Shown here piece after piece: positions 1 through 64,000 of a stretch of DNA of 64,000 nt. The stretch lies in NCBI GenBank assembly GCA_022072455.1, contig JAJVHY010000013.1, positions 186,001 through 250,000 on the forward strand. Direction: 5' to 3'. The position numbers were made by a program, and so were the translations under genes. The notes beneath the pieces were generated by a model. It was not told the DNA's origin. It searched no databases and saw only the letters and a program-made list of their open reading frames with translations. Position 1 is the first letter of the stretch. The number at the start of each line of letters is the position of its first letter. Origin of the DNA: Verrucomicrobiia bacterium (GTDB lineage: Bacteria; Verrucomicrobiota; Verrucomicrobiia; Palsa-1439).

Positions 1-1
1 C

Positions 2-619
2 ACCCTGCTCGCCGCCCAGCGCGGCGATCTCGAATCGCTCCTGCGCCGCCACGCTGAGCTGACGGAAATCTTCGCCGTGACCGCCCGGCAATTCGCCGCC
101 CCGGCCACACTCGACCGGTTCCTCGCCATCATCGCCGCCCAACGCGACCGGCGCGCGGTCGCCCACCCGGAAATTCGCATCGAAGAAGTCTGGCAGGAGC
201 TTCTGGCCGGCGCGACGCTCGACGATGCCTGCGCCGCCGCCTGGGACTTTGAACGGCGCGCCAACCCGAAACAACCCATGCCCGAAGCCGCCGCCACCCT
301 CGCCGAACTCCACCGCCGCGGCCACCGGCAAGGCATCATCTCCAACGCCCAGTTCTACACCCGCCGGGAACTCGCCGAACTTCTGCCGGCTGTCTTCGAC
401 CCCGAGCTGATTTTCCTCTCCTGCGATCTCGGCGTCGCCAAACCGGCTCCCACCGCCTTCCAACTCGCCCGCGCCAAAGTCCACCCGGCGCCGTGTCTGA
501 TGATCGGTGATTCGCTGGCGAACGACATCGTGCCCTCCCGGCAGCTCGGATTTACCGCCTTGCACTACGCCCCGACCGGCGACATTCAACGCCTCTCCCA
601 AGTGTTGGAGCGCGTATGA
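2..619 (+). CDS. HAD-family phosphatase, 5' end outside the window
   Basis: The frame is open from the first bases, so the start codon and probably the HAD motif I aspartate lie upstream. The visible part has an ISNAQF segment (motif II serine), a lysine in AKPAP (motif III) and GDSLANDI (motif IV acidic pair), followed by the usual TALHY-type end. This is the phosphatase-like half of a class IA HAD hydrolase, expected to dephosphorylate a small phosphorylated metabolite in the cytoplasm. Its stop overlaps the ATG of the next glycosyltransferase by 4 nt (ATGA), so the two are translationally coupled. The HAD enzyme may remove phosphate from a sugar-phosphate acceptor or product of the glycosyltransferase. 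That role is inference from context; the family call is firm. Confidence 0.8.
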   Translation, partial: TLLAAQRGDLESLLRRHAELTEIFAVTARQFAAPATLDRFLAIIAAQRDRRAVAHPEIRIEEVWQELLAGATLDDACAAAWDFERRANPKQPMPEAAATLAELHRRGHRQGIISNAQFYTRRELAELLPAVFDPELIFLSCDLGVAKPAPTAFQLARAKVHPAPCLMIGDSLANDIVPSRQLGFTALHYAPTGDIQRLSQVLERV

Positions 620-1755
620 AGATAACCATGCTCCACTATCATCTGCGGCCCGGCGGCATCACCACTGTGATCCGCAACGCCCAAAAGGCGCTAGCCGGGA
701 GGGCCACGCTCCGTCGGGGCCGCGATTCGCGAACGTACGCGACGGAGCGCGTCCTTCCAGTCGAAGTGCTCGCCGATTTCGGATACCACGACGATCCGCG
801 CACCTTTCACCGCCTGGTCCGCGCCTATCTCCGGCAACTCCCGCGCACCGGCATCCTCCACACGCACAATATCGGCCTCGGGAAAAATCCCGCGTTGAGT
901 TCCGCCGTTCGCCAGTTGGCTGACACCGGTGTTCGGATTCTCAACCAGGTCCACGACTTCCCGGAAGACAACCGCCCCGCCCAACTCCGCGCGCTCCGGC
1001 AACATCGCGATTGGCAGGCGTTGTGTTACTACGACCTCCCCAATGTCCGCTGGGCCACCCTGACGTCGCACGATGCCGACCGGCTGGCCGCCCGCGGCAT
1101 CCCCAAAGAGAAAATCACCGTCCTCCCCAATCCGATCGACACGGCATTTTTCAAACGCCCTTGCCGGGTTGATGCGCGGCCGGTGATCGCCGCCTACGCC
1201 GCTGAACACGGCTACCGGTTCGACCCGCGCAAGAAAATCATCCTCGCGCCGGTGAAAGTCATGGTGCGCAAAAACAACGCCGAAGCCGTCGAACTGATCA
1301 AACACCTTCCCGGCTATCAGCTCATCATCTCGCTCGATGCCAGTTCGCCCCGCGATCAGGCGTACAGCGCCAAGCTCAAACGGCTGGTGCGCCGCGCAAA
1401 ACTCCCGGTCATCATCGGCTGCGGCGCCGCTTTCGCGGACCCGCTTCCCCTCTTTCATGCCGCCCACGCCATCCTCACCACGTCAACGCAGGAAGGTTTC
1501 GGGTACACGTTTCTCGAAGGCTGGCTCGCCGGCAAACTGGTCGTCGGCCGCGACCTCCCGGAAGTCACGAAAGATTTCCACGCGGCGGGAGTTCACTTGG
1601 ATCACCTCTATCGCGTTCCCGATCCGGTGGCGCTGCGGCGTCTGCTCGCGCGCCCCGACACCGCGCTGATCGCGCATAACCGGCGCGTGGTCCAGCGGCA
1701 ATACTCCCTCGCCGCGTATGCGCGCCGGCTCCGCGCCATCTACGCCCAATTCTGA
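616..1755 (+). CDS. glycosyltransferase, GT4/GT-B type
   Basis: A 379-aa protein that reads as a GT-B retaining glycosyltransferase. It has an N-terminal acceptor half with HTHNIG and QVHDF segments, and a C-terminal nucleotide-sugar half with the E-x7-E motif of the GT4 family in QEGFGYTFLEGW near residues 292-303. The start is set by the 4-nt ATGA overlap with the preceding HAD gene. Residues about 28-48 ([20 protein letters not shown]) are encoded by a palindromic repeat that keeps the frame open and sits in a predicted surface loop before PVEVLADF. The gene converges with another GT4 gene whose last base directly follows its stop. Donor and acceptor cannot be read from the sequence. Sugar-conjugate or compatible-solute synthesis are both possible with a HAD partner. 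Confidence 0.8.
   Translation: MKITMLHYHLRPGGITTVIRNAQKALAGRATLRRGRDSRTYATERVLPVEVLADFGYHDDPRTFHRLVRAYLRQLPRTGILHTHNIGLGKNPALSSAVRQLADTGVRILNQVHDFPEDNRPAQLRALRQHRDWQALCYYDLPNVRWATLTSHDADRLAARGIPKEKITVLPNPIDTAFFKRPCRVDARPVIAAYAAEHGYRFDPRKKIILAPVKVMVRKNNAEAVELIKHLPGYQLIISLDASSPRDQAYSAKLKRLVRRAKLPVIIGCGAAFADPLPLFHAAHAILTTSTQEGFGYTFLEGWLAGKLVVGRDLPEVTKDFHAAGVHLDHLYRVPDPVALRRLLARPDTALIAHNRRVVQRQYSLAAYARRLRAIYAQF
697..759. repeat. family-B palindromic element inside the glycosyltransferase gene
   Basis: The left arm starts GGGAGGGCCACGCTCCGTCG and the right arm carries CGACGGAGCGCGTCC then TTCCA. The arms are imperfect inverted copies, and the element resembles the one at 23571-23631. It is translated without a stop as part of the glycosyltransferase. 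Confidence 0.75.
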
Positions 1756-3027
1756 TCAGACCAATTCGCCGTCGTCGGGCGTCGGCTCGGCGGTGGCGAG
1801 CAGATTGCGCAGCCGGCGCCGCAGGACGGTCAGCGAAAAATGTTGGCGGGCAATGGCGTAGTTTCGCTCGGCCATCCGTTTGCGCCGCGCTTCATCCCGC
1901 AAGACCTGCCGGACTTGCTCGACGACTTCGTCGGTGACATAGCCGTCCATCGTCACCGTCTCGAATCCGAGCGGCTCGATGTCGAGCATGTAGACGGAGT
2001 AACGGTTGACGACGATGGGTTTGTGGAAATAAACCGCTTCCAAGAACGCGTTGCCGAAGCCCTCGTACAAACTCGGATACGTGATCAGATCGGCGTGCGG
2101 ATAAATATCCCACAAGGTGTAAATCTTCCGGCCGTGTTCGTCGAATTGCCGGGTTTCGTTGACCCGGTTGGCCACAAACCGCATGTCCACGCCCTCGGCC
2201 TGCGCCAGATCGCGGAGCCATTGATAATAGCTCAAGCCTTCGTCGCCGGCACTGTGCGACACGACCAGCTTCACCCGCGGATCGCGCAACCGGCGCACCA
2301 GCTCGATCGCGTGTTCGACGCCTTTGCGGGCAACGATGCGCGTCGGTTGCAGGACAAAAATGTCGTCGGGCTGCAAGCCCAACTGTTCGCGGATGTCCTG
2401 GCTGTACTCATCCACTGCCGGGGGCGGGTTTTCGAAATCGAACACATTCGGGATCAGCGACGACGGCACCCCTTTGCGTTGCGCCAAGTCCCGGCGGGCA
2501 ACGGAGTTGATGACCACGTGCTTGATGTTCGGTAGATTCGGCGGAAACGCCGCGTCGAGGATGTCGCCGACGCCGTTGACCATGAACCGCTGCCGCTCCC
2601 AATAAAAGTCATGATGATGCGCGATGGTGTGGATGCCGGTCTCCGCGAGCACTTCCGTCAACGCCAACCCCAACGGCAGGTTCATCGGGATCGTCAGGAT
2701 GTTTTGTGGGATCACCACGTCCAACTGAAACTGCGTGATGAACTCGCGCAGCGCCACCTTCAACCGTTGCCGGATTTCGTGGATCTGTTCGGTCACCTCC
2801 GGGCGGCGGGTCCGCACGCCGAAACACGCGGTCTGGATGGCGGCGATGTTGGGATGCGTGAAATGCGCTTCCGGGATCACCCGTTGCGGTTGCAGTTCGG
2901 GCGCAACCTGACCGGCGCAGAAGAAGACCTGGTGGCCGAGTTTCCGGCAGACCTCCGCCCATTTGATGGTTTCGAGCGTCACCCCATCCGAGCCGGCCAA
3001 CCGCGTGGAGATAAAGCCGAGATTCAC
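1756..3027 (-). CDS. glycosyltransferase, GT4/GT-B type
   Basis: A 423-aa GT-B fold glycosyltransferase. The N-terminus (STRLAGSDGVTLETIKWAE) is the usual glycine-rich loop followed by helix 1. The C-terminal half has RKGVEHAIEL and PSLYEGFGNAFLEA near residues 318-332, which is the E-x7-E nucleotide-sugar site of GT4 enzymes. The start is GTG at 3027, chosen because it overlaps the rimO stop in a GTGA arrangement. The gene lies downstream of rodZ-like and rimO on the same strand and converges with the 616-1755 glycosyltransferase without a gap, leaving no room for a separate terminator. A cytoplasmic enzyme acting on an unidentified acceptor is the safest description. Confidence 0.8.
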   Translation of the reverse strand: MNLGFISTRLAGSDGVTLETIKWAEVCRKLGHQVFFCAGQVAPELQPQRVIPEAHFTHPNIAAIQTACFGVRTRRPEVTEQIHEIRQRLKVALREFITQFQLDVVIPQNILTIPMNLPLGLALTEVLAETGIHTIAHHHDFYWERQRFMVNGVGDILDAAFPPNLPNIKHVVINSVARRDLAQRKGVPSSLIPNVFDFENPPPAVDEYSQDIREQLGLQPDDIFVLQPTRIVARKGVEHAIELVRRLRDPRVKLVVSHSAGDEGLSYYQWLRDLAQAEGVDMRFVANRVNETRQFDEHGRKIYTLWDIYPHADLITYPSLYEGFGNAFLEAVYFHKPIVVNRYSVYMLDIEPLGFETVTMDGYVTDEVVEQVRQVLRDEARRKRMAERNYAIARQHFSLTVLRRRLRNLLATAEPTPDDGELV

Positions 3028-4409
3028 AGTACCGTCGCTTCCAAATCGTATTCACTGGCCCCGGTGATCCGGACCGTGGCGAACTCGCCGACCGGGGCCG
3101 TGCCGGTCACCTTCACCGTCCCGTCAATCTCCGGCGCATCGGCGTGCGACCGGGCCACCCCGGGCTTCTCCACCAACACCCGCAGCGTCTGGCCGACGCA
3201 CCGGCGTTGCACCGCGCGCGAGACTTGTTGCTGGGTCAACATCGCCCGTTTGTGGCGCGCCTTCTTCACCTTCTCCGGCAACTGCTGGTCCATGTTCCCC
3301 GCCGGCGTGTGATCTTCCTGTGAATAGGTGAAAATACCGAGCCGCTCGAATTCCGTCCTCTCGATGAATTCGCACAACTCATCGAACTGCTCATCGGTCT
3401 CACCGGGGAAGCCGACGATGAACGTCGTCCGCAACGCGATCCCCGGCACACCGCGTCGAATCCGCGCGATCAGCTCGCGGATATATTGCCCGCTCGTCTC
3501 GCGTTTCATCCGTTTCAACATCGCGTCGTTGATGTGCTGCAACGGCATGTCCACATACCGGCAGACCTTGTCATTGCCGGCAATGGTGGCGATCAGTTCA
3601 TCGCTCCAATGCGCCGGGTGGGTGTACAGGAGGCGAATCCAGAAATCACCGGGAATCTGCTGGGCTTGCCGGAGCAACTCGCAGAGTTGCTCCTGACCAC
3701 CGTTGAGGTCTTTCCCGTAGAACGTCGTGTCCTGCGAGATCAAATTGAGTTCCCGGCAACCCGCCGCGACCAGTTGCCGCATCTCCTGCAAAACATCGGC
3801 CACCGACCGGCTCCGGTGGAGGCCGCGGATCCGCGGAATGCTGCAGAACGTGCAGGGATGATTGCAGCCCTCGGCAATTTTCACGTAGGCGGTATGTTGC
3901 GGCGTGAGCCGGACGCGCGGCGCGGAGAAGTCCGGCACATATTTCGCGGGGCCGGACCAGTAAAGATTAGTGGAACGGGCGTCCCGCCCGTTATTAGTTT
4001 CGTGATCCAACGGGCGGGACGCCCGTTCCACTACTTCCTTGGCCAGTATCTCCCGCACGATCCCCGCCATCTTCGGCACCTCGTTCAACCCGACGATCGC
4101 GTCGACCTCCGGCAATTCCGCGCGCAGTTCTTTCGGGTACCGCTGCGTGAGACAACCGGCCATGATCAACGCCTTGCACTTGCCGGTCGTGCGGAGTTCG
4201 TTCGCCTTGAGAATCGCGTTGATGGATTCCTGTTTCGACGCCTCGATGAACCCGCAGGTGTTGACGATGACGACGTCGGCCAGCTGCGCGTCGGCGGTCA
4301 ACTCCATGCCTTCCTTGGCGAGGGCGCCGAGCATGACTTCGCTGTCCACGAGGTTCTTGGCGCAACCGAGGCTGACCAGCCCGATTTTGATGGGAGACGG
4401 GGCCGGCAT
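3024..4409 (-). CDS. rimO: ribosomal protein uS12 methylthiotransferase
   Basis: RimO adds a methylthio group to the conserved aspartate of ribosomal protein uS12 using two 4Fe-4S clusters and S-adenosylmethionine. The MTTase N-terminal domain shows its three cysteines in GCAKNLVDSE, NTCGF and GCLTQRYP. The radical-SAM CxxxCxxC is in EGCNHPCTFCSIP near residues 178-188, and a TRAM RNA-binding domain closes the protein. RimO rather than MiaB is supported by the VSLGCAKNLVDSE opening and IRLLYTHP. ATG at 4409 was chosen because it overlaps the stop of the rodZ-like gene (TAATG). Residues about 126-147 are encoded by a palindromic element and fall in the linker between the MTTase and radical-SAM domains, so activity is probably kept. 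Confidence 0.93.
   Translation of the reverse strand: MPAPSPIKIGLVSLGCAKNLVDSEVMLGALAKEGMELTADAQLADVVIVNTCGFIEASKQESINAILKANELRTTGKCKALIMAGCLTQRYPKELRAELPEVDAIVGLNEVPKMAGIVREILAKEVVERASRPLDHETNNGRDARSTNLYWSGPAKYVPDFSAPRVRLTPQHTAYVKIAEGCNHPCTFCSIPRIRGLHRSRSVADVLQEMRQLVAAGCRELNLISQDTTFYGKDLNGGQEQLCELLRQAQQIPGDFWIRLLYTHPAHWSDELIATIAGNDKVCRYVDMPLQHINDAMLKRMKRETSGQYIRELIARIRRGVPGIALRTTFIVGFPGETDEQFDELCEFIERTEFERLGIFTYSQEDHTPAGNMDQQLPEKVKKARHKRAMLTQQQVSRAVQRRCVGQTLRVLVEKPGVARSHADAPEIDGTVKVTGTAPVGEFATVRITGASEYDLEATVL
3968..4033. repeat. family-A palindromic element inside rimO
   Basis: Two perfect 25-bp inverted arms (3968-3992 and 4009-4033) surround a 16-bp spacer. The left arm begins TAGTGGAACGGGCGTCCCGC. 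The 66-bp length equals 22 codons and the rimO frame passes through, giving a peptide that ends in NGRDARST. A close relative lies in manA at 16088-16152. Confidence 0.92.
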
Positions 4410-4918
4410 TACTTGGCAGGCGGTTCGAGCAAGACCGGCGCGGGCTTGGTCTTGGGTTGGTAATACGCCTCGAAATCCGCCACGGGCAAGGCCGCGGGAT
4501 TGGCGGCCGGCGCCGGTGTCGTTTGCCGGTTGGTCCACCAATGATGAAGGCCGAAGGCCAAGACCACCGCGACCGTCAACGCCGCCACGACACGGAGCAC
4601 GCTGCCGAGCGGCAATTGCAGTTCCCGTTGCCGGCGCGCCTGGATCTGGGCTTCGGTCTCGATGTGCAACCCTTGCCGGCGCAGGCCGCCCTGGCTGCGG
4701 AGATACGCGTTCACGAACGCCGGCCCGTCAAGCCCCAGGTGTTCGGCGTACATCTTGATGAAGCCCTTCGTGTACATCGGGGCCGACAAATGGGCGTAAT
4801 CCTCGGCTTCAATCTTTTCGAGGATATCCACCTTGATCTTGGTCACGCGCGCCACATCGTCGAGCGAAAGTTTTTTCGCATGCCGGGCCGCGCGGAGTTG
4901 TTCGCCGATGGAATCCAT
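4409..4918 (-). CDS. short RodZ-like helix-turn-helix membrane protein
   Basis: A protein of 169 aa starting MDSIGEQLRAARHAKKLSL. Residues 1-80 form the HTH_25/Xre-like domain typical of RodZ, the MreB-binding cell-shape protein. A basic stretch (QARRQREL) is followed by one transmembrane segment near residues 103-126, and then a short proline-rich tail. The C-terminal beta domain found in full-length RodZ is absent, so this is a short variant, a form that occurs in several phyla. ATG at 4918 fits the family start better than a frame extension to 4993. The stop overlaps the rimO ATG, and rodZ-rimO adjacency suggests co-expression. A function in cell-shape control is inferred from the family. 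Confidence 0.72.
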   Translation of the reverse strand: MDSIGEQLRAARHAKKLSLDDVARVTKIKVDILEKIEAEDYAHLSAPMYTKGFIKMYAEHLGLDGPAFVNAYLRSQGGLRRQGLHIETEAQIQARRQRELQLPLGSVLRVVAALTVAVVLAFGLHHWWTNRQTTPAPAANPAALPVADFEAYYQPKTKPAPVLLEPPAK

Positions 4919-5161
4919 GTTTTTATGATAGTAGCGAGTCTGGCCGCAGGCTGCAAACATCAAGTTCGGCTGGATGTTGACCACGGAATGCACAGAAGTT
5001 CACGGAAACTGCCCCTGTGAAGGTCGGAATCGCCTTCTTCCCCATTCGACACGATCAACCCGCTCCCGGTCGCGTCCGGCAGCCAGCGGGAATCGGATTC
5101 GCGCCGGTGTAGCGGTGCTCCATGAGCGCCGATTGTCTAACACGCGCGGCAGCCCCGCCAC

Positions 5162-5185
5162 GGAGGGACGCGCTTCTGCGCGTCC
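5162..5185. repeat. half-copy of family-B palindrome
   Basis: GGAGGGACGCGCTTCTGCGC followed by GTCC matches the left half of the element at 23571-23631. It forms a small hairpin by itself (GGACGCG facing CGCGTCC in the related copy). The right half is missing. Confidence 0.6.
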
Positions 5186-5265
5186 AAACACCAAACGCAG
5201 CCACGCCGCGCCGCCGCGCCGGTTCGTCCGGCGCTCGAAATGATGGAGTTCGCGAGCCAGCGACG

Positions 5266-5391
5266 CCACCGCGCATGGAAACAACCCCACCACGCATGGA
5301 AACCGGCGCGGTAAGCTTGGAAACGAGACCACCAAGCTTGGAAACAAGACCACCATGCGTGGACGCTTGGTCGACCAAGCTTGGAAACAAT
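5266..5391. repeat. degenerate 21-nt tandem repeat
   Basis: About six units of roughly 21 nt alternate between the cores CCACGCATGGAAAC and CCAAGCTTGGAAAC. Both cores contain a short palindrome (CCATGCGTGG-like or CCAAGCTTGG). In one plus-strand frame the units would read as seven-residue blocks such as PPRMETT and PPSLETR. The surrounding frames do not look like a real protein, so it is annotated as a DNA repeat. Confidence 0.75.
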
Positions 5392-6238
5392 AATAGTTGT
5401 CGCGGGTGCAGACGCAGGTGTTTCTCTCACCGGTGTGCTGCGCCGGTGAGAATTCGTCGCAATATTGCGACTTGGGAAGATCTGCGGTCGACCGTACCTG
5501 GCAACTTAAACAGGCGCACCTGTCCGCGCGTTTTCGCGCACCGGCACTTCGTCCTCGTGAACGGCGGTAGAGCCACGGGCTCCCGTCTTTTCGGTCTGGC
5601 TGAGGCCGCTCCCACAATCCTTCCGCCCTCCGGCTTCATCCTTCAGCCCTTGCCCCCATCCCTCTCCCTTCCCCACAAATTCCGCTTGCCGGTCGGCACT
5701 GGTATCGCCAGAGTATTGGCCCTGTCGGGCTGCTGCGCTGTCGAATCACGAACTGGATAACCATGCACTGGATCGCACCTGCGGAAAAAGACGCCGCCAA
5801 CGATACGCTGGAGAAATGCCGCTGGGCAGATCCGGAATGTCATGCTGAGCTTGTCGAAGCATCTCTTTCGTTTCCGATTCCTGTCGGGCTTCATCCTTCT
5901 GTCTTCATCTGCGCAGAACCGCGTCTCGTCCAACTCGGCTCTCAACCTTTCCACGCTCGCTGGGTGCTCGTCGCCACCAACCGCTTCGACGAAGCCGGCG
6001 ACGCCGCGTTCCTGCTCAAACAAATGGAAGGCCGGCAAGCCGAGCGTAGCGGAGCCGAATTCGATGAGACGCCACACGCTGTACTCCGGTGGCAAACGCC
6101 GACACGACGTTTCCCCGTCGGCAATCCCAAGCTTCCCGGCGACCGCGACTACTGGCCCGACAAGACGCACTTGGCGTGGCACAGAGTAAATACTTTCGCT
6201 AGTCCGCCCAATACCCGGTGTAAATCAAACGATCAGCC

Positions 6239-6268
6239 TTGTGAGTCAGCACAAACATCGTCTACGAT
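6239..6268 (+). promoter_or_regulatory. possible sigma70-type promoter of the GTPase gene
   Basis: TTGTGA and TACGAT are separated by 18 nt. Only 6 nt separate the -10 box from the ATG at 6275, which would give a leaderless or nearly leaderless transcript. The boxes are only moderate matches. Confidence 0.35.
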
Positions 6269-6274
6269 ACGTCT

Positions 6275-7120
6275 ATGAGTTGGATAGAACCAATATCAAC
6301 CACGATTTCGGTCGCCGAGATCACGAGCAAAATTGTTGAGTCGTCTGGAAGATTGAAGAAGAATTGGGAGCGGCTATTATACTTTGTTCAACACGGGTCT
6401 CTCGTCATTCCGATGTTTGGGGCGGGGGGCGTCGGGAAGTCGACCATGTCTCGCATCATAGCCGGCGAGAATCCACTCAGTTTGCTCGCGCCGTATGATG
6501 AGTCAATGCGAGTCGAATCTGTTGCACTCACGGGTAACATTCCCGGGAGGATACTGGTTGCCCCGGGGCAAGAGGCAAGAATTGACCGGCACTGGCCTGA
6601 GCTTCTTGAGCAGCTTAACAAGCGCAAAGCCGTGGGGTTACTCAACATCGTATCATATGGCTATCATTCCTCATCGCTCGAATCCATTCATGACTATGAT
6701 GTTTACAAGGAGGGAATGAGTACGCCAGATTTCGTTCGTGCGTATCTTGAACATCGCAGGAAAAGAGAAGTCGCGTTGCTACGCGAGTTGGTTGTAGGGC
6801 TTTCTGGTATTCGAAAGCCACTATGGATGATGACGGTTGTCAACAAGCAGGATTTGTGGTGGAGCAACAGAGACTCCGTCCGGAAATACTACATCGAGGG
6901 TGAATATTCACACCTGTTGGACGAGCTTACCGCGAAGGTTGGGGCTCGCAATTTCCAGCATGAATATTTACCTGCGTCATTGACCCTGGGTAACTTCCGT
7001 ACTCCTGCTGGAGAGATTCTCGCAGAAACGTGTGCGGGATACGATCAACTGACGCATCTGCGATACTACGAGAACCTGCTTAACAAGGTTTATGAGCTTG
7101 GTGCTCATCAGGAGCGTTGA
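6275..7120 (+). CDS. P-loop GTPase-like protein of unknown function
   Basis: A 281-aa protein with a clear Walker A/G1 motif (GAGGVGKS, residues 49-56) after the hydrophobic strand SLVIPMFG, and a G4-like VNKQD near residues 188-192 after the strand WMMTVV. These point to a TRAFAC-type GTPase rather than an ATPase. The usual G3 DxxG is not visible; the equivalent position reads NIVSYGYHS, so the hydrolysis mechanism may be unusual. No transmembrane segment is present. The next gene, coding for a two-TM protein, starts 3 nt after the stop, so the pair forms an operon. Base composition is visibly more AT-rich than the flanking housekeeping genes, suggesting transfer. A nucleotide-dependent sensor or regulator of the membrane partner is the best guess. 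Confidence 0.7.
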   Translation: MSWIEPISTTISVAEITSKIVESSGRLKKNWERLLYFVQHGSLVIPMFGAGGVGKSTMSRIIAGENPLSLLAPYDESMRVESVALTGNIPGRILVAPGQEARIDRHWPELLEQLNKRKAVGLLNIVSYGYHSSSLESIHDYDVYKEGMSTPDFVRAYLEHRRKREVALLRELVVGLSGIRKPLWMMTVVNKQDLWWSNRDSVRKYYIEGEYSHLLDELTAKVGARNFQHEYLPASLTLGNFRTPAGEILAETCAGYDQLTHLRYYENLLNKVYELGAHQER

Positions 7121-7122
7121 TT

Positions 7123-8013
7123 ATGGCTGAACCTATTATTGTTGGCGCTGAGGATCTGGAGAAGGTAGTAAGCCTGCTCCGGGAGTACACTCAGAAGCTC
7201 CGATCTCTTTGCGAAGAAAGAGCCACGTGGCGTTATCGCCGAATGCAAGTGGGGATGACCGCCGGAATGGCGATGATGGGTCTTCTGGCAATGGTGTATA
7301 TTTTCAAGTTTTCCTTTTCGCAGGCCAGCCCCGTGACAGAAAAACTGCTTCCGATGCTCGTTCCACTCATCGCAATGTTGTTGGGAACGTTTGTTGTCGC
7401 ATATACCAGTTTTGGACGACGCTTCGCGACGGGCGCAGAAGCAGAGCAAGTTGCGGCAACCCTAGAGCGGTTGGTTAAGCTCGCTTCGCAATATGGTGAG
7501 CATGCGCGGTTCCGGATAGGAGATCGCTTTGAGTACGAATTACGTTTGGCTGAAGCGGAGGGAGCGCTAAAGACGTTTAGCCGCATCTTCGGAATTCAAG
7601 AACCAAAGAGCAAATTTGGCAGGGAATTTGAGCTTGATCCAGATTTCCTAACTGCGCTTCGCTTTGTTTATGATGAACAACGAAACTCAGGATTCCGTTA
7701 CCTCATCGAACACATCTGCGGACCAATCGATAAGGCCGTTCCTCGTTTACTGAAGTCTCTAACGTTTGAGGACTTCATTGATGATGTTGGTTATAAGATA
7801 GTAATTAGAGAAGACGTAGGCATTGTGAAGGACGGTAAGCCAGTTTCTGGAATGGTTGGAGCTATGTCTTTCGGTATCCCCTCGTCGACCAAGCAAGGTT
7901 GGTCTAAAGCAGAGTTCTTAATTCAGATGGACCACACTATTGTAATGAATGAACAGACAAAGGCCTACTTCGATTGGCTATTTAGGGAATTGAAGAAGCA
8001 TGTTGGCAAGTAG
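7123..8013 (+). CDS. two-TM membrane protein paired with the GTPase, SLATT-like layout
   Basis: A protein of 296 aa. ATG at 7123 is preferred over an upstream TTG because AGGAG lies 8 nt before it. Residues 1-43 are helical and charged. Transmembrane helices follow near 44-66 and 74-96, then comes about 200 residues of predicted cytoplasmic helix-rich sequence (RLVKLASQYGEHARFR and onward). The arrangement of two closely spaced N-terminal membrane helices followed by a helical domain resembles SLATT-type two-TM effectors of bacterial conflict systems, but I cannot confirm homology. The C-terminal 100 residues contain IREDVGIVKDGKPVSGMVG and match nothing I recognise. The gene is AT-rich and co-transcribed with the GTPase. 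A GTP-gated membrane effector is inference only. Confidence 0.6.
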   Translation: MAEPIIVGAEDLEKVVSLLREYTQKLRSLCEERATWRYRRMQVGMTAGMAMMGLLAMVYIFKFSFSQASPVTEKLLPMLVPLIAMLLGTFVVAYTSFGRRFATGAEAEQVAATLERLVKLASQYGEHARFRIGDRFEYELRLAEAEGALKTFSRIFGIQEPKSKFGREFELDPDFLTALRFVYDEQRNSGFRYLIEHICGPIDKAVPRLLKSLTFEDFIDDVGYKIVIREDVGIVKDGKPVSGMVGAMSFGIPSSTKQGWSKAEFLIQMDHTIVMNEQTKAYFDWLFRELKKHVGK

Positions 8014-8092
8014 CTCCAAAACACTTTGCCTCTAGGTAGTTCCATACGCCGAGTTCACCCAGCTTTGGCTCTAACGGCAACACAAGAAATCA

Positions 8093-8117
8093 GCGGGAGG
8101 CGTAAAACCCCTCCCGC
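8093..8117. terminator. bidirectional hairpin between convergent genes
   Basis: GCGGGAGG (8093-8100) pairs with CCTCCCGC (8110-8117) across a 9-nt loop. It lies between the two-TM gene and the convergent 73-aa gene. The T-tract is weak (CGTCTT on the plus side). Confidence 0.6.
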
Positions 8118-8137
8118 CGTCTTCATGAACATCAGCT

Positions 8138-8359
8138 TTATTCCCACTCGTACGTGATGTTGCCGTGCCGGTCCACCTTCGTTACGAGGTGAAGCCCGAC
8201 AGGTTTAGACCCGTGGTCGAAGTGGTCCACAATCTCGATGTGGTCGTACTTGTGCTGAACTTGAGTCAAGTGATCCTGACTCCCGATATTGTGGGTGTGT
8301 CCGGGGTTCAATGGGCGAGAATCAAATGATCTCAGCCCGATATTTGCCCAATTGCTCAT
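8138..8359 (-). CDS. small hypothetical protein, 73 aa
   Basis: A short protein rich in His, Asp and Gln (SQDHLTQVQHKYDHIEIVDH) ending KVDRHGNITYEWE. The strong ribosome-binding site GGGGAGGA sits 5 nt upstream of the ATG, which supports a real gene despite its size. No signal peptide or membrane segment is seen. It lies within the AT-richer island, downstream on the same strand of two decayed gene ends, so it may be the surviving last member of a former operon. I recognise no family. Confidence 0.55.
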   Translation of the reverse strand: MSNWANIGLRSFDSRPLNPGHTHNIGSQDHLTQVQHKYDHIEIVDHFDHGSKPVGLHLVTKVDRHGNITYEWE

Positions 8360-8395
8360 ACCATCCTCCCCATGCAGGGGGTTGCTCCTGCACTT

Positions 8396-8512
8396 CTAAT
8401 CAGATAGCACATTTCTTTCACAATGCAACTCGTGAAGCAGCTTGAAATACTGCCTCACCCACTCGGCATAGTTGTCCTTGCTCACGCCGTTGCATTTGGC
8501 GGTGGAGGAAAG
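8396..8512 (-). pseudogene. 3' remnant of an unidentified gene
   Basis: This 38-codon open stretch reads protein-like (NGVSKDNYAEWVRQYFKLLH and onward) and ends at TAG. It is cut off at its 5' side by a stop and by a low-complexity insertion (AGCTATCAGCTTTCTGCTTT). No start codon fits. It looks like the C-terminus of a gene whose front part was lost. Confidence 0.45.
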
Positions 8513-8552
8513 CTATCAGCTTTCTGCTTTCAGCGGTCGGCTGGGAAAAGAA

Positions 8553-8735
8553 CTAATCAAAAATGCCTAGTTCAGGTTGATGCTCGAACGGTGGGGCGAA
8601 CACACCGACAATGACCCACGGGTTGGGCGCGACGCTGTGAAATTGTTGCGTTGTTCCCAAGAAGAAATGCAGATCGCGCTGGCTGAACTCGGTGAGATAC
8701 TTGTGCTTCACTTTCTCCAACGCGATATCCTCATT
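8553..8735 (-). pseudogene. 3' remnant of a second unidentified gene
   Basis: The minus strand reads EDIALEKVKHKYLTEFSQRD then LHFFLGTTQQFHSVAPNPWV and PPFEHQPELGIFD before TAG. An in-frame stop at 8736-8738 closes it upstream and no ATG is available. The compact, hydrophobic-patterned sequence looks like a real C-terminal domain of about 60 residues. Together with 8396-8512 it suggests a deletion of upstream genes in this strand direction. Confidence 0.5.
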
Positions 8736-8746
8736 TCAATTGTAGA

Positions 8747-9214
8747 TTAGTGCGCTTGCTCTTTGGCTTCGATTAGCTTACGGACGGTGTCACAGTGCCA
8801 TTTCAAAGCTTGGAATGAAGCCGTTTCTCCGGTGAAATCCACGGCCTTGACATCAATGTCGCTCCGCGAAAGCAGGATGTTGGCAATGTTGGTTGAACAA
8901 GCAGCACTCGCGGCAATATGGAGGGCTGTGTGCCCATTTTCTGTAGTCTTTGCATTAACGTCAGCATGATGATTGAGAAGATATACGGCGACTTCCGGTT
9001 GGCCCCATCGAGCGGTTTTGTGGAGTGGTGTTTCCCCAACTTGATCTCTAGCGTTAACGTCGGCCCCCGCTTCCACGAGTTCCTTGACCCGCGCAAGATT
9101 CCCCGACCGTGCAGCCGCATATAAATCCTGCGGCGCTTCAGAGACTTTCGTACTGCGACAACTCATCAGAGCCAATCCGATTAGAATAACAAAGTATGAT
9201 CGCGAACGAACCAT
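8747..9214 (-). CDS. ankyrin-repeat lipoprotein
   Basis: A protein of 155 aa. The N-terminus is a lipoprotein signal with the lipobox LMSC (cysteine about residue 19), so the mature protein should be membrane-anchored in the periplasm. Residues about 30-145 form three to four ankyrin repeats, with the signatures DLYAAARSGNLARVKELVEA, GADVNARDQVGETPLHKTAR and NGHTALHIAA. Ankyrin repeats mediate protein binding, and no enzyme domain is attached. A good promoter lies upstream (9249-9277) and an AAGGGA ribosome-binding site precedes the ATG by 6 nt. It is one of two small lipoproteins transcribed divergently in the island. Confidence 0.82.
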   Translation of the reverse strand: MVRSRSYFVILIGLALMSCRSTKVSEAPQDLYAAARSGNLARVKELVEAGADVNARDQVGETPLHKTARWGQPEVAVYLLNHHADVNAKTTENGHTALHIAASAACSTNIANILLSRSDIDVKAVDFTGETASFQALKWHCDTVRKLIEAKEQAH

Positions 9215-9248
9215 ATCGAATCCCTTTCCATATACTCACGCTGTTTAG

Positions 9249-9277
9249 TTTATACGAGCAAGCAGCAAAAAGCGCAA
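9249..9277 (-). promoter_or_regulatory. sigma70-type promoter of the ankyrin lipoprotein gene
   Basis: On the minus strand TTGCGC and TATAAA are separated by 17 nt, 34 nt before the start codon. Confidence 0.6.
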
Positions 9278-9287
9278 TCTGAATCAG

Positions 9288-9321
9288 GTGCACTCGAAAA
9301 GACTGTGCACTCGAAAAGACT
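9288..9321. repeat. exact 17-bp tandem duplication
   Basis: GTGCACTCGAAAAGACT occurs twice back to back, between the divergent lipoprotein genes. Confidence 0.9.
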
Positions 9322-9392
9322 TGTCTCCCCCCAGCGGTTCGGGCACAGTATCTTTGGTCTTACGCAGAACTGGGTCTCTCTGGAGGATTTTA

Positions 9393-9773
9393 ATGAGCGC
9401 TAAAAGGCATCTCTTAATATCGCTGTCAATTTTTTCCATTGGTTTTGCCTGCGTCAGCTGTACATCCATCGATCCGAATGTAACGGTTACAAAAAAGGCC
9501 GTTTACTCACGGGCGACGGCGATGCCGTTCGGTGAAGACGTGATCACCCTCTACAGTGACTCGAGCGCCGAGTACAAGTATTTTAGCGTGATCACTGGGC
9601 ACACGGAGGAACTGCTCGGGACGTACAAAGATTCTGATCAGGTGCTCAAGCTTAACTTCGGATGGCTTCGACCAAAAATGGTTTTTCAGATTCTGGGCTC
9701 TGGCGATCTGCAACCCACATCAAGTAGCGCCGGTAGCAAGGAATTCAAACGAATCTCGGGCGCTGGTCCGTGA
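9393..9773 (+). CDS. small lipoprotein of unknown function
   Basis: A 126-aa protein starting MSAKRHLLISLSIFSIGFAC. The ATG at 9393 was chosen because GGAGG lies 7-8 nt upstream; the open frame extends to 9288 without support. The hydrophobic segment ends in the lipobox CVSC, predicting lipidation. The mature part has a mixed beta-like pattern (VITLYSDSSAEYKYFS, LLGTYKDSDQVLKLNF) and no recognised domain. It is followed 36 nt later by the SGNH hydrolase gene, with which it may be transcribed. Confidence 0.65.
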   Translation: MSAKRHLLISLSIFSIGFACVSCTSIDPNVTVTKKAVYSRATAMPFGEDVITLYSDSSAEYKYFSVITGHTEELLGTYKDSDQVLKLNFGWLRPKMVFQILGSGDLQPTSSSAGSKEFKRISGAGP

Positions 9774-9809
9774 GCGAATGCGTTCGAAGCAACTCATCAA
9801 CTGGTCAAT

Positions 9810-10766
9810 ATGGCTAAGCCAAATCAAAACGTACGCAAAGCGATTATCCTTGGGCAGGAGCAGGCCAAAAAAATTCTGGCGAAGCGACGAGCCAGTTTAA
9901 GGCAGAGGGATCGAGTTCTCCGTCAACACCCGGCGCCGCTCCAAGTGGGCATCACTCCGTTTTCCTCGACCGGACGACCGGCTGCATCCTCCGCCGTGAT
10001 GAAGAGTGCTGGAATACTGGTCGCGGAAGGAGATTCGTGGTTCAATTATCCATTTCATGATGTGCTCAGCGAGTTGGAGGACCGCTTCGGTTATGATATT
10101 TCTTCTGTCGCGCACGCCGGGGATCAGATTGAGGAGATGGCCTATGGCGATGGCCAGCTTTTGGCGTTTACACGAGTCATTGAAAAACTGCTCCGACGTC
10201 AAACACCACCCAAAGCAATCCTGCTATCCGGTGGCGGCAATGACGTGGCCGGCGCACAGTTCAGCATGTTTCTCAATCACGCTTTGTCCCCCATTGCTGG
10301 CCTAGACTTCCCAATCCTTGAAGAAGTGATAAACACCCGAATCCAAACCGCGTTTGCCGCTGTTCTAACAGCTGTGACCAAAGTGTGTGGCGACTTGGGG
10401 AACCCGATGCCAATTTTGGTACACGGGTATGACTACCCTGTTCCGGATGGGCGTGGCTTTTGGGGTGGAGGTTGGGGATTACCGGGGCCATGGTTGGAAC
10501 CGGGCTTTCGTGAGAAGGGCTTCAAAGCAATGGATCTACGGATATCAATGGCGCGAAACCTCATCGACCGCTTCAATGACATGCTGCAGCAGCTCTTGAA
10601 ACTTAGTGAATTCCAGCATGTTCACTACGTCAACTTGCGAGGCACTCTCTCCACTGGAGCAGATTATAAGAATTGGTGGGATAATGAACTGCACCCTACC
10701 CATCAGGGCTTTACGAAGATTGCTCAGATGTTCGACAATGTAATCAAGAATCTGCCTTCGACATAG
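9810..10766 (+). CDS. SGNH/GDSL-type hydrolase
   Basis: A 318-aa protein with the four SGNH blocks. Block I is AEGDSWFNYP with the nucleophile serine, the block II glycine lies in AHAGD, block III is LSGGGNDVAG, and block V is WDNELHPTHQGF with the catalytic Asp/His. Such enzymes hydrolyse esters or lipids or deacetylate sugars. No signal peptide is visible; a basic N-terminal region (AKKILAKRRASLRQRDR) of about 65 residues precedes the domain, so a cytoplasmic enzyme is likely. The gene lies in the accessory island between a lipoprotein and a NERD-domain gene and has no obvious Shine-Dalgarno sequence. The substrate is unknown. Confidence 0.8.
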   Translation: MAKPNQNVRKAIILGQEQAKKILAKRRASLRQRDRVLRQHPAPLQVGITPFSSTGRPAASSAVMKSAGILVAEGDSWFNYPFHDVLSELEDRFGYDISSVAHAGDQIEEMAYGDGQLLAFTRVIEKLLRRQTPPKAILLSGGGNDVAGAQFSMFLNHALSPIAGLDFPILEEVINTRIQTAFAAVLTAVTKVCGDLGNPMPILVHGYDYPVPDGRGFWGGGWGLPGPWLEPGFREKGFKAMDLRISMARNLIDRFNDMLQQLLKLSEFQHVHYVNLRGTLSTGADYKNWWDNELHPTHQGFTKIAQMFDNVIKNLPST

Positions 10767-10900
10767 CTTCTCAACCGGACTGGAAGCTTGCGGCAGGATA
10801 CTTTGGACACTCAAAGGTACTGTCGATCTTTCCGGTTAGCGCCTAGCCAAGCATTGCAAACGGTTGCCGGAGAATTGTCAGCGCATGGGCCGTTTTGGTA

Positions 10901-11935
10901 ATGTGCCGCAGCATGATCTGCAAGGACAAGAATCCGGACGAGCATCGGGAGCGGGACAAGTTCTCGGAGGCAGGAAACAAGGCCGAGGAACAGATGGCGT
11001 TTTATCTGAAACGCGCGTTTCGCGACGACCCGGACCTGTGGGTGTTTCATGACCTGCGCTTTCGGAGTGATGACGACGATGTTTGCCAGATCGATCACTT
11101 GGTGATGCACCGCAGCGGGTTCATCGTGATTGAATCGAAGAGCGTCACGTCGAAGGTGAGGGTCCACGCGAACGGGGAGTGGGAACGGCTTTGGAACAAT
11201 CACTGGCAGGGCATGCCGTCACCCATTAAACAGGCGGAACGACAAATTGAGTTCCTGCGGGCGGCATTCCAAGCCTACCGGGAGCAGTTACTCGGGAAGA
11301 CTTTACTCGGCACGATGCAAATGGGGTTCCGGAACATGCCGATGGAGGTTCTGGTGGCGATCTCGGATACCGGCAGCATTCAACGCGAGGGCGACAGCGC
11401 CCAAGTCACCAAGGCTGACCTCATCACGGATCGCATCCGCGAAATCGTGGCGCGACACAAGAAGGCGCGCGCGCTGTTCAGTCTCAATCTCGATTTTAAG
11501 TCGATGGATGGTGCGTACAACTTCAAGGACGAGGAAGTGGAGGCGATGCGCCGGTGGTTGATCGAGCATCATTATCCGAAGAGCTTGGAGCAGGAACGCA
11601 AAACCCAACCGCCCAACATCGTCGCGGAGACACCGGCCACCTACGCGCCTCCGCCGATCCCCCAAGCCGCCGCCCCGCTTCCATCGGCAATGTCATCCGT
11701 GCCAACAGCTGGTATTGGCCTCGGCAAATGCGCGCACTGTGGCGGTCAGTCCAGTATTCTCTGGGGCCGGTACGGCTATTACTGGAAGTGCGGCAAATGC
11801 GATAAGAACATGCCGATCAAAGACACTTGTCCGTCCTGTCAGGAAAAGGTGCGTCTGCGCAAAGACAAGCTGCGCTTCTATAAGTATTGCGAGAAATGCA
11901 AGACGCCGGAAACGCTGTATTACGACGGCGCGTAG
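10901..11935 (+). CDS. NERD-domain protein with C-terminal zinc ribbons
   Basis: A protein of about 344 aa. Residues about 25-150 match the nuclease-related domain NERD: a conserved Glu helix (EEQMAFYLKRAF), QIDHLVMHRSGFIVIESKS (the Asp, Glu-x-Lys core of the PD-(D/E)xK fold) and downstream IKQAERQIEFLR. A proline-rich linker leads to zinc ribbons with CAHCGG, CGKCDK, CPSCQ and CEKC pairs. It is probably a DNA-acting or nucleic-acid-binding protein. ATG at 10901 or 10913 are both possible starts and neither has a good ribosome-binding site. NERD proteins are often plasmid- or island-borne, which fits the local context. Confidence 0.78.
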   Translation: MCRSMICKDKNPDEHRERDKFSEAGNKAEEQMAFYLKRAFRDDPDLWVFHDLRFRSDDDDVCQIDHLVMHRSGFIVIESKSVTSKVRVHANGEWERLWNNHWQGMPSPIKQAERQIEFLRAAFQAYREQLLGKTLLGTMQMGFRNMPMEVLVAISDTGSIQREGDSAQVTKADLITDRIREIVARHKKARALFSLNLDFKSMDGAYNFKDEEVEAMRRWLIEHHYPKSLEQERKTQPPNIVAETPATYAPPPIPQAAAPLPSAMSSVPTAGIGLGKCAHCGGQSSILWGRYGYYWKCGKCDKNMPIKDTCPSCQEKVRLRKDKLRFYKYCEKCKTPETLYYDGA

Positions 11936-11942
11936 CCAATCC

Positions 11943-12752
11943 TTACGGCACTTCCTCCAGATACGGATTCGTCGGCGTCGGCTTGGGTTTGGGCGGGGCC
12001 GGCGTGGGGCGATATTTATTATCGGCAGTTTCCTTCAACTTCATGCCTTCGGCCCAATAACCGACGGCATCGTCTTGTAAGCGTTTCAGTTCTTTGTTGT
12101 ACGCCTCAATGGCCGCATTGGCGGTATCGATGTTGCGGCGGGCAATGTTCTTGTCGAGGTCGTGGCCGGCGATTCGGTCAGGTGCTTTTGGAGGAGACCC
12201 TTTCTTGAGGACATAATGGCGATCAACAGCCCGTTTGCCAGCGGCAATAAATTTCTCAATTGCCGCGCGATAGTCCGCGTGTCCCGTCTTTTGAAGCTCG
12301 AAAAGTTGCTTCAATCGCCAGCGAACAGCATCGACAAAGTCGCGATCAATTTCGTCTCCTTCCCACGATGAAGTCTTTACAAAGTTCGTACAGCGATAGT
12401 TGATACAACAGCGACCAGTAGCTTGATTGAGCGCTTTTCCAGTCTCCGTCCGGTCCAGCATCTTCAGGGGTGGTTCGGGCGGCGGGGCGTTGGCGGTGCG
12501 GTAGGCTTCGGCTTGGACGGGGTCGTAGTTGAAGTGTTTTTGCCATTCCGCCGGTAACTTGCTCAACGCCACATTCGCGACGCCACTCTGGTGAAACAGC
12601 TTCACGGTGGCCGGGGTGGTCGCGCCCCACGTGACGTTGGAGTAGGTGGTGCCGTCGATGGTCAGCACGAGATTCGTCTCGCCGGCCCAGAGCGAGCAAG
12701 GCATGAGCAATCCGACCAGTATCCACAGGTATCCTAACCTCATGAGCAACAT
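11943..12752 (-). CDS. secreted protein of unknown function
   Basis: A 269-aa protein with a signal peptide (MRLGYLWILVGLLMPCSLWA, cleavage after AGE or WAG). The first mature domain (LTIDGTTYSNVTWGATTPAT through LSKLPAEWQKHFNYDP) is a short beta module I associate with PVC-group exported proteins. The rest is helical and charged and contains a Cys pair (GRCCINYRC). The C-terminal tail is proline/lysine rich (PTPAPPKPKPTPTNPYLEEV). The ATGs at 12752 and 12743 are equally plausible. It converges with the NERD gene with a 7-nt gap. Confidence 0.6.
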   Translation of the reverse strand: MLLMRLGYLWILVGLLMPCSLWAGETNLVLTIDGTTYSNVTWGATTPATVKLFHQSGVANVALSKLPAEWQKHFNYDPVQAEAYRTANAPPPEPPLKMLDRTETGKALNQATGRCCINYRCTNFVKTSSWEGDEIDRDFVDAVRWRLKQLFELQKTGHADYRAAIEKFIAAGKRAVDRHYVLKKGSPPKAPDRIAGHDLDKNIARRNIDTANAAIEAYNKELKRLQDDAVGYWAEGMKLKETADNKYRPTPAPPKPKPTPTNPYLEEVP

Positions 12753-13318
12753 TGTATCGGCTAGCGATTCCTCGACAAGCCAGGAATGACAACCCGTGGA
12801 ACTATTCTAGCGAGCGGACACACAGCAGACTTCATCTTCGCGCGGCGCTTCCAGCGCGGATTCCGGAACCGTGATGACGACAGAGGGCCGGTGGGTGCCC
12901 CGGTCGCGGTTACAAACCGCTCCCACGTTCCAGCCCGATCCGCGGTTAAGTCAGTCGGCAGTGTTCAGTGGACAGAGGTCGGAAGAAAGAAGACAGGAGT
13001 CAGAAGTCAGGAGTCAGTAGTCGGAAGACAGGAGTCAGAAGACAGTATTCGTGAATACCACCGGCTCATCTGCCGGTCGCGGCAGCCTGCCCCGAAAGTT
13101 TTCGGGGTGAATAACCGCCCCACTTTTCGTCTTTCGTGTCATTTCGTGGATGCCGGGGACGGGTTTGCGTGCCCGCTTCTCGTCGAACTCGATTCCGTCT
13201 AACTTGGCTTCCGTGGTTAACCGGAGCGGTCGAGCCGGCGGCTCGCCCCTACCAACGGCGATACCGGGTCGCAGTTTCCGCCTTCCGCCTTCGCTATAGC
13301 TATGGCGGACACGTCGCG
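12753..13318. other. 566-bp intergenic region of repeat debris
   Basis: No gene is supported. It contains a degenerate 10-nt tandem repeat of the AGTCAGGAGTCAG/GGAAGACAGG type at about 12981-13049, and a hairpin-forming GAGCCGGCGGCTC at about 13233-13245 followed by GCCCCTACC. It also carries fragments of gene-like phrases that recur between genes in such genomes. Frames here are short and low-complexity. Confidence 0.6.
12981..13049. repeat. degenerate AGTCAG/AAGACAG tandem repeat
   Basis: Units such as GAAGACAGGAGTCAGAAGTC recur with variation for about 70 bp. They look like a simple-sequence expansion rather than an ordered array. Confidence 0.7.
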
Positions 13319-15793
13319 TTATTCGCGGTTCGAGGCTTCGGCGGCCACTTCGGTGTCGAGGTCCATCAGGATCTCGCGCGGCTCGGCCCCGCGGCTGGGG
13401 CCGACAATGCCGCGTTCTTCGAGCAAATCCATGATCCGCGCGGCGCGGGTGTAGCCGATGCGTAACCGACGCTGCAGCACCGAGACACTGGCCCGGTTGG
13501 TTTGGCGGATGACTTCGATGCATTGCTCGACCAATTCCTCGTCTTCGTCGCTGGCTTCGTTGTCGGGCAAGTTGGCGTTGCGGCAGAGTTTCTTCTCCAG
13601 TTCCGGCTCAAACTTGGGTTTGGCTTTGGCGGCAATGAAATCCACGATCTTGTTGATCTCGTTGTCGAGCACGAGGACGCCCTGGGCGCGGACGGCTTTG
13701 CCGGAGCCGGGTTCGTAGAGCATGTCGCCTTTGCCGAGCAGTTTCTCGGCCCCGGGGGTGTCGAGAATGACGCGGGAGTCCTGCATCGAGGCCACCTGGA
13801 ACGCGATCCGGCACGGGATGTTGGCCTTGATGACGCCGGTGACGACGTTGACGCTGGGGCGTTGGGTGGCGACGATGAGATGGATGCCGGCCGCGCGCCC
13901 GAGGGCGGTCAGGCGCGCGATGGCCATTTCAACGTCTTTGCCGACGGTCGCCATCAGGTCGGCGAGTTCGTCCACGACGACGACAATGAAGGGCAGTTTC
14001 TCGGGGATGATGATGTCGAAGTCGCGCGGGACTTCGATCTTGAGCGTGGTTTGTTCGCCTTCGATTTCGATGTTGCCGTCGGGCTTGACCGGTTCGGCCG
14101 GTTTCTTTTTCGGCCGGGAATTGAAGCCGGTGATGTTGCGGCAACCTTCCTTGGCGAAGATCTGGAAGCGTTTTTCCATTTCGCGGATCACCCACCCCAA
14201 CGCGAGCGGCACCTTCTTGGATTCGGTGACGACCGGGACGATGAGGTGCGGGAGGACGTTGTAGTGCTGCATTTCGACCATCTTGGGGTCGATCAAGACC
14301 AGCCGGAGGTCTTCCGCGGTGAACCGGTAGAGCAACGAGGCGAGGATGGCATTGACGCACACGGTCTTGCCGGAGCCGGTCGCGCCGGCGATGAGCATGT
14401 GCGGCATGCCGGCGAGGTCGCCGATGATGGGATGCCCCTTGACGTCGCGACCCAACACAATCGGGATGGCTTTGTTGCTGTTCTGCCATTCCGGTGATTC
14501 GAGCATGTCGCGCAGGTAGACCGTCGTGCGGGAACTGTTCGGGACTTCGACACCACAGGTGCCCTTGCCCGGCACGGGGGCGAGGATGCGGACTTTCTCG
14601 GCTCGCATGGCCATCGCGATGTTACTGGAGAGACCGGCAATCTTTTCGACGCGCACACCGGCGGCAGGATGCAATTCAAAAAGGGTAACGGTGGGGCCTT
14701 TGGTGACATCGCCGGATTCGACTTCGATGCCGAATTCACGGACGGTTTCCTTCAAGATGGCGGCTTGCACCTTCAAGTCGTCCATGACATTGCGCGCGGC
14801 GACGGGGGGCGGTGGTTCGAGCAGGTCGAGCGACGGCAGGACGAATTGTTCGCCCATGCCGGCGCTGGCGCCACCGATCAAGGCGGCTTCGGGTTCCGGC
14901 TGTTTCTCGCGCTTGGGTTTCGGCGGCGCGACGGGTTCTTCCGGTTTGGGTTGTTTGGTCAGCTTGTCGGCGACTTTGTCGAAAATGGACGGTTCGGGCG
15001 CGGGCTTTTCGGGTTTCGAGGCTGCGCCCTTGGACGGTGGTTGCGCGGTGTAATCCGTAAAGGTCGGCGGCGGGGGCGGCGGGAGGACTTCGTCCTTGTC
15101 CGCGGCTGGTTCTTCGGCGTCGGCTTTTTTGCCCTTCTTCGCTTGTTTATCGAGTTCGTACTCACGAACTTTGATGTCGCGCTCCTTGTCTTTGATGACG
15201 CGGTCGAGGCTGGGCTTTTTCGCGGCGCGCAAGGCTTCCCAACTCTCGCGCAAGCTGGTCGCGGTCAGCGCAACCCAGTAGCTCGGGCGGAAGTTGATGA
15301 GGATGATGAGGCTGATCAGGTAGAAGACGCCGAAGATGATGACCGCGCCCGGTTTGCCGACGGTATGTTCCGCGGCGCCGCCGGCAAAGAGGCCGATGTA
15401 GCCGCCCGCGCTGGCCGGCAGGTTGAGGGATTTGACGAGGCGGTCCAGCCCGGCAATGTGGAGCAAACAGCACGACGCAAACAACAGGAGCAGCCCCGCG
15501 CCGGCCTTGCCGCGCCAGGGTATTTCCTGTTGCAGCAACAACGTGCTGCCCAGCACCGTCAGGACGACCATCAGAAAATACGCGCCGAGACCGAAGCCTT
15601 GAAACGCGATAAAGGCCAACCACGCGCCGACGGGGCCGATGAAGTTGGCGACCGCGCGATTCGCCGGGCCGGCACTGTTGCCAACATCGAACGGATCGTA
15701 CGAGATCAGGCTGAGTAAAAGTAGGAGCGCGAAGCCGACAAGCACGACGGCCCATATTTCGCGCACATGAGAGTGCCCGGACTGTTTCCCCAT
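13319..15793 (-). CDS. ftsK: DNA translocase FtsK/SpoIIIE
   Basis: An 824-aa protein that pumps chromosome termini through the division septum toward XerCD/dif. The N-terminal ~185 residues hold four membrane helices. A charged, proline-rich linker follows (residues about 200-330). The motor has Walker A GATGSGKT near residue 469, DPKMVEMQHYN and VVDELADLM (Walker B). The C-terminal winged-helix gamma domain, which reads KOPS, covers the last ~70 residues (RRLRIGYTRAARIMDLLEER). The ATG at 15793 is chosen over an upstream in-frame ATG at 15862 because it begins just before the membrane region and GGAGG lies 13 nt upstream, although that spacing is long. It is divergent from manA. Confidence 0.95.
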   Translation of the reverse strand: MGKQSGHSHVREIWAVVLVGFALLLLLSLISYDPFDVGNSAGPANRAVANFIGPVGAWLAFIAFQGFGLGAYFLMVVLTVLGSTLLLQQEIPWRGKAGAGLLLLFASCCLLHIAGLDRLVKSLNLPASAGGYIGLFAGGAAEHTVGKPGAVIIFGVFYLISLIILINFRPSYWVALTATSLRESWEALRAAKKPSLDRVIKDKERDIKVREYELDKQAKKGKKADAEEPAADKDEVLPPPPPPTFTDYTAQPPSKGAASKPEKPAPEPSIFDKVADKLTKQPKPEEPVAPPKPKREKQPEPEAALIGGASAGMGEQFVLPSLDLLEPPPPVAARNVMDDLKVQAAILKETVREFGIEVESGDVTKGPTVTLFELHPAAGVRVEKIAGLSSNIAMAMRAEKVRILAPVPGKGTCGVEVPNSSRTTVYLRDMLESPEWQNSNKAIPIVLGRDVKGHPIIGDLAGMPHMLIAGATGSGKTVCVNAILASLLYRFTAEDLRLVLIDPKMVEMQHYNVLPHLIVPVVTESKKVPLALGWVIREMEKRFQIFAKEGCRNITGFNSRPKKKPAEPVKPDGNIEIEGEQTTLKIEVPRDFDIIIPEKLPFIVVVVDELADLMATVGKDVEMAIARLTALGRAAGIHLIVATQRPSVNVVTGVIKANIPCRIAFQVASMQDSRVILDTPGAEKLLGKGDMLYEPGSGKAVRAQGVLVLDNEINKIVDFIAAKAKPKFEPELEKKLCRNANLPDNEASDEDEELVEQCIEVIRQTNRASVSVLQRRLRIGYTRAARIMDLLEERGIVGPSRGAEPREILMDLDTEVAAEASNRE

Positions 15794-15800
15794 AAAGAGC

Positions 15801-15829
15801 TTGAATCCTCCTTGGCTGCCGACTGTAAT
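15801..15829 (+). promoter_or_regulatory. possible promoter of manA
   Basis: TTGAAT and TGTAAT are separated by 17 nt. The -10 box ends 10 nt before an in-frame ATG at 15840 and 31 nt before the preferred ATG at 15861. Confidence 0.4.
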
Positions 15830-15850
15830 GGAAGCGGCCATGAACTGCAA
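15822..15850 (-). promoter_or_regulatory. possible promoter of ftsK
   Basis: On the minus strand TTGCAG and TACAGT are separated by 17 nt, 28 nt before the chosen ftsK ATG. It overlaps the candidate manA promoter in opposite orientation, so the two would compete. Confidence 0.4.
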
Positions 15851-15860
15851 GCTAACAAAC

Positions 15861-16784
15861 ATGCTCTATCCCTTACGATTCCAGCCCATTCTCGTCGAAC
15901 GCATCTGGGGCGGCACCACCCTCGCCCGCTACGGCAAGCCCCTTCCGCCCGGCAAACCCATCGGCGAAACCTGGGAAATCAGCGACCGCGACAAGGAACA
16001 AAGCGTTGTGATCAACGGCCCACTGAAAGGCCAAACCCTCCGGCAAGTGATGGAGAAGTGGGGTGACGAATTGCTGGGCCGCAAAGGTAGTGGAACGGGC
16101 GTCTCGCCCGTTGATTTGACCAGCGCAAACGGGCGAGACGCCTGTTCCACTAGATTTCCCCTCCTCATCAAAATGCTCGACGCCCGCGAGCGTCTGTCGC
16201 TTCAGGTCCATCCCCCGGCCGCCATCGCCCCCCAACTCGGCGGCGAACCCAAAACCGAAATGTGGTACATCCTCGAAGCCGCACCCGACGCCCATCTGAT
16301 TGCCGGCCTCAAACGCGGCACCACCCGCGCCCAATTTGAGAAAAACGCTGCCAGTTGCGTCCATCGGTTTCCCGTGCACGCCGGTGACTCGATTTTCATC
16401 CCGTCGGGCCGCGTCCATGCGATTGATGCCGGGCTGGTGATCGTGGAGATCCAACAAAACTCCGACACGACTTACCGGGTGGATGACTGGGGCCGCGGCC
16501 GGCAAGTTCATCTCGCGGAATCCATGGCCTCGATTGATTTCAACGACTTCGAGCCAGGAGTGAATCCCCTGCCGATCCAATGCGAACATTTCCGCGTCGA
16601 GAAGCTCAACGCGCCGGCGACAGGAACGTGCGACGGAACGTCGTTCCACATCCTCGCGGGTCTCACCGGCACGGTGACAGTCAATGACGAGAAGCTGAAC
16701 CCCGGTGATTTCGTGTTATTGCCGGCAGCGTTGGGGAACTACACGCTCACCGGCAACGGCACAGTCTTGCGGGCGACGCTGTAG
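15861..16784 (+). CDS. manA: mannose-6-phosphate isomerase, class I
   Basis: A 307-aa protein that interconverts fructose-6-P and mannose-6-P, feeding GDP-mannose synthesis. Family hallmarks are YPLRFQPILVERIWGG at the N-terminus, zinc ligands in LQVHP (residue ~115) and KTEMWYI, and SGRVHAIDAG (~182), then VEIQQNSDTTYRVDDWGR. The start MLYPLRF fits the family; an in-frame ATG at 15840 near the -10 box is an alternative. Residues about 76-97 (GTGVSPVDLTSANGRDACST) come from a palindromic element placed in the loop before FPLLIKMLDA. The gene is about as long as the short bacterial ManA class plus this insertion. Its TAG stop lies inside another palindrome at 16779-16837. Confidence 0.92.
   Translation: MLYPLRFQPILVERIWGGTTLARYGKPLPPGKPIGETWEISDRDKEQSVVINGPLKGQTLRQVMEKWGDELLGRKGSGTGVSPVDLTSANGRDACSTRFPLLIKMLDARERLSLQVHPPAAIAPQLGGEPKTEMWYILEAAPDAHLIAGLKRGTTRAQFEKNAASCVHRFPVHAGDSIFIPSGRVHAIDAGLVIVEIQQNSDTTYRVDDWGRGRQVHLAESMASIDFNDFEPGVNPLPIQCEHFRVEKLNAPATGTCDGTSFHILAGLTGTVTVNDEKLNPGDFVLLPAALGNYTLTGNGTVLRATL
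16088..16152. repeat. family-A palindromic element inside manA
   Basis: Inverted 25-bp arms (16088-16112 and 16128-16152) with one mismatch surround a 15-bp spacer. The left arm begins TAGTGGAACGGGCGTCTCGC. It is translated as GTGVSPV...NGRDACST in frame. Its relative in rimO is one base longer in the spacer. Confidence 0.92.
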
Positions 16785-16837
16785 GGTGCGCTATTGCGCA
16801 CCGCCCGGCCATCGGTGCGCAATAGCGCACCCTACAG
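16779..16837. repeat. perfect palindrome between manA and the carboxypeptidase gene
   Basis: Perfect 24-bp arms (16779-16802 and 16814-16837) with an 11-bp spacer; each arm starts CTGTAGGGTGCGCTATTGCG. The TAG of manA (16782-16784) and the TAG of the convergent carboxypeptidase gene (16832-16834, minus) are the same bases of the two arms. It could also act as a bidirectional terminator hairpin, although no T-tract follows. Confidence 0.9.
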
Positions 16838-18307
16838 CCGGTACAACTCACCGTACTTCTTCCGCAGATACCGGACGTATGGCTCGATGGTCATCGGCTG
16901 GCCGGTCGCGCGCTGGAGTAATTCGTCTGCCGTGAACTTGCGACCATGGCGGTAGATGTTTTCGCGCAGCCAATCATGGAGCGCCTTGAAATTCCCGCCG
17001 GCAATGTCGTGCGGCGCCGCTTCGAAGAATTGCGCGCTGAGAATATTACCGAGCGTGTAGCCCTGAAAGACGCCGCCAATGATGCCGCCGTACCAGTGGA
17101 CGTCCTGTAAGACACCGTCCCGGTCATCCGGGGCGCGCAACCCGAGATCGCTTTCATACCGGGCATGCCAGGCGTCGGGCAAATCCTTGACCGCGAGCTT
17201 GCCTTCGAGCAACTGCAACTCGAAGTCGAACCGGAGCATGACGTGCAAGTTGTAAGTCACTTCGTCGGCATCGGTGCGGATGAGCGACCGTTCGACCTTG
17301 TTGATGGCCCGGTAAAATGTCGCGAGCGGCACCGGCTTCAATTGCGTCGGGAATGTCGCCTGGAGTTGCGGATAGAAAAACTCCCAGAACGCCCGGCTGC
17401 GTCCGACCAGATTCTCCCACGTGCGCGACTGACTTTCGTGAACGCCCGCCGACGTGCCGCCGGCCAGCGGCGTGCCCTCGTAACCGGGGTCGATCCCCTG
17501 TTCGTAGAGCGCATGCCCGGCTTCGTGCAACGTGCTGAACAGCGCCTCACCCAAATCGTTCTCTTTCACGCGCGTCGTGATGCGCACGTCGCCGAGGGAA
17601 AACTTCGTCATGAACGGATGATGCGTCTTGTCCTGCCGGCCGCGCTGGAAATCGAAGCCGAACTGCCGGATCACCAGCTGACCAAACGCCAACTGCGCCG
17701 CTTCCGGGAAGTGCTGCCGCAAGCAGGACTCGTCGGCGACCGGCTGGGCGGTGATCGCTTTGACAATCGGCACGAGCTGCGCCCGCAATTCGCCGAAGAC
17801 TTGCCTGATGGTGGCGGCTTTCATGCCGTAGTCCGCGGCATCAATCAGTGGGTCGGCAATGTGATTGTAGCCGGGAAAGAAATCGGCGAGTTGCCGGCTG
17901 AGATCGAGCGTTTTTTCCAAGGCGGGCCGGACACTCGCAAAATCGTTGGCCGGTCGTGCCTTCGTCCAGAGTTCGTAGGTTTGCGATTGGTGTTCGCTGA
18001 GTTGGGCGGCGAAGGCGACCGGGATTTTGATGGCGCGCTCGTAATCGCGACGCGTCACGCGCAACAGCGCGTCTTCGTCCTCGTTTTCCGCACGGGCGGC
18101 GGCGAGCAGCTTGCCGATGACCGGTGCGGTGAATTTCTCGTGGGCCAGTTTCGTGAGGGTCGCGAGTTGCCGGCCGCGCGCGGCGGCCCCGCCGGGCGGC
18201 ATGTAGGTGGTTTGATCCCACGACAGCAGACTGCCGGCGGAGCCGAGGTCGTCAATTTCGTGCAGGAGTTTTTTCAGTTCTTGGAGTTGGGGATGCATGT
18301 TCACCAT
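16832..18307 (-). CDS. M32-family metallocarboxypeptidase
   Basis: A 491-aa cytoplasmic zinc carboxypeptidase of the Thermus Taq type, which trims C-terminal residues with broad specificity. The HExxH zinc motif is in STLHEAGHALYEQG, followed by GTSAGVHESQSRTWENLVGR, the hallmark with the third ligand region. The N-terminus (LKKLLHEIDDLGSAGSLLSW) and C-terminus (IEPYVRYLRKKYGELYRL) are both family-typical, so the length is complete. ATG at 18307 overlaps the stop of the upstream aldo/keto reductase (ATGGTGA), while a second ATG at 18298 is possible. Its stop codon is supplied by a palindromic repeat arm. Confidence 0.92.
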   Translation of the reverse strand: MVNMHPQLQELKKLLHEIDDLGSAGSLLSWDQTTYMPPGGAAARGRQLATLTKLAHEKFTAPVIGKLLAAARAENEDEDALLRVTRRDYERAIKIPVAFAAQLSEHQSQTYELWTKARPANDFASVRPALEKTLDLSRQLADFFPGYNHIADPLIDAADYGMKAATIRQVFGELRAQLVPIVKAITAQPVADESCLRQHFPEAAQLAFGQLVIRQFGFDFQRGRQDKTHHPFMTKFSLGDVRITTRVKENDLGEALFSTLHEAGHALYEQGIDPGYEGTPLAGGTSAGVHESQSRTWENLVGRSRAFWEFFYPQLQATFPTQLKPVPLATFYRAINKVERSLIRTDADEVTYNLHVMLRFDFELQLLEGKLAVKDLPDAWHARYESDLGLRAPDDRDGVLQDVHWYGGIIGGVFQGYTLGNILSAQFFEAAPHDIAGGNFKALHDWLRENIYRHGRKFTADELLQRATGQPMTIEPYVRYLRKKYGELYRL

Positions 18308-19305
18308 CGGTGCAGGTGCGGGCCAAAATCGGATTCGTAGAACGGGGCGGCCATCGTGCCGGGCGGCGCGATCTCATCGATTCGCTTCCGATCAGCACCG
18401 GCAAGCTGAATGGCCAAGGCGCCGAGACTTTCCTCAAAGTGTTCGAGCGTGCGCGGCCCGATGATCGGACTGGTGACGCCGGGTTGCTGCAAGCACCACG
18501 CGAGCGCCAACTGACCGAGCGTGCAATTCTTCGCCGCCGCCAGTGGTTGCAAGCCGGCCACGACTTCGTACATCCGGGGAGTGAGACGCCGCTGCAGCCA
18601 CGCGGCTTCCTTGTTGGCATACCGGCCTGCCGTCGCGGGGACGTCGCGCTGATATTTGCCGGTAAGCAAACCGCCGCCGAGCGGACTCCACGGGATGACG
18701 CCGAAGCCGTAGGTCTGCGTCATCGGGAGCAACTCGCGTTCGATGCGCCGGTCAAGGAGGTTGTACGGCGGTTGCTCGCAGACGAACCGGTTGAGGCCGT
18801 ACTCTTTGGCCGCCCACAACGATTCCACCAGTTGCCACGCGGCGAATGTGCTGGTGCCGATGTAGCGTACCTTGCCGGCGCGGACGAGGTCATCGAGCGC
18901 GCGCAATGTTTCATCGATCGGAATGTCTGATTGCGGCCGGTGAATTTGGTAGAGATCAATGTAGTCGGTCTGCAACCGGCGGAGACTGGCGTCACATTGG
19001 TCGATGATGTGCCGGCGGTGATTGCCGACCATGTTCGGATCGTCGTCGGCCATTTGACTGCGGACTTTGGTGGCGAGCACAACGCGATGGCGTTTGCCGT
19101 TGCGTTTCAGCGCGGTACCGACGAACTCCTCGCTGCGGCCCCGGCTGTAGGAGTTGGAGGTGTCGAGAAAGTTGATCCCGGCATCCAGCGCACGATCAAT
19201 GATGGCGCAGGAATCGTCCAGTTCGGTCTTCGCGCCAAACATCATGCAGCCCAGGCAGAGCGGACTGACTTTCACGCCGGTACGACCCAATGACCGGTAT
19301 TCCAT
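18301..19305 (-). CDS. aldo/keto reductase
   Basis: A 334-aa NADPH-dependent oxidoreductase of the AKR superfamily with a TIM-barrel fold. The N-terminus [19 protein letters not shown], the catalytic Asp/Tyr region ([18 protein letters not shown]), the Lys in VLATKV, the His in DLYQIHRP, and [19 protein letters not shown] all match. It resembles the YghZ/Tas-type subfamily and carries no signal peptide, unlike the Tat-exported paralogue at 20589. It overlaps the downstream M32 carboxypeptidase start and probably forms an operon with it. The substrate cannot be predicted. Confidence 0.9.
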
Positions 19306-19321
19306 ATTCTATCTTTGGAAG

Positions 19322-19381
19322 GGCGCTCGCGCCGCGAGCGCCACTGGTGTTATTCAATTCGGACGGCGCGGCGCGCCGTCC
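19322..19381. repeat. two adjacent GC-rich palindromes
   Basis: GGCGCTCGCG-C-CGCGAGCGCC at 19322-19342 and GGACGGCGCG-G-CGCGCCGTCC at 19361-19381 are both perfect, separated by 18 bp. They sit between the aldo/keto reductase start and the stop of the rlmI-type gene. They belong to the same broad class of hairpin repeats as the other elements but differ in sequence. Confidence 0.8.
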
Positions 19382-19386
19382 CTACC

Positions 19387-20562
19387 CTAGACTACCTGCA
19401 ACAAAAACCCCTTCAAGTATTCCGTCTCCGGTACCCCCAACAATACCGGATGATCGGCGGACTGCGTCAGCGTCTTCACCAACCGGACGGTCTTCCGCGC
19501 GTCAGCCGCCGCTTCGATGACGACTGACTCCAACAAACTCGACGTGATGTGGTGCGAACAGGAGAACGTCGCGAGAATCCCGCCGGGCGGCAACATCTTC
19601 AGGGCGCGCAGGTTGATTTCCTTGTAGCCGCGCAACGCGTCATCCACGTTTTGTTTGGCGCGGGCGAACGTCGGCGGATCGAGGATGATGACGTCGAACT
19701 GCCGTTTCTCCTTGTCGTACGCTTTCAAGACATCGAAGACGTTGGCGCAGTTGAATTCGATTTTGCCTTCGACGCCATTCAGCTTGGCGTTGTTGTGGGC
19801 GCGGACATTGGCCGGCTCGGAGCTTTCGACCGCCTCGACGCGCGACGCGCCGGCTTTTGCCGCAAACATCCCGAAGCCGCCGTGATAGCTGAAACAGTCC
19901 AACACCTTCTTGCCGGCACAGTGCGCGCCGACGCTGGCGTAGTTTTCGGCCTGATCCAGAAAGAAGCCGGTCTTCTGGTCTTCGAGCAGATTGCCCTCGA
20001 ACTGTACGCCGCCGACGGTGATGACGGCATTGCCTTCGTACTTGCCATAGACGACGCCTTTCTCCTCCGGCAAGCCTTCGAGTCGCCGGCTGGGAACGTC
20101 GCTGCGTTCGAGGATGGATTTGGGTTTGAAGAGGTCGCGCAAAATCTCGATGAACGTGCCTTTCCGTTTATCCACCCCGAGGGTCAGCGCCTGGAAAACG
20201 AGGTCGTCGCCGAACTTGTCGACGATCAAGCCCGGCAGTTGGTCGGCCTCCGACCAGACCACGCGAAACGATGTGGCCGTCGCCGGCAACACGGTTTTCC
20301 GGTACGCCAGCGCCGCGTCGATGCGTTTGCGGAAAAAGGTCCGGTCGAGTTCTTCTTTGCCGGCGGTGAAGCGGCGGACGGTGATCTGGGATTTCCGGTT
20401 CAAGAGCCCGCTGCCGTGCGGCCGGTCCTTGTGATCGCGGATGTCGACGACATCGCCGTCGGCGGGTTCGCCGGTCAGCTTGGCGATTTCACCGGAATAG
20501 ATCCACGGATGACCGAACATGAGCCGGCGTTCCTTGCCGGGCTTGAGGATGACAGATGGCAT
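19387..20562 (-). CDS. rlmI: class I SAM-dependent 23S rRNA cytosine methyltransferase, RlmI type
   Basis: A 391-aa protein with an N-terminal PUA domain (residues 1-80: ILKPGKERRLMFGHPWIYSG, VVDIRDHKDRPHGSGLLN) and a C-terminal Rossmann methyltransferase. Motif I is VLDCFSYHGGFGM, the acidic motif II is VEAVESSE, and motif IV reads ILDPPTFAR. The final SCSHH segment is typical of the RlmI/RlmK family, which forms m5C1962 in 23S rRNA. Length and domain order are normal. Assignment to rRNA methylation is by family; the exact target base is inferred. Confidence 0.88.
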   Translation of the reverse strand: MPSVILKPGKERRLMFGHPWIYSGEIAKLTGEPADGDVVDIRDHKDRPHGSGLLNRKSQITVRRFTAGKEELDRTFFRKRIDAALAYRKTVLPATATSFRVVWSEADQLPGLIVDKFGDDLVFQALTLGVDKRKGTFIEILRDLFKPKSILERSDVPSRRLEGLPEEKGVVYGKYEGNAVITVGGVQFEGNLLEDQKTGFFLDQAENYASVGAHCAGKKVLDCFSYHGGFGMFAAKAGASRVEAVESSEPANVRAHNNAKLNGVEGKIEFNCANVFDVLKAYDKEKRQFDVIILDPPTFARAKQNVDDALRGYKEINLRALKMLPPGGILATFSCSHHITSSLLESVVIEAAADARKTVRLVKTLTQSADHPVLLGVPETEYLKGFLLQVV

Positions 20563-20588
20563 TCGCGGACGCTAACACGGTGGGCGCG

Positions 20589-21797
20589 TTATGCCAACAC
20601 TTCCGCGGCGCGGTGCATGTGTTTGGCAATATCAATGTGGTGCGGACACTTGGCGCTGGCGGCGCTGTAGTCCACGTCGGCAATCCGCCGCGCTTCCGCC
20701 GGTAATTCGGCGAAGTATTGCCGGGCTTTGGCGGATTCGGCGTAGCTGTCGTGGTACATCAGGTACCGGAGCGTGGTGCCGATCTGGATGCCGGCGGGAA
20801 CGCAGGCGTTGCAGATGTGTTGGCAGCCGGCACAGTAAAGATGCTGCGTGGCGTCGGCGTACCGGTGGAGCTCGTTCAACTCGGCGGCGGTCAACGCGGT
20901 TTTGTCGAGCGCGGCGGCGATGTTCTGTTTCATCTTGTCCAGCGTCTCCATGTGCGAGACGGCGGCAGTGATGCGTTCGTCCGCCCAGACGGCTTTGAGG
21001 ACGGCCTGGTGGCGGCTGAACTTTTTCTCTTCGAACTTTTTCACGCCGTCCTCGAATGAGACGGCTGAGCCTTGGGTTTTCATCGCGATGAGGCCGATGC
21101 CGGATTTGTGGGCGGCGTCAATGGCGCGGTTGAGTTTGTCGTTGCCGTAGTCGCGGAAGTTGTACTTGAACATGATCGAGTCAATCCACGGGAGCGTGGC
21201 GGCTTTCGTCAGCAACTCCGCGACGTTGCCGTGGTGGCAGGAGAACCCGAAGAAGCGGATCTTGCCTTCTTTCTTGAGCCGCTCCGCGCAGTCCGCCATG
21301 TCCGGCGCGAGAAACTTCTCGTGCTCCAACTGATGCATGTACAGCAGGTCCACCTGGTCGGTTTTCAACCGCTCCAGACTCTGGCGGAGCGTGCGCGTCA
21401 GGCCCTCCGGGGTGTGATTGCAGGATTTGGTGGTGATCCACATTTCCTTTCGTTTGCCGGTTTTGGCGAGGAAACCGCCCACGCCGGTCTCGCTGGCGCC
21501 ACCGGCATAGCAATCGGCCGTGTCCACGTAGTTCACACCGAACCGCAAACCCTCGGCCAGACGCGGGTCGAAGTTGGGGTCGAATTTCATGCCGCCGCCC
21601 ATCAACAAGATCGGGATGGTTTCTTTGGTCTTGCCGAGGACGCGGCGCGGGATTTTGGGCAAGGCCGGTGCGGCGGGTGGTTCGGCGGCCTCGGCCACGC
21701 CGGGCAATCGCGCGCCTATCAAGGCCGCGGCCCCGGCAACCGTGGCGGCACCCGCGTAGCGAAACATTTCCCGCCGAGTCATTTTTTTCTTGTTCAT
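20589..21797 (-). CDS. Tat-exported aldo/keto reductase with a C-terminal Fe-S-like cysteine cluster
   Basis: A 402-aa protein. The N-terminus MNKKKMTRREMFRYAGAATV is a twin-arginine signal with an alanine-rich hydrophobic core, so the enzyme should be exported folded. Residues about 50-300 form the AKR barrel (VNYVDTADCY, WITTKSC, QVDLLYMHQL). After it comes a ferredoxin-like tail with CAGCQHICNACVPAG and a further Cys in AKCPHH, which could bind a 4Fe-4S cluster. An AAGGA ribosome-binding site lies 7 nt before the ATG. It is the last gene of the DUF6599-DUF362-polyferredoxin run, which suggests a redox enzyme fed with electrons by the polyferredoxin. Confidence 0.85.
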   Translation of the reverse strand: MNKKKMTRREMFRYAGAATVAGAAALIGARLPGVAEAAEPPAAPALPKIPRRVLGKTKETIPILLMGGGMKFDPNFDPRLAEGLRFGVNYVDTADCYAGGASETGVGGFLAKTGKRKEMWITTKSCNHTPEGLTRTLRQSLERLKTDQVDLLYMHQLEHEKFLAPDMADCAERLKKEGKIRFFGFSCHHGNVAELLTKAATLPWIDSIMFKYNFRDYGNDKLNRAIDAAHKSGIGLIAMKTQGSAVSFEDGVKKFEEKKFSRHQAVLKAVWADERITAAVSHMETLDKMKQNIAAALDKTALTAAELNELHRYADATQHLYCAGCQHICNACVPAGIQIGTTLRYLMYHDSYAESAKARQYFAELPAEARRIADVDYSAASAKCPHHIDIAKHMHRAAEVLA

Positions 21798-21809
21798 AAC
21801 CGAGTTCCT

Positions 21810-23672
21810 TTAGGTTTGCCGCGACCGCAACAACAGCGACCGCTCTTTCGATCGTGATTCGCCGACGGCCGTGACATACACCGCGGGGTCGTCAATGACC
21901 GGGCACTCATGCTCGCAGATACCGCAGCCGATGCAAAGCTCGGGACGCATGTAGGGCCGGTTCAATGTGACCAGCGTCCCGTCCCAACGTTTGATCTGGA
22001 CGTCGTACGTGCCGATGGCCTTGGGCGAGACCGGGCAGACTTCCTCGCAGACAACACAGGGGGTTTCCATCGCCCACGGCAGGCAGCGGCCATGATTGAA
22101 GAACGCCGTGCCCAGTCGAATTGGCCCATCGGCGGCGAACTGGCCGAGGCCGAGTTTCTTTTCGAGGGAGATTTTCTGAATCGCGCCGGTGGGACAGACT
22201 TCGCTGCAGAGCGTGCAGTTGAGTTGGCAGAAACCGATGGACATATCCATGACCGGCGTCCACCACCCTTCCACGCCGCCGTGCGCGAGTTTCGACGGCT
22301 GGAGAACATTGGTCGGGCAGACGTTGATGCACTGGTCACATTTGATGCAGCGTTCGAGAAACTCGCTTTCCTCGACCGAGCCGGGGGGACGGATCGCCTT
22401 CCGGTTAAATCCCCGGTGATTCACCGCTGCCGACAGGCGTAGGAACGGATACGCCAACACGCCGGCAAAGCCCGACAAAATCCACCGCCGCCGGTTCAAG
22501 TCCGGCCAGGCGACTTCTTTCTCCGGTATCTTGCTGATGATATGCCGGCCATGCGCTGCTTTTTGGTGTTTTACCGGCAGGAAGCGGAACGTCAGCGCAT
22601 CCTCCGGGCAGTCGTCAATGCAGTTGAAGCAGACAAAACACTCACTCTTCCGCAACGCGGCCTGCGGATCGGAGGCACCTTCGCAGTGGGCAAGACAGAG
22701 ATTGCAGTCCGTACACCGCGTCAAGTCGCGATCAATCCGCCAGAGCGAGAACCGCGACAACCAACCGAGAAATGCACCCAGCGGACAGAGCACCCGGCAA
22801 AAGAACCGCGGGATCACCAGATTCATGCCGACCAAGACGATGATCATCGCGCCGATGAACCAGGCGCCGTAGAAAATCCGTTGGTCCGGCGCGCCCGGGG
22901 CGTGGGCCAACGGACGAATCCAACCGGCGTTGATGCCGCGCGATTCCAGCGCTCGTGATGTTTGATCGACGGCGAGATCCGCCGCCGGCGCAACCGTGGC
23001 GGTCATGGTGCGATACATCAGGCAAATCGGATCGAGAAACCCGATCTGCAACGAGCCGAAGACCGCCAGCACCATGAAGATGATCAGAATGATGTATTTG
23101 AGTTGGAAGATGGAGCGATACCGGTTGATCGCGAGTTTGTCGATGTTGCGGCGCGTGTTGAACAGCCAGCCGAAGAATTGATGGAGCGTGCCGTACGGAC
23201 ACATCCAGTTGCAGAAAAACCGGCCGAGAATCAGCGTCGGGATGATCAACACCAGACTCCAGATCAGATTCCGGTAAACTGTGTGCGTCGAAATCGCCGT
23301 GGCGACGGCAACCAGCGGGTCAATTTCGAGAAAGAGCGAGACCGGGTAGCCTTTCATCCGACTGAACCACGTCACAAAACAGAAAAACATGAACAGCGCG
23401 AAAAAGAAGAACTGTGAAATCACTCGAATCCGCGTGATGCGGAACACCCGCACCCACCACGGCGCCTGACTCGCCCGGTAATGCGCTTTGGGCGGCGCTG
23501 GGGCGGCAACGTTGCCGGTCTCGGACTTCAGTCGGTTCAGCAGATCGAAGGCGGCGTTCGAATCACTTGTTGGAGGGACGCGCTTCGTCGCGTCCGTTCG
23601 GGAAGCGGCCACGACGGAGCGTGGCCCTCCAGAACTACCGCAGCCGCCGCTCTTGCCGCAGCCGCAACTCAT
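21810..23672 (-). CDS. membrane polyferredoxin, NapH/NosR-like 4Fe-4S protein
   Basis: A protein of 620 aa. About six membrane helices are interrupted by the NapH/NosR signatures [15 protein letters not shown] and [13 protein letters not shown]. After the helices comes a string of 4Fe-4S motifs: [53 protein letters not shown] and [12 protein letters not shown]. This is an electron-transfer hub moving electrons between a quinone-side membrane module and peripheral clusters. The start [14 protein letters not shown] is set by the ATGA overlap with the DUF362 stop. Residues about 15-34 come from a family-B palindromic element. The neighbours suggest it powers exported redox proteins; the electron source is unknown. 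Confidence 0.88.
23571..23631. repeat. family-B palindromic element inside the polyferredoxin gene
   Basis: The outer arms TGGAGGG and CCCTCCA enclose two smaller hairpins (GGACGCG/CGCGTCC and GGCCACG/CGTGGCC). The whole is an imperfect inverted repeat about 61 bp long. It lies near the 5' end of the gene and is translated in frame ([19 protein letters not shown]). Confidence 0.85.
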
Positions 23673-24724
23673 CCGACCTGCTCCTCTTTCCACGCGACAT
23701 TCTTCCAATCGAGATTACCCAGTCCACGCTCTTGGGCGTTGAACAAATACTTCGGCAATTCACTCGACCGGCCGAGCAACTGCGAAAATCCCCACGCGTC
23801 CGCCGCAATCTGATCGGTCGCGGCGACGATGGTGTGGCCCATCGCGACGTCTGACAAATCACCGCCGGTCGGCCCGCTTTTCATCAACACCCGCGAGCCG
23901 TCCATGATCACAAATGTCGGTTTCATCATCAACGCGAGATCGGCAATGATGTTGTGAATGTCCTGGTGAAACTGATTCCGCCGGCCGCCGAGCAAGCCGT
24001 ACCAGTTCTTCGTGCACATGCTCGCGTGACACAGATTGTGATCCTTGACCGGCGAGATGCCGATCACTTTATCCACGCCCCGAAATGGGGTGTAGAAAAA
24101 CGGCCAGCGCTCGATCAATTTCGCGCCGGGCACTGCCAACATCTCGAAACTCGACGGGGTTGGCAGATAAACCTTCGCGCCGGCACCGCGCGCCGCGGCC
24201 CCGATGCCGGTCTTGGCAAAACAACTCTCCGGCGACTCAATTGGATTATCGGCCACGCGGACTTCTGCCGCGCCGGCTTCGCGGACAAGATGAATCAACG
24301 CCGCCAGAACTTCCGGATTGCTCGTTGCGCCGAGTTTGGGTGACCGGTCGAACGCGACGTTCGGTTTGATCAACACCACGTCGCCTTTGTTGATGAAATG
24401 TTCAATCCCACCGATGGCGGCGATCGCCATCTTCAACATCTGCGGATAGTTCTCGCCGCGCGCAATCCCGAGCGTTTTCGCGCCCAATGCCGGGGCGACG
24501 GTGAAATTCTTCAGGTGGAGCGTTGGCTCTTGCGGTTTGCCGAGTTCGCCGGTCGGATCGTGCAGCGCCCGCCACAGAAAGCCGGCCCCGGTGGCCACGG
24601 CGGCGGTAACGCCAAGTCGAACCAGAAACTCCCGGCGCGTCGGCCAGTCCTCGGAATGCCGGTGCTGCGGGGCGTGTGCGTTGGCGCGTCGCGCGTGTGC
24701 TTTCAGATCTTTCTCGTCACTCAT
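23669..24724 (-). CDS. DUF362 protein with Tat-like signal
   Basis: A protein of 351 aa. The N-terminus carries [20 protein letters not shown], a twin-arginine-type signal, so the protein is probably exported or membrane-anchored. The body matches the DUF362 family: [48 protein letters not shown] and [18 protein letters not shown]. The molecular function of DUF362 is not established, but it is often linked to Fe-S proteins. ATG at 24724 overlaps the stop of the upstream DUF6599-like gene (ATGAGTGA), and the stop overlaps the polyferredoxin start (ATGA). Strict coupling on both sides supports a joint complex or pathway. Confidence 0.87.
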
Positions 24725-25811
24725 AACCACTGCCCGGCGCGACTGTACTGGCCTTTAGTATGTCGCGCAACTGATTCAACCATTTGATCGCTTCTGCCGC
24801 GTCCGCCGCGGACCGGACCCCGAGAACGTACTGCTCGTGGACACTCACCCCATCCACCGCGTTGATATATTCATTGAGAAACAACTTTGCATCCGCCCCC
24901 GGGACCGCCTTGCCGAAGCCGGCAAATGCTGCGGCTAACTTCTCGGCCAAGTTCGTCGCGGCGGCGACATCGGCCCGGCGGGAAACGAAGACTTCGGTGT
25001 CGCCTTTGACTTTCGCGGAGTACACTTCCGTCGCAAAATCGAACGAAAACGCGTCTTGCGGCGTGAATTGGATTTTGGTGGGACTGATTTTCAGGCCGTT
25101 GGCCAGCAACGCGTACGCCCACGGCAACGATTCGTCCGGCAACTTGGAGAGCAAGGCGTCTTTGAGGGATCGGATTTTCTGCCGAATCGCGGGGTCATCA
25201 TCTGATCCGACAAACCGCGCATAGTACCGGCCGCGGACGAGAAAGCCGGCATTCGCTGACGAATAAAACAAGCCGTCGAACTCGGCGTCCGGCTTCGCGA
25301 CCTCCGCGACGAGCGCGCCGAGGGCGTTCCCGATGTTGCCGAGGTCGAACAATTCGATGTCAATGCTCAGGTTGCCGGATGCGAGGCCGAGAAAATAGAG
25401 GCGTTTGAAGCCATATGATTTGTAGAACGTCTCCCGGCCATCAATCTTCTCGTAGAGATTTGTCTCGTCGAATTCGCCGACTGGCGCACTGGCCGTCCAC
25501 CCTTCGCCGATGATTTCGGACGGGAACGGCCCGAGCGACGGGGTCGTCCGCACGGCGCTGCCGGGTTCGATCCAAGGTTCGACCGGTCGTTTGTAGATGG
25601 GGACTTCTTTCTTGGTCAGCAACGAATCGTCGGAATGAAACAACGTCGGATCAGGATTCCGGCCCCGCCAGATCACCCATGCCAGGACCGCGCCCAAGAC
25701 CGCGAGACAGACCAAGACGATTTGAAATTCGCGGAACGAGTAGAACGGCCGGTAGACTTTACGTTTGAAGGTGTTGAAAACCGGCGGATCAGGTTGCGGG
25801 TGCGCGGCCAT
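24717..25811 (-). CDS. membrane-anchored DUF6599-like protein
   Basis: A protein of 364 aa. One N-terminal membrane segment near residues 28-48 (FQIVLVCLAVLGAVLAWVIW) leaves the rest outside the cytoplasm. The extracytoplasmic part contains NLYEKIDGRETFYKSYGFKR, the pattern I associate with DUF6599, then FDLGNIGNALG and a beta-rich C-terminal domain. It is the first gene of the four-gene redox operon. The function is unknown; a lipid- or cofactor-binding accessory role at the membrane surface would fit, but this is inference. The DUF6599 label rests on recalled motif similarity. Confidence 0.65.
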   Translation of the reverse strand: MAAHPQPDPPVFNTFKRKVYRPFYSFREFQIVLVCLAVLGAVLAWVIWRGRNPDPTLFHSDDSLLTKKEVPIYKRPVEPWIEPGSAVRTTPSLGPFPSEIIGEGWTASAPVGEFDETNLYEKIDGRETFYKSYGFKRLYFLGLASGNLSIDIELFDLGNIGNALGALVAEVAKPDAEFDGLFYSSANAGFLVRGRYYARFVGSDDDPAIRQKIRSLKDALLSKLPDESLPWAYALLANGLKISPTKIQFTPQDAFSFDFATEVYSAKVKGDTEVFVSRRADVAAATNLAEKLAAAFAGFGKAVPGADAKLFLNEYINAVDGVSVHEQYVLGVRSAADAAEAIKWLNQLRDILKASTVAPGSGYE

Positions 25812-25836
25812 CGGCGTTGAAGATAGCCACTTTGCG

Positions 25837-26793
25837 CTACGGCCACAAGTCCGCGTCGCCGGTATCTTTGGCGGTGTCGGCGATTTTCGTTTTTAGATGA
25901 CCGGTTAGCGCGGCGACGATCTGGTGGATGATTGTGTCGGGGACGCCGTTGAAATGTTTGCTCTGGGGGCGCATGTCGCAGGGGGTGTTGACGTAGTCAA
26001 TCACCACGTACCGGCCATTCTTGTCGAGGGCGATCTCGGTGCTGAAGAAATCGAGTTGGGCGACTTCGGCGACGATGCGGACGATGCGTTCCAGTTCGGG
26101 CACGTTGATGAGCCCGGCATCCGTGGGTGTCATGACGGCGTACCGGTGGGTGCGGTCGTCCCACCAGCAGGCGATGGTCGTGCCGCAGATGAAGTAGACG
26201 CGGAACCAGGCGCGACGTTCGCCAAGGATTTGCGGTTCGATGGATTGTTGGATGAGGTACCGCTGGTCGCGATGCTTCGTGCGGGTATGGAGGACATCTT
26301 CGACTTTGGTAGCGCCAATCAGGACGCCCCGACCACCGCCGCCTTTGGCCGGTTTGACGACGAAAGGTTTGGCAAAACTTTCGATGACACGGGGGTCAAT
26401 CTCCGGCTCGCGTTCATGTGGCGGAAGGATGAGGGTGAGCGGGAGTTGCAGGCCGGTGGCGAGGAGATCGCGGTGGATTTCGGCTTTGTCGCTGGCGCGG
26501 AGGTATTCAGCGTGAGCGTTCAGGAAACGGGTGCCGTGGGCGGCGAGAACGTGGTTGAGTTGGAGGAAATGCCGGTCTTCGTCGCTGGCGCGGTCGAGAA
26601 ACCAATCGAACCGGCGTTCGCCATTGTGCACTTCGAGCGTGGTCTGGGCGAGGTTGTGCGGGCCGATGACATAGCTGGTGAGGCCGGCATGGTGCAGCGA
26701 CCGGTCAAGCATGTTGATGAAATCGGCGTCGTACTGCCAGTTGTACGCGAGGCCGACGTGATGTTGGGCGGTGCGTTTAGGAACAGATTGCAT
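25837..26793 (-). CDS. ATP-grasp ligase-like protein coupled to KamA
   Basis: A protein of 318 aa. ATG at 26793 (MQSVPKRTAQHHVGLAYNWQ) is chosen because sequence upstream belongs to the overlapping kamA-like gene and is low-complexity in this frame. The middle and C-terminal parts read as an ATP-grasp fold: KPFVVKPAKGGGGRGVLIG (glycine loop), RAWFRVYFICGTTIACWWDD, and VVIDYVNTPCDMR, where the usual Mg-binding Glu/Asn positions are partly changed. ATP-grasp enzymes join a carboxylate to an amine through an acyl phosphate. The 17-nt overlap with the aminomutase gene implies the ligase acts on its product. It resembles the D-Ala-D-Ala ligase/RimK group only at fold level. Confidence 0.68.
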   Translation of the reverse strand: MQSVPKRTAQHHVGLAYNWQYDADFINMLDRSLHHAGLTSYVIGPHNLAQTTLEVHNGERRFDWFLDRASDEDRHFLQLNHVLAAHGTRFLNAHAEYLRASDKAEIHRDLLATGLQLPLTLILPPHEREPEIDPRVIESFAKPFVVKPAKGGGGRGVLIGATKVEDVLHTRTKHRDQRYLIQQSIEPQILGERRAWFRVYFICGTTIACWWDDRTHRYAVMTPTDAGLINVPELERIVRIVAEVAQLDFFSTEIALDKNGRYVVIDYVNTPCDMRPQSKHFNGVPDTIIHQIVAALTGHLKTKIADTAKDTGDADLWP

Positions 26794-28000
26794 GGTTCGA
26801 ATACGGCGCGCGTACAGCGGCTTCTCCGCGAACAGTTCCCGGAACGGGTTGTTCGTCGAGAACTTCGGGGTATTCGAAGACCTTGCCTTCGTAGTTGCGG
26901 ATGATGATCCGCTGCCGGTCATGCGCGAGGATGTATTGCGGGCCGACCGGCACCTTGCCGCCGCCGCCGGGCGCGTCAATGACATACTGCGGCACGGCGT
27001 AGCCGGTCGTGTGTCCGCGCAGCGCTTCCATGATCTCCAGTCCCTTGCGCACGGAGGTGCGGAGGTGGTGCGTCCCTTTCACGAGGTCGCACTGGTAGAT
27101 GTAGTACGGGCGCACGCGCATCATCAGGAGTTTGTGGTTCAACTCCTTCATCACCGCGCTGTCATCGTTGACCCCACGCAACAAGACAGCCTGATTCCCC
27201 AACGGAATGCCGGCATCGGCCAGCCGACCGCACGCCTCCCGGACTTCGGCGGTCGCTTCCTTCGGGTGATTGGTGTGAATGCTGAGCCACAACGGATGAT
27301 ATTTCTTCAGCATCGCGCACAGTTCCGGCGTGATGCGTTGCGGCAGGAAAATCGGGATGCGCGAGCCGATGCGGAGGAATTCCACGTGCGGAATCGCACG
27401 GAGGTTCGACAGGATGTGTTCGAGGCGTTCATCGCTGAACAGCAACGGGTCGCCGCCGCTGAGGAGGACGTCGCGAATTTCGGAATGTTCGCGGATGTAG
27501 TTGAACGCGGCGGTGAAATCGGTTTCGAGGTGCTGCTCGCCAACGCCACTGACGACGCGGCTGCGGGTGCAATACCGGCAGTAGGCGGCGCAGCGGTCGG
27601 TCACGAGAAAAAGGACGCGATCGGGGTACCGGTGGACGAGGCCGGGGACGGGAGAATGGTCATCCTCGGCAAGGGAGTCAGCCATTTCCCACGCGGCTGG
27701 CTGGGTTTCCTCGATGCGTGGGACGACTTGCCGGCGGATCGGGCAAGCGGGATTATTTACGTCAATCAGGTTAAAAAAGTACGGCGTGATCGCGAGTGCG
27801 AGATGGTGGCCGGCCAGTTGGACGCCGAGTCGTTCTTCCTTGGTCAGCGCGAGAAGTTGTTCGAGTTGGGTAAGCGTGGTGACGCGATTGCGGAGTTGCC
27901 AACGCCAATCGTTCCACTCGGTTTGGGATACATGTCCCCACGGGCCGCGACCGACCGACAGAAAGCGCTCCGTTCTACCCCCAGGCTCATCAAGTTGCAT
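26777..28000 (-). CDS. KamA-family radical SAM aminomutase
   Basis: A 407-aa member of the lysine 2,3-aminomutase family, which moves an alpha-amino group to the beta carbon using SAM, a 4Fe-4S cluster and PLP. The cluster motif CxxxCxxC is in CAAYCRYCTRSRVVSGVG, followed by DVLLSGGDPLLFSDERLEH. The PLP lysine is in DAPGGGGKVPVGPQYI. RIGSRIPIFLPQRI and NHPKEATAEV are also typical. Lysine versus glutamate specificity cannot be settled by eye. Start ATG at 28000 is supported by a strong promoter whose -10 box ends 9 nt upstream, predicting a leaderless mRNA. No beta-lysine acetyltransferase is adjacent; an ATP-grasp gene overlaps instead. Confidence 0.87.
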   Translation of the reverse strand: MQLDEPGGRTERFLSVGRGPWGHVSQTEWNDWRWQLRNRVTTLTQLEQLLALTKEERLGVQLAGHHLALAITPYFFNLIDVNNPACPIRRQVVPRIEETQPAAWEMADSLAEDDHSPVPGLVHRYPDRVLFLVTDRCAAYCRYCTRSRVVSGVGEQHLETDFTAAFNYIREHSEIRDVLLSGGDPLLFSDERLEHILSNLRAIPHVEFLRIGSRIPIFLPQRITPELCAMLKKYHPLWLSIHTNHPKEATAEVREACGRLADAGIPLGNQAVLLRGVNDDSAVMKELNHKLLMMRVRPYYIYQCDLVKGTHHLRTSVRKGLEIMEALRGHTTGYAVPQYVIDAPGGGGKVPVGPQYILAHDRQRIIIRNYEGKVFEYPEVLDEQPVPGTVRGEAAVRAPYSNHAICS

Positions 28001-28009
28001 AGCGGCGGA

Positions 28010-28037
28010 ACTATAGGGCAGAAGCACTTGCTGTCAA
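28010..28037 (-). promoter_or_regulatory. strong sigma70-type promoter of kamA-like gene, leaderless
   Basis: On the minus strand TTGACA and TATAGT are separated by 16 nt. TATAGT is followed by 9 nt and then the ATG at 28000, so transcription should begin at or within 2 nt of the start codon. Confidence 0.7.
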
Positions 28038-28054
28038 GTTTGACACCCGCCAGT

Positions 28055-29341
28055 TCAGTTTGAACTCCATTCAGTCAGGATTACTTCCGTGTTGGCCTGC
28101 CGGATGGCGACGCGGCTGCCGGTGCGCTGAATGGAGGCGGTCACGCCGCGTTTCCCGGAGAGATGCCGGTAACTGCTGACGAATTCTTCGGCGTCTTTTT
28201 CAGTATCCCAAGCGGTTTCCCAGACCAAGAAGCACGGCCCGTTAGTGCCGCGTTCGTAGACGTGGAACCGGTCGCCATTCCAGCCGCCAGCCGCCCGGTG
28301 GGCCTCGAAAATTCCCACTTGCTGCGCGGTGAACATATTGCGGAGACCAAATTCGCCGAGAACATTGTTCCCAATCAACCGCCACCCGGCTCGCTCCAAT
28401 ACCGGCAAGACAATTTTTTCCGGTACTCGCCGGTCGCGCAGGTATTTTTCCGGGTGCAGAATTTCCGACGTCGAAACCGGTGGATTGCGGAACGCGGCAT
28501 CCAGCGCTTCCAGTCCGCCGGCCGCGAAAATGGCGGTGGCGAATTCGGTCCCTTGTTGGTATGGGAAGAGCATTGACTCGCGGAGAAAGGCCGGGGCTGC
28601 TTGAAATTTGGACGTTTTTTGTCCCAAGACGCCGCCCAGGACATCGCCGATCATGTTCCGGGCATCGAGATATTCGCCGTAGTATTGCGCCATCAGCAAT
28701 GTCGCATCGCCTTCGACGAGCGCTGAGGTGGCGAGGGCGAGGTCGTCGTTATCCTTGATCCGCAAGGGTAGCTTGGTGAGATCATAGTTTTGATCCTGCA
28801 ACGCGTGCGTGAGTTCGTGCGCGAGCGTGATTTTGTCGAGAGCACTGTCGAACGATTTTTCTTTGAAAGTGTAAAGCGCGCGTTCCTCCGGCACGTAGAA
28901 AGCCGCGACTTGTTCGTCGTACAACCCGAGAATGGCCTCAGCCAGATCCGTCCCGGCCGGCAACAAACCGAGCGTAATCAGGGTCTGCCCATAGTCGTGC
29001 ATCTCCTGCGTCGAGTATTGCTCGGCAATTTTGCCCTGGAGGAACTTTTTCAGTTCGTCGCGACCGATGGATTTGTAGGTGACCGGGTGCTTGAACGGCA
29101 AGCCGCGCAACGCGCTTGTCTGCTTCTCCGTCTGCGCCAACAAGGCCGCCTGCTCGGCCGGATTGGGAGTGCTGGCAATCGTCACGGCCTGTTGCTGGAG
29201 GTCGCGCTTCTCTTTTTCGAGCAACTGGACGGTACCGCGGTAAGTGGCGACTTGCCGGCGGAGTTCGCCGTTGCGCCAACCGAGGAAGGCACAAGCCGCC
29301 ACGGCAGCAACCAGCGTGATCTTGATTATGAAGTTTTTCAT
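28055..29341 (-). CDS. membrane-anchored zinc metallopeptidase-like protein
   Basis: A protein of 428 aa. The N-terminus is a signal anchor (FIIKITLVAAVAACAFLGW) followed by a coiled-coil stretch (RRQVATYRGTVQLLEKEKRD). The catalytic motif HExxH appears in LAHELTHALQDQNYDL near residues 175-190, with a downstream Glu in ALVEGDATLLMAQYYGEYLD that fits a gluzincin third ligand. The rest is helical and contains a segment with EILHPEKYLRDR. The peptidase would act outside the cytoplasm, and its substrate is unknown. It is divergent from rnr, with 42 bp between the two starts. Confidence 0.75.
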   Translation of the reverse strand: MKNFIIKITLVAAVAACAFLGWRNGELRRQVATYRGTVQLLEKEKRDLQQQAVTIASTPNPAEQAALLAQTEKQTSALRGLPFKHPVTYKSIGRDELKKFLQGKIAEQYSTQEMHDYGQTLITLGLLPAGTDLAEAILGLYDEQVAAFYVPEERALYTFKEKSFDSALDKITLAHELTHALQDQNYDLTKLPLRIKDNDDLALATSALVEGDATLLMAQYYGEYLDARNMIGDVLGGVLGQKTSKFQAAPAFLRESMLFPYQQGTEFATAIFAAGGLEALDAAFRNPPVSTSEILHPEKYLRDRRVPEKIVLPVLERAGWRLIGNNVLGEFGLRNMFTAQQVGIFEAHRAAGGWNGDRFHVYERGTNGPCFLVWETAWDTEKDAEEFVSSYRHLSGKRGVTASIQRTGSRVAIRQANTEVILTEWSSN

Positions 29342-29383
29342 TGGTGCAGCCCACCGCAGGTGGTAGCGTGACCGCCATATCTA

Positions 29384-31543
29384 ATGGACATCCGCCAGAA
29401 AATCCACACCCTTTTAGCCGCACCGAACTATCATCCGCTTCGACGTGCCGAAATCGCCGCCAAACTGAAACTCACCGGGCCGGAACGCCACCAGTACCGA
29501 CGCGCGTTGGATGAGATGCTCGCCAAGGGCGAAGTCGCCCGCGTCCGGCAAGACCGGTTTGTCCTCGCCCAAGAGGCGGACTTGGTGGCCGGGACGATTG
29601 AGCTGAGCGAGAAAGGGTTCGCATTCGTCGTGCCGGAGTTGGAAGGCACGAGCGATATTTACATCGCCCAGGAAGACGTCGGCGTCGCAATGCACGGCGA
29701 CAAGGTGCTGGTGCGATTGCATCGCGAGCGCCAGCAGGCGAAACGGTCCGGCCGCGTCATTCGCATTCTCGTCCGGAAGCACGACACGATCGTGGGCACC
29801 GTTCAGAAAACGAAATTGTTTTACTACGTCGTCCCCGACGACCCGCGCTTTGTTCACGACGTGTATGTCAAACTCGCCCACAACGCCGCCGTCGGCGACA
29901 AGGTGGTCGTCAAACTCGCGGAGTGGACGTCCCGGCACGTCAACCCCGAAGGCGAGATCATCGAACGCCTCGGCAAGGCCGACGCGCCAGGCGTGGACAT
30001 TCTCTCGATCATCCGCAAACACAATCTCCCCACCGAGTTCAACGAGCGCACCCTCACCGAAGCCGCCGCAATTCCGACCGGGTTGACGGCGGATGAAATT
30101 GCGCGTCGGCTGGATTTGCGGCGGGAGTTCATCATTACGATTGACCCCGATGACGCGAAGGATTTCGACGACGCGGTAAACGTGGACGAACTGCCGGGCG
30201 GTGGCTGGCGACTCGGCGTCCACATTGCCGATGTCTGCCATTACGTCCGCCCCGGCAACGCGCTCGACCGCGAAGCGCACGGGCGCGGCAACAGTGTCTA
30301 CTTGGTGGACCGAGTCATCCCGATGTTGCCGGAAAAGCTGTCGAACAACCTGTGCAGCCTGCGCCCCCGGGAAGACCGGCCGACAATGTCGTGCTTCATC
30401 GAGTTCGGACCGAAACTCGAAGTCCGCAAAGTTTCATTCGCGCGGAGTGTCATCCACTCGAAACACCGGCTGACCTACAAGGAAGCATTTGCACGGCTGG
30501 AGTCGCCCACCGCCGAGGATGAGCTGACACGGGAACTGCACAGGATGTGGCGACTGGCTGCCAAGCTGCGCGCCCAGCGGTTTGCCAAAGGTTCGCTCGA
30601 TTTGAATTTTCCCGAGGTCAAAGTCCGCCTCGACAAACACGGTCGACCGGAGCGGATTGAAAAAGTAGAGAATGACATTTCGCATCAATTGATCGAGGAA
30701 TTCATGCTCGCGGCCAACGAGGCGGTGGCCCGGCATATTTGTCAGGCGCAGGTGCCGGGCATTTACCGGATTCACGAAGATCCCGATACGGCGAAGTTGA
30801 AGGAGTACCGGGAGTACGCCAAGAGTTTCGGGTACAAGGTCGGCGACGTGACGCACCGGCACGAATTGCAGAAATTGTTGGCGGCGGCCAAGGGCAAGCC
30901 GGAGGAATATGCGATTCACCTCGCGCTGCTCCGGTCGCTCAAGCAAGCCAAGTATTCACCGCAGTGCGTCGGGCATTTCGGCTTGGCCAAAAGGTTTTAC
31001 ACCCACTTCACCTCCCCCATCCGCCGGTACGCCGACCTGGTGGTCCACCGGACACTGTTGGCGATGCTCGACCGCAAAGACGGACACCGGCATTCCAGTG
31101 TGGCGGAGTTGACCAAACTGTCCGCCCACATTTCTTTAACCGAGCGGACAGCGGCCGAAGCCGAAAAAGAGTCGGTCGAACTGAAAAAGCTGGAATATTT
31201 CCAACAGCAATCGGAAGCGGGATCGGCTGCCGAATTGCCGGCAGTGGTTTCTGGAGTCCGCAACTTCGGTGTGTTTATCGAACTGTCCGATAGTCTTGTG
31301 CGTGGGCTGATTCATGTGTCGACGTTGGAGAATGATTTTTATCACTTTGACGAATTGCGTGAGCGACTGATTGGCCGGCGGACTGGACAAATCATCCAGA
31401 TTGGCGACCGACTGCAGGTTCAGGTGGCGCGGGTTGACGTCTTTAAACGCCAAGTTGATTTCCGGGCGGTTAGCTTTGCTTCGGCACCGCAAAATGTTGG
31501 CATAAAACGTGTTGACAATAAGACTCTAAAGCGTAGATTTTAG
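29384..31543 (+). CDS. rnr: ribonuclease R
   Basis: A 719-aa 3'-5' exoribonuclease that degrades structured RNA. The N-terminus has a helix-turn-helix-like segment and two OB cold-shock domains (GTIELSEKGFAFVVPELEGT, DIYIAQEDVGVAMHGDKVLV). The RNB catalytic domain starts around residue 235, with the metal-binding signature DPDDAKDFDDAVNVDE at ~254 and CSLRPREDRPTMSC downstream. The S1 domain occupies residues about 620-700 (VSGVRNFGVFIELSDSLVRG). The highly basic tail of some RNase R proteins is short here. No Shine-Dalgarno sequence precedes the ATG. The gene's 3' end contains the promoter of the next gene. Confidence 0.93.
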   Translation: MDIRQKIHTLLAAPNYHPLRRAEIAAKLKLTGPERHQYRRALDEMLAKGEVARVRQDRFVLAQEADLVAGTIELSEKGFAFVVPELEGTSDIYIAQEDVGVAMHGDKVLVRLHRERQQAKRSGRVIRILVRKHDTIVGTVQKTKLFYYVVPDDPRFVHDVYVKLAHNAAVGDKVVVKLAEWTSRHVNPEGEIIERLGKADAPGVDILSIIRKHNLPTEFNERTLTEAAAIPTGLTADEIARRLDLRREFIITIDPDDAKDFDDAVNVDELPGGGWRLGVHIADVCHYVRPGNALDREAHGRGNSVYLVDRVIPMLPEKLSNNLCSLRPREDRPTMSCFIEFGPKLEVRKVSFARSVIHSKHRLTYKEAFARLESPTAEDELTRELHRMWRLAAKLRAQRFAKGSLDLNFPEVKVRLDKHGRPERIEKVENDISHQLIEEFMLAANEAVARHICQAQVPGIYRIHEDPDTAKLKEYREYAKSFGYKVGDVTHRHELQKLLAAAKGKPEEYAIHLALLRSLKQAKYSPQCVGHFGLAKRFYTHFTSPIRRYADLVVHRTLLAMLDRKDGHRHSSVAELTKLSAHISLTERTAAEAEKESVELKKLEYFQQQSEAGSAAELPAVVSGVRNFGVFIELSDSLVRGLIHVSTLENDFYHFDELRERLIGRRTGQIIQIGDRLQVQVARVDVFKRQVDFRAVSFASAPQNVGIKRVDNKTLKRRF
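31512..31539 (+). promoter_or_regulatory. sigma70-type promoter of the CH/HGD repeat protein gene
   Basis: TTGACA and TAGATT are separated by 16 nt, inside and just past the 3' end of rnr. About 39 nt separate the -10 box from the ATG at 31579. Confidence 0.55.
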
Positions 31544-31578
31544 CAAATTTGCACAATTCAAGAAGGAAACACTTAGTC

Positions 31579-32190
31579 ATGATGACGATAATGCGCACCA
31601 TGCGGTTTATATTCGTAAGTTTAATTGCCACCGGGGTGTTGTCTTCAAGCTCCCTCTTGCACGCCGATTCGTCCTTTACCTCCAGCGCTGCTTTGACATC
31701 TAGTTCTACGGGAAGTCCCGTCGGCCCGACCCCACAAATGATTATCTGCTTCAAGGGCAAAACGAAAAAAGTTCCGGAAGCTGCCGTGCCACGCTTTTTA
31801 GCTCGTGGCGCAACCTTGGGACCGTGTCCGGACGATGTCGTGATCTGCCATAAAAACGATAAGACATTGATCGTGAATCAAAACAGTTTACCGGCGCACT
31901 TGGCCCACGGTGATACCATCGGGCCATGCCCAAATCAGGTTTTTATGTGCAATAACTTGGGCAACACAATCGTCGTTCGCAGTGAACGCGTGAACTATCA
32001 TTTGTCGAAAGGACATACTTTGGGACTCTGCCCGGGCAAACAGCTCATCTGCCACAAAGGCAAAACTATCAAAGTCGACGACAGCGCCGTCGCAGCACAC
32101 TTGGCACATGGTGACTACTTGGGTTACTGCTTAGGCGAACAAGGGCCGGTTGTCTCCAGCAACTCCCTACCCGATCAAGTCTCCCCGTAA
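31579..32190 (+). CDS. secreted protein made of four CH..HGD..GxC repeats
   Basis: A protein of 203 aa. A signal peptide (FIFVSLIATGVLSSSSLLHA) is followed by a Ser/Thr-rich linker. Four tandem repeats of about 35 residues fill the rest. Each starts with a hydrophobic pair and Cys (MIICFKGK, VVICHKND, VFMCNNLG, QLICHKGK), continues with I/V-rich strands and ends in AHLAHGDTIGPC-like motifs (FLARGATLGPC, HLAHGDTIGPC, HLSKGHTLGLC, HLAHGDYLGYC). Each repeat has two Cys that could form a disulfide. The motif is familiar as a single C-terminal module of exported proteins; here it makes up the whole protein. AAGGA precedes the chosen ATG by 11 nt. The function is unknown; export is likely. Confidence 0.72.
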   Translation: MMTIMRTMRFIFVSLIATGVLSSSSLLHADSSFTSSAALTSSSTGSPVGPTPQMIICFKGKTKKVPEAAVPRFLARGATLGPCPDDVVICHKNDKTLIVNQNSLPAHLAHGDTIGPCPNQVFMCNNLGNTIVVRSERVNYHLSKGHTLGLCPGKQLICHKGKTIKVDDSAVAAHLAHGDYLGYCLGEQGPVVSSNSLPDQVSP

Positions 32191-32314
32191 CGCACTACTA
32201 ACGGACGCCGCGACCTACAACCTGCGCCACAGGATGCGAATTGACTTTGCGGGGCTGGGCATTTAGGGTCTATCAGTAGTAGTTAATTGTACGATCTTTA
32301 GTGGATTGGTTTGA

Positions 32315-32542
32315 TTGACACGCACACATAAACTCTATCGGAGCGGGTTGATTCTTGGCGTTTTCATGGCTGTGTCGATGGTTTTTGCCGGGGACAACCA
32401 ATCCGTAAAAGACAAAGATATCGATTACGACAACTTTTACTCCTCGTCCGCCCATACCTCCCACAGGTGTGGTAGATCTGGCACCGGTCATGATCGCGAC
32501 GATCGTGACAAAGACCGGGACAACAAAAACTCAAAGCGCTAG
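32315..32542 (+). CDS. possible small secreted acidic/basic protein, 75 aa
   Basis: The start would be TTG at 32315. Residues 10-26 are hydrophobic (SGLILGVFMAVSMVFAGD), fitting a signal peptide with cleavage after AGD or VFA. The mature part is highly charged (DRDDRDKDRDNKNSKR at the end) and contains one Cys. It lies between the repeat protein and the O-antigen ligase on the same strand in an AT-richer stretch. No ribosome-binding site is clear, so its reality is uncertain. Confidence 0.4.
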   Translation: MTRTHKLYRSGLILGVFMAVSMVFAGDNQSVKDKDIDYDNFYSSSAHTSHRCGRSGTGHDRDDRDKDRDNKNSKR

Positions 32543-32588
32543 TTTTTGCACTTCCCGTTACTAGGTCACTGGCCGCGTTGACCAACGA

Positions 32589-34472
32589 ATGAAGGCAACG
32601 CTCAACTACCTAATCCTTAGTCTTGTTGTTCTCAGCCTCTGGGCTGGGGTGATTTCGTTTGGTGGGATCCTCCCCGAATACGCGCTGGTTTTTTACGCTC
32701 TGGTTGCCATTACCACCAGCGTTTGGGGTGTAAAATGGATTTTTTGCCGGCGCGTTTCTGGGATTTGGATCCCGCTTCATGTTCCCGTCCTCACATTTCT
32801 CGGTTATTCACTACTCCGGTATTTCACCTCCCCCGTTGAACATGATTCCAGGGTGGATTTGCTCCACATCGGAATCTACGTAACGCTCTATTTTCTGGTC
32901 GCCCAAAATCTTCATCGCTCCCGCGATCGGCTGACCATTCTCTGGGCACTCATCATCCTCGCCGTGGCGCAATCGTTTTACGGCTTGTGGCAGTACAAAA
33001 CCGGTAGCGATCAAGTCCTCTGGCTTGAACGTGGGCTCGACTATCACGGTCGCGGCAGCGGCACCTATTACTGCCCCAACCACCTTGCCGGCTTTTTGGA
33101 AATGGCACTCGGCTTAATCGTGGGCTGGCTGATCGCTTACCGGAATCCGGACAGCCCGCTGCAAAATCGCGTCCTCCGCAATCTGTTTGCTGTGGCGGCG
33201 CTCGGATTTATTGGCTTGGGACTATACAGCACCGGGTCACGAGGCGGTTGGATTGCCGTTGGCGCTGCCATCCCAGTGCTCTTGGTGCTCGCCGAAGTGA
33301 CTCGCGCCGTCCCGTCCCGCATTCTCATCATTGTCTTCGTGATCTTTGCCTGTGGCGTGGCCGGCGTGGCGAGCATCAGAACCGTGCGCGAACGGGTGAG
33401 TCAAACCCTGGCCGTTGACCTTGGTTACCGGTGGGGTGAACAGCCGGTCGAAGTCAAAGGCGGCATCGTCGGTCGCACTCCAATCTGGCGCAGCACCCTC
33501 CGGTTAATCCGCGACCACCCGGTAATCGGCACCGGCCCCGGCACGTGGCGCTGGATGCAACTCAAATACCGCCTACCTGAATCTTCGATTCGTCCCGATT
33601 TTGCCCACAACGATCCGCTCCAACTCGTCGCCGAATACGGCCTAATCGGATTGATTTTGATCCTTGCCGTGTTCGTCTGTTTTTACTGGCAAGCCATCCA
33701 ACTGACGCGAACCTCGGCCGAGACGGCCACCCGTGCCTTCGCGATTGGAGCCCTCGCCGCCGTCACGGCCATCCTCATCCACTCGTTTGTGGATTTCAAT
33801 TTTCACATCCCGGCCAACGCTAGTATCGTCGCCGTAATTCTTGGATTGGTTGCCGCTCCGGCCTTGTCCGAGAAGGAGCGCACCCGCGTTCCCCTGTTGA
33901 TTAAAACTGTTTTTGGCATCACCCTGATCGCCTTGAGCGTTGCCCTGGCTTGGGTTGGTAGATCGCGGGCGCTCGCCAGCCGGGCTGCGTCGCGTGGTTT
34001 TGCGGCCGCCCAAGAACACGAATGGGACGACGCGGTTCGCGAATACCAAACCGCCCTCCGACTCGATCCGCACGCCCCGGAAATCCACAGCCTGATTGGC
34101 GACATCTACCGCACCCAAAGCTCTCTCACCACCGACGAAGATCTCCAAGAAGAACGCAAACTTATCGCCCGCCGCGGCGTGGACTCCTACAAACGCGCAC
34201 TCGAACTTAATCCTTATCACCCAGAAATCATGCTCAAAATGGCCGCCGCCTGCGAACTGGCCGGTGACCCGGCGCAGGCTTTTCGGTGGTATCAACAGGC
34301 GTTTCAAGTTGACCCCAACAACGCCTTCGCCTGGATCGCCCTCGGTAATTTCTATCGCCGGCAAGGCGACACCGTCCAAGCCATCGCCGCCTTGGAACAC
34401 GCCCGCAAGCTCAACCCGGGCGACTCAACCGCGGTAAACATCCTCAAACAAATTCGCTCTGCCCAACCTTGA
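32589..34472 (+). CDS. O-antigen ligase/polymerase-like membrane protein with C-terminal TPR
   Basis: A protein of 627 aa with about 10-12 membrane helices covering residues 1-450. The Wzy_C/O-antigen ligase region shows YCPNHLAGFLEM, YSTGSRGGWIAVG (the conserved large loop entry), GRTPIWRSTLRLIRDHPVIG (loop with Arg/His) and FAHNDPLQLVAEYG. Residues ~470-627 form tetratricopeptide repeats (WDDAVREYQTALRLDPHAPE, AFRWYQQAFQVDPNNAFAWI). Such proteins attach or polymerise surface glycans at the periplasmic face of the inner membrane. With lpxK, a heptosyltransferase and murJ downstream, a role in LPS or capsule completion is likely. Confidence 0.85.
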   Translation: MKATLNYLILSLVVLSLWAGVISFGGILPEYALVFYALVAITTSVWGVKWIFCRRVSGIWIPLHVPVLTFLGYSLLRYFTSPVEHDSRVDLLHIGIYVTLYFLVAQNLHRSRDRLTILWALIILAVAQSFYGLWQYKTGSDQVLWLERGLDYHGRGSGTYYCPNHLAGFLEMALGLIVGWLIAYRNPDSPLQNRVLRNLFAVAALGFIGLGLYSTGSRGGWIAVGAAIPVLLVLAEVTRAVPSRILIIVFVIFACGVAGVASIRTVRERVSQTLAVDLGYRWGEQPVEVKGGIVGRTPIWRSTLRLIRDHPVIGTGPGTWRWMQLKYRLPESSIRPDFAHNDPLQLVAEYGLIGLILILAVFVCFYWQAIQLTRTSAETATRAFAIGALAAVTAILIHSFVDFNFHIPANASIVAVILGLVAAPALSEKERTRVPLLIKTVFGITLIALSVALAWVGRSRALASRAASRGFAAAQEHEWDDAVREYQTALRLDPHAPEIHSLIGDIYRTQSSLTTDEDLQEERKLIARRGVDSYKRALELNPYHPEIMLKMAAACELAGDPAQAFRWYQQAFQVDPNNAFAWIALGNFYRRQGDTVQAIAALEHARKLNPGDSTAVNILKQIRSAQP

Positions 34473-34504
34473 CGCCCGCTCCCGATTCCCCTACGTTCCG
34501 CCGC

Positions 34505-34660
34505 ATGCGCAAGGTCAAAGGGCCACCCCACACACTTCGGCAATGGATCGAGTACTACTGGTTGGTTCTCTCCAATCCCACCTTCCGCACCGCCCGCAAC
34601 CGCCGCAAAGCCTACTACGAGCATCGCCTCGCCAAGAGTCTCACCCGCAGGTTGTCTTGA
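34505..34660 (+). CDS. small basic hypothetical protein, 51 aa
   Basis: The frame is open from a TTG overlapping the ligase stop (34469), but the ATG at 34505 (MRKVKGPPHTLRQWIEYYWL) looks more natural. The peptide is strongly basic with aromatic clusters and no signal or membrane segment (NRRKAYYEHRLAKSLTRRLS). It sits in line between the O-antigen ligase and lpxK. Its composition differs from random frames in this GC-rich region, but support is moderate. Confidence 0.42.
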   Translation: MRKVKGPPHTLRQWIEYYWLVLSNPTFRTARNRRKAYYEHRLAKSLTRRLS

Positions 34661-34693
34661 CCCACCGGCACGCTTTCGCCACTATGCCGGCCC

Positions 34694-35854
34694 ATGTGGC
34701 AATGGACTGAACACGTCGAGCAATACATCCTCGACGTCATCTTTGGACGCCGACACGATTTCGGTGCCCGCCTTGTCGGCGGCATCCTTCTGGCCCTTTC
34801 CAAACTCTTCGAACTCATCGTCCAACTCCGGCATTTCCTCTGGCGCAACCGCATCTTCCGGCACCACACCCTCGGCTGCCAGGTCATCAGCATCGGTAAC
34901 CTCACCGTCGGCGGCACCGGCAAAACCCCGGTCGTAGAAGTCTTCGCCCGTGCCCTCCAACAAGCCGGCCGCCGCGTTGCCATCCTCTCCCGCGGCTACA
35001 AAAGCGTCCCCCGCCCGCTCTGGCAACGCATCATCGCCAAAGTCACTTTTCAAGAAGACAAAGTTCCACCCAAAGTTGTCTCCGACGGCCAATCCCTCCT
35101 CCTCGACAGCGAACAAGCCGGCGACGAACCCTACATGCTCGCCTCCAACCTCAAGGACGTCGTCGTCCTCGTGGACAAAGACAGAGTAAAGGCCGGCCGC
35201 TACGCCATCTCCCGGTTCGGCTGCGACACCCTCCTCCTCGACGACGGGTTCCAATACCTCCGCCTCAAAAGCCGGCTCGACATCTGTCTCATTGACCGCA
35301 ACAACCCGTTCGGCAATCATTTCCTCCTCCCCCGCGGCACCCTCCGCGAACCGATCCACAACCTCAAACGTGCCAGCTACATCTTCATCACCAAATCCAG
35401 CAAGTTCGGCGCGGACAAACTCCGCAAAGCCATCCGCCAATTCAACGACAAAGCCGAAATCATCGAATGCGCCCACCACCCCCTCTACGTCCAGGACGTC
35501 TTTACCGGCGAACGTCATGACCTGAAAATTCTCCAAGACCTCGACGTCGCCGCCCTCTCCGGCATCGCCATACCCGAAAGTTTTGAAGAAGGCCTCCGCG
35601 GCCTCGGCGCCAACGTCGTCTACCGCAAAAGCTACGCCGACCACCACCGCTACACCCAACAAGAAATCCTCAACATGATCAACCGCAGCCTCCGCCGCGG
35701 CGCCAAAGCGATCCTCACCACCGAAAAAGACGCCGTCCGTTTTCCCAAGATCGACCGGCGCGATATCCCGGTGTACTATCTCCGCGTGGAGATTCGGATC
35801 ATCTCAGGAGCGAAAGACTTCGATGAAGCCGTCCGAACAATCTGCCATCGTTAA
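34694..35854 (+). CDS. lpxK: tetraacyldisaccharide 4'-kinase
   Basis: A 386-aa lipid A biosynthesis enzyme that phosphorylates the 4' position of the tetraacyl disaccharide at the inner membrane. The P-loop is in ISIGNLTVGGTGKTPVVEVF, followed by LSRGYKS. DDGFQYLRLKSRLDICLID is the second family hallmark, and a C-terminal ILTTEKDAVRFPK matches. The N-terminal hydrophobic helix (GGILLALSKLFELIVQL) anchors the protein. Its presence implies a Gram-negative cell with lipid A. The gene overlaps the following heptosyltransferase start by 32 nt, indicating an operon. Confidence 0.93.
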   Translation: MWQWTEHVEQYILDVIFGRRHDFGARLVGGILLALSKLFELIVQLRHFLWRNRIFRHHTLGCQVISIGNLTVGGTGKTPVVEVFARALQQAGRRVAILSRGYKSVPRPLWQRIIAKVTFQEDKVPPKVVSDGQSLLLDSEQAGDEPYMLASNLKDVVVLVDKDRVKAGRYAISRFGCDTLLLDDGFQYLRLKSRLDICLIDRNNPFGNHFLLPRGTLREPIHNLKRASYIFITKSSKFGADKLRKAIRQFNDKAEIIECAHHPLYVQDVFTGERHDLKILQDLDVAALSGIAIPESFEEGLRGLGANVVYRKSYADHHRYTQQEILNMINRSLRRGAKAILTTEKDAVRFPKIDRRDIPVYYLRVEIRIISGAKDFDEAVRTICHR

Positions 35855-36911
35855 CACGCATCCCAAGCGCATCCTCGTCCGGGCCACCAACTGGATTGGC
35901 GACACCGTCATGACCTTGCCGGCCGTCCAACGCCTCCGCGAACTCGAACCCGACGCCCACCTTACCGTTGCCAGCCCCGAAAAACTTGCCGACCTCTGGC
36001 GGCACAACCCCCACGTCAACGATGTCCTCACCGGCCCCCTGCCTCGCCGGCAATTCGATCTCGCCATCATCTTCCCCAACTCCTTCCGGTCCGCTTGGGA
36101 ATGCTACACCGCCGGCATCCCGCGCCGCGTCGGCTTTACCGGCCACTGGCGGCGCGCCCTCCTCACCGACGCCCTCCCCGACCCCGAACAATCCCGGTAT
36201 GAAAAACTCACCGTGGCCGGCAAACAATTCGAGCGAAAGATCTTCCCGGTCATCCGCCACCAATCGCACCGGTATCTCGACCTCATCGGCCACCTCGGCG
36301 GCAATCGAACCCACTGTCCACCGAAACTCTGGATCGCTGCCGGTGAAATCCCAGCATTAACCAAATTTCTCCACGAAGGCTCCCGCCCCTTCTTCGGCAT
36401 CAATGCCGGCGCCGAATACGGCCCCGCCAAACGCTGGCCGGCCGAGAACTTCATATCCGTCGCCAAAAACATTTCCGCTGAAGTCGCCTGCCGCTGGCTC
36501 ATCTTCGGCGGCCCCGGCGACACCGCCATTGCCGGCCAGATCGAAACCGACCTCCGCACCGCACTCGACGACCGTTCCGTCGTCAACGTCGCCGGCAAGA
36601 CCAACCTCCTCGAACTCTGCCAACTCCTAAAGTTCTGCCGGCTCCTTATCACCAACGATACTGGCCCCATGCACTTAGCCGACGCCCTCGGCACCCCGCT
36701 CGTCGCGATCTTCGGCAGCACTTCTGCCCCGCTCACCGGCCCGACCGGCAAACACAGCCGGGTGGTCAACGTCCCCGTCGAGTGCAATCCCTGCTTTCTT
36801 CGGGAATGCCCTGTAGATTTCCGCTGCATGCAAGCGATCAGCGTCGACCAAGTCACCGCCGCCGCCCGGCAACTCTGGACCGAAACGGAAAAGACGCACG
36901 GTCACATATGA
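35823..36911 (+). CDS. waaF: lipopolysaccharide heptosyltransferase, WaaF type (GT9)
   Basis: A 362-aa GT-B enzyme of family GT9. RATNWIGDTVMTLPAVQRLR near residue 19 is the typical N-terminus of heptosyltransferase II, and TNDTGPMHLADALGTPLVAI plus FGSTSAPLTGPTG complete the nucleotide-sugar site. It transfers ADP-L-glycero-D-manno-heptose or a related sugar to the LPS inner core. A Cys-rich C-terminus (ECNPCFLRECPVDFRC) is also family-typical. The start ATG lies inside the lpxK 3' end and the stop overlaps the murJ ATG (ATGA). Specificity for heptose is by family, since GT9 members can use other donors. Confidence 0.87.
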   Translation: MKPSEQSAIVNTHPKRILVRATNWIGDTVMTLPAVQRLRELEPDAHLTVASPEKLADLWRHNPHVNDVLTGPLPRRQFDLAIIFPNSFRSAWECYTAGIPRRVGFTGHWRRALLTDALPDPEQSRYEKLTVAGKQFERKIFPVIRHQSHRYLDLIGHLGGNRTHCPPKLWIAAGEIPALTKFLHEGSRPFFGINAGAEYGPAKRWPAENFISVAKNISAEVACRWLIFGGPGDTAIAGQIETDLRTALDDRSVVNVAGKTNLLELCQLLKFCRLLITNDTGPMHLADALGTPLVAIFGSTSAPLTGPTGKHSRVVNVPVECNPCFLRECPVDFRCMQAISVDQVTAAARQLWTETEKTHGHI

Positions 36912-38491
36912 GCGTACCTCAGTCCCCTTCGGTTGTGCGCTCCGCCCGCACGGTCAGCCTGGCGGTGCTTGGCAGCCGGGTGCTCGGGCTGGTGCGCGAA
37001 CAGGTGCTCGCTTCGCTCTTTGGCGCGAGCAAGGAGTTCGACGCGTTTCTCACCGCGTTCCGCATCCCGAACCTGCTCCGCGATCTCTTTGCCGAAGGCG
37101 CGCTCTCGGCGGCGTTCGTCACCACGTTCACCCAGAAAGTCGAAACCGAAGGCGACAAATCCGCGTGGCGACTCGCCAACCTCGTCCTCAACGCCCTACT
37201 CATCATCCTCAGCGTGATCACGATTGCCGGCATCGTCGCGGCGCCGTGGTTGGTCAAACTCATCGCGCCCGGCTTCGCCAACGTCCCCGGCAAGGTTGAA
37301 CTCACCATTCAACTCACGCGGATCATGTTCCCGTTTTTGCTGATGGTCGCCATCGCTGCACTCGCGATGGGGATGCTCAACGCCAAACGCGTCTTCGGCG
37401 TACCGGCGAGCGCTTCGATGATGTTCAATATCGGCTCGATTGTCGGCGGGCTCGGGCTGGCGTGGTTTTTCACGAGCCAGTTCGAACCGCGTGACCGCGC
37501 CATGGTCGGGATGGCTATCGGCACCCTCATCGGGGGCGCGGCGCAATGGCTTATCCAGATCCCGGCCTTGCGACGCGTGGGATACCGGTACGCGCCGTTG
37601 CTAGACTGGAACGATCCCGGCTTCCGGCAAGTGGTCAAACTCGTCGCGCCCTCGGTCCTCGGCGTCGGTGCGGTGCAGATCAATATCTTTGTGGACAACT
37701 GGTTCGCGTCGCAGTGGAACGGGGGCGTGACGTGGCTCAACTGCGCGTTCCGGTTGATGCAATTCCCCATCGGCGTCTTTGGCGTCGCGATTGCCACCGC
37801 GACGTTGCCCACCGCCAGCGCACACGTCGCCCGTGGGGAAATTGATCATTTCCGCAAAACGCTGGCCCGCTCGATCCGGTTGGCCTTCTTCCTCTGCATC
37901 CCGGCCGCGTTCGGTTTGGCCTTGCTGGCGGAGCCAATCATCGCTGTCATCTACCAGCACGGCCGGTTTCTGGCCGGCGACACGCAGCAGACGGCCCGGT
38001 GTCTTCAAGCATTCGCCGTCGGACTGGCCGGCTATGCCGCGATCAAGGTCATTGCGCCAACGTTTTACGCCTTCGGTGATTCGCGCACGCCGATGCTGGT
38101 CACGGTCAGCTCCATTTTCGTCCACGTCGCCGGCAACTATCTGTTTGCCATCGTCCTCGACATGAAGACTGCCGGGCTGGCTCTCTCGACTTCATGCGCG
38201 GCGCTCCTCAATTTTCTGATTCTCCTGGCATTGATGCGCCGCCGGATCGAACGCATCGAAGCCGGTCAGTTGGTGAAATCCTGCGCCAAAATCCTCCTCG
38301 CCTCGCTGCTGATGAGTGCCGCCGCCTACGGCGCGCATACGTTGCTAAGCGCAAACCGGTATCTGGATGTAGCCGGCTCCGTGGTTGTGGCGGTGATCGT
38401 GTTCGGCGCGTCCTGCAAACTACTGCGCGTCGAGGAACTCGGTGAATTGTTTGGCGTGCTGAAGTTTGGCGCGAAGGGGCCTGGTTCGTAG
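36908..38491 (+). CDS. murJ: lipid II flippase MurJ
   Basis: A 527-aa member of the MVF/MOP superfamily that flips undecaprenyl-pyrophosphate-linked peptidoglycan precursor across the inner membrane. The hallmark N-terminus is seen (LAVLGSRVLGLVREQVLASL, FGASKEFDAFLTAFRIPNLL, RDLFAEGALSAAFV), with about 14 membrane helices and INIFVDNWFAS in the middle. The ATG at 36908 overlaps the waaF stop by 4 nt. An in-frame ATG at 36782 lies within waaF and encodes low-complexity sequence. The operon order lpxK-waaF-murJ links LPS and wall assembly. Confidence 0.94.
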   Translation: MSVPQSPSVVRSARTVSLAVLGSRVLGLVREQVLASLFGASKEFDAFLTAFRIPNLLRDLFAEGALSAAFVTTFTQKVETEGDKSAWRLANLVLNALLIILSVITIAGIVAAPWLVKLIAPGFANVPGKVELTIQLTRIMFPFLLMVAIAALAMGMLNAKRVFGVPASASMMFNIGSIVGGLGLAWFFTSQFEPRDRAMVGMAIGTLIGGAAQWLIQIPALRRVGYRYAPLLDWNDPGFRQVVKLVAPSVLGVGAVQINIFVDNWFASQWNGGVTWLNCAFRLMQFPIGVFGVAIATATLPTASAHVARGEIDHFRKTLARSIRLAFFLCIPAAFGLALLAEPIIAVIYQHGRFLAGDTQQTARCLQAFAVGLAGYAAIKVIAPTFYAFGDSRTPMLVTVSSIFVHVAGNYLFAIVLDMKTAGLALSTSCAALLNFLILLALMRRRIERIEAGQLVKSCAKILLASLLMSAAAYGAHTLLSANRYLDVAGSVVVAVIVFGASCKLLRVEELGELFGVLKFGAKGPGS

Positions 38492-38576
38492 TTAGGCACG
38501 GAGTCCGACGGAGTGCCGTCGAATGTGGTGAGTTGCCGGAATTATGGAGGGTGGTAAAATGGTTCACGTCGCCCGA

Positions 38577-38607
38577 CGCCACTCCGCTTTGCTTCGTGGC
38601 TTACTAC
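38577..38607. repeat. 31-bp repeat upstream of the RAYT gene
   Basis: CGCCACTCCGCTTTGCTTCG then TGGCTTACTAC. It matches the copy at 39208-39238 at 27 of 31 positions in direct orientation, and its ends GCCAC/GTGGC can pair to form a hairpin. Confidence 0.8.
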
Positions 38608-38619
38608 CAACTGTCGCCG

Positions 38620-39198
38620 ATGTACGAATACCGAAAATTATCCGTTGCGGATCGCAAGGCAGTCATCGCCGCGCGACGCGACCGACTGTTACCACTCCAT
38701 GCGCCGCCACATTATCCCGGTAGACGCCTGACCTACATCCTCACCGCCGCATGTTACGAACACAGAGAACTCATCCGGCCGGCCCCACGACGCGATGAGT
38801 TAGCAAGCGAGCTCTTGGCAGCCCCAGCCGAAATCCATGCCTGGGTGATCTTGCCGAATCACTATCACCTGTTGGCCACGGTTGATCTCGCTGCGTTTCG
38901 CGAATGGATTCGCGTCTGTCATAGCCGGCTGGCGACGAATTGGAATCGCGAGGACAGCGCTCGCGGACGCAGGGTTTGGTACCGCTTTCAAGACCGACAG
39001 ATTCGCGGGGATGGACACTTCTATGCCACGATGAATTACATCCATGCGAATCCGGTAAAACACGGTTTCGCGAAACGTGCGGACGATTGGCCGTGGTGCA
39101 GTTTTCACAGGTATCTGGTGGATTATGGCCGGGAATTGTTGGTGAAATTGTGGAGGGATTATCCTGTTGACCGGTACGGAGCGGCTTGGGACGATTGA
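38620..39198 (+). CDS. REP-associated tyrosine transposase (RAYT, Y1/IS200-like)
   Basis: A 192-aa protein of the TnpA_REP family. PHYPGRRLTYILTAACYEH is the family N-terminus, AWVILPNHYHLLA carries the HxH metal motif, and YIHANPVKHGFAKRADDWPW matches the conserved end of the domain. The tyrosine nucleophile is expected around FYATMNYIHANP. RAYTs are single-copy domesticated relatives of IS200/IS605 transposases that process palindromic REP/REPIN sequences. ATG at 38620 is preferred to an earlier ATG at 38533 because the added residues come from the flanking repeat. The gene lies between two direct 31-bp repeats. It may act on them or on other palindromes in this genome; that is inference. 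Confidence 0.88.
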   Translation: MYEYRKLSVADRKAVIAARRDRLLPLHAPPHYPGRRLTYILTAACYEHRELIRPAPRRDELASELLAAPAEIHAWVILPNHYHLLATVDLAAFREWIRVCHSRLATNWNREDSARGRRVWYRFQDRQIRGDGHFYATMNYIHANPVKHGFAKRADDWPWCSFHRYLVDYGRELLVKLWRDYPVDRYGAAWDD

Positions 39199-39207
39199 TC
39201 CGCAAAA

Positions 39208-39238
39208 CGCCACTCCGCTGCGCTGCGTGGCTCACTAC
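39208..39238. repeat. 31-bp repeat downstream of the RAYT gene
   Basis: CGCCACTCCGCTGCGCTGCG then TGGCTCACTAC. This is the direct-orientation partner of 38577-38607, starting 10 bp after the RAYT stop codon. Confidence 0.8.
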
Positions 39239-39260
39239 GAACAGCCGTCCGCCCTAACCC

Positions 39261-40688
39261 TTGAGCACCAACCTCAAATCGAAAGTCCGCGAGCTGCCTA
39301 ACAAGCCGGGGGTGTACCTGATGCGCGATACGTTGGGGCGAGTGATCTATGTCGGCAAAGCCCGGTCGCTCCGTAAACGGGTGTCACAATACTTCCACCC
39401 ATCCCGGCAAATGCGGTGGGATCCAAAAGTCCGGGCATTGATTGATTCCATTGCGGACTTCGAGACGTTTGTGGTCAACAGCGAGCCGGAAGCGCTGTTG
39501 CTCGAAGGCCGGCTCATCAAGGAGTTCAAGCCGCGCTACAATGCGTTGCTCAAGGACGACAAACGCTTTCTCCTCGTGAAGGTGGATCTCCGGGAGGAAT
39601 ACCCGCGGTTCAAGTTCGCGCGCTTGAAGAAGGATGACGGGGCGTTGTACTTCGGGCCGTTCGCGCATGCCGGGGCGGTGCGCGTGGCGATGCAGTGGGT
39701 TCGCAAGAAGTACGGCGTACTCGTGCAAGGGACTGGCGCGCCGAAGGCGAAGGATTTGAAGTACTCGACGTATCTCGTGCCGGTGCCACTCAAGGACATG
39801 ACCCGCGAAGATTATCTTCAGCACGTCGAGAGGGCGTGTGGTTTTCTCGACGGGAAAAATGCAGAGGCGCTGGTCGAGCTCGAACAGCTGATGCGCCAAG
39901 CTGCAGAACTCCGGCAATTCGAGAAAGCCGGTGAGTATCGGGATGTGATCACCAGCTTGAAGGAGATCGCCCGGTCGGCACGCGAAAGGAAATTCGCCCG
40001 TGACCTGCGCCCGAAAATCAATACTGGCGAGGAAATGGCGGAATTGCAGCGCGTGCTCAATTTGCCGGTGTTGCCGGTGCACGTCGAGGGGTTCGATATC
40101 TCGAACATCTCCGGCACGCTGGCAGTGGCTTCAACGGTTTGTTTCCAAGCCGGCAAGCCGCACAAGGAGCATTACCGTCATTATCAGATCCAGACTGTCG
40201 AGGGGAGCGATGACTTTGCGTCGATGGCGGAAGTGGTCGCGCGCCGGTATGGGCATACGGACGTGCGGCCGGATTTGGTGATGGTGGACGGAGGTGCCGG
40301 GCAGTTGAGCGCGGCGTTACGGGCGCTGGCGGAGATTGGCGTCAAGTTACCGGTGATTGGGTTGGCGAAACAGATGGAGGAAATTTACACCGGCGACACG
40401 GTGTTGCGACTGGAACGGAATTCGCCGGCCTTGCATTTGATTCAGCGGCTTCGGGATGAGGCGCACCGGTTTGCCAACGCATATCACCAAAAGTTGCGGA
40501 AACGGCGGATTCAGGAGTCGGTACTGGACGAAATCACCGGGTTGGGCGAGAAGAGGAAGATGACGTTGTTGAAACAGTTCGGGTCCATTCAACGGTTGCG
40601 GGCGGCACCGGTCGAAACAATTGCAGCGGTGCCGGGGATTGGCGCGAAAATGGCCGCGACACTGAAAGAATTCCTGGAGCGCCGTTGA
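39261..40688 (+). CDS. uvrC: excinuclease ABC subunit C, compact form
   Basis: A 475-aa nuclease of nucleotide excision repair. It has a GIY-YIG domain (GVYLMRDTLGRVIYVGKARS, with the Glu in SEPEALLLEG), a UVR motif near residues 199-235, and an RNase H-like 5'-incision domain (VEGFDISNISG at ~273 and VMVDGGAGQL). Tandem HhH motifs close the protein (AAVPGIGAKMAATLKEF). The start is TTG at 39261. The protein is shorter than the ~600 aa usual for UvrC: only about 40 residues separate the UVR motif from the RNase H-like domain, where roughly 130 are normal. Catalytic residues are visible in both nuclease halves. Confidence 0.9.
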   Translation: MSTNLKSKVRELPNKPGVYLMRDTLGRVIYVGKARSLRKRVSQYFHPSRQMRWDPKVRALIDSIADFETFVVNSEPEALLLEGRLIKEFKPRYNALLKDDKRFLLVKVDLREEYPRFKFARLKKDDGALYFGPFAHAGAVRVAMQWVRKKYGVLVQGTGAPKAKDLKYSTYLVPVPLKDMTREDYLQHVERACGFLDGKNAEALVELEQLMRQAAELRQFEKAGEYRDVITSLKEIARSARERKFARDLRPKINTGEEMAELQRVLNLPVLPVHVEGFDISNISGTLAVASTVCFQAGKPHKEHYRHYQIQTVEGSDDFASMAEVVARRYGHTDVRPDLVMVDGGAGQLSAALRALAEIGVKLPVIGLAKQMEEIYTGDTVLRLERNSPALHLIQRLRDEAHRFANAYHQKLRKRRIQESVLDEITGLGEKRKMTLLKQFGSIQRLRAAPVETIAAVPGIGAKMAATLKEFLERR

Positions 40689-41332
40689 CTTTTCTCTGTG
40701 CCATTTTGGTGGCGGTTGAAAGTCTGTCGCCGACGAATCAGGCGTTGGCGAAGCCGGTCCTGGAACATCCAACACTTCGCCGGGAATACGCGCCGCACAA
40801 GATTTTGGGCCGCGTGGAACATTTTGAGTTTTTGTTGGATCACATGGACGTGTGTTCGGTGGTCTCGGAGCAGACCGGGTTGATTGATTACCGGGCGGTG
40901 GCGCAGCCGGATGGCCGGTTGTACGCGGAGAACAAGGAACAGGCGAAAGGCTTCCTGTCGCTTATCGGCTGCGAACCGGGGCGGCGCATTTTTTACATGG
41001 AAGGAACGCAGCGGGGTTTGTTTACCGCGAAGGGGGCCGGCGTCATCGTTCTCGATTACAAGCAGATCACGCCGACAGAAATGGAATGCCGGGGCCGGTT
41101 GTTTGTGCGGATCGAGAATTCGGTGGTGGCGACTTTGGCGCGAATGTTTTTTGTTTTCCTGAAAGGAGCGGTGGATCGGAACTACCGGCTGGTGATCGCA
41201 CAGCCGCTGGATTTGACGCAGCTCGCGAGTGGATTTCCGCAGGAACTCCGGGAGTTCATCGCGACGCTTACGGCGGCAGATCAGGCTTTGGTTGAACCGT
41301 TTACGGCGTTGTTGGCGCAACCGCCACAATAG
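40685..41332 (+). CDS. hypothetical protein with N-terminal signal-like segment
   Basis: A 215-aa protein starting at TTG 40685, which overlaps the uvrC TGA (TTGA). The first ~20 residues are hydrophobic (TFLCAILVAVESLS), so export is possible. The rest is a soluble alpha/beta sequence with PHKILGRVEHFEFLLDHMDV, GAGVIVLDYKQITP and ENSVVATLARMFFVFLKG. I recognise no family with confidence. Coupling with uvrC appears translational, but there is no functional evidence linking it to DNA repair. Confidence 0.62.
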   Translation: MTFLCAILVAVESLSPTNQALAKPVLEHPTLRREYAPHKILGRVEHFEFLLDHMDVCSVVSEQTGLIDYRAVAQPDGRLYAENKEQAKGFLSLIGCEPGRRIFYMEGTQRGLFTAKGAGVIVLDYKQITPTEMECRGRLFVRIENSVVATLARMFFVFLKGAVDRNYRLVIAQPLDLTQLASGFPQELREFIATLTAADQALVEPFTALLAQPPQ

Positions 41333-41335
41333 GCT

Positions 41336-41364
41336 TTGACACTCCCGGTCGCGCCCCGTATCAT
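41336..41364 (+). promoter_or_regulatory. consensus-like sigma70 promoter of rpsU
   Basis: TTGACA and TATCAT are separated by exactly 17 nt, and 43 nt separate the -10 box from the rpsU start. It is one of the best promoter matches in the window. Confidence 0.75.
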
Positions 41365-41407
41365 GCGCGCCCATTGAAATTTTACCTACGAGAGGAGGCG
41401 GAAAACA

Positions 41408-41590
41408 TTGTCAGAAGTTAAATTGAAAAAAGGCGAGCCGGTCGAGAAGGCGCTGCGGCGATTGAAGAAGAAACTCGACCGCGAAGGCACGCTTCGCGAA
41501 GCCCGCGCCCACCGGCATTTTGAAAAGCCGAGTGAGAAGCGCCGGCGCAAGGCGAAAGCCCCACGCCCGTTTATGATGAGCAGTTTCTAA
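41408..41590 (+). CDS. rpsU: ribosomal protein bS21
   Basis: A 60-aa, very basic protein of the 30S subunit. [20 protein letters not shown] is the bS21 core, followed by a basic helix ([12 protein letters not shown]). The start codon is TTG at 41408, supported by GAGGAGG at 41392-41398, 9 nt upstream, and a clear promoter at 41336-41364. bS21 helps 30S subunits select mRNAs. A strong hairpin follows the stop, so the gene is probably transcribed alone. The TTG start may limit its level. Confidence 0.92.
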
Positions 41591-41609
41591 GTCACCACCG
41601 GGAAATTCG

Positions 41610-41648
41610 TCGAGGCCAACGCCACTTCATTGTGTCCGTTGGCCTCGA
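41610..41648 (+). terminator. hairpin terminator-like element after rpsU
   Basis: TCGAGGCCAACG (41610-41621) pairs perfectly with CGTTGGCCTCGA (41637-41648) across a 15-nt loop. TTCTTT follows. It ends 6 nt before the ATG of the next gene, so it could also lie in that gene's leader and affect translation. Confidence 0.65.
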
Positions 41649-41654
41649 TTCTTT

Positions 41655-42578
41655 ATGATCTCCTTCTCCACCTGCTGGAACACGCGCCGCCACATGGACG
41701 GCCGCGCGCTGCTCAACGAAATCCGTGAACTCGGCTTCGAGTACGCGGAGCTGGGACATGGCACACGTCTGTCGCTGGTGGACGGCATTCAGAAGGCGGT
41801 CGCGGCCGGCGAGATCAAGATCAGTTCGCTACATAATTTCTGCCCCCTGCCGGTCGGCGTCATTCATCCCGCGCCGGATTACTACAAACCCAGTTCGACG
41901 AGCAACGACGAGCGAGAACGCGCGGTGAAACACACGGTGCGGACGCTGGAGTTTGCGGCCACGCTCGGCGCGCCGGTGGTGGTGCTGCACCTCGGCGAAG
42001 TGAAGATGCGGGATTATTCCACCAAGTTGATGAAGCTCTTTGTCAAAGGACAGGTGGCCACTCCGAAGTTTGAACGCATCCGCACAAAAGCGATCACGAA
42101 ACGGATTGATAAACGCCAGAAGTATTTCGACCAAGTCTGCCGGTCATTGGACGAGATCGTGCCGAAAGCCCGCGAATTCAAGGTGCGACTCGGGGTCGAA
42201 ACCCGGGACGCCATCGAGGATATTCCGACCGAAGATGAGGTCGGTGAGTTGATTGCCCGGTATGGCAAGGATGTTGTCGGCTACTGGCACGACATCGGCC
42301 ACGCCCAAGTGAAGGAGAATTTTGGCCTGACACGGCATGAGGTCCTGTTGGAACGTTACCGGGGACGGACATGGGGAATGCATTTGCAGGATTTTGCGCC
42401 CCCGGCCTTCGATCATCTCCCGCCGGGATTCGGGACTTTTGATTTCCCGCGGCTCGCGCCGTTTGTTACGCAGGAGATGGTGTTGGTTTGGGAATTGTCA
42501 CCCCGCTGGGAAATCGAGCAAGTGCGGCAGACTTGTCATAAAGCCGCCGAGATGTTACGCAACCCGGCATCCGCATGA
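41655..42578 (+). CDS. sugar phosphate isomerase/epimerase-like TIM-barrel protein
   Basis: A 307-aa protein of the xylose isomerase-like/AP endonuclease 2 superfamily. MISFSTCWNTRRHMDGRALL then LGFEYAELGHG is the typical N-terminal strand-helix. Metal ligands are expected in VVLHLGEV, RLGVETRDA (Glu), YWHDIGHAQ (Asp-x-x-His) and WGMHLQDF (His). The members known to me act on sugars or sugar-like compounds; the substrate here is unknown. ATG at 41655 follows the rpsU hairpin directly. The stop overlaps the downstream membrane-protein start by 4 nt, pointing to a two-gene operon. Confidence 0.78.
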   Translation: MISFSTCWNTRRHMDGRALLNEIRELGFEYAELGHGTRLSLVDGIQKAVAAGEIKISSLHNFCPLPVGVIHPAPDYYKPSSTSNDERERAVKHTVRTLEFAATLGAPVVVLHLGEVKMRDYSTKLMKLFVKGQVATPKFERIRTKAITKRIDKRQKYFDQVCRSLDEIVPKAREFKVRLGVETRDAIEDIPTEDEVGELIARYGKDVVGYWHDIGHAQVKENFGLTRHEVLLERYRGRTWGMHLQDFAPPAFDHLPPGFGTFDFPRLAPFVTQEMVLVWELSPRWEIEQVRQTCHKAAEMLRNPASA

Positions 42579-43744
42579 AGAAAAAGCTGGTTCTCCTAGC
42601 ACAGGTGTTCGTGAGCGTGTTCATTCTTGCGTACCTGTTCAATTCCATCTTCGAGCGCGAGGCCAGCGAGGAATTGAAGCCGCTGCTGACCGGCCAGACC
42701 ATCCAGAACCTGTCCCCAGCTCACCACGAAATGCTGCGCGCCCGTTGTATTGTTCCCGGTGAACCGCCCGCACTTGACCTCAAGCGACTGACATTGCGTG
42801 AACGGGCACCGATCGTCTGGAAAATCGGGCCACATGGTTTGTGGGCGGTGTTTGAGACGCTTAACCCCGGGTGGTTCATTGTCGCGGTGCTGTGTTTTGG
42901 GATGGTGTGCCTGCTGGGGATCATGCGGTGGCGACTCATCCTGCGCGTTCAGGGCTTGGAACTGAGTTTCTCACGCACCGCCTCGATTTTTTTCATCGGA
43001 CATTTTTTTAATGCATTCATGCTTGGCGCCACTGGAGGTGACGTCATCAAAGCCTGGTACGTCGCCCACGAAACACATCACAAAAAAGCCGAAGCCGTCA
43101 CCACGGTCATTGTGGATCGCTTGATCGGATTGATCGCGTTGTTTGTGATCGCATTGATCATGATGACCATCTTTCACCAACGCGTTTTCGAAGATAAACG
43201 GCTCATTGGCTTCAGCATCTTCACGTTGCTGGTCGTGGGCGGTACCGTGATCGGGACGGCACTCGGATTTTGGAAGGGGTTCGTCGACAAATTACCGGGC
43301 CTGCGGGGTTGGCTGCAAAAGTTGCCGAAGTACGATATGCTCGAACGCATGGTGCTTTCCTACCGCACTTACGCGGCACACCCGCGCCTTTTGATCCAAA
43401 CGATGCTCCAATCGTTTGGGGTGCATATTTTTGTCACGATCAGCATCATTTGTGTCGCCAAAGGACTGGACATTACCGCCGCCCACTTCACTGATTTCTT
43501 CCTCTACCTGCCCATCATCAACTCCATTTCCGCCATGCCGATTTCCTTTTCCGGTTTTGGCGTACGCGAAGGCATGTACGTTGAGATGTTCCAGCAAGTC
43601 GGCATGCCGGCGGTGCAGGCGCTCACGTTGTCGCTGCTTGGTTACATCGTCAGTCTGGTGTGGAGCATTGTCGGTGGCGGATTTTTCCTGACCCACCGCA
43701 AAGAGGTCAGCGCCATCGAACACGAAAACGCCGAAGAACAGTAA
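42575..43744 (+). CDS. LPG-synthase-TM/YbhN-like integral membrane protein
   Basis: A protein of 389 aa. About eight membrane helices are seen, with an N-terminal helix, a loop of about 70 residues and the core starting near residue 95 (WFIVAVLCFGMVCLLGIMRW). The motif FFIGHFFNAFMLGATGGDVI plus KAWYVAHE is the hallmark of the flippase-like domain shared by MprF and YbhN/AglD proteins. ISAMPISFSGFGVREGM is the second hallmark. This family moves lipids or lipid-linked sugars across the membrane. The ATGA overlap with the TIM-barrel gene suggests a joint pathway, which the sequence does not identify. Confidence 0.8.
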   Translation: MKKKLVLLAQVFVSVFILAYLFNSIFEREASEELKPLLTGQTIQNLSPAHHEMLRARCIVPGEPPALDLKRLTLRERAPIVWKIGPHGLWAVFETLNPGWFIVAVLCFGMVCLLGIMRWRLILRVQGLELSFSRTASIFFIGHFFNAFMLGATGGDVIKAWYVAHETHHKKAEAVTTVIVDRLIGLIALFVIALIMMTIFHQRVFEDKRLIGFSIFTLLVVGGTVIGTALGFWKGFVDKLPGLRGWLQKLPKYDMLERMVLSYRTYAAHPRLLIQTMLQSFGVHIFVTISIICVAKGLDITAAHFTDFFLYLPIINSISAMPISFSGFGVREGMYVEMFQQVGMPAVQALTLSLLGYIVSLVWSIVGGGFFLTHRKEVSAIEHENAEEQ

Positions 43745-43785
43745 CCGCACCATCACCCATGCTGCGCGCCGAGGGCCGCCGCTGA

Positions 43786-44766
43786 TTATGGAACAGCGCT
43801 TGTCTCGTAGCGCTCATAGCTGTCGACGAGGTCAAGGTAAACACCATCGAAGCCTTGCGCGATGATCTTGTCGAGGTAGGCGCGGATGATTGCCTGCCAT
43901 TCTGGGTGCCAATACCGGACATAGTAGTTCCCCTGCCAGTTTGGATCTTGCCGCTCCAGCCAGACTGGGGGTGAGTTTTTCCAGCCGGTTTGCCAGTACC
44001 ACCGGTAATCCTCAGCCTGACCGATGGATAAGTAAGCAAGCAGTTTGCCGTGGAGTTGGCTCTTGAGCGCGGCGATTTCGGCGGGAGTGAACGCTTCGGC
44101 TTCACTACCATCGAACGAATAATCCATCACAATGAGATCGAACTGCGATTGACCGAGCGCGGCGAGAAAATTTTCGCGGGTTTGTTTCTTGGCCGGCTGC
44201 AACTGGTAGGCGAACTCCTGAACTTGCGACCAACTCGTGATCGCCGGGACGTTGGTGTGCGGAACGTGTCCGGGGTTGACGACGAGCGCGTTGAGTTCCA
44301 ACACGCTGGCGTAGGGAACAAAACCGCGGGCTTGCGAGGCGGCATAGGCTGTATTGATCCGCGTCACGGTTTTCGCATCGAATCTGGGTTTCTTTTTGTT
44401 GGTGAACGGATAGTCAATCGTCAGCACGAGCTTGCCGGCGTCGCGAAATACGGCGAGTTGCGTCTCCAGTTCGTGCGTGACATCCGGCGGCGTCGCCTTG
44501 CCGGCTTTGTTGTAGCCGAAGTAGAGGTCCTCCTGACCGAGGCCGTCAACAGTTGCCACATAATGAGCGAACACGCCCAGTGCCGCGGCGTTTTGGGGAA
44601 AGATGCCAAAACCCGAGTCGGTCACCCGGGCGTGATTGGCGAGCGCCAAAACGAAATTCACCATGTCCGCCCGGTAGTTGGTTCCCGTTTGCGCGATGCC
44701 CTCAGACTGCCCGAGGCAACCGGCCAGCAAGATTCCGCAAATAACTCGGTGGAGAATAATCACCAA
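43786..44766 (-). CDS. secreted GH114/TM1410-like glycoside hydrolase
   Basis: A 326-aa protein with an N-terminal hydrophobic signal containing a possible lipobox (LLAGC). The C-terminal half resembles the MJ1477/TM1410 (GH114) barrel: FDLIVMDYSFDGSE, LLAYLSIGQAEDYRWYW, WLERQDPNWQGNYYVRYWHP and KIIAQGFDGVYLDLVDSYER. GH114 includes endo-alpha-1,4-polygalactosaminidase, so cleavage of an amino-sugar polymer outside the cell is plausible. It is probably a surface or periplasmic enzyme. The gene ends just past the convergent flippase-like gene. Confidence 0.78.
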   Translation of the reverse strand: MVIILHRVICGILLAGCLGQSEGIAQTGTNYRADMVNFVLALANHARVTDSGFGIFPQNAAALGVFAHYVATVDGLGQEDLYFGYNKAGKATPPDVTHELETQLAVFRDAGKLVLTIDYPFTNKKKPRFDAKTVTRINTAYAASQARGFVPYASVLELNALVVNPGHVPHTNVPAITSWSQVQEFAYQLQPAKKQTRENFLAALGQSQFDLIVMDYSFDGSEAEAFTPAEIAALKSQLHGKLLAYLSIGQAEDYRWYWQTGWKNSPPVWLERQDPNWQGNYYVRYWHPEWQAIIRAYLDKIIAQGFDGVYLDLVDSYERYETSAVP

Positions 44767-44777
44767 AGCCCGCGCGT

Positions 44778-45362
44778 CTAGTTTTTCAGCTTAACGATTG
44801 TCCGCGCGAGAGTCGCGCCCAGCTTCTCAACGGCAGCCTGGCGTTTCGCGTCTTTGAGTGTGCCGTCCGGATTGAAGGCCGTGTGGGCGGCCGGGATCGC
44901 AATCTGGTCCGGTAAGACCAGCACCCGAATGTTGCCGAGTATCGAGCGGAGTTGAACCAACCCGCGGATTCCGCCGAGCCCGCCCGGCGAGGCGCTCATG
45001 ATGACAGCCACCTTGTCCCGGTAACAGGCGAGCTCGGGTTCATCGTCTGATTCAGAGCGGGAAACCCAATCGAGCGAATTTTTGAGCACCGCCGTGAGGC
45101 CGCTGTTGTACTCCGGCGAGGCAATGAGAAGGCCATCATGGGCGAGAAAGAGTTGCTTGAGTTTTTTGGCGTTTGCCGGAACGCCTTCGCGAGCTTCGTT
45201 GTCACCATCATAAAGTGCGAGCGGGTAGTCGCGCAGGTCAATCACCGTCACGTCGGCACCACCCGCTTTGGCACCGCCGGCCGCGATCCGTACGAGTTTC
45301 TTGTTCAAGGAATCGGTCCGGGTGCTGCCGGCAAAAGCGAGGATACGGGGTTTGGTTGGCAT
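44778..45362 (-). CDS. NADPH-dependent FMN reductase-like flavoprotein
   Basis: A 194-aa flavodoxin-fold protein. PRILAFAGSTRTDSLNKKLV is the phosphate-binding loop, FLAHDGLLIASPEYNSGLTA holds the conserved PEYN, and NSLDWVS and SASPGGLGGIRGL complete the FMN site. It reduces FMN or quinones with NAD(P)H in the cytoplasm. ATG at 45362 is used; a TTG at 45383 would overlap the previous gene. It begins 4 nt after the stop of the secreted 209-aa protein gene, so they are probably co-transcribed, although they share no clear function. Confidence 0.86.
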   Translation of the reverse strand: MPTKPRILAFAGSTRTDSLNKKLVRIAAGGAKAGGADVTVIDLRDYPLALYDGDNEAREGVPANAKKLKQLFLAHDGLLIASPEYNSGLTAVLKNSLDWVSRSESDDEPELACYRDKVAVIMSASPGGLGGIRGLVQLRSILGNIRVLVLPDQIAIPAAHTAFNPDGTLKDAKRQAAVEKLGATLARTIVKLKN

Positions 45363-45366
45363 AGGT

Positions 45367-45996
45367 TCAGTCGCAACGTTCAACCAGATCAGTATCGTTG
45401 ACAGGCCCGACCGGCGGGTTCATGAGCACCACACTCGCGGGGATGGTGCCCGCGTGCCGGATGTCGCCTTGCGCCAGAGTCCCGGGCGTGATGATGACGA
45501 GGTCTTTGATTTTTTCCTGCGCGGCGCTTTGGCTCAGATTTTTGGCCACCTTTTCCCCGACATAATCTTCATCAATCTTGCGAACACAACTGTAAGCCGC
45601 CTGAAAATTGGCAACTTGGGTTTCAAGCTTGGCCATGCGCAATTCGCGCTCCTTTTGTACCAAGCCGAGCACAAATTGCCGGAGCAACTTCAGCGCTTCA
45701 GAATCGGATTCGATGATGAAGGGCGATTTGTCAGCCCGCAGCTCCGCGATCTGTTGCAGCCGGAACTGGTAATCCGTCTCGATATGATACGACTGATGCT
45801 GCCGGTAAACCTCCATCAACAAACTGAAGGCGGCATCTTGCGAGCGGAGTTCACAGACTGGATCACAGAATTTATTGGCCCGCGGCGCCGGCAACGCCAA
45901 GCGCCAATCCGGCGTGAGTTTCGGAGCCGTTTCCGCGGCACCGGCTGTGAAGGCCAAGCCGAGACAGAGCCCGACCACAGGCAAATAAAATTTCAT
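45367..45996 (-). CDS. secreted protein of unknown function, 209 aa
   Basis: A signal peptide (MKFYLPVVGLCLGLAFTAGA, cleavage AGA-AE) directs it across the inner membrane. The mature part is mostly helical (LLRQFVLGLVQKERELRMAK), with a pair of Cys in CDPVCE and one in SCVRK. No enzyme motif is recognised. It starts a two-gene unit with the flavin reductase. Confidence 0.6.
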   Translation of the reverse strand: MKFYLPVVGLCLGLAFTAGAAETAPKLTPDWRLALPAPRANKFCDPVCELRSQDAAFSLLMEVYRQHQSYHIETDYQFRLQQIAELRADKSPFIIESDSEALKLLRQFVLGLVQKERELRMAKLETQVANFQAAYSCVRKIDEDYVGEKVAKNLSQSAAQEKIKDLVIITPGTLAQGDIRHAGTIPASVVLMNPPVGPVNDTDLVERCD

Positions 45997-46074
45997 GCTT
46001 CCCCCATCTTCAACGCGCTAAGTAAGCATAGATTTCACCGTTTGTCACCTAGTTGGCGGGCCGGAATTGCGCGG

Positions 46075-46103
46075 TTGCGCCCCGGCAGCGAGCCGGGTAA
46101 ACT
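46075..46103 (+). promoter_or_regulatory. sigma70-type promoter giving a leaderless aas-like mRNA
   Basis: TTGCGC and TAAACT are separated by 17 nt. Only 8 nt lie between the -10 box and the GTG at 46112. Confidence 0.55.
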
Positions 46104-46111
46104 CCGCCCCC

Positions 46112-49100
46112 GTGACTACTCCCCCGGAAGCCTCACCGGCCAACTGGCAACGCGGATTTTGGAGTCTCATCGTCACTCAATTCCAAGGCGCATTCTCCGA
46201 CAATGTCCACAAACAACTCGTCCAATTCATCGTCGTCGCCGTTGCCGTCAGCCAAACGCAACGCGATCATCTGACCGGCCTGATCGGCTTTTTGTTTGCG
46301 ATTCCGTTCATCGTGTTTTCCATGACCGGCGGGTGGTTTGCCGACCGGTTCAGCAAACGCACCGTCACCATCGGCGTCAAAGTGCTCGAGATCGGCATCA
46401 TGAGCGTGGCCGCGGTTGGGTTAGCGTTCACCCACGTCCCGCTGTTGCTGGTGTGCGTCTTTTTCATGAGCCTGCAAAGCGCGTTGTTCGGGCCGACGAA
46501 GTACGGCTGGTTACCGGAACTCTTGCCGGAGAAAAAACTGTCGTGGGGTAACGGCATCATCCAGCTCGGCACCAATGTCGCCATCGTCTCTGGCATCGCG
46601 GTTGCCGGCTGGCTATCGGACGTGTTTCGCGGCCGGCTGGAATGGTGTGGCCTGATCCTCGTCGGGCTGGCGGCATTCGGTACAGCGACTAGTTTCGGCA
46701 TGCCGCGCATACCGGCGGCCAATCCCACCCGGCGTTACAGCGGTAATTTCGTCGGTGAATTCTGGCGACAATGGCGCGTCATCCGGCAAGACCGCGTCTT
46801 GAAGATGGCCATCTTGGGCGAACTATTTTTCTCGTTCCTCGGCATGCTACTCATCATGACGGTTTTGATTTACGCGAAGGACATTTTCCATGCATCCGAC
46901 ACCCAAGTCGGCCTGCTCCAAGCCGCCGTGGCCATTGGCATCGGCACCGGCAGCTTCGCCGCGGGCTACCTCTCCGGCGGCAAAATCGAATACGGCTTGA
47001 TCCCCCTCGGATCACTCGGCATCACCGTTGGCTGCGTCTTGGCCGGCCAAACCGGCATCTCACTCGCCACCTTTGCCGGCTTGCTCGTGTTGATTGGATT
47101 CTCCGGTGGGTTCTACGCCGTGCCACTCGGCGCCCTTATCCAACACCGACCCGCCCGCGAAATCCGCGGCTCCGTCCTCGGCGCATCCAACACACTGGCT
47201 TTTACCGGCATGATGCTGGCCTCGGGGATTTTTGTATTGTTCCGGCAAATTGGACTGACTGCCCCGCAGATTTTCCTCGCCGGCGCCGCCCTCACTCTTG
47301 GCGGCACTGCCTATGCCCTCTGGCTCGTGCCGGACTCGATCATGCGCCTGTTATTGTTCGTCCTCACGCACACGCTCTATCGGATCAGAGTCGCCGGCCG
47401 CGATAACATCCCGGAACGCGGTGGCGCGCTGTTCGTCTGCAACCATGTATCGTTCGCCGATGCCCTCCTCGTCCAAGCCGCGACTGATCGGCCATTGCGC
47501 TGCATCATGTTCAAGGACATCTACGATCACCCGGTCATCAAACCCTTCGCCAAGATCGCCCGCCACATCCCGATTTCCTCCCAGCAACGCCCCCGCGAAA
47601 TGATCGCCTCACTGCGCGAAGCCAGCGACGCGATCAAGAATGGCGAAGTCGTCGTCATTTTCGCGGAAGGCCAAATCACCCGCATCGGCCAGCTCCTGCC
47701 TTTCCGGCGCGGCTTTGAGCGAATCATGAAAGACGTGGATGCCCCGATCATCCCCATCTGTCTCGACAACGTCTGGGGCAGCATCTTCTCCTACGAAAAA
47801 GGCCGGTTTCTCTGGAAAGTCCCGCGCTATTTTCCCTACCCGGTCACCGTCAGCTTTGGCAAACCGCTGCCGGCCACCGCCACTCCCTTCGAAGTCCGGC
47901 AAGCCGTCCAGGAACTCAACACCGACGCCTGGCCTAATCGCCGCCCGCACATGCTCCTGCCGCATCGCGCCTTCGTCCGCAAAGCCCGGCATCACCCCTT
48001 GCGGTTTTTCATGGCCGATGGCCGGACCCCGAAACTGCGCTTCGGCACCGCGCTCACCCGCACGATATACCTCGCCCGCCGGCTCCGGTCACATTGGCAG
48101 GAACAAGAAATGGTCGGTATCCTCCTACCGCCCAGCGTCGGCGGCGCGCTTGTCAACTTTGCCGCGCTCCTCTCCGGCAAAGTACCCGTCAATCTCAACT
48201 ACACCGCCAACGACGCCGTCCTCGCCAGTTGCGCCCGGCAATGCAATCTCAAGACCGTCATCACCTCGAAAGAATTTGTGGCAAAAGTCAAACTCACCGT
48301 CCCCGGCGAACCCATCTACCTCGAAGACATCGCCGCCAAGCCCGGCCTCGGCGTAAAACTCACCGCGCTCGCCATGACATGGACGTTGCCGGTTCGCCTC
48401 CTCGAACGAGCTCTCGACTCTCCACTCTCAACGCTCGACTCCCTGTGCACCGTCATCTTCAGCAGCGGCAGCACCGGCGAACCCAAAGGCGTCATGCTCA
48501 CCCATTACAATATCGCCTCAAACATCGAGCAGATGGGGCAGACTTTCGCCTTCAACAGCCGCGATCGCATCCTAGGCATCCTCCCCTTCTTCCACAGCTT
48601 CGGCTTTACCGGCACGCTCCTCGCCCCGGCTGTGCTCGGGTGCGGCGTCGTCTACCACGTCAGCCCGCTCGACGCCAAAGCCGTCGGCGCACTCGTCCCG
48701 CAGTATGGCGTCACCTTCCTCCTCGCGACGCCGACGTTCCTCCAACTCTACCTGCGCAGTTGCGACCCCGAACAATTCGGTAGCCTTCAATATGTGGTCA
48801 CCGCCGCCGAAAAACTCCCCGACCGGCTCGCCCAAGCGTTCGACGACAAATTCGGCATCCGGCCGCTCGAAGGCTACGGCGCCACCGAATGCGCGCCTGC
48901 TGTCACCGTCAATACCCACGACTTCCGCGCCGCCGGTTTCCGGCAAGTCGGCGCCAAGCGCGGCAAGATCGGTCACCCCTTACCGGGCGTGAGCGTCCGC
49001 ATTGTTGATCCCGAAACTTTCACCCCCGTGCAGGTAAACCAACCCGGCCTCCTCCTCGTCCGCGGCCCGAACATCATGAAAGGCTACCTCAGCCGACCGG

Positions 49101-49516
49101 AAAAGACCGCCGAAGTGATCCGCGATGGCTGGTATGTGACCGGCGACATTGCCGCGCTCGACGAAGACGGTTTTCTCACCATCACCGACCGGCTCACCCG
49201 CTTCAGCAAAATCGGCGGCGAAATGGTTCCGCACATCAAGATCGAAGAGAAACTCCATGAACTCGCCGGCCTCACTGAACAAACCTTCGCCGTCACTGGT
49301 GTCCCTGACGAAAAGAAAGGCGAACGCCTCGTCGTGTTGCACACCTTGCCGGATGCTGGCGTCATTCAGGAAAAAGTCCTTACCAGCGACCTCCCCAACC
49401 TCTGGAAACCGAAAGATTTCGTCCACGTCGAAAAACTCCCCGTCCTCGGCACCGGCAAACTCGACCTGCGGCGCATCAAGGAATTGGCGGCGGAGTCGGC
49501 GGCTTCCCGGCCGTGA
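46112..49516 (+). CDS. aas: three-domain lysophospholipid transporter/acyltransferase/acyl-ACP synthetase
   Basis: A 1134-aa fusion. Residues ~10-405 are an MFS transporter of LplT type (12 helices; GAFSDNVHKQLVQFIVVAVA). Residues ~430-620 are a PlsC-type acyltransferase with the HxxxxD motif in CNHVSFADALL (~444) and FAEGQITRIG. Residues ~650-1125 are an AMP-forming synthetase with SSGSTGEPKGVMLTH (~783) and GYGATECAP. This matches LplT-Aas, which imports lysophospholipids and re-acylates them. Fusion of all three parts occurs in several Gram-negative lineages. GTG at 46112 is preferred because a promoter ends 8 nt upstream. Its 3' end overlaps the convergent DUF2339 gene by 41 nt. Confidence 0.9.
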   Translation: MTTPPEASPANWQRGFWSLIVTQFQGAFSDNVHKQLVQFIVVAVAVSQTQRDHLTGLIGFLFAIPFIVFSMTGGWFADRFSKRTVTIGVKVLEIGIMSVAAVGLAFTHVPLLLVCVFFMSLQSALFGPTKYGWLPELLPEKKLSWGNGIIQLGTNVAIVSGIAVAGWLSDVFRGRLEWCGLILVGLAAFGTATSFGMPRIPAANPTRRYSGNFVGEFWRQWRVIRQDRVLKMAILGELFFSFLGMLLIMTVLIYAKDIFHASDTQVGLLQAAVAIGIGTGSFAAGYLSGGKIEYGLIPLGSLGITVGCVLAGQTGISLATFAGLLVLIGFSGGFYAVPLGALIQHRPAREIRGSVLGASNTLAFTGMMLASGIFVLFRQIGLTAPQIFLAGAALTLGGTAYALWLVPDSIMRLLLFVLTHTLYRIRVAGRDNIPERGGALFVCNHVSFADALLVQAATDRPLRCIMFKDIYDHPVIKPFAKIARHIPISSQQRPREMIASLREASDAIKNGEVVVIFAEGQITRIGQLLPFRRGFERIMKDVDAPIIPICLDNVWGSIFSYEKGRFLWKVPRYFPYPVTVSFGKPLPATATPFEVRQAVQELNTDAWPNRRPHMLLPHRAFVRKARHHPLRFFMADGRTPKLRFGTALTRTIYLARRLRSHWQEQEMVGILLPPSVGGALVNFAALLSGKVPVNLNYTANDAVLASCARQCNLKTVITSKEFVAKVKLTVPGEPIYLEDIAAKPGLGVKLTALAMTWTLPVRLLERALDSPLSTLDSLCTVIFSSGSTGEPKGVMLTHYNIASNIEQMGQTFAFNSRDRILGILPFFHSFGFTGTLLAPAVLGCGVVYHVSPLDAKAVGALVPQYGVTFLLATPTFLQLYLRSCDPEQFGSLQYVVTAAEKLPDRLAQAFDDKFGIRPLEGYGATECAPAVTVNTHDFRAAGFRQVGAKRGKIGHPLPGVSVRIVDPETFTPVQVNQPGLLLVRGPNIMKGYLSRPEKTAEVIRDGWYVTGDIAALDEDGFLTITDRLTRFSKIGGEMVPHIKIEEKLHELAGLTEQTFAVTGVPDEKKGERLVVLHTLPDAGVIQEKVLTSDLPNLWKPKDFVHVEKLPVLGTGKLDLRRIKELAAESAASRP

Positions 49517-52500
49517 CAAACTTCTGGTAGAGGAACGACGCGACCAGCAACACCACCGCCACGCCCACCGCTGCGCCGATCCGGTAAAGCTGATTCAGAT
49601 TCGCCAAGTCGTGGAACAACAATTTCACAACCACCACCGACAACAACGCCAACGCCGCCACGCGCGCCGGCCGCACTTTCCGCACAATCCCGGCAATCAA
49701 CATGGTCAGCGCAAACAGCGCCCACGCGATCGAGTACGTCATGTCCCGCGCCAGATTGCCGGAGAACTGGAACGTCAGCACCGCCGTCCCAGGCTCGGCA
49801 AAGAAATCGGCGATCTCGATATTCAAGATCAAGAACGCCAACACCGTCCCGAGCGTCAAGAACAGCGCGCGCGCCCGCCGTTCGCCCACGAGCCAACCAC
49901 CGGCAAATAACGCCGCGGTGACCACGCCGTACGCGTACAAATACCAGTTCAGAATCGGCGTCTCGCCCCGCACTTGATAACCGAAAACCGCCGGGTTGAA
50001 CGCCAACCGGCAAAACGCCACGCTCAACAGCGCCCCACCCACCCAGCGCAGCCCATTATGCGGCACCCGGTGCCACAACCACAACAACGCCGCGCCTTCG
50101 AGCGCCCAGGCAATCGTCAGCCATTGCCGGTGAAATTGAATCGGGAAAATCAAGGTCACAAAATACAACGCCGCCCCACCCAACCACGCCAACTGCGACA
50201 GTCGGCACTCGTCCCGGCCGCGCGCAACGATGACCACACCGAGCAAGGCCGGCACCGCAAACGCCGCCGGCACAACTCCCAGATACGGCTGCAATTCCGG
50301 CCACCCCACTTTCACTAGCCGGTATATCGCCCCGAACAACACCGGCCCCGCCAACGCCGCCACCGCCCACGGCAGTGTCCGCTTCGTGAACTGTTGCCGG
50401 AACAGAAATGGAAACACACTGAATGCCCCATACAACGCCAAGTGCCACATCAACGGCACCGTCGCACCCAGCTCACCGTGAAAATGCTGTTGCCGCCAAA
50501 CCCCGACAAATAGAAACGAACACCCCAGCGCTACCAGCCCGGCCAAATCGTTTTCCGTCAGCCGCACCACCGCCAACAGCAACACCACCAATCCCAGTGC
50601 CACTGCGAACAACGGCGTTGCGCTGGCGCCAGTCAACCGACCCGTCGCCACCAGCAACAACAGAAACGGCAATACCGACCCCAACGCCGGCAACTGCGCC
50701 TGCCATTTCCCCAGTTCCGGCTTCGGCCACCGCCGGTTCGCAACCATGCTCATGATGAAAAAGAACACCGCGAACCCACCAATCACCCACAGCATCTCCG
50801 GCAAAACCGCGACATGCGCCGGCATCCTCACAATCCACAGCCCGGCCAACATCACTGTCAGCGCAACGGCCCCGATCATCGCGAAAACAGTTGCCGTCAG
50901 AATCGCGACCACAAAGAGCACGACATCCAACAGCAACACACACACCCAGATCGCGCCCGACAACTCCGGCATCCGCAGAATCGGCACCAGTATCAGGAGC
51001 ATGGCCGCCAACGGAAACGCCTGCCACCACCGCGTCGCCTCCGTCTCGGGCCGGAGCCGTTTCAGGACCACCGGAAAAACCGCGTGCAGTACGGCAAACA
51101 ATAAGATGACACCCAACCCCCAATACAGCAGTGCGTCATTGAAGAACCGCGTCATCCACTGCATCAACACGAAGAACACTGCCCCGCCTCCAACCACCTG
51201 CACCGGCGCGAGCGATACTTCGCGAACGACGAGCAACGCCAGAATCGCATCGGCCAGCATCAGGAAACCGAAATATAATGCCGGCTGTTCTGCCGCGACA
51301 CTTGGGAACCGTTGGAAATAGAGAGCGAAGATCAACGCCACAAACGTCACCCCCACCGTCGTCAACCGGACCCACGCATCCAACCGCTCCTGCCGTTGGG
51401 CGAACAGGAAAGCCGCCACAAACAAGGCGTCGAAGCCCAAGAAAATCGCCATCGCAGTCGGTACCTGCTCCGCTTGGAGTACCCGGCTCGCCCACGCGAA
51501 TTCCAGTACCGTCGTCCCAGCCGCGGCAATCGCGACCAGAAAATTCAATCGCGCCCGCCAGGCGATGACCAACAAACCAACCGCGCCAAGCAAGACAAAG
51601 GTGAAAAACCACCCCGTCCAATCGGTCACGTCGTACCGCGCGAGCAACCGTTGCGCGAACCATAGCGGCATCAACGCCAACCCGGCCGCGCCGGTCGCCG
51701 TCCACCGATCCACCTCCCCGCGGCGTTGCCGGAGCACCAACCCGATCAAGAACAGCGCTTCAAAACCGGCCAACACCACCAAGGCGATGTTCAACTTTTC
51801 CGGCGCGAAAAACTTCAACACCCAGCCCCGTTGCAACACCATCGTGGCAAATGCTGCGAGCGCGATGAGGTAATGCCAGCGTTTCCGCAACGCCACGAGC
51901 AGCAGCCCGATGTCGAGCAGCGCGATGTACGTGAACAACCCGACCGGGTTATCCTTGCCGGTGGAGAGCAGGATCGGCGTCAGAAATCCGCCCGCCAACC
52001 CGAGCAGCGCGACCACCTGTGCATCGAGCCGGACCGCGAGCACAAACGCCGCCGCCGTGATCAACGTCATCACCCCGAACGTCGGCCCAATCTCCACCAG
52101 CCGATAATACGCATGCGCCGCAAACGTCACCGCATACAACGCGACCACACTCGTGGCGCACAAGGTATGCGCGAGCGCCGGCACATTCTTCTTTCGCAAC
52201 CACAACCCGCCACCGAGTAACACCAACGCCAGCAAATACTCACCGACCACCTGCATGGTCGGACTGAACAGTTCGTTCTCGAACGCGTACTTGAGAAAAA
52301 AGACCAATGCGAGAAACAGCACGAAGCCGCCAATCCACGCGAACAATTTGTCGCCCATGAACTGCTCCCAATCGATCACCGGCGCACGGGGAACGACCGG
52401 TGGTGGCGGAGGCGGGAGACGTGGTGGAGCAATGACCGGCGGCAGCGGCGGCGGCACCGGCAGTGGCGCTGGCTCAACGACCGGCGGCGGTTGACTGATG

Positions 52501-52712
52501 ATCACCACAGGAGCCGGGGACGGGACGGGAGACGGCTCCGGTGGAGTCGGCGCAGGCGGTTTGACCTCCGGCTGCCGGCGGAGTTGCTGGATTTCGCGGT
52601 CGAGCCGGCCGAGTTGAATATTGAGTTCGTCAACGGTGCGTTCGGCCCGGGTCAGACGGGTGGCCAGCCAGACCGCCAACCCAATCACCAGAAACAGTAG
52701 GAAGATTTCCAT
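49476..52712 (-). CDS. very large DUF2339 multi-TM membrane protein
   Basis: A protein of 1078 aa. It has an N-terminal membrane helix (MEIFLLFLVIGLAVWLATRL), a coiled coil (ELNIQLGRLDREIQQLRRQP), a long proline-rich linker (residues ~50-120), then VIDWEQFMGDKLFAWIGGFV, the DUF2339 hallmark, and about 25-30 membrane helices. Function is not established. ATG at 52712 is used because the frame further upstream runs through the tRNA-Gly gene and reads as typical anti-tRNA sequence (RVQIPSLAPFSF). The 3' end overlaps the aas-like gene on the other strand by 41 nt. No ribosome-binding site is visible. Confidence 0.85.
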   Translation of the reverse strand: MEIFLLFLVIGLAVWLATRLTRAERTVDELNIQLGRLDREIQQLRRQPEVKPPAPTPPEPSPVPSPAPVVIISQPPPVVEPAPLPVPPPLPPVIAPPRLPPPPPPVVPRAPVIDWEQFMGDKLFAWIGGFVLFLALVFFLKYAFENELFSPTMQVVGEYLLALVLLGGGLWLRKKNVPALAHTLCATSVVALYAVTFAAHAYYRLVEIGPTFGVMTLITAAAFVLAVRLDAQVVALLGLAGGFLTPILLSTGKDNPVGLFTYIALLDIGLLLVALRKRWHYLIALAAFATMVLQRGWVLKFFAPEKLNIALVVLAGFEALFLIGLVLRQRRGEVDRWTATGAAGLALMPLWFAQRLLARYDVTDWTGWFFTFVLLGAVGLLVIAWRARLNFLVAIAAAGTTVLEFAWASRVLQAEQVPTAMAIFLGFDALFVAAFLFAQRQERLDAWVRLTTVGVTFVALIFALYFQRFPSVAAEQPALYFGFLMLADAILALLVVREVSLAPVQVVGGGAVFFVLMQWMTRFFNDALLYWGLGVILLFAVLHAVFPVVLKRLRPETEATRWWQAFPLAAMLLILVPILRMPELSGAIWVCVLLLDVVLFVVAILTATVFAMIGAVALTVMLAGLWIVRMPAHVAVLPEMLWVIGGFAVFFFIMSMVANRRWPKPELGKWQAQLPALGSVLPFLLLLVATGRLTGASATPLFAVALGLVVLLLAVVRLTENDLAGLVALGCSFLFVGVWRQQHFHGELGATVPLMWHLALYGAFSVFPFLFRQQFTKRTLPWAVAALAGPVLFGAIYRLVKVGWPELQPYLGVVPAAFAVPALLGVVIVARGRDECRLSQLAWLGGAALYFVTLIFPIQFHRQWLTIAWALEGAALLWLWHRVPHNGLRWVGGALLSVAFCRLAFNPAVFGYQVRGETPILNWYLYAYGVVTAALFAGGWLVGERRARALFLTLGTVLAFLILNIEIADFFAEPGTAVLTFQFSGNLARDMTYSIAWALFALTMLIAGIVRKVRPARVAALALLSVVVVKLLFHDLANLNQLYRIGAAVGVAVVLLVASFLYQKFVTAGKPPTPPPIP

Positions 52713-52733
52713 TGGCTTGACCGGAAAAGAAAA

Positions 52734-52810
52734 TGGAGCGAGCGAAGGGATTTGAACCCTCGACATTCACGTTGGCAACGTGACGCTCTACCAGACTGAG
52801 CTACGCTCGC
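52734..52810 (-). tRNA. tRNA-Gly (GCC)
   Basis: The minus strand gives acceptor GCGAGCG/CGCTCGC, D-arm GCTC...GAGC, anticodon stem TCACG/CGTGA with loop TTGCCAA (anticodon GCC), and T-arm GAGGG-TTCAAAT-CCCTT with a closing G-T pair. The discriminator base is T, and CCA is encoded at the 3' end (52734-52736 on the complement). All canonical arms are present. Confidence 0.97.
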
Positions 52811-52829
52811 TTCCGTTGACGACAGGCAG

Positions 52830-52857
52830 AGCATAACAAATCGTTCCCGCTTCGCAA
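52830..52857 (-). promoter_or_regulatory. promoter of tRNA-Gly
   Basis: On the minus strand TTGCGA and TATGCT are separated by 16 nt, 19 nt before the mature tRNA 5' end. Confidence 0.55.
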
Positions 52858-52886
52858 GCGTCAAAAATATCTGGTATGTTGCCCGC

Positions 52887-54248
52887 ATGAAAACCTTGGT
52901 TCTCGCAGCTTTCACCACCGCAATCACGGTGATGGCACAGTCGCCCGCTCCGCCCGCCCCACCCGCGCCGCTGGCGAACCTTCTCGATGCCCAAGGCACG
53001 GTCTGGCAGCAGACGCCCGACGCCTTTATGACGGCCAACCATTCGCTTGGATTTCAGTGGTCATCCGCCAATCACGAATCCGCCCGCGCGGCACGCCCCG
53101 GCCTGACCTTTCACGAATTACCGGTTTACGAAGCCATTGTCCGCTTCACGAAAAACTCGCCCCACGAACTCATCCTCTCGCTCTACAATCGCGGTGATGC
53201 CGGCGAGTTGGATGAGACGAGTTTCCAAAAACTGATCCAGTTCGCCGACGCAAAGTTGGCTGCGTGGACCGGGGCCAGTGGCGTGCTGCTCCGCACCCAG
53301 GAACGCACCGCCACCGCCACCATTCGCCGGAAAGCCTGGGTCAAAGAACCGTACCGGGTGGATTTGGTCTGGAGTTACTCCGAAAAAAGCCGGCAACAAG
53401 GCGTCACCGCCCCCCTGCCGGAATACGCCCGCCTCCAAATCACCCGTTTCGATCCGACCCAGGACCCGCGCAAATCCATTCTGGCGACCGGCACCCCAAG
53501 CCAACCCAAACCGCTCTCGGCGATGGAACTGAAAAACCGCATCCAACGCACCCCGACCGGCGACGTATTCATCCCCTCCGTTCCGATGGTGGATCAGGGA
53601 GTCAAAGGCTACTGCGCCGCCGCCGTTGCGGAACGCGTCCTCCGCTACTATGGCCGCAACCTCGACCAACACGAAATCGCCCAACTCGCCCGCACCAGCG
53701 CCGACAGCGGCACCAATCCCGACCAGATGCTCGCCGCTCTCCGCCGTATCGCCGACGAAACCAAAATGGAAGTCGGCACCCTCCAAGATTTCGACCTCCG
53801 CGATTTTGAAAAAACCGTCACCGATTACAACCGCGCCGCCAAACGTACCAAAAAACCCGAAGTCAACTTCGCCCGCCGCTCCGGCAACACACTGTTCATC
53901 GAAAGCCCGGTCACGGTCTATCAGGCGATGGACGCCGATCTCCTCCGCGAAGCGCGCCTGAAACGCGATGGCGGACTGCAACAATTCAAACAGACCCTCA
54001 TCAAATACGTCAACAACGGCGCGCCCCTCGCCTGGGCCTGCATCGTCGGCAAAGTTCCGGAGAAGCCGGAACTCAAAGGCATCGGCGCCCACATGCGCCT
54101 GCTCATCGGCTACAATGATCGCAACCAGGAAATTCTCTACACCGACACCTGGGGAGCCGGCCACGAATTGAAACGGTTGTCGTTAACCGACGCGTGGACG
54201 ATTACATTGGGCGTCTATTCGTTCCAACCCCGCGACATCCGCTTCTAA
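52887..54248 (+). CDS. secreted C39-like cysteine peptidase
   Basis: A 453-aa protein with a signal peptide (LVLAAFTTAITVMA, cleavage near AQS). Residues ~225-440 resemble a peptidase C39/papain-like domain. VPMVDQGVKGYCAAAVAERV supplies the oxyanion Gln and nucleophile Cys (~242), GIGAHMRLLIGYND (~400) supplies the His, and the Asp in TDTWGAGHE (~420) is a plausible third residue. The N-terminal ~200 residues (HELPVYEAIVRFTKN) are unique. A -10-like TATGTT ends 6 nt before the ATG, suggesting a leaderless transcript. The last 4 nt overlap the convergent lyase-like gene. The substrate is unknown. Confidence 0.72.
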   Translation: MKTLVLAAFTTAITVMAQSPAPPAPPAPLANLLDAQGTVWQQTPDAFMTANHSLGFQWSSANHESARAARPGLTFHELPVYEAIVRFTKNSPHELILSLYNRGDAGELDETSFQKLIQFADAKLAAWTGASGVLLRTQERTATATIRRKAWVKEPYRVDLVWSYSEKSRQQGVTAPLPEYARLQITRFDPTQDPRKSILATGTPSQPKPLSAMELKNRIQRTPTGDVFIPSVPMVDQGVKGYCAAAVAERVLRYYGRNLDQHEIAQLARTSADSGTNPDQMLAALRRIADETKMEVGTLQDFDLRDFEKTVTDYNRAAKRTKKPEVNFARRSGNTLFIESPVTVYQAMDADLLREARLKRDGGLQQFKQTLIKYVNNGAPLAWACIVGKVPEKPELKGIGAHMRLLIGYNDRNQEILYTDTWGAGHELKRLSLTDAWTITLGVYSFQPRDIRF

Positions 54249-56344
54249 GGTTTGATCCGATAGCGGATCGTCGGCGCGCCGTCCCGCAGATCAATCATGA
54301 TGTTCCGGCATTCCGCCCGGGATTGATAACCATCCTTCCACACCTGTGGCGACAACTTCACCCGCCGTGGCCGGTCGAACTCAACCAGCACCGTCCCGGC
54401 AAACCGGTCAATCCGCACCGCGCTGACCGACTCCGCAGACTCCGCCGTCGCCTCCCGCCAATCCGCGTCCACTCGAAATCGAATCACTACCGGCACCTCC
54501 TTTTGCCGGAGGCTGGGCCGCACAATATCCGCGAACTCATCCAACTTGCCGGGATTCGCGTTGACCACCTTCACCTGCTTCTGCAACGCCCCATCGCGAA
54601 GAAACACCGGGATCATCTCATACAACTCCGCCACCGCATCCGCTCCGTCCATCACGACGGTTGACTCCACCTCGACGCCGGCCGCGCTGACCACGAACCG
54701 CCGCCGGTACGTCATTTCCCCGACCAACGCCTCGCCCTGCCACGAATTCCGTTTGGGCATCCGCCCCGTCACCCGCACCTCCGCGCGCTCCGCCTGCACG
54801 TCATACTCGACCATTGGATTCGGCTCGCGCCCCGACGTAAAAACCTTCCCGTTTGTCGTCAACCCGCTGATTGCGTGCACCGGCCACAACCGCCACTCCG
54901 GCCAACGATCAAACGTATTCCCCTGAAAACTCCCCCGCCGCCCCAAAATCACCGAGCCACTTGCCGGTGTCCAAAACGCCGCCACTCCGCCGCCGCTGTA
55001 ACCATACGTCCGCTCCGCCGTCGCGCGCTCCTTCGGCACCACGCCCGTGTGCAGGATCACGCCATACTTCTCAAACTTTGCCGCCAAGAACGTCGTCGCG
55101 AATTGCCGGATAAAATTCCCCGGTTGAGCAAACGGCGGCAGCTCCGGTTGCAGCCCCGCAAAAAACCCCGGCGGCGCCAACTCACAACCCAACATCCCCC
55201 GCGTCCAATGCTGTTCCTTCCACGGCTGCGGCGCCTTCACCGCCGCGCTCAACGCCTTGTTCCACTGCGCCACAAACCGCGCCCCCGCCCGTTCCAACAC
55301 ATTCGTCGTCGGCACCGTCACCGCCGTCCGCGCTGCCGGCGTCAACACGGCCGCGCCCGCGTGCCGGTGCGGCCACGACCATTGATCGTGCGCGACGTCC
55401 GCCGACGTGCGGGAACTGAAATGACTCGGCCCAAACCAATTCCCATCTGGTTCCGGCAACATCAGATACCCGCGCAGCCGGTAAGCCGCCGTCACTGCCG
55501 TCCGCACGAACGGCCAATCACTGATCAACCCCGCCCACGTCGCAAAATACAAACTGATCCCGTTGTAGGTCGCGTCGAACCCACCCATGTCCACGAAATA
55601 CCCGGCCGGATGGTAAAATCGCGGTTCCGTAAACAACCGCCGGGAATACTCCGTCGCAAACTCTTTCGTCGCAGCGTCACCGAGTAATTCGCCTGCATAC
55701 CAGAGCGACACCGGCGCGAACAAATCCATATCCGTCATCATCCCGGTCGGCCCCCATTTCCGCAGCCGCTCCACAAACTTCCGCAATCCCACCTCGTACG
55801 CCGAGCCCACTTCCGCCGGCACGACATCGCGCGCCGCCGCGTACGCCTGCGTCAACCAAATCAACGTCCCACCGAGATAATCCGACCGGTTCGCCTCCCC
55901 GCCGCGCTCGTGCAATTCATCGAGCATCACCAAGTCAATCACCGCCAACACAAACGCGCGTTGTTTGACCGCCGCATCGCCAAAGTACGGGTTGACCGGA
56001 TTTTTCCACTGCGCCAGCCACGCCAATGACTCCGCGGTTGCCGCCGGCCGGAGCACCGCATTCGTTCCCTCGATCACGGCCAAAGTGAACTCCCGCGCCG
56101 GCAGCACCACCCCCACCGGCGATGGATTCTGATCACCTAACAGCCAAAACCGGTACTGCTCATCAAGGTCAAGTTTCTCGGCCGGCATGGTCATCGGCCG
56201 GACCGCCACCGACAAATTACTCTCCGTCAACGTCGCCAGATACCCGCGCAACGTCCGCTGATATTCCTCCCGCTCCGGTAGCTGCGCCCCCTGCACCGCC
56301 GTCACCAGCCAACACAACCCAACAAATCGCGCCGCATTTCGCAT
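54245..56344 (-). CDS. exported lyase-like protein (toroid plus beta-sandwich), 699 aa
   Basis: A signal peptide (FVGLCWLVTAVQGA) precedes a mainly helical half of about 400 residues (LVMLDELHERGG, DYLGGTLIWLTQAYAAARDV). A beta-rich half follows (VIRQ-type strands, EVESTVVMDGADAVAELYEM). This is the fold plan of heparinase/alginate lyase-like enzymes, though catalytic residues could not be assigned. It shares a YEMIP segment with the upstream 817-aa protein, so the two are probably distant paralogues. The ATG at 56344 overlaps the upstream gene's stop region. A periplasmic polysaccharide-acting enzyme is the best inference. Confidence 0.55.
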   Translation of the reverse strand: MRNAARFVGLCWLVTAVQGAQLPEREEYQRTLRGYLATLTESNLSVAVRPMTMPAEKLDLDEQYRFWLLGDQNPSPVGVVLPAREFTLAVIEGTNAVLRPAATAESLAWLAQWKNPVNPYFGDAAVKQRAFVLAVIDLVMLDELHERGGEANRSDYLGGTLIWLTQAYAAARDVVPAEVGSAYEVGLRKFVERLRKWGPTGMMTDMDLFAPVSLWYAGELLGDAATKEFATEYSRRLFTEPRFYHPAGYFVDMGGFDATYNGISLYFATWAGLISDWPFVRTAVTAAYRLRGYLMLPEPDGNWFGPSHFSSRTSADVAHDQWSWPHRHAGAAVLTPAARTAVTVPTTNVLERAGARFVAQWNKALSAAVKAPQPWKEQHWTRGMLGCELAPPGFFAGLQPELPPFAQPGNFIRQFATTFLAAKFEKYGVILHTGVVPKERATAERTYGYSGGGVAAFWTPASGSVILGRRGSFQGNTFDRWPEWRLWPVHAISGLTTNGKVFTSGREPNPMVEYDVQAERAEVRVTGRMPKRNSWQGEALVGEMTYRRRFVVSAAGVEVESTVVMDGADAVAELYEMIPVFLRDGALQKQVKVVNANPGKLDEFADIVRPSLRQKEVPVVIRFRVDADWREATAESAESVSAVRIDRFAGTVLVEFDRPRRVKLSPQVWKDGYQSRAECRNIMIDLRDGAPTIRYRIKP

Positions 56345-56346
56345 GA

Positions 56347-58800
56347 TCAATCGTTCCCGAACGGCACGAGCCGGTATTTCAATCGCACGTCCCCGGCCGC
56401 CGTCAGATTCGTCCCGCTGCCGGTCACCTGAATCAACACCGTATCCTTCGCCCCCAACTGCACCGGCAATGGATTCTCCAATTGCACCTCAACCCCAAAC
56501 CCGCCCCGGTCAATCCGGACACTTTTCGCAGCCACCGGATTCGTGCTCGCGGCCCCCAGCGCCGTCCCCGCCTCATCCTTCAAGGTGATGCTCAACGCCT
56601 TGGCCGGCACATACGGAATCATCTCGTAAGCGGTTTTGATTTCCGACCACTTCCGTCCGTAGCTCCAGATCGAAAGCACCCGGCCATAATCCGATTCTGC
56701 GAGCGCGACTTCGCAATCAATGCTTTCAGGATTGTACGTGTACCGGCGCGAAACTTTGACGTGTCCATCCCGAACCTCGCCGGTACTGCTCACCGTGTTG
56801 CCGACGAGTTGGGCCTCTTTCGGCTCGCTGATGCCGGTGATCACAGGCACGTTATCCCAGCGTTCCGCAATCAAGGTATGAATGTGAAAATTCGGCCACA
56901 TCGCCGGGTGCATCCCCTCGCCATACGATTCGTGCAACGTCCCCGCGAGCACCGGCCCCTTGCCGGGCACGGTCAATTGACAAATCCCACCACCGCCGAA
57001 TCCGAGTTGACCTTTGAAACATTCGGTCATCCACTGCGGCGCGAGCCGGCCGTGGAACGTCAGCAAATAGTAGTTCTTCCGCCGCGCCGCGAACCACTCC
57101 CCGCCATCGTTCACATTGACGGTGAAATCCGCCCCCGGCAACCCCTTCCACGAATGCGCGCCAAATTCCCAGTTATTCGTCCCGGCATGTGCGCTTGCAT
57201 GCGTTCGTGCCGACCACGGATTCGCCGGCACGACCCGGCCACCGTTTTCCCGGCAATACAAGTAGCTATATAATTCCCGGCAACGCTCGACGATTTTCAG
57301 AAACCGTGGATCATCTTTGGCGTCTTCGAGAAAACTTTCCTTGATCCACTGCCCGCCCCGCCAATTGTCCAAAAGGTACGACCCATAATGCATGTCGTGC
57401 GCAAAATGTTCCTGTGAATCACCCGACCGGCTCAACCCGACGCCCGGCCCCCAGCCGCCGTTGGCCCAGCGGTCGAAGAACGTCTCGAAGCGCTCCTTCA
57501 GCAACGCGTCGCCGGTCGCCGCCTGCGCGTACCACAACGCGCAGTTGATCTGGGCAAACGCATTTCCATTCACTCGTTCCATCCCAACCGCAAAACTCAG
57601 CCGGTCGCCGGCCATGATCAATCCTTCCCGGAGAATGTCCTTCACCTCAGCCGGCACATCCGCGCGCTGCAGCAAAACCCAACTCGGTCGGAACACCTTG
57701 AACCCGTAGTACCCCATCGCGTACGCCCAATTCGCCCAGACCTCATTGCCGCGCCCATCGCTGGTTTCAAGGAGCCGAAAACCCTTCTCAAGAGTCTCCA
57801 GTTCCGCCGCCAACGGGTTCGCGGAATTCGCCTTGCGCCACTCGTGCAACCGGACCTGAAACGGATGCCAGAACACCGTCTCATCCACCACCGCCGTCCC
57901 GCCTTGAATCGCGGTGGCCGTCTCCGCATCCGGCGCAAATACCGCCGCACTCCCCATCCCGGTGTAATCCTTCGGGCCGGCTGGACGCGGCTGCTGGAAA
58001 TTCAATCGCACCAGATAATCACCAGCCCCCTCTGAAACCTCGAAGGTCAGTACCTTCGCGTCATACTCGCCGGGCGTCAGCTTGATGGCCTCATCCGCGC
58101 GATTCTTCCCGATGGTCGCCGTATAACCGCCAGTCGTCCCCTGCTCGATCAACACTTTGCCATCCGGTGCCGTCAACTTGAACTGCCGGCTCCGCGGCAA
58201 ATCCGGCTCCGTCGCCGCGAAGAAAATTCCACTCGTCCCTTTCGGCAAGTACACATACGCCCGCTTCAACCGGCTACCCGAAGCCTGCAAAAAGTTTGGA
58301 TGACCGGAATAACCAAACTTCAATTCCGGCGTCAGTGTCAACGTCACATAATGATCCGGCACACCCGCCAACACGATGCGAGACACGCCCTTCTTGCCGG
58401 CCGGAATCTCCGCCGTGAACGTCCGCTTCACCAACGTCTGCAACCGCGCCGGCTCCGACCACGCGCTCCACCGAAATGCCGGTGCCGTTCCCGCCGCGTA
58501 CAAACTCGCGTAATACTGCAACTCATGATCCCACCCACCAATCCGCTCCGGGAAATTCGCCGACGTCACGCCATCATCGGGAATAAACTGCCGCACCACC
58601 ACTCGCCCGTCAGGATCGTAGATCTTGAACAACACCTCGCGCGCTCCCCCGGCAAACAGATTCAAATCCCGCACATCCAGCGTGACGGCAAACTTCTCCC
58701 CCGTCGGATTATTCACATACACCGTCACCCCATCGCAGAGTCGGAATGTCTCCGCCTGAACCGCAACCGTAAGCAGACTGAATAGTAAAATTCGTTTCAT
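56347..58800 (-). CDS. exported lyase-like protein (toroid plus beta-sandwich), 817 aa
   Basis: A short signal peptide (MKRILLFSLLTVAVQA) is preceded by GAGG 5 nt upstream of the ATG at 58800. The N-terminal ~280 residues are beta-rich carbohydrate-binding-like modules (VTLDVRDLNLFAGGAREVLF). Residues ~380-600 are helical (GDRLSFAVGMERVNGNAFAQ, INCALWYAQAATGDALLKER, HFAHDMHYGSYLLDNWRGGQ). The C-terminal part is a beta-sandwich ending in YEMIPYVPAK. The order suggests a large uronan-lyase-like enzyme acting in the periplasm or outside the cell. No exact family is recognised. It lies in a coupled run with a heparinase II/III protein. Confidence 0.58.
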   Translation of the reverse strand: MKRILLFSLLTVAVQAETFRLCDGVTVYVNNPTGEKFAVTLDVRDLNLFAGGAREVLFKIYDPDGRVVVRQFIPDDGVTSANFPERIGGWDHELQYYASLYAAGTAPAFRWSAWSEPARLQTLVKRTFTAEIPAGKKGVSRIVLAGVPDHYVTLTLTPELKFGYSGHPNFLQASGSRLKRAYVYLPKGTSGIFFAATEPDLPRSRQFKLTAPDGKVLIEQGTTGGYTATIGKNRADEAIKLTPGEYDAKVLTFEVSEGAGDYLVRLNFQQPRPAGPKDYTGMGSAAVFAPDAETATAIQGGTAVVDETVFWHPFQVRLHEWRKANSANPLAAELETLEKGFRLLETSDGRGNEVWANWAYAMGYYGFKVFRPSWVLLQRADVPAEVKDILREGLIMAGDRLSFAVGMERVNGNAFAQINCALWYAQAATGDALLKERFETFFDRWANGGWGPGVGLSRSGDSQEHFAHDMHYGSYLLDNWRGGQWIKESFLEDAKDDPRFLKIVERCRELYSYLYCRENGGRVVPANPWSARTHASAHAGTNNWEFGAHSWKGLPGADFTVNVNDGGEWFAARRKNYYLLTFHGRLAPQWMTECFKGQLGFGGGGICQLTVPGKGPVLAGTLHESYGEGMHPAMWPNFHIHTLIAERWDNVPVITGISEPKEAQLVGNTVSSTGEVRDGHVKVSRRYTYNPESIDCEVALAESDYGRVLSIWSYGRKWSEIKTAYEMIPYVPAKALSITLKDEAGTALGAASTNPVAAKSVRIDRGGFGVEVQLENPLPVQLGAKDTVLIQVTGSGTNLTAAGDVRLKYRLVPFGND

Positions 58801-58902
58801 AAATACCTCAACTATCCCGACACAACGTCCACCGCCCCCCGAGCCCAATGCCCGCGTTGGTCTGGCCAAAACTCGCGGGCCGGCTGGCATCCCTTACCCA
58901 GT

Positions 58903-60798
58903 TCATGCGCGGAGACTCCGAGTGATAACCCGCCGCGACTTGAGCGACCGGCGTTCCACGATCCACTGACCACGCGCGGACACTCCGTTGGCTTCAAGCA
59001 AGTTATGCTCGTAAGCGAAAATCAACGTGTCCTCGACATCGCGCCACGTGATCGAAACCGCGAGAGCGTTATCGAGCGTCGCCAGCTGTTGCACCTTCGC
59101 CGGCTTCATGCCTTGCCGGCGCGGCAGCAGCAGCGACATGAACCGGCCATTGCCACCACGCACCTTGGCAACCAACCGCGGTCGTTCAAACACCGGCCCA
59201 TGCACCATTTCCCCCAACTCCGCCCGATGCCGGCGAATCTCCGCCGCTGACACATACCGAGGCGAGCCGCAGCGATGAATGTGTTGTCGGAGTTTCAGCG
59301 AGTGCGTCGCCGGTAACACAAAATGAACCTCGAGGAGATTACCGTGCCGGTGACCGCGAATCGTGGCGCGCTCGCCGGTCAGCGTGATGCGGTTGCCGGG
59401 CGCGGTGTTCAGCGTCCACCAGAACTCTCGTTCATCATCCGCAAAATTCACATCTTCGACCATCCACACATACGGGTCCGCGCCGTTGACCAACCCCAAA
59501 TGCCGGTAAGCCCAGTAACAATTGCTTTGTTGCGAACTGTCCACCGCCGCAAAATCGCAGAACTCCCCCGGCCGGTAATCCACCAAGCGCCCGTGATGCC
59601 GGGCCGCGCGCCAATCGCCGCCGGTGGATTGGCCGCTCTTGCCGTCCACGAGCACCACATTGTGCTGGTCTTGCTCGATATTGTAGCGGCCGGTATCAAT
59701 CGCGAAATACTCACCCAACGCCGACAAACTGAAATGCCCGGCGCAGTCATGCGCGTGCCCCTGCGCTGCGCCCGACCGGAGCGATCCATCAAACACAACG
59801 AATGTCGCCGCCTTGTCCCAACCGCTCCGAAACGAAACAATGTCCCGGCCGCGATCCACAAACTGCGTCGGCCCCTTCGGTCGCGCCGGCTTCTTGTTCA
59901 ACTCGTCGAGAATCAACAGCGAGCCGGCCGAACAGGGCACCTGCCGGCCTTTCCCCAGCACAACCTCCGGACACGCACGTTTCTTCGCGACCGGTTGCGT
60001 TGGATAGGAAAGCGTTTGCAGGAGCCATCGCAAGGACGGATCGCGATTCACCGCCGCGAGCCGGGCGAGTACGAGTTGCCGGTCGCGGAAATCGTCGCCG
60101 TGATCGCCGGTATTGGAGAGATGCTCGCCCCACGGCTGAACGAAATGGAGAATCGCCCGACCAGATTGCCGGAACCGCGGACATTCCCGGTACGCGTCGT
60201 ACCAACCGGCCCGGCGGACGGCTTCCGCGAGGAATCCGAGGACACTGAGCATGAACGTTCCGTAGCCAATGTCTTCCGCCGGATAGCCGGAGGGGCCGAT
60301 GGCGGAGTAAAGCGCGGCTTCGAACATGCGCAGGAGTTCGGTGCGCTCGCGAGTCAAATCGGGCACGCCGGGATCGCCTTCGAGCACGAGCACCGCGAAC
60401 AAGGCCGACGCCATCCCCACCAACGGGATATTGCTGCCGGCACAGCGATAAAAACCGGGCTGTAGCCGGACGACCGATTCCAAAAACCACGCGACGAGTT
60501 CTTGCCGGTCAGCGGGGTTGATTTGCTCGCAGATAAGATCATAAGCCAACGGCACCGAGTACATAACGGACCAGCGCTCGGGTTTGCCGCCGCGCGCCAG
60601 CGTTTGGAGCCGACCCAACGTGGTCTGCAGTGCCGCCGCATCGTCGTCGAGCCGCGCCAAAAGCGCGAGGTCCGCCAAATCAGCGTCCTGCTTCTGCCGC
60701 AAGGCGGTGACAATTTTGCGGCCGGGGCCGGTGCGGATTTGCTTCTTCAACCGCACGAGTTCGGCTGGACTGAGAAACAAACGAGGATGCGTGCTCAT
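58903..60798 (-). CDS. heparinase II/III-family protein
   Basis: A protein of 631 aa. The N-terminal ~330 residues form the alpha/alpha toroid (HPRLFLSPAELVRLKKQIRT). The heparinase II/III signature follows in HAHDCAGHFSLSALGEYFAI (~370) and DTGRYNIEQDQHNVVLVDG, with the catalytic His and Tyr positions visible. The C-terminal part is the beta-sandwich. Such lyases cleave uronic-acid polysaccharides by beta-elimination. No signal peptide is seen at the chosen ATG (60798), which overlaps the preceding isomerase stop (ATGA), so the enzyme may be cytoplasmic and act on imported oligosaccharides. Confidence 0.85.
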   Translation of the reverse strand: MSTHPRLFLSPAELVRLKKQIRTGPGRKIVTALRQKQDADLADLALLARLDDDAAALQTTLGRLQTLARGGKPERWSVMYSVPLAYDLICEQINPADRQELVAWFLESVVRLQPGFYRCAGSNIPLVGMASALFAVLVLEGDPGVPDLTRERTELLRMFEAALYSAIGPSGYPAEDIGYGTFMLSVLGFLAEAVRRAGWYDAYRECPRFRQSGRAILHFVQPWGEHLSNTGDHGDDFRDRQLVLARLAAVNRDPSLRWLLQTLSYPTQPVAKKRACPEVVLGKGRQVPCSAGSLLILDELNKKPARPKGPTQFVDRGRDIVSFRSGWDKAATFVVFDGSLRSGAAQGHAHDCAGHFSLSALGEYFAIDTGRYNIEQDQHNVVLVDGKSGQSTGGDWRAARHHGRLVDYRPGEFCDFAAVDSSQQSNCYWAYRHLGLVNGADPYVWMVEDVNFADDEREFWWTLNTAPGNRITLTGERATIRGHRHGNLLEVHFVLPATHSLKLRQHIHRCGSPRYVSAAEIRRHRAELGEMVHGPVFERPRLVAKVRGGNGRFMSLLLPRRQGMKPAKVQQLATLDNALAVSITWRDVEDTLIFAYEHNLLEANGVSARGQWIVERRSLKSRRVITRSLRA

Positions 60799-61616
60799 CG
60801 AACGGAGGCGCCCACTTTGCGCAACAACTCCCGGCACCGGCGGTGAAATAACGGGAAAACAACTTCAGGTTCGGCCAGTTCCGGTTCCCATTTCTTTTCC
60901 CATTCAAACGACAAATAGTCCCGGTAGCCACCGCCGTGCAAAAGCCGGAGCGCGCCTTCCCAATCCACCTCGCCCTCCCCCGGCAACACGTTGCGAATCT
61001 TACCGGCGACGCGGCGGGTGTCTTTGAGATGAACGTGGAAAAGCCGGTCGCGAATCACGCCAAAGGTTTGCTCCAAGGGCTCGACTGAAAAACTGTTCGC
61101 CACATCCCAACACGCACCGATGGCCGGTGAGCCGACGCCGTCGAGCACCGCGCGGAGATTCGCGCCGCGCGTCCACGCGTCGTGGGTTTCGAGGCAAAGC
61201 TGGACGCCGTGTTGCTCAGCGCGCGGCGCGATCTGTTTCAGGCAAGCGACAACGCGGTCGATGTTGCCGGTGCAGTCGGTCTGCGGCGACCAGTTGCCGC
61301 CGAAAACGCGCAGCCGAGGGCAACCGAGATCACGAGCGAGGTCAACATATTGTAGCGCGGCCTCGATATTCGCTTGCTGCTTGGCTTCCTCGTCATTGGT
61401 GAACGTGGTGTAGCCCATGAGACTGCAAATCTCGATGCCGGCAGACGCGAACAGTTGCCGGATGCGTTGCCGGCCCTCTGGCGGCTCGGCGAGGCCGACG
61501 TGCTCGTTGTTGACGCCGCGCAGTTCGACACCGTCGTAGCCGAGAGTCTTGGCGTTGGTGATGATTTGTTCGAGCGTCCAGTTCGGGCAGCCGAGGGTGG
61601 CAAAGGAAAGTTTCAT
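60795..61616 (-). CDS. sugar phosphate isomerase/epimerase
   Basis: A 273-aa TIM-barrel protein of the AP endonuclease 2 superfamily. FATLGCPNWTLEQIITNAKT then YDGVELRG is the typical first strand-helix. Metal ligands are expected in LCLETHDAW (Glu), GACWDVANSF (Asp), FHVHLKDTRR (His) and LSFEWEKKWEP (Glu). It should isomerise or epimerise a keto-sugar. It is coupled on both sides by ATGA overlaps: upstream to the fused amidohydrolase-aminotransferase and downstream to the heparinase-like gene, which places it in the same catabolic pathway. Confidence 0.85.
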   Translation of the reverse strand: MKLSFATLGCPNWTLEQIITNAKTLGYDGVELRGVNNEHVGLAEPPEGRQRIRQLFASAGIEICSLMGYTTFTNDEEAKQQANIEAALQYVDLARDLGCPRLRVFGGNWSPQTDCTGNIDRVVACLKQIAPRAEQHGVQLCLETHDAWTRGANLRAVLDGVGSPAIGACWDVANSFSVEPLEQTFGVIRDRLFHVHLKDTRRVAGKIRNVLPGEGEVDWEGALRLLHGGGYRDYLSFEWEKKWEPELAEPEVVFPLFHRRCRELLRKVGASVR

Positions 61617-63913
61617 AGAAGTCGGCGGAAGCCACTGTGGGCGACGGGGCCTTTGAGATGTTGTTTGAGGTTGCCGGCAGTCAGGGCTTTGGCGATGCGC
61701 GCGAAGGCTTCGTCGGTGGCGGTGGCGTACCGGGCCACGATTTCGTCGGTGTGCGCGAGCGATGGCCAGAGCAGACCGGCAGCGAGGAAACCACGTTCGA
61801 GCATGAGTTGCGTGAAGTACGTCCGGAGTTCATTGACCTCCGGGTGTTCCCAGTGGAACCGCGCGCAACAGGGATAGCCTTCGTCCACCACCAGCGGCAA
61901 TTTGTGCGCGGCGGCTTGCCGGCGCCAGAGGTCTTGCACCTTCGCACCGATGCGGGCGACATGGGCGGCGACGTTGACCTGCTGCATTTTGCGAATCGTC
62001 GCCAGTGCTGCGGCTGGGCCCATGCCTTCGGTCCAGAAGGAACTGCTGATGAAAGATTTGTTAGCGCCGTCCATTGCCGCGCGGGTGCCAAGGATCGCGC
62101 CCATCGGGAAACCGTTCGCGGTCGCCTTGCCGAAGATGGCCATGTCGGGGTTGATGCCGAAATTCAAGTGCGCGCCGCCGAAGCGCAGTCGCCACCCGAT
62201 CGTAACTTCGTCGAAAATGAGCAGACCGCCGGCCCGATGGGTTTCGTCACGAACGAATTCGAGGAAACCGGGGGCCGGGTCATTGTACCGGCAAGTTTCC
62301 ATGATGACGCCGGCGAGATTCGTGCCGTGTTCGGCGATGATTTTCTGGAACTGTTCCCGGTTGTTGTACTGGAATGGAAATACCGTGCCGCGCAGTTCGA
62401 CCGGCACGCCGAACGGATCGAGGCCCGGCATGAGATGACCGCGCAGACCATCGTTGTCACCGAGGTTGGCGGCCAGATACCAATCCTGCCAACCATGATA
62501 ACCGCAGACCGCGATGACGCTCCGATCGGTCGTCGCGCGCGCGATGCGCGCGGCTACGGCCAGCGCTTCGCCGCCGGTGCGCGGGAGGCGGACTTGCTCG
62601 GCCCATGGATGAATTTCGCAGAGCAGGTCGGCGAGTTCGATGTCTTCCGGTGGATTGAGTGAGCAGATGTGACCGAGATCAATGCGCCGATGGACGGCGG
62701 CATTCACTTCGGGATCGTTGAAGCCGAGTAAGGCGGTGCCCACGCCGTTGATGGCCATGTCGTAATAATGCCGGCCATCGAGATCCCAGACTTCACAGCC
62801 GCGCGTTTCAGAGAAGTACGCCGGCCACTGGTCGGGAGCAAATTGTTCGGGGCGCTTGCTCAAAAGCTGCGCGCCACCCGGCATGCGCTGTTTGCCGTGT
62901 CGGTAAAGGTCTTGCGTGCGGGTGCCGGCCTCTTGAAGCAACCCCAACAGCCGTGCGGCGTTGTCGTGAAATATATTCTGGTAATCGGCGCCATTGAGTC
63001 CGAGTTGCTGGCAGGCTTCGAGGAGGGCGTTGAGTGATTCGAGACCGACCGGCCACGTGTAGCAGGCCGGGCTGTCGGGCGCGTCAATGGTGGCGGGGTT
63101 GATCCACGCGAAACTGTCGCCAATGGTCACGCACTTGCCGCGCCGGTCGGTGATGGGGAAGTCGCTGGCCCACATCAATCGGCGTGGGCCAAATTCCCTC
63201 AGGATGGCGACGGTGGCCGCCGGTTCGCAGATGCCGGAACAATCGAACCAGACGTTTTCCAAGCCGCGTAATGCGGCGATGCCGTTGACGGTGTTGCGCG
63301 AGTGAAAACCGCGGGCGGAATGCGCGAGGATGAGTTTTGCGCCGGGATACTTTGTCAGCATCGTGCGGATTTCGCGCTGGTTGACCGGGTCGGCGAGCGC
63401 GGCATCGCGCACCATGTGGAGCATGATGACGAGACCGCGTTCGTTGGCAAGTTCCCACGCCCAAGCCGGCAAGTAGTCCTGAATCGGCGCATTCCATGTC
63501 GGTTTCGACTTGCTGAAGACATGATACGGCTTGAAGCCGGCAAACTTCGGCAGGAGCGCCAGCGCGTTCGCGCGCGGGTAATCCGGGCCGACCAACATCA
63601 GGCCGCGGCTTGCCGGCTGGAGCTGGCTGGCTAGATATTGGTTGGACGCCTCCATATCGCACCCGAGCACCGGGTACGGGAAGAACAAGCCGCCGCGCAA
63701 CCGGTGTTTACCGACTTGCCGGCCAACGTGGCGTTTCCATTCGGCGTAACTGCCCGCGACCGGGCCACCTTTCCAAAGCGCGTCCTCGTGTCCGCGCGCA
63801 TCGGTGAGCCGGTAAATGTGTGCGTGCGCGTCGAAGAGATCAGCCGGTAATTGTTTTTGGAGTTCGGCGGCAATGGCGGCATCGCGTTCGGTGAAAGTCC
63901 AGTTGGTTTGCAT
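61613..63913 (-). CDS. fused amidohydrolase-2 and class III aminotransferase
   Basis: A 766-aa two-domain protein. Residues ~1-320 are an amidohydrolase-2 barrel (LFDAHAHIYRLTD, AKLILAHSARGFHS, MWASDFPITDRRG). Residues ~340-766 are a class III PLP aminotransferase of the glutamate-1-semialdehyde mutase group (YYDMAINGVGTALLG, LIFDEVTIGWRLRFG, and the PLP lysine in FGKATANGFPMGAI). The first domain may hydrolyse or decarboxylate a substrate that the second aminates or deaminates. The fusion is unusual. The stop overlaps the isomerase ATG. It fits catabolism of an amino-sugar acid, but the chemistry is inferred. Confidence 0.82.
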   Translation of the reverse strand: MQTNWTFTERDAAIAAELQKQLPADLFDAHAHIYRLTDARGHEDALWKGGPVAGSYAEWKRHVGRQVGKHRLRGGLFFPYPVLGCDMEASNQYLASQLQPASRGLMLVGPDYPRANALALLPKFAGFKPYHVFSKSKPTWNAPIQDYLPAWAWELANERGLVIMLHMVRDAALADPVNQREIRTMLTKYPGAKLILAHSARGFHSRNTVNGIAALRGLENVWFDCSGICEPAATVAILREFGPRRLMWASDFPITDRRGKCVTIGDSFAWINPATIDAPDSPACYTWPVGLESLNALLEACQQLGLNGADYQNIFHDNAARLLGLLQEAGTRTQDLYRHGKQRMPGGAQLLSKRPEQFAPDQWPAYFSETRGCEVWDLDGRHYYDMAINGVGTALLGFNDPEVNAAVHRRIDLGHICSLNPPEDIELADLLCEIHPWAEQVRLPRTGGEALAVAARIARATTDRSVIAVCGYHGWQDWYLAANLGDNDGLRGHLMPGLDPFGVPVELRGTVFPFQYNNREQFQKIIAEHGTNLAGVIMETCRYNDPAPGFLEFVRDETHRAGGLLIFDEVTIGWRLRFGGAHLNFGINPDMAIFGKATANGFPMGAILGTRAAMDGANKSFISSSFWTEGMGPAAALATIRKMQQVNVAAHVARIGAKVQDLWRRQAAAHKLPLVVDEGYPCCARFHWEHPEVNELRTYFTQLMLERGFLAAGLLWPSLAHTDEIVARYATATDEAFARIAKALTAGNLKQHLKGPVAHSGFRRLL

Positions 63914-63934
63914 GGGATTCCAGAATCGGAGGAA

Positions 63935-64000
63935 CTACTTGCGGCCATAGGCGCTGTGGATCGTGTCCCACGGGTAATAGTAGCGGTCGCCGGTGGCGGC
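63935..64000 (-). CDS. 3' end of an unidentified gene
   Basis: The last 21 codons before TAG read AATGDRYYYPWDTIHSAYGR then K. The gene continues beyond the window on the minus strand and ends 21 nt before the fused aminotransferase gene. Too little is visible to assign a function. Its position suggests it belongs to the same catabolic operon. Confidence 0.55.
   Translation of the reverse strand, partial: AATGDRYYYPWDTIHSAYGRK

Follow-up and report, generated by a model that had tools for sequence, protein, structure and literature searches.

A RAYT gene flanked by GTAG-tagged REP hairpins in a Verrucomicrobiia genome, probably a REPtron

REP-associated transposases (RAYTs) and the REPs that surround their genes have been described as REPtrons, and in genomes with several families of GTAG repeats the RAYTs were found to be repeat-specific (Di Nocera, 2013; PMC3733652). 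The same study reports a GTGG-tagged variant in Opitutus terrae (GTAG-20) and documents REPs located within genes, with O. terrae, a member of the Verrucomicrobia, being richest in intragenic GTAG repeats (PMC3733652). For other RAYTs, in vitro tests have addressed how GTAG acts in recognition and in the choice of the cleavage site (PMC8266576). In our search of the literature on RAYTs or palindromic elements in Verrucomicrobia, the study of Di Nocera was the only relevant paper found.

Here we have analysed a window of 64,000 nucleotides from a Verrucomicrobiia bacterium (assembly GCA_022072455.1, contig JAJVHY010000013.1, positions 186,001 to 250,000), in which an initial annotation had recognised a RAYT transposase between two near-identical repeats and had suggested palindromes located within genes as substrates of this protein or of a relative. 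The gene (38620..39198, + strand) encodes a RAYT, also termed TnpA-REP, of 192 amino acids with an HUH motif formed by H81-Y82-H83 and Tyr140 as candidate catalytic residue. Its reading frame is intact, without stop or frameshift, and scores 89.9 bits against the NCBIfam model NF047646 (REP_Tyr_transpos, cut-off 80) in the window search and 91.3 bits in a second search, which bears out the annotated identity. The ATG at 38620 is the best start, with the resulting length being kept in the ortholog of a related genome (G002); a TTG at 38533 was rejected since translation from there would run through the repeat. In an alignment of six homologs H81, H83 and Y140 are invariant, and a profile of these found a single PDB chain, that of TnpA-REP (4er8, E 8e-13), with the aligned part spanning the HUH motif and the tyrosine. 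The same structure, which shows a RAYT bound to a REP hairpin, is the top Foldseek match (E 2.9e-7, TM 0.53/0.60) of a moderately confident AlphaFold2 model (pLDDT 69.6), followed by the TnpA proteins of IS608 and ISDra2 as secondary matches. Searches of the reading frame against Pfam returned no family at E 1, so that Y1_Tnp is not matched either, and the locus is absent from the PF01797 matches of the genome. The gene is present in one copy in the source genome. Relative to the G002 ortholog, identity at third codon positions is only 43% (dS was not computable, which we read as saturation), against a dN of 0.26, and the protein is thus judged to be under purifying selection.

The two direct repeats reported to bracket the gene, at 38577..38607 and 39208..39238, agree in 27 of 31 bases, and a search of the window for the 31-bp pattern with up to 3 mismatches retrieves exactly these two sites and nothing in 100 shuffled sequences. 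Both are located on the minus strand, where the left one (copy 2) reads GTAGTAAGCCACGAAGCAAAGCGGAGTGGCG, and the right one (copy 3) is single and lies 9 bp past the stop codon of the RAYT. A diverged third copy that had been overlooked is found at 38488..38518 on the plus strand, with GTAG at its 5' end and a compensated change in the stem (GGCAC/GTGCC). This copy 1 is inverted relative to copy 2 and both together form a REPIN of 120 bp (38488..38607) directly upstream of the RAYT, which contains GTAG at both outer ends. On the strand that begins with this tag, the three copies of the family, which we call REP-D, follow the common pattern GTAGTNNGNCACGNAGNNNNNCGGAGTGNCG, consisting of GTAG, three bases and an irregular hairpin. 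Across 71 copies from the source genome (G000) and G002, each base of the tag is conserved to 98.6-100%, which supports GTAG as the recognition tetranucleotide that the initial annotation had proposed to look for. The proposed ability of the repeats to form hairpins is supported by the stem pair 9-29, which switches from C-G in 51 copies to G-C in 12 copies from the two genomes. Pairs with outward-facing tags (+-) account for 15 of 53 REP-D clusters. The source genome contains six REP-D copies, three of them at the locus, two in a REPIN on contig C10 and one on contig C1.

The relationship between gene and repeats extends across genomes. In a set of 57, comprising the source genome and 56 relatives of the same class, a close RAYT ortholog is found only in G002, a metagenome-assembled genome from the Verrucomicrobia in the same family as the source, where it shares 69% identity with the window protein compared to 49% for the next best match. 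The REP-D pattern with up to 3 mismatches is matched 6 times in the source genome and 57 times in G002, and each of the remaining 55 genomes has at most two matches, all at 3 mismatches and of the same order as in a control with the reversed pattern. RAYT and REP-D are thus found together in both carriers of the gene and in none of the 55 others, including G001, which belongs to the genus of the window, and G008, which belongs to the genus of G002. With two repeat carriers drawn randomly from the 57 genomes, a coincidence with both RAYT carriers would be expected once in 1,596 cases, a value that ignores relatedness. In G002 the gene resides at another locus, with pairs of REP-D on both sides. 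A similar arrangement is seen on a broader scale among 80 related RAYT loci identified in a scan of named genomes, which are distributed over Verrucomicrobia, Kiritimatiellae, Lentisphaerae, Planctomycetota, Acidobacteria, Cyanobacteria, Chloroflexi and other groups. A repeat common to both flanks is found at 61 of the 72 loci with sufficient flanking sequence, compared to 1 of 132 shifted placements in a control, and GTAG/CTAC is contained in 48 of these 61. The stems vary among the loci and GTAG recurs, often inside GTTCGTAGT.

In the window, the RAYT is placed between murJ, encoding the lipid II flippase (36782..38491, + strand; Pfam MurJ, E 9.8e-118), and uvrC (39261..40688, + strand; TIGR00194, 394 bits). 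Both genes adjoin each other without a RAYT in six relatives (G001, G004, G007, G011, G013 and G014). In G001 the murJ match stops four residues before the end of the query and about 180 bp ahead of the start of uvrC, and in G009 the gap between the two genes is longer and contains no match to the window RAYT. Because of these RAYT-free junctions, the unit of RAYT and REPs was most likely inserted between murJ and uvrC in the lineage of the window, and its loss from all other lineages would be a less likely explanation.

With these features, the locus is very probably a REPtron, in which an HUH single-strand transposase, present in one copy and maintained by selection, is combined with GTAG-tagged hairpins that it recognises. 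By analogy with TnpA-REP from E. coli, the window RAYT would bind the folded single-stranded REP via GTAG and the irregular hairpin and cut beside it with Tyr140, and REP or REPIN units would be copied or joined into new sites that are almost always extragenic. The most likely role of the protein would be to copy the flanking GTAG hairpins around the genome. Since only six copies are found in the source genome, some of them degenerate, this activity may have ceased there. It is conceivable that the locus is instead a simple IS200/IS605-type insertion sequence with the 31-bp repeats as its ends, since such elements belong to the same HUH superfamily, the fold search gave IS608 and ISDra2 TnpA as secondary matches and the gene is missing from the site in relatives. 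We consider this highly improbable, as the gene is single-copy whereas REPs occur dispersed over the genome, singly or in REPINs, as the REPs at the locus are both direct and inverted and do not constitute distinct left and right ends, and as the cut-off of the RAYT-specific model is exceeded while Pfam Y1_Tnp remains unmatched. The location of the repeats directly past murJ and directly ahead of uvrC could alternatively reflect incidental hairpins, such as terminators, with no special relation to the RAYT. We regard this as extremely unlikely in light of the joint occurrence of RAYT and REP-D by genome, the flanked ortholog at an unrelated locus in G002, the conserved GTAG tag and the same layout at most related RAYT loci.

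The reading of the locus as a REPtron leaves the question of whether the window RAYT also mobilises the other palindromes of the window. As the initial annotation gave no coordinates for its families A and B, we equated family A with the element found at both 3967-4034 and 16087-16153, and family B with the one at 16781-16835. Pattern searches of the source genome list 25 copies of family A (up to 3 mismatches) and 28 of family B (21 of them exact) beside the six of REP-D, and its description as repeat-laden is thus appropriate with respect to the presence of several REP families but not to the abundance of REP-D. Family A consists of GTGG plus AACGGGCGTCYCGCCCGTT and family B of GTAGGGTGCGCTATTGCGCACC. 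The tag of family A is GTGG in the source genome and GTAG in G004 and G010, where it occupies the tag slot beside AACGGGCG; a reading as GTAG also in the source genome was ruled out, since the base ahead of TAGTGG varies. Mobilisation of all three families by the window RAYT would find support in their common organization, as each carries a GTAG or GTGG tag and forms REPIN-like inverted pairs, yet we find it very unlikely. The stems of families A and B are unrelated to the stem of REP-D, and A and D differ in their genic placement. Family B flanks a different RAYT on contig C9 exactly and on both sides, which marks the C9 protein rather than the window RAYT as its evident owner, in line with the suggestion of a relative as mobiliser. 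Twelve of the 57 genomes contain family A, and 10 of these lack a close ortholog of the window RAYT; among the ten is G001, where family A is matched twice and a RAYT not once. G004 contains ten matches, and its sole RAYT relative is longer and scores below the cut-off. Family A was not found beside any of 56 scanned RAYT-like loci, some of which overlap. Its proposed role as substrate of the window RAYT is thus not supported. Its cognate RAYT may possibly have escaped detection, as the genome is 95.6% complete and the scan covered only fetched RAYT loci. A further inverted repeat, GGAGGGCCACGCTCCGTCG, is found in the window at 698-758 and 23605-23630 and resembles GGAG-GGACGCGCTCCGTCGCGTCC beside a RAYT of G002 (L192). 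The source genome also contains four longer relatives of Y1 transposases below the RAYT cut-off (open frames of 317-379 aa at C1:482180, C4:28155, C14:80461 and C30:705), at which a simple hairpin scan detected no repeat pairs with GTAG, GTGG or GGAG tags.

The families also differ in their location relative to genes, which was assigned from an uninterrupted shared frame together with a codon model whose training set was the window; the per-flank model is weak when used by itself and the resulting counts are estimates. For REP-D, none of 52 scored clusters from the source genome and G002 were called in-gene (two reside in open frames without coding signal), at odds with the notion of a family driven by this RAYT that tolerates coding insertions. 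In the source genome, none of the 15 clusters of family B and 9 of the 15 of family A are placed inside genes, latter in frame, with two more family A clusters being open and not clearly coding. In other genomes, for which the model was not retrained, the respective values for family A are 2 of 10 in G002, 0 of 13 in G056, 0 of 8 in G004 and 2 of 9 in G010. Within the window, GTGG-tagged REPINs of family A are found in frame in rimO (3967-4034, - strand) and manA (16087-16153, + strand), where such elements encode peptides such as SGTGVSPV..NGRDACST. Independent checks of both cases agree with these insertions, since a segment of about 20 residues is missing from RimO orthologs of the same family where the repeat sits, and an alignment with ManA of known structure contains a gap at the equivalent segment. 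The family B REPIN at 16781-16835 ends manA, with the stop codon TAG being supplied by its GTAG tag. We rejected coding capacity of the repeat as cause of the genic placement, since families B and D, judged informally by eye, likewise allow read-through in several frames. A further GTGG family, C, goes with a RAYT on contig C12 and was scored in genes in 3 of 5 cases in the source genome, a small and biased sample. It is doubtful whether these observations reflect a general division in the source genome, with the GTAG families B and D (paired with the C9 and the window RAYT) residing between genes and the GTGG families A and C in frame inside them. Should this be true, RAYTs of a lineage directed to coding sequence, or tolerated there, would constitute a real variant, distinct from the window RAYT. 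At locus L016 (source genome, C12:96067-99273, - strand), the frame of bioF continues uninterrupted into the GTGG RAYT of contig C12, over at least 601 aa, with bioA coming next, and at L166 on contig C43 of G005, from another genus, the equivalent frame spans 627 aa and again precedes bioA, with bioF and bioA named from inspection of the translation. At both loci, REP sequence is found at the junction between bioF and RAYT and again in frame within the RAYT, as a pair in the case of the GTGG RAYT. The arrangement suggests a possible conserved BioF-RAYT fusion.

The palindromes inside genes are now separated from the window RAYT and call for an explanation of their own. The RAYT and REP-D, jointly present in two genomes and jointly absent in 55, provide a clean pair that should be useful for testing RAYT specificity. 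Among described systems, the in-frame dimers of family A inside genes resemble the intragenic GTAG REPs of O. terrae and the RPEs of Rickettsia conorii (PMC3733652), a likeness that concerns family A and has no link to the window RAYT. Latter finds its best match in both fold and sequence in TnpA-REP from E. coli (PDB 4er8; PMC8266576), with which it has in common the HUH motif and tyrosine and a GTAG REP with an irregular stem, whereas its N-terminus is longer by a block (YRKL..PLHAPPH) and its REP contains three nucleotides between GTAG and a stem of other sequence. As described in the literature on REPtrons (PMC3733652; Bertels and Rainey, 2011, PMC3116915), these likewise comprise a single tyrosine-transposase gene between its own GTAG REPs, paired inverted REPs that are mostly extragenic and repeat-specific RAYTs where REP families coexist. 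The window locus differs in the sequence of its REP stem, which is found in only 2 of the 57 genomes searched, and not in mechanism, and it thus adds a member to the known REPtrons and does not define a new kind.
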